Shown here: piece after piece, positions 1 through 20,943 of the stretch
How the letters are laid out: the number at the start of each line of letters is the position of its first letter
Position numbering within the stretch: the stretch's first letter is position 1
IMG/VR virus record: IMGVR_UViG_3300032006_000115
Coordinates: 1-20,943 of that record
Reading direction: 5' to 3' (one strand)
Source of the DNA: a virus
DNA length: 20,943 bases
Notes under the pieces: model-generated
The model's input: only the letters and a program-made list of their open reading frames with translations
What the model was told of the DNA's origin: nothing
Database searches by the model: none
Position numbers and translations under genes: made by a program

Positions 1-16
1 CATAGTCTTTCCCCTC
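1..16 (-). promoter_or_regulatory. Ribosome-binding site and start codon of the next leftward gene
   Basis: The minus strand reads GAGGGGAAAGACTATG into the left edge: a strong Shine-Dalgarno GAGGGG, a 7-base spacer and an ATG at 3-1. The gene itself is outside the window, so its product is unknown. Confidence 0.65.
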
Positions 17-33
17 GACTAGATGGATTTTGC

Positions 34-57
34 GTTTGGCTTGCGCGCAAGCCAAAC
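34..57. repeat. 24-base perfect palindrome, copy A
   Basis: Same 24 bases as 313-336 (half-site GTTTGGCTTGCG and its mirror). It lies 30 bases before the start codon at the left edge, where a repressor or other regulator could act on transcription or translation of that gene. Confidence 0.9.
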
Positions 58-90
58 TCGGCACTGAACCAACGCCACTGAGGGGGCGAG

Positions 91-109
91 AAGACGCATC
101 ATGCGTCTT
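91..109. repeat. 19-base palindrome with single-base centre
   Basis: AAGACGCAT and ATGCGTCTT flank a central C. It lies about 90 bases before the start codon at the left edge, between the tRNA-like sequence and palindrome copy A, so it is a candidate regulator site for the leftward gene. Confidence 0.75.
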
Positions 110-162
110 GTATAGAAGAGTCTAAGGGAGGTGGGCGGTGTGACAAGCAGTCGTTGTTAAGA

Positions 163-206
163 CATATCCCTCAACCATGCGTGTCTGCCAATTCCACCAC
201 ACCCGC
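163..206 (-). pseudogene. 5' half of a tRNA-Leu(GAG)-like sequence; 3' half missing
   Basis: On the minus strand the text fits a bacterial tRNA-Leu: acceptor GCGGGTG (206-200), TG, D stem GTG and CAC around GAATTGGCAGA, then anticodon stem CATGG and loop TTGAGGG with anticodon GAG (172-170). After the loop the stem partner is ATATG rather than CCATG, with one mismatch and one wobble. No GTTCRANTC T-loop and no CACCCGC acceptor partner follow. It may be an attachment-site remnant with the break just after the anticodon loop, or a decayed phage tRNA. It is not functional as it stands. Confidence 0.65.
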
Positions 207-213
207 AAGACTC

Positions 214-238
214 AAAAAACGCCGGAAATTAGCGTTTT
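214..238 (-). terminator. Weak terminator-like hairpin
   Basis: On the minus strand AAAACGC (238-232) pairs with GCGTTTT (222-216) around a 9-base loop and runs into six T (219-214). The stem is AT-rich and short. It lies 8 bases before the tRNA-like sequence. Confidence 0.35.
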
Positions 239-312
239 CCCCTTCAATAGCAACGAAAACAAACTTTACCCATTGTGTCCCGGTGGCACAAGGTGACACA
301 CGTTGACACCCC

Positions 313-336
313 GTTTGGCTTGCGCGCAAGCCAAAC
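313..336. repeat. 24-base perfect palindrome, copy B
   Basis: Half-site GTTTGGCTTGCG is followed by its exact reverse complement with no loop. Identical to 34-57, including one flanking base on each side. No T tract follows, so an operator or other protein-binding site is more likely than a terminator. Confidence 0.9.
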
Positions 337-360
337 TTCACACTAGGTAATTTATCGGCC

Positions 361-513
361 CTCTAACAAGCTCTAACAAATGCCTCGAACAAATAGCTCG
401 AACAAATTAGTTTGTTCGAATGGCAGCGATTGCCACACACTTTATGGCGATGCCACATGCTTTATGGCGGCCCTCGGACAAATAGCGCGGACAAATTATC
501 CTGTCCGAATGCC
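361..513. repeat. Duplicated 42-base unit with dyads, plus 20-base tandem repeats
   Basis: Units at 383-424 and 472-513 share most positions (CCTCGAACAAATAGC against CCTCGGACAAATAGC). Each holds a dyad: CGAACAAA/TTTGTTCG with a TTAG loop (399-418), and CGGACA/TGTCCG (488-507). A-T pairs in the first are G-C in the second, so pairing is kept. A degenerate third copy (CTCTAACAAGCTCTAACAAAT) precedes at 361-381. Between the units lie two 20-base tandem copies of GCCACAxxCTTTATGGCG (432-471), each with GCCA/TGGC ends. No gene is supported in 207-619. Confidence 0.85.
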
Positions 514-522
514 CCCGATATT

Positions 523-596
523 TATCCCTGGTGTTATCCCTGGTTCGCCATTGTTTATCCCTGGTTCGCCATTGTTTATCCCTGATGATATCCCTG
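523..596. repeat. Five TATCCCTG iterons with 12-21-21-12 spacing
   Basis: Direct copies begin at 523, 535, 556, 577 and 589, giving steps of 12, 21, 21 and 12 bases; an inverted copy lies at 609-616. The two middle 21-base steps come from a tandem repeat of TTTATCCCTGGTTCGCCATT plus one base. Steps of about one and two helical turns would put all sites on one DNA face. Confidence 0.85.
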
Positions 597-616
597 AATC
601 GGCCGATTCAGGGATA
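589..616. repeat. 28-base perfect palindrome next to the RHH gene
   Basis: Arms TATCCCTGAATCGG and CCGATTCAGGGATA meet with no loop. The left arm starts with the fifth TATCCCTG iteron and the right arm ends with its inverted copy. It lies 3 bases beyond the RHH stop. No T tract follows on the minus strand, so it is more like a binding site than a terminator. Confidence 0.9.
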
Positions 617-619
617 ATC

Positions 620-838
620 TCACAGCCGCCCCCTATGCTTGCGAATCAGCTCTGCGACAGCTGCCGACCTGGAAACCTTCGCCGTCTTCGCCAGCCGGTC
701 TATCTTCTCAACCAGTGCTGCCGGCACGGTAATGGCCAGCGGCACGGTTCGGCCTTCCGGGTGCTTTACTGGCTGGCCAGATCCGGCCCGTTTCCCGCCA
801 TTGTTTTTCCACGGACTCTCGGTGCCTGTTCTACTCAT
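620..838 (-). CDS. Ribbon-helix-helix (CopG/Arc-type) DNA-binding protein
   Basis: 72 residues from the ATG at 838; the longer reading from 1033 lies inside the previous gene. After a basic, flexible arm (SPWKNNGGKRAGSGQPVKHP), residues about 31-69 form the fold: strand TVPLAITVPA, helix ALVEKIDRLAKTAKV, turn SRS, helix AAVAELIRKHRG. Such proteins bind palindromic operators as dimers of dimers and commonly repress phage or plasmid promoters. The gene ends just before the 28-base palindrome at 589-616 and the repeat array, so these are natural candidate targets. That link is inferred. Confidence 0.85.
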   Translation of the reverse strand: MSRTGTESPWKNNGGKRAGSGQPVKHPEGRTVPLAITVPAALVEKIDRLAKTAKVSRSAAVAELIRKHRGRL

Positions 839-1370
839 CAATCGCTCCGTTCCCGCACTGCTGCGGCTTGCCGCCTTTTGGGGCCCAGTATGCCAGGTGC
901 TCGCCCGTCGAGTCATCCACATAGAACGTGCCGTTCTCCAACTCGATCCAGCACGATGTGACACCCGGCGGCAGCCTGAACTGCGGACAGCCCTCCCGGG
1001 CGGCTTCCGCCTTTGCAGACTGGATCTCGGCATCGGTCAGTTTGGCGGCAATCTGCTGTGCGAGCTCCGCCGCCCGCTTTGCCTGCGCATCCGATGGCGC
1101 ATCCATCGCCAGTTCGAGGATCATGACCAAAGAGTCGTACAAACTCTCCGGCTTTTGGTGATACTTTGCCATGCCCGTCCCCTGCTTGTCTGTGACTAGT
1201 TCCCACGCAGCCTTCTTGACGTCGCTCCCACACTGCCCGCAGGTCAACGCCGACCACGCAAAGTTAAATACCAGCACCTCGGCCCCGCAGATCGGGCAGC
1301 TGATAAGCCGCCCAGCCTTGCCGGCCCGTGTGTACCTGGTCACCTTGTCCGCTTCACGAGGTGCAATCAT
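831..1370 (-). CDS. Zinc-ribbon protein with helical middle and small C-terminal domain
   Basis: 179 residues, with a G6 tract eight bases before the ATG. The N-terminal TRYTRAGKAGRLISCPICGAEVLVFNFAWSALTCGQCG is a four-Cys zinc ribbon (Cys25, Cys28, Cys44, Cys47). From memory this RYTxxGKAGxxxxCPxCG form recurs in marine and Planctomycetota phages and may bind DNA or RNA. A helical middle (PSDAQAKRAAELAQQIAAKLTDAEIQSAKAEAAREG) leads to a short beta domain, WIELENGTFYVDDSTGEHLAYWAP. It overlaps the ribbon-helix-helix gene by 8 bases, so the two are probably co-expressed. The function is unknown. Confidence 0.8.
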   Translation of the reverse strand: MIAPREADKVTRYTRAGKAGRLISCPICGAEVLVFNFAWSALTCGQCGSDVKKAAWELVTDKQGTGMAKYHQKPESLYDSLVMILELAMDAPSDAQAKRAAELAQQIAAKLTDAEIQSAKAEAAREGCPQFRLPPGVTSCWIELENGTFYVDDSTGEHLAYWAPKGGKPQQCGNGAIDE

Positions 1371-1383
1371 TTGGCCGCCCCCC

Positions 1384-1713
1384 TTAAATAAACATCCCGA
1401 ATCGTTCGACTACCTTTGCCGGCCGCAGCCCCGGCTCATATTCTGCCGCCAGCACTGCCGTGGCGATCCGCTTTACTTCCGCCCGCGAGGTACGGCTGCC
1501 AACCTCGATATCGATTTCCTCGGCATACTCACCTCGCTCGCACCAATCCGCCTTCGTGTAAACGGTATAGACAGTCCTGCTACGGCAGCATCCTCCGCCC
1601 GGCATGACGACAACGACATAATTGCGGTTGCCGTATTGCTGCTGGTGGATCTCGCTGCGATATCCCTCATGTTCCTTGTACACGCAAACGAACTTTGTTT
1701 TCTTCTCCGCCAT
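1384..1713 (-). CDS. Hypothetical protein, 109 residues
   Basis: The ATG at 1713 is chosen because AAGGGGAATCGAG lies just upstream; a start at 1755 would enter the preceding gene. The product opens MAEKKTKFVCVYKEHEGYRS, followed by HQQQYGNRNYVVVVMPGGGCCRSRTVYTVYTK and a helical end with RAEVKRIATAVLAAEYEPGLRPAKVVERFGMFI. The pattern is beta-rich then helical. It has a C-C pair but no full zinc site. I do not recognise the family. It lies 13 bases before the zinc-ribbon gene. Confidence 0.65.
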   Translation of the reverse strand: MAEKKTKFVCVYKEHEGYRSEIHQQQYGNRNYVVVVMPGGGCCRSRTVYTVYTKADWCERGEYAEEIDIEVGSRTSRAEVKRIATAVLAAEYEPGLRPAKVVERFGMFI

Positions 1714-1738
1714 CTCGATTCCCCTTCTTCGGTTTGAG

Positions 1739-1951
1739 TCACTCGGGCAGGTCATGAACGGCTTCAGTCATCGCCAGGATAAGGTCGTCGAGTGCTTCCC
1801 GCTCGTCCTCTTCCAATTCCCAGCGATTGACCACATCCTCGCACACGGACAGTGCGTCGAGGTCGCGTGCGTGTAGTGCCCGAGCGGCTACTGCAATCAG
1901 CTCGGTCTTGCGGTGTGGCGGGCGTCTTTTGATTTCTTCTGCGAGTGTCAT
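1739..1951 (-). CDS. Small acidic helical protein, 70 residues
   Basis: Begins 32 bases after the previous gene, using the repeated GGGGAAAAC ribosome-binding site. The product, MTLAEEIKRRPPHRKTELIA then ALHARDLDALSVCEDVVNRWELEEDEREALDDLILAMTEAVHDL, is all helical and strongly acidic towards the C-terminus. No membrane segment or metal motif is present. Small acidic helical phage proteins are often inhibitors or adaptors of host proteins, but nothing here points to a target. No family is recognised. Confidence 0.65.
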   Translation of the reverse strand: MTLAEEIKRRPPHRKTELIAVAARALHARDLDALSVCEDVVNRWELEEDEREALDDLILAMTEAVHDLPE

Positions 1952-1970
1952 GTTTTCCCCTTTGCGTGTG
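1946..1970 (-). repeat. Copy 1 of a 25-base repeat carrying ribosome-binding site and start codon
   Basis: Identical to 2212-2236, placing the same GGGGAAAACATGAC translation start on the gene at 1951. The two genes downstream differ in sequence, so only the start region is duplicated. Confidence 0.9.
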
Positions 1971-1983
1971 AATTGGTTTCGAA

Positions 1984-2217
1984 CTAGCTACTGGCTGCGG
2001 CCAGGCGGTCGAGCTCAGCAACTGCCAGCCCAAACTTCTGAAACCGGGGGCCGCTGCCGAAGTCGTGAATCTCCATGTACTGACTCTGCTGGCGATTACG
2101 AATCCTAGGCAGCACGCTCCAGCATCCGAACTCCTTCCAGATAGCCACTTCCCGCCCATCAATACAGGTTGTCGCGACTTTTCCACCGCCATGATTCCGA
2201 ATGCGTTTAACTGTCAT
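1984..2217 (-). CDS. Small hypothetical protein, 77 residues
   Basis: The ATG at 2217 is preferred to 2253 because it has GGGGAAAAC directly upstream, within a repeat shared with the next gene. The product begins MTVKRIRNHGGGKVATTCID and continues GREVAIWKEFGCWSVLPRIRNRQQSQYMEIHDF. It ends with a helix, GLAVAELDRLAAASS. The middle looks like a small beta sheet with several aromatic residues. No family is recognised. It begins a run of small genes with similar ribosome-binding sites. Confidence 0.65.
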   Translation of the reverse strand: MTVKRIRNHGGGKVATTCIDGREVAIWKEFGCWSVLPRIRNRQQSQYMEIHDFGSGPRFQKFGLAVAELDRLAAASS

Positions 2218-2236
2218 GTTTTCCCCTTTGCGTGTG
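2212..2236 (-). repeat. Copy 2 of a 25-base repeat carrying ribosome-binding site and start codon
   Basis: Identical over 25 bases to 1946-1970. On the minus strand the shared part contains GCAAAGGGGAAAACATGAC, that is, a Shine-Dalgarno-like GGGG and the ATG of the gene at 2217. Confidence 0.9.
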
Positions 2237-2258
2237 TGTTTCGTACTTGCCATGGTTA

Positions 2259-2275
2259 ATAAGATATGATCTTAT
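2259..2275 (-). promoter_or_regulatory. 17-base dyad, operator- or promoter-like, upstream of the small-gene block
   Basis: ATAAGAT and ATCTTAT arms flank a 3-base centre. On the minus strand a weak -35/-10 pair (TTGTGC, 17 bases, TATCTT) overlaps it. It lies 42 bases before the start at 2217 and after the HNH stop. The segment from 2218 to 2319 has no other supported feature. The promoter reading is weak; the dyad is plain. Confidence 0.4.
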
Positions 2276-2319
2276 CGACCAAAGCACAAGCGATCTTCCA
2301 GTACTCACGGAGAAAATTT

Positions 2320-2682
2320 TCAGGAACGCCGGGATTGCCCTGAAAAACGGCGAAAGTTTTTTCCGAATCCGCGTTTTTTTCTGGCCCGAGATGGCCGCTT
2401 GCGGCCTTTCTTTCGACGTTTCTGCCGATTGTCTTCGGCAATCACTGCCCGGCACAATGCAACAAACTCCTCGTGCGTTAGCGAACCCTTCATGTGGTTC
2501 GCCGTTCGCAGTGTCAGCTGGCAATTATGCAGGTCGGTAGAGCCGCCACGGGACAGCGGTTGCACGTGGTCAAGCGAAACAGTCTGCGGAGTGATCTGCA
2601 GCCCGGTCAAGGCACAGCGATTGTTTTGCTCACGCAGCAACGCATCGAGCTGTTGTCTACTTACCCTCGGCCGCTTCCGCAT
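2320..2682 (-). CDS. HNH endonuclease
   Basis: 120 residues; the ATG at 2682 has GAGG 7 bases upstream. The HNH core is clear: NNRCALTGLQITPQTVSLDHVQPLSRGGSTDLHNCQLTLRTANHMKGSLT, with Asp38-His39, Asn53 and Asn62-His63 before Lys65. The CxxxG zinc knuckle is only half kept: the usual second pair of cysteines is missing. The last ~35 residues are an extreme basic tail (RQKRRKKGRKRPSRARKKRG). In HK97-type phages an HNH protein often sits beside the terminase and aids packaging; here it is far downstream. It could instead be a free-standing or homing nuclease, but no split gene is seen around it. Confidence 0.88.
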   Translation of the reverse strand: MRKRPRVSRQQLDALLREQNNRCALTGLQITPQTVSLDHVQPLSRGGSTDLHNCQLTLRTANHMKGSLTHEEFVALCRAVIAEDNRQKRRKKGRKRPSRARKKRGFGKNFRRFSGQSRRS

Positions 2683-2935
2683 CTTCGATCCTCTTCAATC
2701 GCTGGTCATTGGCTCGCCGGAGCTTGTCTAGCGCTCGACCCCACTCGGTCTCGGCATCCGCCTGCTGGTTGGCGAGGTGTGCGAGACGCGTCAAGGCCGG
2801 GCCCCATGCATCCCGGTCGCTACGTCGAGCAAGTTTCTCTAGCGCATAATCCCACGACCCTTCGTTGCGTCGCTCCCGCAAATAGATCTGCCGGAGGATG
2901 CGATCCCAGGCCGCAGCCCAGGTTTTCGTTTTCAT
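2657..2935 (-). CDS. Small charged helical protein, 92 residues
   Basis: The ATG at 2935 overlaps the preceding stop as ATGA, so it is preferred to one at 2956. The product is nearly all helix with regular charged and Trp positions: MKTKTWAAAWDRILRQIYLR, SWDYALEKLARRSDRDAWGPALTRLAHLANQ, EWGRALDKLRRANDQRLKRIEDAEA. Three short segments share a (S/A/E)-W-x-x-A-L-x-(K/R)-L pattern (near 27, 44 and 64), suggesting an internally repeated helical unit. No family is recognised. It overlaps the HNH gene by 26 bases. Confidence 0.65.
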   Translation of the reverse strand: MKTKTWAAAWDRILRQIYLRERRNEGSWDYALEKLARRSDRDAWGPALTRLAHLANQQADAETEWGRALDKLRRANDQRLKRIEDAEAAEGK

Positions 2936-3363
2936 CGGCTCATGTATTCCCGCCATCCCAACCTCCGTAGCGCTCGGGTAAGGTCATCGGCAACCGGCCG
3001 CAACCCTTCATCGTCGTCCAGGTGATGCCGTGCAATCCTCAACGTATGGAATAGCACATTGCGAATCAGTTCGGCTCCGCCAGCGTTGCCAGGCTTCCGG
3101 CACAATCGCACGCCAGTCGCATACAGCAGCTCGGTCGTCGAGCTTGCCCAGATCGTGACGAAGTGCTCCGAGTCCGAGAACGATGCCGCATGTGCGAGCT
3201 CGTGCAGCTGCACCTCGGCTCGGTGTTTACCTCGCAGCCTGCGGGCGACCTTGATCTGCCGAGCAGGTTCGCGGATGCATAGACCATCGATAGACTCGCC
3301 ATTCCACTGGATTTTGCGAGGCTCGGTGTAGGTCCAGTAGTGGCCATCGAGGTGCAACCTCAC
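2932..3363 (-). CDS. Putative zinc metallopeptidase (HELAH motif)
   Basis: 143 residues with a GTG start that overlaps the holin-like stop as GTGA. The motif VQLHELAHAASF gives His54, Glu55 and His58, the HExxH site of zincins; Glu66 or His67 in SDSEHF is a candidate third ligand. The N-terminus is beta-rich (HLDGHYWTYTEPRKIQWNGESIDGLCI) and the C-terminus is helical and basic. It is short, like SprT-like or ImmA-like phage peptidases, but I cannot place it in a family. Targets could be host peptidoglycan cross-links, a repressor or a virion protein. The holin-like neighbour makes a lysis link possible, not shown. Confidence 0.7.
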   Translation of the reverse strand: MRLHLDGHYWTYTEPRKIQWNGESIDGLCIREPARQIKVARRLRGKHRAEVQLHELAHAASFSDSEHFVTIWASSTTELLYATGVRLCRKPGNAGGAELIRNVLFHTLRIARHHLDDDEGLRPVADDLTRALRRLGWREYMSR

Positions 3364-3596
3364 GGGCGTCCCTGTTCGATAACGTCAGTTAGCCGCCGCA
3401 CATTCTCGGCGAGCAGTTTGATACTGAAACGCAGTTCCGCCTGGTGCTCCCGCAGTGCCTGGATCTCTTCGCCGTGCGCACTAAGTGCCCTGTCGACATC
3501 GTCAGGCTTCACCGCACCCCATCCCGAGACCGCGAGTATCGCAGTCAATAGTCCGATGATTCCGTGCTGCTGGATTTTGCTGGCGTCAGTCGTCAT
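3360..3596 (-). CDS. Small one-helix membrane protein, holin-like
   Basis: 78 residues from the ATG at 3596, with AAAGGG eight bases upstream; the longer ORF start at 3668 would run through the mini zinc-ribbon gene and was rejected. After a short polar N-terminus, residues about 12-28 (GIIGLLTAILAVSGWGA) make one membrane segment. A long helix follows (DDVDRALSAHGEEIQALREHQAELRFSIKLLAENVRRLTDVIEQ), likely a coiled coil. One membrane segment plus a soluble charged domain suits a class III-type holin or a spanin-like lysis protein. No endolysin is recognised next to it, so the lysis role is inferred from form and place. Confidence 0.6.
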   Translation of the reverse strand: MTTDASKIQQHGIIGLLTAILAVSGWGAVKPDDVDRALSAHGEEIQALREHQAELRFSIKLLAENVRRLTDVIEQGRP

Positions 3597-3720
3597 CCTC
3601 GTCACCCTTTGCCGGATGGCACGTCTTGCAAATATGGTCCTCGAAGCCACCATCTGGCCAGCGTTCATCGAACTCGTCGATCAGCTCGCCGCACTCGCGG
3701 CAGTTCATCCAATAGACCAT
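3586..3720 (-). CDS. 44-residue zinc-ribbon protein
   Basis: An ATG at 3720 preceded by AGG with a 7-base spacer opens a 44-codon frame. The product is MVYWMNCRECGELIDEFDER, then WPDGGFEDHICKTCHPAKGD and EDDD. Cys7, Cys10, Cys31 and Cys34 form two CxxC pairs at zinc-ribbon spacing, and the tail is acidic. It starts 13 bases after the terminator U tract and overlaps the holin-like gene by 11 bases, which supports real translation. No function can be assigned; such mini-ribbons may bind nucleic acid or protein. Confidence 0.75.
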   Translation of the reverse strand: MVYWMNCRECGELIDEFDERWPDGGFEDHICKTCHPAKGDEDDD

Positions 3721-3733
3721 CGTCGGACCTGAG

Positions 3734-3806
3734 AAAAAAAAGCACCCGGCACCGAGCGCGGGGAATGGGAGGCTCGGTCGTGGCGTCTAGTCAGCGCGCC
3801 GGGTGC
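3734..3806 (-). terminator. Strong nested rho-independent terminator
   Basis: On the minus strand GCACCCGGC (3806-3798) pairs perfectly with GCCGGGTGC (3750-3742), followed by eight T (3741-3734). Between the arms an inner stem pairs ACCGAGC (3778-3772) with GCTCGGT (3757-3751). It lies directly after the last tail-block gene and before the distal block. No strong T tract follows the mirrored hairpin on the plus strand, so it appears to work in one direction. Confidence 0.9.
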
Positions 3807-3814
3807 GTTGTGTT

Positions 3815-4003
3815 TTAACTTCCCATTTTGCGAATCGCGTCCAGCGTTCTCGCTGCAACCTCGAACGCTCCAATGTTCATCGCCGCCGCCAGATCTTGCG
3901 CCGCTTTCGCTGTAGCAACGACCACGACGTGGCGATCATGTTCATCGCTCACGGTGTGCCGCCCGTCGTGGTCAGTGGCTGGCGTATACGGTTGATCAGG
4001 CAT
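3815..4003 (-). CDS. Small hypothetical protein, 62 residues
   Basis: Starts at ATG 4003, 14 bases after the zinc-ribbon gene, with AGG four bases upstream. The N-terminal 25 residues are polar and His/Asp-rich (MPDQPYTPATDHDGRHTVSDEH), while the rest (VVVVATAKAAQDLAAAMNIGAFEVAARTLDAIRKM) forms an amphipathic helical hairpin. No family is recognised. It is the last gene before the strong terminator at 3734-3806, which begins 9 bases beyond its stop. Support is positional and by helical periodicity only. Confidence 0.55.
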   Translation of the reverse strand: MPDQPYTPATDHDGRHTVSDEHDRHVVVVATAKAAQDLAAAMNIGAFEVAARTLDAIRKMGS

Positions 4004-4017
4004 GAAACCTATTATCG

Positions 4018-4239
4018 CTATTTCTCGCCAGAACCAAACGGGAACCAGTCGTTGAGCACCTTCCGCCGCTTCTCACAGCCTCCGCAAGGACGCACCCCAA
4101 CCGCCTTCGTCAGCTTCGCTAGACTATCACCGAGGCCGCGTGACTTGCCAACCTGGTACATTTGCCCGCACGAGCAGGTCAACGGGAAGTCGTCCGGGCC
4201 CAGATTTGCCGTCAGTCCGCACTTGTCGCATGTCCACAT
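4018..4239 (-). CDS. Small zinc-ribbon protein, 73 residues
   Basis: Starts 2 bases after the Cys-rich gene with GGAG upstream. The N-terminal MWTCDKCGLTANLGPDDFPLTCSCG has CxxC and CxC pairs (Cys4, Cys7, Cys22, Cys24), a four-cysteine zinc site. A second motif, RPCGGCEKRRKVLNDWFPF, carries a CxxC and a basic helix and, from memory, recurs in small phage proteins near tail and lysis genes. The function is not known. The small size and two separate Cys pairs make it a likely metal-binding accessory protein. Confidence 0.8.
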   Translation of the reverse strand: MWTCDKCGLTANLGPDDFPLTCSCGQMYQVGKSRGLGDSLAKLTKAVGVRPCGGCEKRRKVLNDWFPFGSGEK

Positions 4240-4241
4240 GG

Positions 4242-5948
4242 TTACGCACTCCGCACCCTGACGGTCGTCCCTGTGGCACTACAGCCGCCTGCAGTGCTAT
4301 CTAGCGTCAGCGTGGCGTCGATGGTTGAACAGTCCGGTTTATCGGTCCCCAGCGAGACGGACCAAACATGCTTCTCGACCACTGCGTCAAACCAATTGCA
4401 TTGTTGCGTGTACTCCAACACGTACCCGTCCGTTGCATCATGGCACAATGTCAGGGTTCCGCCGGCAGCTGTTGACCGGCACCCGCAGCCCACGCCCCTT
4501 GCCCAGCGGCAACAATCAAGCTCGCCGGTTGAACGGAGCACGAAATTCCCCCCGAGCTCCGTGCAGCTGTCGCAGCTGCCCGTCAAGTTTGGATAGGTCA
4601 ACAGCATGGCACCTGGTGCCGTACCCTCGACGCAGTGGCTACACATCGAGCCTCCGCTACTGTCAACCTTGTCACACTCGCCACACGGACTGCCGCCCTT
4701 GCCAGCCTGGAAATCGTCGAAGAAAACTGGCTTGCGAATTCCTGTTTCCGGTGTGCCGTTGTTGTGATAGCGGACCCCGAGACCTGCGAACGGCACGGTG
4801 CCAGCACTGGAGTCGCCAGCCGAGATTCGCTCGCCACCAGCCGATGCGTAAAACTTGCCGTTCCGCAGACAGGCTTCGAGCTGTGTCATGCCCCGGCCGA
4901 GCACATTGAAAGCAGGAAAGACACCCGAACCCATCCCGCCGGAAGCACCCGCAAGCCCAGTCGTATCGATATACTGCCAACCGTTGTAGTACGTCGAGCC
5001 ATTATCGTTCGAGATCGCAAGTTTACTTTTGCCGGGGGTGCTCCAAAACTCGATAACAGCGCACATCGAACTCGAACCACATTCATAGCCCAAGTACAGC
5101 AACGCCTTCGTGCCTTGATCGCCCCGACACAACACGGACGCATACTGCTCTTTCGATCTTGCATCGATCGGCACCAGGTGCTGCACATTTGCATCGGCCC
5201 AGCCAACCAGCTCGCCCGAACTTATCTTCCAGAAGTTCGAGCAGGTTTCCCATAGACAGCCAATCTCGTCATCGCCAACCGGCTTGGCATCTGAATTGGC
5301 ACGGTCGAAGTTGTCGAAGCTCGACTCGCATGGGCAGTCGCACTCGGGGCATTCATTGTCCGGCGACTTGGAATCTGACCAACGGAAGAAAGAAAACACC
5401 ACATCGTCGGACCCACCCGTGCCAGTCCCTAGTCCAGCACCGACGGAAGGTGTCTGCGTGAGCTCCACATATAAGCACGCACCGTCGAGCGTTGCATAGA
5501 TCGCAGCATCGCTCAGGTCGTCATCCGGTTTAATGCACATCGTTAACGAATGTGCGTCAGCTGGGTCGAGATCCTCCAGCCGCCGACGTTCCCCAACACG
5601 GCTATCGCCGATCGCTGTCTTGTTTCTAATCTCCAGCCAACCGCAGGTCCCGCTGCTATCGAACTCGACCTGTGCGTAAACGTACTGGATGCCGGACGAC
5701 ATCCCGCCCAGCAGCTTGACGGACTTCCGGCCGGTACTCACAAACTGCGTAGCGAGTTGCTGGTATAGCAGCCCCGTAGTCGTTGACTTGAGAACAGCGT
5801 TGTCGCTCGCTGTGGCCAGCTCGCCATCGCTGATTGACCACGACCCCGACATCTGTTGATAGTTGGTGATCGTGTCAGTCGAAAAGTCATCTTCGACCCG
5901 CCCGCATCCGCAGCAGTCGCAACCAGGTTGGTCGATCTTCCACGGCAT
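4242..5948 (-). CDS. Cys-rich modular tail protein with two related sugar-binding-like domains
   Basis: 568 residues with 31 cysteines by my count. Three Cys clusters each open a module: CDCCGCG (10-16), CPECDCPC (200-207) and CGECD with MCSHC near 415-430. The first two modules start alike, DDFSTDTITNYQQMSGSWSISDGEL and DNFDRANSDAKPV followed by FWKISSGEL, so residues about 20-195 and 211-410 look like a divergent duplication of a LamG-like beta sandwich. Such domains often bind glycans. The last ~150 residues form a third, Cys-paired domain (YPNLTGSCDSCTELGGNFVL, then LDCCRWARGVGCGCR). From memory similar Cys-paired domains occur in Planctomycetota phage proteins. It is the largest tail gene after the tape measure, so host-surface binding is likely but inferred. 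There is no signal peptide. Confidence 0.75.
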   Translation of the reverse strand: MPWKIDQPGCDCCGCGRVEDDFSTDTITNYQQMSGSWSISDGELATASDNAVLKSTTTGLLYQQLATQFVSTGRKSVKLLGGMSSGIQYVYAQVEFDSSGTCGWLEIRNKTAIGDSRVGERRRLEDLDPADAHSLTMCIKPDDDLSDAAIYATLDGACLYVELTQTPSVGAGLGTGTGGSDDVVFSFFRWSDSKSPDNECPECDCPCESSFDNFDRANSDAKPVGDDEIGCLWETCSNFWKISSGELVGWADANVQHLVPIDARSKEQYASVLCRGDQGTKALLYLGYECGSSSMCAVIEFWSTPGKSKLAISNDNGSTYYNGWQYIDTTGLAGASGGMGSGVFPAFNVLGRGMTQLEACLRNGKFYASAGGERISAGDSSAGTVPFAGLGVRYHNNGTPETGIRKPVFFDDFQAGKGGSPCGECDKVDSSGGSMCSHCVEGTAPGAMLLTYPNLTGSCDSCTELGGNFVLRSTGELDCCRWARGVGCGCRSTAAGGTLTLCHDATDGYVLEYTQQCNWFDAVVEKHVWSVSLGTDKPDCSTIDATLTLDSTAGGCSATGTTVRVRSA

Positions 5949-5953
5949 TGCAA

Positions 5954-6319
5954 TTACTCACACGGGACAACGACAACCCACCAGTCGCCATATGCATCGC
6001 GGTTAAACAAGCACCACTCGCCGGACTCAATTGTTCCGCCGATGTTGTAGATTGTCTCGCTTTCGCTGCCGACTTGTGCGAGCGTATTGCTGCTGGTGTT
6101 GCGAGCGTATATGTCAGCCGTCCCACTGCCGGGCGTGCTGGAGCTCAGCGCCGTAATTTCGCTGGTAGTCTTGCCAGGGTAGAACGTGACGCCAGCGGCT
6201 GGCGTGCTGGAGAATTCCGCGAGCCTCGCTTGCAGGTTCCGCACCATGTGCGAAAGCCGTTCATGGTCCGCAGCCAGCTTCGCGATACTGGCTCGACTCA
6301 GCGTGTAGAGTTCTGGCAT
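5954..6319 (-). CDS. Small unrecognised tail protein with N-terminal coiled coil
   Basis: 121 residues, starting 3 bases after the previous gene. Residues 7-37 (SRASIAKLAADHERLSHMVRNLQARLAEFS) form a likely amphipathic helix or coiled coil. The rest is beta-rich, with Ser/Thr/Gly repeats (TALSSSTPGSGTADIYARNT) and a C-terminal GEWCLFNRDAYGDWWVVVVP strand pair. A trimeric helix followed by a beta domain is common in short tail-tip proteins, but I cannot name a family. The context of tightly packed late tail genes is the main support for it being real and structural. Confidence 0.65.
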   Translation of the reverse strand: MPELYTLSRASIAKLAADHERLSHMVRNLQARLAEFSSTPAAGVTFYPGKTTSEITALSSSTPGSGTADIYARNTSSNTLAQVGSESETIYNIGGTIESGEWCLFNRDAYGDWWVVVVPCE

Positions 6320-6322
6320 CGC

Positions 6323-6949
6323 TCAGCCTTTAATGTCCGCCAGGATTGACAGTCGGGACACCTTGCCGAGCACGGCAGTGCCTGTAGCGCTGTCGGTGAT
6401 TGCCACGGCCACACGGCAGTCGAGCAGGTCGCCAGCGGACAGCGATGTTGCCGTTACGTCAAACGCAAGGGTTGCCTGCGTGAGCGAGTTAATAGACTGT
6501 GCCGCAGTCGCACAGAGGTCGGAACCCACGCCGCCATCGTCATCGCTTTCGTAGACAGACACGTCGACGGTCGCGGTGCCATCCGAGACGGTGGTCTTCA
6601 TCCCTGCCTTTATCTCGACCCGGACCGACTGGCCGCTAACATACTCGGGCGGCAACGCAAACTGAAATCGCCCGTACTGGGTAACCGTGGTCGCCTTGGC
6701 ATCAGAGGTTACGAGGTATGGCGTCTCTGTGCCAAACGTCTCGCCGTCAAGCCCAAGGTCGTCACTCGCTGCCGTAGCTGGTAACAGCGAAGACAGGTTG
6801 TCGTGTACCCTAAAATCTCGGAACGGAACGACATAAGTCTGCAGGTCGTCCTGTACTAGCGAGCTGCGTGTGATACCGGGGACAATTGACCCGCTAAGAG
6901 TCAGGTCGCCGGGCACGAAAATTGAGCCTTGGAATGTGGTCTGTGCCAT
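6323..6949 (-). CDS. Unrecognised virion or tail protein, beta-rich
   Basis: 208 residues starting 2 bases after the previous gene. The opening MAQTTFQGSIFVPGDLTLSGSIVPGITRSSL resembles beginnings of phage fibre-like proteins in which residues such as GDLTLSGS repeat in trimeric beta structures. The body is Ser/Thr/Asp-rich with alternating strands (QSVRVEIKAGMKTTVSDGTATVDVSVYESDDDGG, then LAFDVTATSLSAGDLLDCRVAVAITDS), like a jelly-roll or immunoglobulin-type sandwich. No enzyme motif is seen. Its place among late tail genes suggests a tip or decoration protein. No family is recognised. Confidence 0.7.
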   Translation of the reverse strand: MAQTTFQGSIFVPGDLTLSGSIVPGITRSSLVQDDLQTYVVPFRDFRVHDNLSSLLPATAASDDLGLDGETFGTETPYLVTSDAKATTVTQYGRFQFALPPEYVSGQSVRVEIKAGMKTTVSDGTATVDVSVYESDDDGGVGSDLCATAAQSINSLTQATLAFDVTATSLSAGDLLDCRVAVAITDSATGTAVLGKVSRLSILADIKG

Positions 6950-6951
6950 GA

Positions 6952-8085
6952 TTATTCGGGTCCTGCTATGGGTAAGCCAATTTGAACGAATGGCTTCTCG
7001 GGGTAAATCGAGTACGTAATATAAACGGGCTCGATCGCTTCAAACGAACCGCCGCCCTTGAGCTGCAATGGCTGCCCGTTGCCATTCAGGAGAACCGGCT
7101 CGGACACGGGGTTGCCATTCTTGTCTGTGATCCGTCGCCAGGTTACCTGGTCCGCCGACACGCTGGTGATTGTCCCGCCACGGCCATCCGGGTCGCCAAC
7201 CATGGCACGGGCGTGCAGTCCACGGTCGACAACCTTCTCACGGAATCCAAACTCGTCATCGACGAGAATGTCCCACGTCACACGCCAGAACTTGATTCCG
7301 TTTGCCTCATTGAACGTGCCGTTAATCGAGACGCACTGCGCCTTGTATGGCTCGATTGCGAACTTAAGTTTCTGGTACTTGAAATCGAACGTAACCGCTT
7401 CCTCGTTGACGGCCCGATGAAACTGTGCCGCCTGCTGCTGCGGGTACTCTTCCAGGTTCTTCGAGTAACGCAGACTAATGCGAGTGGCGTTTCTTTCGAG
7501 CGGAGGATTGAACGGAATCATTGCCGAGTTGACAACGGGCCCCTCGGTATCCCTGCCGCCGTAAAGTTGCTCGGCTGGCTGAATGTACCTCGGGTCGACC
7601 AGCCCCGTCTCGATTGCATAGTTAGTAAAGCCGCTACGATAGATTGCCCTATCGACTGGTCGAGTCACGTCAACGAATGAGATATCGAGGTCGCCATGGA
7701 AGTCGAGCGGGTTCTCAGTTGGCTCGCCATCTTCATCCTCGCCAACACCACCGCCACCGCCACCGGCCGGTTCGTCCTCTTGCGGCTTGTCCGGACTCTT
7801 ATATGAAACGGCCACGTTCCACGACGTCGCACTTTGCAAGTCTCGCACCGGGTCGATCTTCCAGAGCTTGACGCCGAGATCCGAAACAACGCCACTCCCC
7901 TCGTACGTGTACACATCACCAAGGTGCGGCAGACTTGCCGTATCGCGGAAATGGTTCAGCACCGTTTTAACGCCATCAGTCGCGTCGTCGGTCTCGACGC
8001 GATAGTGGACAACATAGGAGCGCTTGCCAACTTCCTTCGAGCCGCCACTTCCCCGCCATGATTTTGTTACGCTGGTAACCGTCAT
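6952..8085 (-). CDS. Unrecognised tail protein after tape measure (distal tail or tip candidate)
   Basis: 377 residues, starting in an ATGA overlap with the tape measure stop. The N-terminal 110 residues (MTVTSVTKSWRGSGGSKEVGKRSYVVHYRVETDD, then LWKIDPVRDLQSATSWNVAVSY) form a beta-rich domain. They are joined by a Gly6 and acidic linker (about 118-133) to a larger second domain, DLDISFVDVTRPVDRAIYRSGFTNYAIETGLVD onward. That domain contains RNATRISLRYSKNL, IEPYKAQCVSINGTFNEANGIKFWRVTWDILVDDEFGFREKVVDRGLHA. Position right after the tape measure is normally that of the distal tail protein or tail hub. I do not recognise the family, so this is assigned by place only. Confidence 0.7.
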   Translation of the reverse strand: MTVTSVTKSWRGSGGSKEVGKRSYVVHYRVETDDATDGVKTVLNHFRDTASLPHLGDVYTYEGSGVVSDLGVKLWKIDPVRDLQSATSWNVAVSYKSPDKPQEDEPAGGGGGGVGEDEDGEPTENPLDFHGDLDISFVDVTRPVDRAIYRSGFTNYAIETGLVDPRYIQPAEQLYGGRDTEGPVVNSAMIPFNPPLERNATRISLRYSKNLEEYPQQQAAQFHRAVNEEAVTFDFKYQKLKFAIEPYKAQCVSINGTFNEANGIKFWRVTWDILVDDEFGFREKVVDRGLHARAMVGDPDGRGGTITSVSADQVTWRRITDKNGNPVSEPVLLNGNGQPLQLKGGGSFEAIEPVYITYSIYPEKPFVQIGLPIAGPE

Positions 8086-9479
8086 ATATTTGCCTGCCGA
8101 ATGGTAATTGTCTCGGCCGTGTTCTGACTGATCTCGTTCAGCGCGGCGGTTTGCTTCTTGCGTTCTCGCTGCGCTTCTTTCATCTGTTGCAACATCCGCA
8201 GCAACTGCTTGCGGCCAGAATGCACAGCGCTAAACCCGGCCCGTGTTCCAGCTCGGGCGGCACCCACATCGCCGCCACTGAAACCGAGGTCGACCTTCGC
8301 TTTCTTCGCCTCGGCCGCAACCTTCTTGACGGACTTGGTTACCTTATCCACTGCCGTGGCGGTTTCGTCAGCCTTCTCGGTTGTTGTTTGCAGGCCATCC
8401 GCAATCGAATCAAACTGCTTGCCAACGACCCACGCCAGACCAGCACCGGCAGCCAGCCCGGCGACGACCTTGAGCAGCCCGACCCCGGTGACACCTTGCA
8501 ACAGTGCAATCGCTTTCGCCATCCCTCCGATCGCCTTTATCAACTTGGGAATCGCCACAAGTATCTTTGGCAACACGACCGCGACGGACACCCACCCGGC
8601 AGCAAACGCAAGCACCTGCGTAGTCGCCTTTGCCATCGCCATGCCGTTTTTGTGGATGAAGTCGACCGTCTTTTGCAGCTGTTTGATTAGCTTCGTAACA
8701 GTCGGCAACAGTGCCTGACCGATCGACAGTTTCAGGTCTTCGACCTGTGCCTGTAATTTCTTCATCGAGTTCGTGTAGCTGTGGATCGTGTTGGCTGCGT
8801 TGTTGAACGATCTCGACGAACCCTCCATTATGATCTCGTACCTCGCCAGCGCGATCTGCATTGGCGTGGCCGTTGCTTTCTTCAGCCCTTTTTCGAGCAA
8901 CTTTGCTTTTATGGTGGTTTCGTTCAGGAAGATACCGAATCGTTGTAGAACCTCGCCGGAACCTGACAATGCGGCACGGAACCGTTCGAGGTTGTCTTCA
9001 TCGAGCTGGTTGCCCTCGCTCGCCAAGTCAACAACCCGAGCCGTGAGCTGCTCAACCATCGTTAGCAGCTGCGTACCCTTAAAGCCCGTTGCATCCAGGA
9101 ACGACCCAAGCTCCGTTGCAAATGTCGTCATCTGTAACTTCGAGCGGCCCATGCCCTTCGTCATGGTGTCAACGAATTCGTGCACCTTCTTGGCGTTCTT
9201 GCCAAACACGGTGCCGAGCAGGTCGACGGTCTCTTCCATGTCGCCGGCGGTCTTCAGTGCATCCCCGAGGAAGTTGAACCCGCTCGCTGCGCCAAGGAAG
9301 CCCGCAATGCCCGCCGCTGCCCCGAGTGCCGACTTACCGAGCCGCACAATACTGGCGTTCGCCATCCTCACGACGCCTTCGAATTTCTTTGTCGACTGCC
9401 CTGCTTTCTTGAATGCATTAGTGAGACCACGGGCGCTGCCCGAGATCATGACCGACATTTTGCTTATGACTTTTGCCAT
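8082..9479 (-). CDS. Tail tape measure protein
   Basis: 465 residues. The N-terminus is basic and helical (SGSARGLTNAFKKAGQSTKKFEGVVRMANASIVRLGKSALGAAAGIAG), followed by long helical text with few prolines. GDMEETVDLLGTVFGKNAKKVHEFVDTMTKG (79-109) is typical of tape measure N-terminal domains. Two hydrophobic stretches near 288-310 and 325-353 could cross a membrane during DNA ejection, as in other tape measures. Coiled-coil text lies around 240-280 and 415-450. It follows the chaperone pair, the constant position of this gene. By the lambda ratio of about 0.15 nm per residue it would set a tail near 70 nm, short for a siphophage. No peptidase domain was seen. Confidence 0.92.
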   Translation of the reverse strand: MAKVISKMSVMISGSARGLTNAFKKAGQSTKKFEGVVRMANASIVRLGKSALGAAAGIAGFLGAASGFNFLGDALKTAGDMEETVDLLGTVFGKNAKKVHEFVDTMTKGMGRSKLQMTTFATELGSFLDATGFKGTQLLTMVEQLTARVVDLASEGNQLDEDNLERFRAALSGSGEVLQRFGIFLNETTIKAKLLEKGLKKATATPMQIALARYEIIMEGSSRSFNNAANTIHSYTNSMKKLQAQVEDLKLSIGQALLPTVTKLIKQLQKTVDFIHKNGMAMAKATTQVLAFAAGWVSVAVVLPKILVAIPKLIKAIGGMAKAIALLQGVTGVGLLKVVAGLAAGAGLAWVVGKQFDSIADGLQTTTEKADETATAVDKVTKSVKKVAAEAKKAKVDLGFSGGDVGAARAGTRAGFSAVHSGRKQLLRMLQQMKEAQRERKKQTAALNEISQNTAETITIRQANI

Positions 9480-10155
9480 CGCTCGTCAAACTCCCGCATG
9501 CGTTGCAACGCATCCGCAGGCGAAGTGGTCCCGGTGTCCCAATAGGGAAATTCCGGCTCGGGCAACTTTGCGTTCCGTTCCAAGTGCGGAGCGATTGAAA
9601 TAGTCGCGGCCGCGAATGCCCGCAGGTCGTCGCGCTGATCGCCCCACGGCTGTTCGTCGTAGAGTGCAAGCCAGTCGAGAACCTGGTGCCAGCTCAGCGG
9701 CCCGTGAGGCTGCAGCAAGTAATCGGGATGGGGAATCCCAAGCCGCGCACAGATCTCGAAACAAACTCGCCATAACGAATCGCCCTTTAGTTTTTTTTTG
9801 CCGCCTCGATCTCGCTGTCCAGGTTCCCGAGATTGAAATCGCTCACAGCCTGAAACACTGCAACCAGGACATCGAGCCGTTCGCCGTACAGGAACTTGCG
9901 TCCCTCATCAGTATCGAACACGAGGTCGCCGCCCTCATTCGCTACGCTTTTGCTGATCGCCCAGACATATTCGTCGAGCGCGATTGTCACCGGCAGTTCG
10001 CCATCCTGGTTCGTCTTGTCACTGATCCGCTCGAGCAGTTCTAGCCGGTCCCTTGCCGGCAGCCTTGCCAGGGTAACCGCCCCGCCCCAGTCAACGACCT
10101 CAACCTCAGTCGTCGCCCGTCTCTCGGCGATCAGCTCTGTTAGCGTCTTTCGCAT
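9464..10155 (-). CDS. Frameshifted tail assembly chaperone fusion (gpGT-like)
   Basis: Predicted 230-residue product: the 122 residues of the upstream frame, then a -1 shift on A AAA AAC (9796-9790) and 108 more residues to the stop at 9464. After the shift the text runs LKGDSLWRVCFEICARLGIPHPDYLLQPHGPLSWHQVLDWLALYDEQPWGDQRDDLRAF. This is the conserved form of T-type tail chaperone domains (helical, xLSxxQxxxWxAYxxxxPxG, then RxDLRAA). No ATG or GTG with a ribosome-binding site opens this frame between the shift site and the domain; the first usable codon, a TTG at 9718, falls inside the domain. The frame overlaps the tape measure start by 16 bases. In lambda the fusion bridges tape measure and tube subunits. 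Confidence 0.85.
9787..10155 (-). CDS. Tail assembly chaperone, upstream frame (gpG-like)
   Basis: 122 residues from the ATG at 10155, which has GAGG nine bases upstream; an ATG at 10170 is a weaker alternative. The sequence MRKTLTELIAERRATTEVEVVDWGGAVTLARLPARDRLELLERISDK, then a helical EGRKFLYGERLDVLVAVFQAVSDFNL, is the pattern of Phage_TAC-type chaperones that coat the tape measure protein before the tube forms. The last codons are GCA AAA AAA AAC followed at once by TAA, which places a canonical -1 slippery heptamer right at the stop. It is followed in the -1 frame by a second, tail chaperone T-like domain, so this is the short product of a gpG/gpGT pair. Confidence 0.88.
   Translation of the reverse strand: MRKTLTELIAERRATTEVEVVDWGGAVTLARLPARDRLELLERISDKTNQDGELPVTIALDEYVWAISKSVANEGGDLVFDTDEGRKFLYGERLDVLVAVFQAVSDFNLGNLDSEIEAAKKN
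9790..9796 (-). promoter_or_regulatory. Slippery heptamer A AAA AAC for -1 programmed frameshift
   Basis: On the minus strand a run of nine A and a C (9799-9790) holds X XXY YYZ with zero-frame codons AAA AAC, immediately before TAA (9789-9787). After slipping, the next codon is CTA at 9790, in frame with the downstream chaperone domain. A GAGG lies about ten bases upstream of the heptamer and could act as the internal Shine-Dalgarno stimulator known from bacterial -1 sites; no strong downstream hairpin was seen. Confidence 0.85.
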
Positions 10156-10453
10156 TTCCGAACACCTCATTTTGCGAACAAGCAATTGCAGCAAGCTCAC
10201 GCAGCTCATCCCCTGTGCAATCACTTAAAACAACCTCAAGCCCCGGCCCGCCTGGATAAATAAGCACGGCAGAATCCTTCGGCACGGCAACGATCTGCAC
10301 CAGCCGAGCACAGCGGCGAACGTCCATCTGCTCGACTGACTCAATGTCTGCGAACCGCAGCTCAAACTGCAGCCGGTGTCGCTGCCACGGCTGCAGCCTT
10401 GCAAACCGGGCAGCACCGAAGCCGGGTAATTCTACGTCGACAAACTTCGGCAC
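10106..10453 (-). CDS. Unrecognised tail-region protein, 115 residues
   Basis: The gene starts at GTG 10453 with GGAG eight bases upstream and runs to a stop at 10106. The longer ATG ORF through this frame starts inside the tail tube gene and is discarded. The product begins VPKFVDVELPGFGAARFARL and contains QRHRLQFELRFADIESV, SAVLIYPGGPGLEVVL and GDELRELAAIACSQNEVFGN; it looks alpha/beta and soluble. I do not recognise a family. It lies between the tube and the tail chaperone, a slot often filled by tail assembly factors. It overlaps the chaperone start by 50 bases, unusually long for this operon. Confidence 0.75.
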   Translation of the reverse strand: MPKFVDVELPGFGAARFARLQPWQRHRLQFELRFADIESVEQMDVRRCARLVQIVAVPKDSAVLIYPGGPGLEVVLSDCTGDELRELAAIACSQNEVFGNAKDANRADRRETGDD

Positions 10454-10457
10454 GTCG

Positions 10458-10886
10458 TCAGCTCCGTGTGATAGCGGATGTGCGTTGCACCGTAATAACA
10501 CGCGAGCAGACGCTCGACGCATCGACTGTGTCGTGGTCGATACCCATAACCCGGCCCGTGAATTGCCAGGTGCGAGACGCCCCGCCGCCACTGTCTGCAA
10601 CGAAGACCAGTTGCCACGAATAGTTATGCTTCGAATCAAATGCCGAGTCGATGTACTCGTGCACTGTGTCGCCATCGGTATAAATTTGGTTAAAAGTGCA
10701 GATCGAATTTTGTTCCAGTCCCTGAAGCGCGACGGACAAAGTATCTGCGAGGTCGGTGGCGTCGACCGACTCATACTCTCGCGGCGGGGGGTCGATCGAT
10801 GTAATCTCACCAATCGTGGTGAATGACGCATCGTTGTCGTGGTCATATTTCACGAGCGTACCGAGTCCGAGTCTTGCGCTTGCCAT
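10458..10886 (-). CDS. Major tail tube protein
   Basis: 142 residues; GGGAG lies 7 bases before the ATG. The text reads as a siphophage tube protein: ARLGLGTLVKYDHDNDASFTTIGEITSIDPPPREYESVDATDLAD near the N-terminus, then WQLVFVADSGGGASRTWQFTGRVMGI near the end. The GEI-x-SID and WQFTGRV segments recur in lambda gpV-like tube folds, where hexameric rings stack to form the tail. Position after the tail terminator and before the chaperones and tape measure supports this. It is short for the family, with no extra immunoglobulin-like domain at the C-terminus. Confidence 0.88.
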   Translation of the reverse strand: MASARLGLGTLVKYDHDNDASFTTIGEITSIDPPPREYESVDATDLADTLSVALQGLEQNSICTFNQIYTDGDTVHEYIDSAFDSKHNYSWQLVFVADSGGGASRTWQFTGRVMGIDHDTVDASSVCSRVITVQRTSAITRS

Positions 10887-10889
10887 GTT

Positions 10890-11312
10890 CTAACTCCCAG
10901 GTTGATAGCCGACAATTTGCAACGAAAACGCGCACACATGCAGGCCGTCGTCGCTTGCATCTCCACGGGGGACATACGAGTCGGATTGACTTTGGATAAA
11001 GATGCCGGACACTGTGCCGGCCCCGAACGTGCCGCGAGTTGCATGCTTGCCCCGGATCAGGTCACCGAGGTCAATCGCCCCATCGATTGATTCTGAGATC
11101 GCTTCGATATCGAGGTACTCAGTCCACGGCCGCGTGCCTGCCGCTTCGTCAAGTGTCTGCAGTGGCTCGGTGTCGTTGCGCTGATACCAGATGTACGAGC
11201 CTTCGTAGTTTTCGACTGCCTCGTTTTGGTAGCAGCGTTCGCCACCCACGGCGGTGCTTATGCCGCCATCAGCGAGCAGGAACGTGCGGAGGTCTTCGCC
11301 GATACTAGGCAC
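10890..11312 (-). CDS. Tail terminator / completion protein (DUF3168-like)
   Basis: 140 residues with a GTG start at 11312 preceded by GAGGAAG. The N-terminus IGEDLRTFLLADGGISTAVGGERCYQNEAVENYEGSYIWYQRND and the pattern of strands that follows (YLDIEAISESIDGAIDLGDLIRGKH) match DUF3168-type minor tail proteins. These cap the tail tube at its head end, as lambda gpU and HK97 gp10-neighbour proteins do. It lies between the gp10-like gene (8-base overlap) and the tail tube gene (3-base gap), which is the expected place. Family membership is by pattern and position only. Confidence 0.82.
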   Translation of the reverse strand: MPSIGEDLRTFLLADGGISTAVGGERCYQNEAVENYEGSYIWYQRNDTEPLQTLDEAAGTRPWTEYLDIEAISESIDGAIDLGDLIRGKHATRGTFGAGTVSGIFIQSQSDSYVPRGDASDDGLHVCAFSLQIVGYQPGS

Positions 11313-12027
11313 TGCGTAACTTCCTCATTTCGAGTGCGAGCTCAGCCTTGAACTTGCGACGGAATGCAGTGCCGGCAGGCTGCTGGCTGGCTTGTGCTCC
11401 GCGCTGAATAAACTTCGATCCGGAGTGGCCCGGATGGTTGCGGATGTACTCGCGATAAATGCGTTTGCGGCCAACCGTCCAGACGTACGGCTTCGAGGGG
11501 TCTCGTTTTTCCTTGCGCTTGCCTGGCATGCCGTGCGCCTCGACTGGGTTGTTCACCAACCAGAGCGGCAGCACGACCCCCTCGCCAGACAAGCCGCCTC
11601 GCTTCTTGTGGCCAACTGCCCTGGCGACCGCCTTCGAAAATCCCTTTTGTTTTTCGATACCTTTCGCCTGTCCAATGATCGCCGTGTACACATTTCCTTT
11701 TTGGTACTTGACCACTTTCGAGCCGAGCGACTTTCGCAGCAGTCCTGTCTTGCGAGGTGCTTTCTGCTTGACGGCTTTCCGAATCACACCGCTCGCTGCG
11801 GTCGTGGCTTTACGCAGCACCTTGCGTCGTGTAATGGCATCGAGTTGGTCGAACTTGGCCGCAGTCGCCTTGGCACCTTTGATCGTTAGCCCGACTTCCA
11901 TGCCGGTACTAGCAAGACGGCCGCCACCTCGCTTCGTACCTGTAAACCTTCTCGCCTCGTCATCCACCACAATGCGGCGATTGCGAGGACGCCGGGCCAT
12001 TCCTGCGAGCCGTTTCATCACGCCCAT
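11305..12027 (-). CDS. HK97 gp10-like neck / tail completion protein
   Basis: 240 residues. The start at 12027 is favoured by GAGGAG eight bases upstream, although an in-frame ATG 42 codons later (MEVGLTIKG) begins the conserved part. The signature of the HK97 gp10 family is IKGAKATAAKFDQLDAITRRKVLRKATTAASGVIRKAVKQKAPRKTGLLRKSL followed by a basic beta-rich half and a C-terminal ALEMRKLRSA helix. The protein is very basic throughout. The family acts at the neck, where the finished head joins the tail. The N-terminal 42-residue arm, rich in Arg and Gly, is additional. Its end overlaps the next gene by 8 bases. Confidence 0.87.
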   Translation of the reverse strand: MGVMKRLAGMARRPRNRRIVVDDEARRFTGTKRGGGRLASTGMEVGLTIKGAKATAAKFDQLDAITRRKVLRKATTAASGVIRKAVKQKAPRKTGLLRKSLGSKVVKYQKGNVYTAIIGQAKGIEKQKGFSKAVARAVGHKKRGGLSGEGVVLPLWLVNNPVEAHGMPGKRKEKRDPSKPYVWTVGRKRIYREYIRNHPGHSGSKFIQRGAQASQQPAGTAFRRKFKAELALEMRKLRSA

Positions 12028-12029
12028 CG

Positions 12030-12371
12030 CTACAACTCCTCTTCGCAGGTGAGGACCATTATGCGATTGAGCTCTTCGATATTGTTTACCGCCCGAATGT
12101 ACAGGTAGCGGCTTCCAAACTTCGCGCGGTGTTCTGGCGTCAATCCAGACTGGTAGCGGATCGTGATGCGATGGGTAGCGTTGGCGACCAGCTGGTGCGC
12201 TTGGATCAGCTCATCGCCACTGAGCGTCTCGACCTTGGCGTGCACGGTTGCCAAGTTGGACCAATCACCAGTCCGCTCGCCACGGGTGCCAGTACCAGTT
12301 GGCGGAGTCTGCAGCACGATCACCTGTCGCAGGCTTCCCGTGTTGAACTTGGCGAGAAGTTTGTTACGCAT
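12030..12371 (-). CDS. Head closure protein (SPP1 gp16-like / phage head-tail adaptor)
   Basis: 113 residues from the ATG at 12371, which gives an 8-base overlap with the connector; the longer ORF start at 12407 lies inside the connector. The order is an N-terminal MRNKLLAKFNTGSLRQVIVLQ strand, GDWSNLATVHAKVETLSGDELIQAHQLVANATHRITIRY, and a final YLYIRAVNNIEELNRIMVLTCEE. This is the compact beta-barrel pattern of the SPP1 gp16 / HK97 head-tail adaptor family, which closes the connector and keeps DNA in the head. A GAGGAG at its 3' end serves as ribosome-binding site for the next gene. Confidence 0.9.
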   Translation of the reverse strand: MRNKLLAKFNTGSLRQVIVLQTPPTGTGTRGERTGDWSNLATVHAKVETLSGDELIQAHQLVANATHRITIRYQSGLTPEHRAKFGSRYLYIRAVNNIEELNRIMVLTCEEEL

Positions 12372-13005
12372 AAGCGACCTGCGCCCCCACGCAACCCATC
12401 TCGGCATCGAGCTGCGGCAAGATACCCCGCCCGATTATGGTGTTCTGATCAAACCCCGTGCCGCGATGGTTGTACCAGTAGTCGACGCAGTCCTTGACGG
12501 CCTGCCGAACCACATACGGCACATCGCTTTGGCTCGCGTATCCGGCCGTGTGCGTTATCGTTATGTCTTGAATAACTTCATAGGTCGTCGGCCAAGTCAC
12601 GTTCTTCGCCGGCACGATGCGGCCGTACACGCCATCTGTGGCGACTCGGTACTGACTGCTCGCCAGAGTTTGGCTGTCGCCGTTGGTGTCCAGGTAGGTG
12701 ATTGACGACACCGCCCCGAATGGCGGGCGGGCAATCTGGATCGCGTTGCCGATCCAATACCGTGGATCTTGCCAGCCATCGCAAACGAGCTTCCACGTCG
12801 ACTGCATAATCGAACACTTGTAGCGATCTTCGAGGAATGCTGCCGCCTCAAGAATGAGGCGCTGCAACATCGAATCGTCATCGGTCGTGGTGATGTACGA
12901 GTACGACTTGCAGTCATTCAGGGGAACGGGCAGTGTCGTCGGCTGTGTGGTTCTGACGTGCACGGCGTTTCCGTTTCGGTTTGGCTTTTGGTTTGTCGAG
13001 ACCAT
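12364..13005 (-). CDS. Head-tail connector (gp6-like / phiE125 gp8 family)
   Basis: 213 residues from the first ATG at 13005; a GTG at 12963 is an alternative that would shorten the overlap with the previous gene, and neither has a clear ribosome-binding site. The core LQRLILEAAAFLEDRYKCSIMQSTWKLVCDGW, then IQIARPPFGAVSSITYLDTNGDSQTLASSQYRV, and the helical end RQAVKDCVDYWYNHRG match the gp6-like connector layout. In that family an all-helical N-terminal segment docks under the portal. The middle YLDTNGDSQTL is the conserved beta part. It ends 8 bases inside the next gene. Confidence 0.88.
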   Translation of the reverse strand: MVSTNQKPNRNGNAVHVRTTQPTTLPVPLNDCKSYSYITTTDDDSMLQRLILEAAAFLEDRYKCSIMQSTWKLVCDGWQDPRYWIGNAIQIARPPFGAVSSITYLDTNGDSQTLASSQYRVATDGVYGRIVPAKNVTWPTTYEVIQDITITHTAGYASQSDVPYVVRQAVKDCVDYWYNHRGTGFDQNTIIGRGILPQLDAEMGCVGAQVAYA

Positions 13006-13117
13006 CGGCCGGCGAGGCGATCTTCCGAATTACCAGAAGTTCGCCTTCGCCGTTGCCAATGTCCCGTACGGTGTGGGCACGATACCCACGCCAGTCTTGG
13101 TTAAATTTCACGAACAT
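12914..13117 (-). CDS. Small hypothetical protein between capsid and connector genes
   Basis: 67 residues starting at TAATG shared with the capsid stop. The N-terminal 35 residues (MFVKFNQDWRGYRAHTVRDI, then GELLVIRKIA) look like a short beta-rich domain. The C-terminus is a strongly basic linker (KPKAKPKRKRRARQN). Small proteins of this kind sit between capsid and connector in related phage modules, from memory; their role is unclear. It overlaps the connector ORF by up to 92 bases if that gene uses its first ATG. The coupled start and its place in the operon are the main support. Confidence 0.7.
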   Translation of the reverse strand: MFVKFNQDWRGYRAHTVRDIGNGEGELLVIRKIASPADGLDKPKAKPKRKRRARQNHTADDTARSPE

Positions 13118-14469
13118 TAAGAGGCCGCCGTTTTGAGACCGACCACGGCACCAGCTGACGAACCGTCGCCAGCTCGATGGAATTCCAGGTCGTAGCGAGA
13201 AATAAGTTTCAAAGTCAAAACGTCTTCGTTGAAGGCGTAATGCTCGGAGCTGGTCACGTCGATTGCAGTGCGATCGCCCAGCACTAATGCCTGGCGGAAG
13301 TCGCCAAAGAACAACGCAAACTTGTCCGCAGCCTCTGCCGGCATCGCTTCGGTGAAGTTGATCGGGTAGCCGAACAGCTGTGCACCTGACCCGTCGGCGA
13401 TATTGCCTGCCGTGTTACCGCCAGCGGCGTATAGCAACCGCTGGACCGCATCAGCAAATGCCGCACGATTCATCAGCCAGCTCGCACCGACATGAAACTT
13501 GTCGGGCAGCAGTGCCGCGACTGCATTCAAGTTCGCGAGCGTGATATCCTCGAATGCGGTGTTGCCACTGCTCATCGTGACCACGCCAGCGGCACCGATA
13601 CCAGAAACGAGTCCGGTGATGCCGCCGTATGCACTTGTGCCGTCGCCGTCAACCAGTTCGACGTCCATCCGCGCGCCCAGTTCATAACCGGCACGGGATG
13701 CAACACGGTCGGCCATGTTCACGATTGAATCGTTGATTAATTCCCAACTGATTTTCGTGAGCACGGCTCGCTTCACGGCCGTCAGGGCGACTTGTCCCCA
13801 GACCACGTCGGACGCTGTAATCGCCGACGCTTCGCCCGGATACTGCACCGTTTGACCTGACACGATGGTCGGGATCTTCAGGGTGTCGCTTGTCATCGGG
13901 AACCGGTCCGAGATGCGCGGAGTGACGCCGACCGCATCGCGCGCTTCGAGTACTGCGTCACTGAGCGGATCGGGCACGGTGTAGCCGCCTTGGCTGTCAG
14001 TCCCTTCCGTTTGTGCAGCTCTGAATCCGACAAGGTTGTCACGGCACCAGTCGGCCGCGTGGCGATCTTTCAGAATCGCGGCCTTGATCCACATGCCGGC
14101 TTCGTATGCGTGCTGTTCAGCCTTCGGGCCTTTGAATGCCTTGAGCGCGCCAACGTTTTGCCAACCGAGGGAACGAATGTTGTATTCCGGCTTCTCGGGA
14201 GCGGCCAGTTCTTGCGACTGCGCCTTGGCGGGCGTCTTCATTTCCAGCCGGAGCGATTCCAGCTTCTCGGCCCGTACCAGCTCGCGGTACAGTCCAGTCG
14301 AGTCGTCGCCATCTTCTTTGCCAATGTCAGCTAACAGGGCGTCGAATTGCGTGTGGTCCTGTTCCGTTAGCTCACGGTCTTCACTCTCGGCGAGCGCAAC
14401 AATGGCTTCGGCTTCGGCATGCTTGGCGGCGATCTTCTCTCGGATGGCCAGTGGGTCGTGCTTGCTCAT
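13117..14469 (-). CDS. HK97-fold major capsid protein with delta (scaffold) domain
   Basis: 450 residues from the ATG at 14469, with GGAG about 8 bases before it. A GTG extension to 14511 would run through the U8 hairpin and was rejected. Residues 1 to about 95 are charged and helical (IREKIAAKHAEAEAIVALAESEDRELT), as in the delta domain that acts as internal scaffold and is removed by the protease. The shell domain starts near GTDSQGGYTVPDPL (157-169), with the usual N-arm, and contains KRAVLTKISWELINDS, GASWLMNRAAFADAV and LFGYPINFTEAMP, all typical of HK97-type capsids. The cleavage point cannot be fixed by eye. The TAA stop shares one base with the next gene's ATG. Confidence 0.95.
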   Translation of the reverse strand: MSKHDPLAIREKIAAKHAEAEAIVALAESEDRELTEQDHTQFDALLADIGKEDGDDSTGLYRELVRAEKLESLRLEMKTPAKAQSQELAAPEKPEYNIRSLGWQNVGALKAFKGPKAEQHAYEAGMWIKAAILKDRHAADWCRDNLVGFRAAQTEGTDSQGGYTVPDPLSDAVLEARDAVGVTPRISDRFPMTSDTLKIPTIVSGQTVQYPGEASAITASDVVWGQVALTAVKRAVLTKISWELINDSIVNMADRVASRAGYELGARMDVELVDGDGTSAYGGITGLVSGIGAAGVVTMSSGNTAFEDITLANLNAVAALLPDKFHVGASWLMNRAAFADAVQRLLYAAGGNTAGNIADGSGAQLFGYPINFTEAMPAEAADKFALFFGDFRQALVLGDRTAIDVTSSEHYAFNEDVLTLKLISRYDLEFHRAGDGSSAGAVVGLKTAAS

Positions 14470-14509
14470 TTCGTGCTCCGGGCGATGCCGGCGAGCACAC
14501 TGCAGGCAC

Positions 14510-14572
14510 AAAAAAAACGCGGCGCGAATCGCCGGCGAGGTTGGAATCTCGTCGGTGATCTGCGCCGCGTTT
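14510..14572 (-). terminator. Long hairpin followed by U8, between protease and capsid genes
   Basis: Read on the minus strand, AAACGCGGCGC (14572-14562) pairs perfectly with GCGCCGCGTTT (14525-14515). The space between holds a second pairing segment (ATCACCGACGAG against CTCGCCGGCGAT, two A-C mismatches). The hairpin is followed directly by eight T residues (14517-14510). It lies 77 bases after the protease stop and 40 bases before the capsid start. The shape is that of an intrinsic terminator, but its place inside the head operon suggests attenuation or an mRNA end rather than a full stop. The rest of 14470-14648 holds no supported gene. A TTGACG lies upstream of the hairpin but has no convincing -10 box. 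Confidence 0.75.
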
Positions 14573-14648
14573 ATGTCGGCCGCTTAGATCTGCCATGCGT
14601 CAAGCGCACGGCTATAAGTTGTCGCCCGTTAATCTAGCCGATCGGCCT

Positions 14649-15539
14649 TTATTCTCCAAACACGCTTGCGGGTGGCGGGTTAAGCCGCAGCCATGCTCGG
14701 GCCCGGTTCCGTTTCTTCAGCTCGGGATTCCGCTTGTTGTCGAACCAGTTGGCGACCTCCGCCATTTTCTTGGCGGACTTGGTTCCGCCGTCTGGAGTCC
14801 AGACGCCTTCTTCGGGGGTGCCCGCATGCCACGCCTCGACGCCGGGGGTGTCGGGTCCCCTGGTCTGCACCGCTGCCAGCTGTGCAAGGTTCTGGCGAGT
14901 CTCGTCACCTGCCTCGCCGGCCAGCAGCACGGAAGGGGTGTTGCGATATTTGCCCTCGGGAACCAGGCACGCTGCGATCGCCAGGTTCTCAGTAACGTCA
15001 TCGACGAATCCCAGCTCCAGCGACTGCGAACTGGTGAACCAGGTTTCGGCATTCATGTATGCCCGCAGGGTGTCCTCATCCAGCGAGACCCGCGTCAGGT
15101 ATGTCGCTACGATACTGTCATCAATAGCCCGGAGCGTGCCAGTCATTCGCTCGATATCGGATGCACCCTGGTCCAATGCATTTGCATCGCCCGCCAACGA
15201 CAGTGCCGTCCACGAGTTGTGGATCATAAGCATGCCGTTCTCGGATATAGTCACCCGGTCGCCTGCCATCGCAATGACGCTGGCGATACTGGCCGCCAGT
15301 CCATCCACGGCGGTAACAGTCGGCACCGACAGCCGGCGAATCTGGTTGTATATCGCCCAGCCTGCAAACACATCGCCGCCCGGTGAGTTGATGCGGAACG
15401 TGATGCCGTCAGGTGCATCGAGTCCCGACACCTCATCATAGAACGCAGCCGCATTCACTCCCCCAAACTCCTCGCCGATCTCGCCATAGATCAGGACTTC
15501 GGCAGACTTGCCGCGAATGTAATTATTTATTTTCCACAT
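14649..15539 (-). CDS. ClpP-like prohead (head maturation) protease
   Basis: 296 residues from the ATG at 15539, which has GGAGGG about 8 bases upstream. An upstream in-frame start at 15749 lies inside the portal gene and was rejected. The fold signature of ClpP/S49 phage proteases is clear: FRINSPGGDVFAGWAIYNQI (NSPGG at 51-55), the nucleophile Ser84 in DGLAAS, and His107 in MLMIHNSW. The oligomeric enzyme sits inside the prohead and clips the capsid delta domain and possibly itself. The C-terminal ~100 residues (from GEAGDETRQNLAQL) look less ordered and end basic. It sits between portal and capsid, as in HK97-type modules. The hairpin at 14510-14572 follows it. Confidence 0.93.
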   Translation of the reverse strand: MWKINNYIRGKSAEVLIYGEIGEEFGGVNAAAFYDEVSGLDAPDGITFRINSPGGDVFAGWAIYNQIRRLSVPTVTAVDGLAASIASVIAMAGDRVTISENGMLMIHNSWTALSLAGDANALDQGASDIERMTGTLRAIDDSIVATYLTRVSLDEDTLRAYMNAETWFTSSQSLELGFVDDVTENLAIAACLVPEGKYRNTPSVLLAGEAGDETRQNLAQLAAVQTRGPDTPGVEAWHAGTPEEGVWTPDGGTKSAKKMAEVANWFDNKRNPELKKRNRARAWLRLNPPPASVFGE

Positions 15540-17181
15540 CGGGAGCCCTCCAGGCTTGCATAGCAATCTCGTTCGGGAATGTTTCCAGCTCATCAAACAG
15601 GGCGGACAATGCCTTCGGCAGCTTGTCCCGGGGCGTATCTTCCAGCACGGCGACCACTGACTTGCGATGGCGTGCGCAGTAGGCAGCCGCCAGCGAACCT
15701 GCGTGCAGTGGTCTACCAACCGCAGCCCACACTGCCGAGACTGGCTCAAGTGCCTTCGTCAGTGCTGGCAGTTTCGTCGCGTAGTAGTCCTCAACCCAGC
15801 TCACGAAATACCCTTTCCGATTCCGGCGCTTGGCTGCTGCCGTGATGTGCGCGAAGTCGCGGCGCTGCTCATTCCTCAGCCGGTCCGATGCCAGATCCTG
15901 GAACGCCTCAACCTCGTCCATTGGCTCGGCATCATCGACCGGCACATCTGCAGGGTTGATTGCGGGGTTGCGGAACAGGTCGCCCTTTCCATCGTCTCGC
16001 CTGTTCATGTTCAACTTACGGCGAGCTTCATTCGGCGTGATCAGTTCGGCAGAAATTAATTTCGTCAGCTGGTCAACGAGCGCGACATTGTCGGCCTCGA
16101 TCAGGCTTTGCAGGTTATGCTCGAAGTAAACTTTCTTCTGCGAGCGTTCATCCCCCGTCAACAACTTGAGGTCCGATTCGGCAGCCCACTTGCGAAGCCA
16201 CGGCATCAGCGTCTGCCCCAGGAACCTGCGATTCTCTTCGACTAGGGATGCATACGCCGTCGTTGTATTGTCGCCCAGCATATGAGGCGGGATGTTGAAC
16301 CACGACGCAATCTCGACTCGCTGGAACGCTCGCGACTGCAACCACTGCGAGTCTTCGTTCGAGATTGAGAACGGGACAATTTCCAGGCCGCCAGATAGCA
16401 CAGCGGTCGACGTGCTCGAATCGAGTCCGCGGTGCCGATCCTCAAACCGTTGTCGCAGGCTCGTCGCTTGATCTTCTGACAGGTGTGCGGCAGTCTTCAA
16501 TGCTATGTTCGGGCGGGCGTTGTTTCGGAAATGCCTGTTGCCGTGCTTCTCCTGAGCAAGCCCGAGTCCGAAGCTATTCTTCGCCATCGTAAACACGGAG
16601 TACCCTTGCCAGCCGTCACTCGATAACCCTTTCAAGTGGAATACATTTCGAGCAGGTATCTGCCGAGACTCATCGCGTGCGTCGCTGCTTGTCCAGTACG
16701 ACAAGTCTTCGCCGGTTGGATCCGGGTACGTTAACCCTGGTTCGAGGATTATCATTTCGACAGGACGGCCCGCACCATTCCGCCGGATCTCCGCGTAGCC
16801 GTTGCCCCATAGCAGGGCGTGCGCTTGCAGCGTCTCACGGAACGCAAAACTGGTGATCGTTGGAGTTGGGGCCGGACTGACATTCAGGAGCGACCACGCT
16901 GGATGGTACCGGACCCGCTCACGGTCGTCCGTCACCTCATCCCGCTCGTATATCTCCAACGGCAGCCCGGCGACTGTCTGACTGATCAGGTTCGTCGCCT
17001 GCCACACACTGGAGAACGTCAACGCCTTCTCGGCATTAATACGTTCCCCGCTGTCGGTGTTGTAGTTGCGGCCCAGCCCAGCCGACAGCCACTGCTCTTC
17101 GGGGAGCAACCCTGCGGCAATGGATGGAACAACCTCGGACACGCTGTGCTGCGTGACGATAATCTCGGTGCTCGCTTGCAT
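15523..17181 (-). CDS. HK97-family phage portal protein
   Basis: 552 residues. The opening WLSAGLGRNYNTDSGERINAEKALTFSSVWQATNLISQTVAGLPLEIY region, then WGNGYAEIRRNGAGRP, RHFRNNARPNIALKT and EIASWFNIPPHMLGD are characteristic of the HK97 portal family. The portal is the dodecameric ring at one head vertex through which DNA enters and leaves. The last ~170 residues go beyond the conserved core: a proline- and acid-rich linker (INPADVPVDDAEPMDEVEAF) leads to a basic helical tail, so this copy is longer than HK97's roughly 420 residues. It starts at TAATG shared with the large terminase, and its end overlaps the protease start by 17 bases. Confidence 0.95.
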   Translation of the reverse strand: MQASTEIIVTQHSVSEVVPSIAAGLLPEEQWLSAGLGRNYNTDSGERINAEKALTFSSVWQATNLISQTVAGLPLEIYERDEVTDDRERVRYHPAWSLLNVSPAPTPTITSFAFRETLQAHALLWGNGYAEIRRNGAGRPVEMIILEPGLTYPDPTGEDLSYWTSSDARDESRQIPARNVFHLKGLSSDGWQGYSVFTMAKNSFGLGLAQEKHGNRHFRNNARPNIALKTAAHLSEDQATSLRQRFEDRHRGLDSSTSTAVLSGGLEIVPFSISNEDSQWLQSRAFQRVEIASWFNIPPHMLGDNTTTAYASLVEENRRFLGQTLMPWLRKWAAESDLKLLTGDERSQKKVYFEHNLQSLIEADNVALVDQLTKLISAELITPNEARRKLNMNRRDDGKGDLFRNPAINPADVPVDDAEPMDEVEAFQDLASDRLRNEQRRDFAHITAAAKRRNRKGYFVSWVEDYYATKLPALTKALEPVSAVWAAVGRPLHAGSLAAAYCARHRKSVVAVLEDTPRDKLPKALSALFDELETFPNEIAMQAWRAPDVENK

Positions 17182-18686
17182 TAATAGATCGCCGGTTCGG
17201 GGTCTTTTTCAGGCGCTAAGCTCAACGCCATCGACATGAGAACCGCGACCACGCCATCGATGCGTGCATGCTGCGAACTCTTGACGGGGCGAATGAGACT
17301 ACGGTCGGACGTCGGCTTCACTTCCACGTTATGTATCTGCCATCCGAGACACTCATTCCCCGTGTGTTGTATCTTACCAGACGCGATACAAGACTCGAAC
17401 TCGCGGCACGGCTCGTTGTAAGTTCGGTAGTTTTGGGGGGCGTCAATGGTCTCGATCCCCTCCCGTGGGAGCTCTTGAAAAAACCATTCGGCATTATGCG
17501 CATCGAATGCAACCTGCCGGACCCGATATTGGTGGCAGATCTCGATAATACGCTTACACACGAATCGCTGGTCCACCCGGTCGCCCGGAGTGAATTCGAT
17601 CTCGCCTTGACGCTCCCAGAGCAGGTACGGAACCCTGTCCGTCTTCTCGTGGTCAAGCGCCGTTTCTCTCGGTATCCAATTCCAGCACAGCACCTTGTAC
17701 CCGTCGTCCTCAGTCCGGGCAGTGATCGCGAAAGACGTCAGATCGTTCTTCGCACTCAGATCCGCCCCGCCGAACCACGTCCCGTCGCGACTTATCTCTG
17801 CGACTTGGCACTTCTCCCAGTTGTCTTGATTCAGCCACTTGCTGGTCGATGCCGTGTGCTGGTTCAGGTACAGTCGGCGAAAATCGTTCTCGATCCTCGG
17901 CATCGCCTTCGCGCGTTTGCATAGGCGTTTCATTTCGTCGAGTGATCTGAAATCCCCGAGGGCGGGGTTGCACTTACGCCAAGTCTTGACCAGATCCCAG
18001 CGATCGTTTTCGGCCGCCTCATAAATGATCGGCAGGTACGACGGGTCCTTTATGATGCCGTCGCGAACCTGCGAGGCGTACTGCCACTGCTCAAACTCCA
18101 GCGTCTGGCGGTTGTAGTTGCCGGCAGTTGTGATCGTGACCATAAGTGGCGAGTCGACCTTACCCATACCGGTTACGAAACTGGTGTAGAGCTCGCGATC
18201 TTTCGCAACATGGATCTCGTCGTAGACCACCATCGTCGGCTCGGAACCGTGCATCGCACCCGCCTCAGATGCAACCGCGCGGAAGGTCGACCCCGTCTTG
18301 TTGTTGATGATGGTATGCGTTGACTTGCGGATCGTGACGAACTTCATGAGACGCGGGTTATTCCGCAGCATCGCCTCGACCTTGTTCCACAGGAACCTCG
18401 CCTGGTCGCGGGTTGATGCCGCACAGAAAAACTGACGGTACGGCCGCATGTCACGCAGGAACCTTTCAAGCACCAGCGCGGCCGCGAGCTCCGTCTTGCC
18501 ATTCGCTCTCGGCAACCATATTCCGCAGTGCTTGTACTGCCGGTCGCCCTTGTCCGTGTACGTGCCGATCAGCTTCTTGACGATACGTTTCTGCCACGGG
18601 CGCAGGTTGAACGACTCACCTGTCGTGGGGTGCGTCAGGAAGTTAATAAAGTCGACAGCCTGCTGTCCGGGGTCGGTTGCAATCAT
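17181..18686 (-). CDS. Terminase large subunit (Terminase_1 / HK97-like family)
   Basis: 501 residues, full length for the family. The ATPase domain carries a Walker A-like LPRANGKTE at 58-66 and a Walker B MVVYDEIH at 152-159, where the DE pair is the catalytic acid site. A coupling motif candidate is TITTAGN at 184-190. The RNase H-like nuclease domain keeps its acidic residues: Asp309 in GGADLSAKNDLTS, Asp395 in VAFDAHNAE and Asp477 in HARIDGVVA. The protein pumps DNA into the prohead at the portal vertex and cuts concatemers. It begins within the last codons of the small subunit (ATGA overlap), and its TAA stop shares a base with the portal start (TAATG). No damage is seen. Confidence 0.96.
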   Translation of the reverse strand: MIATDPGQQAVDFINFLTHPTTGESFNLRPWQKRIVKKLIGTYTDKGDRQYKHCGIWLPRANGKTELAAALVLERFLRDMRPYRQFFCAASTRDQARFLWNKVEAMLRNNPRLMKFVTIRKSTHTIINNKTGSTFRAVASEAGAMHGSEPTMVVYDEIHVAKDRELYTSFVTGMGKVDSPLMVTITTAGNYNRQTLEFEQWQYASQVRDGIIKDPSYLPIIYEAAENDRWDLVKTWRKCNPALGDFRSLDEMKRLCKRAKAMPRIENDFRRLYLNQHTASTSKWLNQDNWEKCQVAEISRDGTWFGGADLSAKNDLTSFAITARTEDDGYKVLCWNWIPRETALDHEKTDRVPYLLWERQGEIEFTPGDRVDQRFVCKRIIEICHQYRVRQVAFDAHNAEWFFQELPREGIETIDAPQNYRTYNEPCREFESCIASGKIQHTGNECLGWQIHNVEVKPTSDRSLIRPVKSSQHARIDGVVAVLMSMALSLAPEKDPEPAIY

Positions 18687-19147
18687 GCTCGCATCAACTC
18701 ATCTAAGGCATCGAGCGCCTTCTCAGCACCCGGCACGGAGATACGCGAAAGGCTGCTCGGCGTGAGCCCGAACTCGGCTTGCAACTTTATCAAGCTCGCC
18801 TTGTTCATATGCATTTCGGTAACGTATGGGTTGCGTTTGAAACTGTCGCCGTTCGGCAGAACAGCACCGTACTTGTTCACCGCATCCACTGCGCTGCGAT
18901 ATTGAATGTACGTGTCGGTGTAGACTTCCAAAGCATGGGCGTACACTGGCGACAGGATGCCGAGCGCTTCCAGCGCATCGAGCAAGTTCTCCCAGGCTAC
19001 TTTGCCAACCTTGCTATCGTTAAACCGCTCCGGCATCGGGGGTCGCCCGGGAGGTGCCTCCGGCTCGTTTTCGTTTATCCGATCTTTGTTTGGCTCGCCG
19101 GCGAGTATTTTCAACTTCGTCGGCCTTGGCAGTCTGCCGCTTACCAT
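18683..19147 (-). CDS. Terminase small subunit, P27 family
   Basis: 154 residues from the ATG at 19147. An upstream in-frame ATG at 19228 was rejected because it would lie inside the radical SAM gene and add an unconserved arm. An AAAGG sequence sits about 8 bases before the chosen start. The N-terminus MVSGRLPRPTKLKILAG, then an acidic and proline-rich stretch (EPEAPPGRPP), then a helical body with LLDALEALGILSPVYAHALEVY and a C-terminal LQAEFGLTPSSLSRI segment is the layout of P27/HK97 gp1-type small terminases. These recognise the phage packaging site and hand the DNA to the large subunit. The stop overlaps the large terminase start as ATGA, so the two are translationally coupled. Confidence 0.9.
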   Translation of the reverse strand: MVSGRLPRPTKLKILAGEPNKDRINENEPEAPPGRPPMPERFNDSKVGKVAWENLLDALEALGILSPVYAHALEVYTDTYIQYRSAVDAVNKYGAVLPNGDSFKRNPYVTEMHMNKASLIKLQAEFGLTPSSLSRISVPGAEKALDALDELMRA

Positions 19148-19163
19148 TGCTGTTCGCCTTTCG

Positions 19164-20183
19164 CTAGAGAGTTGCGCCGCTGGTTTCGACGCAGTGCTTG
19201 CAAACCGGGTTCGCTGCATAGCCGCCATCGCGGTGGAGCTGCTTTAGCTTCCGCATTTTCAGCCCGTCCCATGCTTCTCGGATTGTCATGTCGGCAACAT
19301 TCCCCATCGGCAAAGCACGGCCCGAGAAAGTGCAGCACGGCAGAATGTCGCCATTGCTGTCAACGACCATCAACTTGTACGGGAAGGAGCACCGGAAATC
19401 TCGCTTGTCATTTTCCAGCACTGGCAGCGGACTAGGTGCCGTCAGGTCATTGTCGATCCCGGGCAGGTTCACGCGATCTTGAAAGCCGATCATGTCGGCA
19501 ACGCCAGACCAGAGCGAAACGAAGTCATCGGCTTCGTGGATGTTTAGCTCGGTCTTCAGGAAGTTGACCCGCACCAGAGGCCAGGACACGCCGCGCTCAG
19601 CACGCCGATTCAGCAACCGGCGAACATTCCCAACGATACGGTCGAACTGGTTACTGTGCCGCATCAGCGCAAACGTCTCGGCCGTAGTGGCATCTAGCGA
19701 CACCATCACCTTCGACACCCTTGCGTCGATCAGCTCATCGATCTTCGCATCGTCCAGTAGCGTGCCATTCGTAGCGAAGTACACATTGAGCACGCCCCTC
19801 GCCCTTGCATAGTCGATGTACTTACAGATATCGGGCACCAGCAACGGCTCGTTTATGTAATTCAGTTTAATCGAGCACAAGCCGTACCGCTCGCCTTCGT
19901 CAATCACCTTCGCAAAGTCATGGAACGGGAGCGTCTTTTTCTTTATGACTTCATGGCCGTGGGTGCAGAACGAACACCGCAGATTGCAATGCGAGTTAAG
20001 CTCGAAGTCGAGTTGCAAGGGAAAACAGAATTCGCCCAGCGACTGCGCGACATGATACCGCTGCCGGTACCTACGCCACCGGGAAACATCCTTCGGCGCA
20101 GTTATGCCGCTCGGCAGCTCATCAAACAGCGACCGATTTAGCACTGCCGTCAGCTCATTTGCTCGCGACTTTTTTCCTGCCAT
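19164..20183 (-). CDS. Radical SAM/SPASM enzyme, putative DNA or sugar modification partner
   Basis: A 339-residue protein of the radical SAM superfamily. The SAM-binding [4Fe-4S] cluster motif CNLRCSFC supplies Cys66, Cys70 and Cys73. NEP at 111-113 stands where GGEP-like motifs bind the SAM amino group, and FATNG (136-140) ends the next strand. A C-terminal SPASM/twitch-like domain has Cys265, Cys283-Cys284 and the pair Cys328-xx-Cys331, with DSNGDILPCC and MGNVADMTIREAW typical of that domain. Such enzymes use a 5'-deoxyadenosyl radical to epimerise, oxidise or cross-link substrates. The start overlaps the end of the glycosyltransferase gene by 29 bases, and the stop lies 16 bases before the small terminase start. 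I infer that it tailors the modified base or its sugar. A peptide-modifying role is possible, but no precursor peptide gene is visible beside it. Confidence 0.85.
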   Translation of the reverse strand: MAGKKSRANELTAVLNRSLFDELPSGITAPKDVSRWRRYRQRYHVAQSLGEFCFPLQLDFELNSHCNLRCSFCTHGHEVIKKKTLPFHDFAKVIDEGERYGLCSIKLNYINEPLLVPDICKYIDYARARGVLNVYFATNGTLLDDAKIDELIDARVSKVMVSLDATTAETFALMRHSNQFDRIVGNVRRLLNRRAERGVSWPLVRVNFLKTELNIHEADDFVSLWSGVADMIGFQDRVNLPGIDNDLTAPSPLPVLENDKRDFRCSFPYKLMVVDSNGDILPCCTFSGRALPMGNVADMTIREAWDGLKMRKLKQLHRDGGYAANPVCKHCVETSGATL

Positions 20184-20943
20184 CTCGCCCCACCCTCCGT
20201 GGTTTCCTGGCGGCCTTAAGTTTCATTCCGTAGTCGTTTGTCTTGGCTGCATGACTGGCTGCGGACTTGCGGATTAGCTTGTTGTTTTTGAACGGTCGAT
20301 AATCGACAAAGTGGTGCCATCGCCCCCAGCGTTTCACGATCCTTGTTACGTCCGGGTGCTTGGCTTGCAGTTCTTGCGATGGCTTGAGCCGCCCCTCGGC
20401 TGCGTACTTTTCAGTGAGTCCGCCCTTGCATTCCATCGACATGATTTTCTTGACGAGGAACACGTTAAAAAGGATCGTGCAGTTGCCGTCCTTCAGCACC
20501 CGCAAACACAGATCCGTGTCGTCGTTGTACTCACCCTCGCACCGATATGGCTTACCCGAGGCGGACTTTGCTTCGGTCTCGATTAGCATGTTCGAGTAAA
20601 CCCGCGTGTTCAGTGTGAACGGCTTGGCGACATTGTGCTTAGCAACCACGAACATCTCGTACTGAAAACCTGCGATTGGCACATTCTCATAACGGGCCGT
20701 GAAGTCTTCGGCAACACAAAACATCGTTCCGTCAGCAACGGGAACATGGCGATTGCGATTGCGTCGATAAAAGGTTTGCATGTTGTCATCGATCGTCCAG
20801 TACTTTTCATGACCGTGCTCCGCCGCGTGGTCCCAGATCCAGTTGCGAGTGGCGACCAGCCCCTTGTCCGTGTGCGGTAACACGAGAAGGTGCTTGGCAT
20901 CAATCACGGCCGCATACTTGTCAAACTCCTGCGGCTCGACAAC
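20155..20943 (-). CDS. TET/JBP-associated glycosyltransferase-like protein (TAGT), 5'-truncated by window edge
   Basis: The frame is open to the right edge, so the true start is outside; 262 residues are visible, opening with VVEPQEFDKYAAVIDA. A GTG at 20907 is only an internal codon in this reading. I recognise the TAGT pattern: an N-terminal VVEP-xE-(F/Y)D-x-YA segment, then WTIDDN followed by FYRRNRN, which carries the acidic metal/nucleotide-sugar site of a GT-A fold. A later acidic block, EYNDDTDLCLRVLKDG, is followed by CKGGLTEKY. The C-terminal 35 residues are very basic, fitting a DNA substrate. In known phage clusters this family is predicted to glycosylate 5-hydroxymethylpyrimidines made by a TET/JBP oxygenase. 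It overlaps the radical SAM gene by 29 bases, implying coupled translation. Family assignment is from memory of conserved motifs, and the sugar and base are unknown. Another GT-A glycosyltransferase family is the main alternative. Confidence 0.75.
   Translation of the reverse strand, partial: VVEPQEFDKYAAVIDAKHLLVLPHTDKGLVATRNWIWDHAAEHGHEKYWTIDDNMQTFYRRNRNRHVPVADGTMFCVAEDFTARYENVPIAGFQYEMFVVAKHNVAKPFTLNTRVYSNMLIETEAKSASGKPYRCEGEYNDDTDLCLRVLKDGNCTILFNVFLVKKIMSMECKGGLTEKYAAEGRLKPSQELQAKHPDVTRIVKRWGRWHHFVDYRPFKNNKLIRKSAASHAAKTNDYGMKLKAARKPRRVGRDGRKKVASK

Follow-up and report, generated by a model that had tools for sequence, protein, structure and literature searches.

The window analyzed here, i.e., the entire IMG/VR record of 20,943 bases, which has nothing further to the right, encodes a TAGT-family glycosyltransferase and a radical SAM/SPASM enzyme as a pair. 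Dozens of unrelated phages have the same pair, which most likely serves to decorate phage DNA without the usual base-oxidising enzyme. We regard it as part of a phage DNA-modification cassette, in which the payload is a glycosyltransferase in place of a methyltransferase and the radical SAM enzyme alters the sugar, a reading that we consider probable, if only modestly so. The first-pass annotation stood as to the enzyme identities, their coupling, the position before the terminase and DNA modification, but not as to a route through TET and 5hmC or the placement of the pair at the end of a cassette.

The open reading frame at the right edge (20155–20943, minus strand) holds the 262 C-terminal codons of 301. 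The start codon lies beyond the window, and the complete gene (301 aa) is found at positions 4247–5152 of L003, an IMG/VR contig encoding the proteins of the same phage. In the Pfam profile search, the edge gene matched PF20691 (TAGT) with an E-value of 1.2e-29 and 104.2 bits and the full-length copy with 136.7 bits, the curated cut-off being 27.5 bits; the PHROG profile search matched the edge gene to phrog_842 (5.7e-34). All four motifs from which a TAGT had been read in the first place, VVEPQEFDKYA, WTIDDN, NDDTDLCLRVLKDG and CKGGL, are present. The DDN motif (20782–20790, minus strand; D91-D92-N93) is DxD-like, as in GT-A glycosyltransferases, and invariant in the alignment with 8 relatives (A2), and it is the predicted metal/NDP-sugar site. 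A search of PDB sequences with the TAGT found no relative.

The second open reading frame (19164–20183, minus strand) matched both Radical_SAM (PF04055, 2.7e-15) and SPASM (PF13186, 2.7e-12). The cluster motif CxxxCxxC (19965–19988, minus strand), reported earlier as intact, reads CNLRCSFC (C66-x3-C70-x2-C73) and is kept in all 44 relatives in the alignment (A4), and the predicted structure (pLDDT 90) has the TIM-barrel core of the radical SAM superfamily. Four further cysteines, C265, C283, C328 and C331 (19191–19391, minus strand), are also invariant among the 44 relatives and lie at the C-terminus, where SPASM/twitch enzymes carry the cysteines of the auxiliary cluster. They align at equal spacing with the four auxiliary-cluster cysteines of BtrN, the best PDB relative by profile (1.1e-15), and the domain was assigned to the one-cluster (twitch) type. 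BtrN, the 2-deoxy-scyllo-inosamine dehydrogenase (PDB 4M7T), catalyzes the two-electron oxidation of a cyclitol C-OH (PMC9012708). The core and twitch domains of the two proteins align, and the fold comparison gave a Z of 21.6 over 231 residues, albeit with an identity of just 19%, a different genomic context and an N-terminal extension as a further difference.

The overlap between the two frames is exactly 29 bases (20155–20183), in agreement with the first-pass annotation. The order on the minus strand is TAGT, radical SAM, TerS and TerL, and thus the pair lies directly before the terminase, as had been proposed. TerS (18683–19150, minus strand; PF05119, Terminase_4, 3.9e-20) most likely starts at 19150 judging from the comparison with L281, its reading frame being open to 19228, and is followed by TerL (17181–18686, minus strand; PF03354/PF20441; TerL_nuclease, 1.7e-31). 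L003 adds the N-terminus of TAGT and 4.2 kb rightward, which comprise a ParB-like gene, an HNH gene and then tail-type genes. TET/JBP and C5-methyltransferase genes had been anticipated to the right of position 20943; neither these nor any other base methylase was found in the 4.2 kb. The pair is not the end of a cassette either, as the actual cassette consists of ParB-WMPE (see below), TAGT and radical SAM and sits inside the packaging module. In the leftward direction, a search with the end protein found no relative by which to extend the sequence of this phage. A 568-aa protein of the tail region (4242–5948, minus strand) is rich in CxxC-like cysteine clusters, which is unusual for a tail protein.

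With nothing but the radical SAM family as the query, a search of viral contigs retrieved 44 records, and 38 of them hold a TAGT over the Pfam cut-off, usually adjacent to the radical SAM gene and in an overlapping reading frame. Thus, the pairing is real and far above chance, and the coupling claimed for the window is conserved. Among the 50 radical SAM loci compared, which were both viral and cellular, neighbour clustering identified a ParB-like gene in 37; the TerL genes downstream belonged to several unrelated clusters. The viral radical SAM proteins formed a single clade with a support of 100, apart from the cellular ones, and within this clade the ParB-TAGT partner changed its type at least twice while the radical SAM enzyme stayed. 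Two close TerL relatives of the phage in the window (L280 and L281) lack the cassette, and the cassette therefore behaves as a unit entering a fixed slot. The majority of the records compared are fragments; among annotated phages, the relatives of the radical SAM enzyme amounted to two weak, unannotated fecal records, and the pair was found in no cultured phage. In L098 (2481–3272), a second type of ParB-like protein with another C-terminal domain (NPYT ... IANYYAH ... DYDQAI) accompanies a member of this radical SAM family and a divergent TAGT.

The ParB-like protein of L003 bears a C-terminal domain of approximately 60 residues, here termed WMPE, for which we found no description in the open literature searched. 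Its pattern is W..MPE..(D)...HF...F..LI.Q.I...T...W(Y/F)P. The rest of the protein has a ParB/sulfiredoxin fold according to Foldseek, and it is this part that the hits of ParB-WMPE cover. In the cassette, the ParB-like gene ending in WMPE is followed by TAGT and radical SAM, either of which may come first; elsewhere, WMPE stands alone directly before TAGT or is fused to it, occupying the N-terminus of the TAGTs in T4-like, jumbo and Vibrio phages. Vibrio phages 1.076.O and 1.124.O are among those with the fused form. Since the 41 aligned ParB-WMPE proteins were too diverse for scanning, we used a DNA motif, which is blind to TAGT, and obtained 117 new loci. TAGT was adjacent or fused in 111 of them, and four of the other six run into a contig end. 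Radical SAM, by comparison, was detected in only two of the 117 at a loose threshold and in none at a strict one. WMPE is thus an obligate partner of TAGT, and the radical SAM enzyme is optional, depending on TAGT but not vice versa. This one-way dependence suggests that the radical SAM enzyme tailors what TAGT handles. In Vibrio phage henriette 12B8 (L145; NC_021073.1, approximately 20.9–22.2 kb), WMPE and TAGT frames were recognized, the latter without an annotated gene.

What relatives carry in the same slot is the best evidence for a DNA-modifying payload. The TerL of L280 is 70% identical to that of the phage in the window, and the gene before its TerS encodes an N6/N4 DNA methyltransferase (N6_N4_Mtase, 1e-18) of phrog_498, whose N-terminal ParB part matches the ParB of our phage (3e-14). 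In a second TerL lineage, 44 loci had enough upstream sequence to be compared: ParB-WMPE, radical SAM and TAGT co-occurred in nine, ParB-WMPE and TAGT in 17, ParB and TAGT in one, ParB alone in three and none of these in 14. Both of the ParB-alone proteins that were tested, out of the three, are ParB-methyltransferase fusions (L335 and L338). The slot before TerS therefore takes either a DNA methyltransferase or a glycosyltransferase, in two terminase lineages. Because the same slot in relatives holds a ParB-type N6/N4 DNA methyltransferase, the payload probably modifies DNA, which upholds the earlier proposal of DNA modification. WMPE-TAGT proteins fused to a C-terminal domain resembling the UDG superfamily (L025, 9656–11296; L028, 9286–11022; GQAPG ... 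PHPSG), with matches below the Pfam cut-off, possibly link TAGT to the handling of DNA bases. A stand-alone relative of the UDG-like domain occurs in L262. In L007 (697–4924), TAGT lies downstream of QueD/PTPS-like and QueE-like radical SAM genes (7-deazaguanine pathway), with an N6/N4 methyltransferase nearby.

As for the substrate of the radical SAM enzyme, BtrN, BlsE and DesII were among the best matches in a fold search with the predicted model, and the Z values were alike at 21–22 for SkfB, BtrN, SuiB, anSME and BlsE; judging from the model, the fold alone makes no choice between sugar-active and peptide-active enzymes. Unlike the fold, the genomic context favours a sugar over a peptide. 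The cellular relatives lie in polysaccharide clusters behind genes similar to the glucose-1-phosphate cytidylyltransferase of TIGR02623, and the phage cassettes have as companions an NAD epimerase (L011 and L050), GalE (G024) and a nucleotidyltransferase (L119). Because of the BtrN-like one-cluster twitch domain and the cytidylyltransferase-like genes preceding the cellular relatives, the radical SAM enzyme most likely tailors a sugar. Of the 43 viral radical SAM loci, 10 have a member of a SAM methyltransferase family; this family was once found fused to a TAGT, which is of type 2 (L101, 5479–7431); in L011 and L097, the methyltransferase lies between radical SAM and TAGT.

Altogether, we propose that the ParB-like protein would bind DNA and, via its C-terminal WMPE, TAGT, and would thereby bring TAGT to the phage DNA, where a sugar would be moved from a nucleotide-sugar onto a DNA base. 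The radical SAM enzyme, whose reading frame overlaps that of TAGT, may act on the donor nucleotide-sugar or on the sugar once it is attached to DNA. Its SAM cluster would abstract a hydrogen atom from the sugar, the electron would pass to its auxiliary cluster, and one C-OH would most likely become a ketone, as with BtrN; epimerisation or deoxygenation is also conceivable. The altered sugar may shield the genome against restriction or against defences that target glucosyl-DNA. Several observations speak against this reading: no gene for making a hydroxylated acceptor base was seen in two apparently complete relatives of approximately 40 kb, the biochemically known TAGT of T6 is very distant (BLAST E-value of 0.012), the fold comparison does not set sugar-active apart from peptide-active radical SAM enzymes, the UDG matches lie below the Pfam cut-off, and one relative, L012, lies within a cassette of ordinary glycosyltransferases.

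How the acceptor base would arise bears on the classical route, in which a C5-methylase and TET/JBP encoded elsewhere yield 5hmC, TAGT glycosylates it and the radical SAM enzyme adds a step. In favour of this route, PF20691 is named after the association with TET, Nonlabens phage P12024L has the order TET-TAGT-methyltransferase with a distantly related TAGT (23% identity), and half of the genome of the phage in the window lies outside the record. Nevertheless, TET/JBP (PF12851) was found in none of the 55 records of this branch, the record of the window itself being partial, although the same search recovered the positive control P12024L (2.8e-29). C5-cytosine methylase (PF00145) appeared in one of 50 virus records and never with radical SAM, and genes of the thymidylate-synthase fold (PF00303; dCMP/dUMP hydroxymethylase type) in none of 50. 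Two relatives that look complete from their overlapping ends, G024 (41,346 bases) and G019 (39,617 bases), likewise have no TET/JBP, C5-methylase or hydroxymethylase-type gene; a Pfam scan of G024 turned up TAGT, radical SAM and ParB_N along with a GalE epimerase, and of its 32 families the 25 listed include none that hydroxylates bases. In addition, the TET-linked TAGT has no WMPE domain. We thus rejected a TET/JBP-5hmC origin of the acceptor base for this branch, departing from the first-pass annotation, which had TAGT act with TET/JBP on hydroxymethylated bases, and the classical route as a whole appears quite improbable. The acceptor is possibly an unmodified base or a base made by some other enzyme. 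In a more specific version, which we consider unlikely, ParB-WMPE directs TAGT to put the sugar straight onto an ordinary base, for example onto an exocyclic amine, where the slot-sharing N6/N4 methyltransferases act, and the sugar is oxidised on the DNA by the radical SAM enzyme afterwards.

The acceptor may instead be a virion or packaging protein, the glycan of which the radical SAM enzyme would tailor. This is consistent with the missing acceptor-base pathway, the location of the cassette in the structural/packaging region and the cellular relatives in surface polysaccharide clusters. L012 (1–4742), a fragment without TAGT, points the same way: upstream of, and beside, its head genes lie several GT2-type glycosyltransferases, a methyltransferase and a member of this radical SAM family. 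We consider a protein acceptor rather unlikely, as DNA methyltransferases replace the payload of this slot in two lineages, the ParB-like partner is elsewhere fused to DNA methylases (phrog_498), some TAGTs carry the UDG-like fusion (below the Pfam cut-off) and WMPE-TAGT lies away from structural genes in T4-like and jumbo phages. A cassette modifying LPS or capsule on the host surface is very improbable: the cellular radical SAM relatives do occur in O-antigen-like clusters with GDP-mannose dehydratase, GDP-fucose synthase and cytidylyltransferase, but neither the constant place before TerS nor the constant ParB-WMPE partner fits, and the cassette was not seen together with a gene for a membrane protein, a flippase or a lipid carrier. 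SPASM enzymes are often peptide maturases, and SkfB and SuiB equal BtrN in fold score. However, it is extremely doubtful that the radical SAM enzyme is a RiPP-type maturase beside TAGT by chance, as the association in 38 of 44 records was kept through the exchange of the ParB-TAGT type and the neighbours of at least 60 aa included no small conserved peptide gene.

TAGT was reportedly first proposed, and phage TET systems tested, in work of Iyer in 2013 and Burke in 2021. The cassette differs from each of the systems compared. The beta-glucosyl-HMC-alpha-glucosyltransferase of T6 (PMC13216743) shares PF20691, phrog_842 and the GT-A type with the TAGT in the window, but it scores only approximately 22 bits when compared with this branch's profile, has neither WMPE nor ParB and adjoins a gene of the thymidylate-synthase fold, a kind of gene that none of the 50 virus records of this branch holds. 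The P12024L cassette is similar in that TAGT lies near a SAM methyltransferase and DNA modification is predicted, whereas it includes TET/JBP and is devoid of WMPE, ParB and radical SAM. The phage ParB-DNA methyltransferases of phrog_498 share the slot before TerS and a homologous ParB-like part, but carry an N6/N4 methyltransferase as payload where the cassette has WMPE-TAGT and radical SAM. TAGT without alpha- or beta-glucosyltransferases has been found in 288 of 753 phage genomes and called a potential novel transferase (PMC13216743, 2026). Our analysis sets apart a large TAGT branch with an obligate WMPE partner, ParB, no TET, a slot shared with methyltransferases and radical SAM as an add-on. 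If the sugar is put straight onto an ordinary base, this would be a route without a pre-hydroxylated base and the first radical step on a DNA glycan. If the DNA-modification reading is true, the alteration of a phage DNA sugar by radical chemistry would be a new reaction class in DNA modification and a counter to both restriction and glucosyl-DNA defences.
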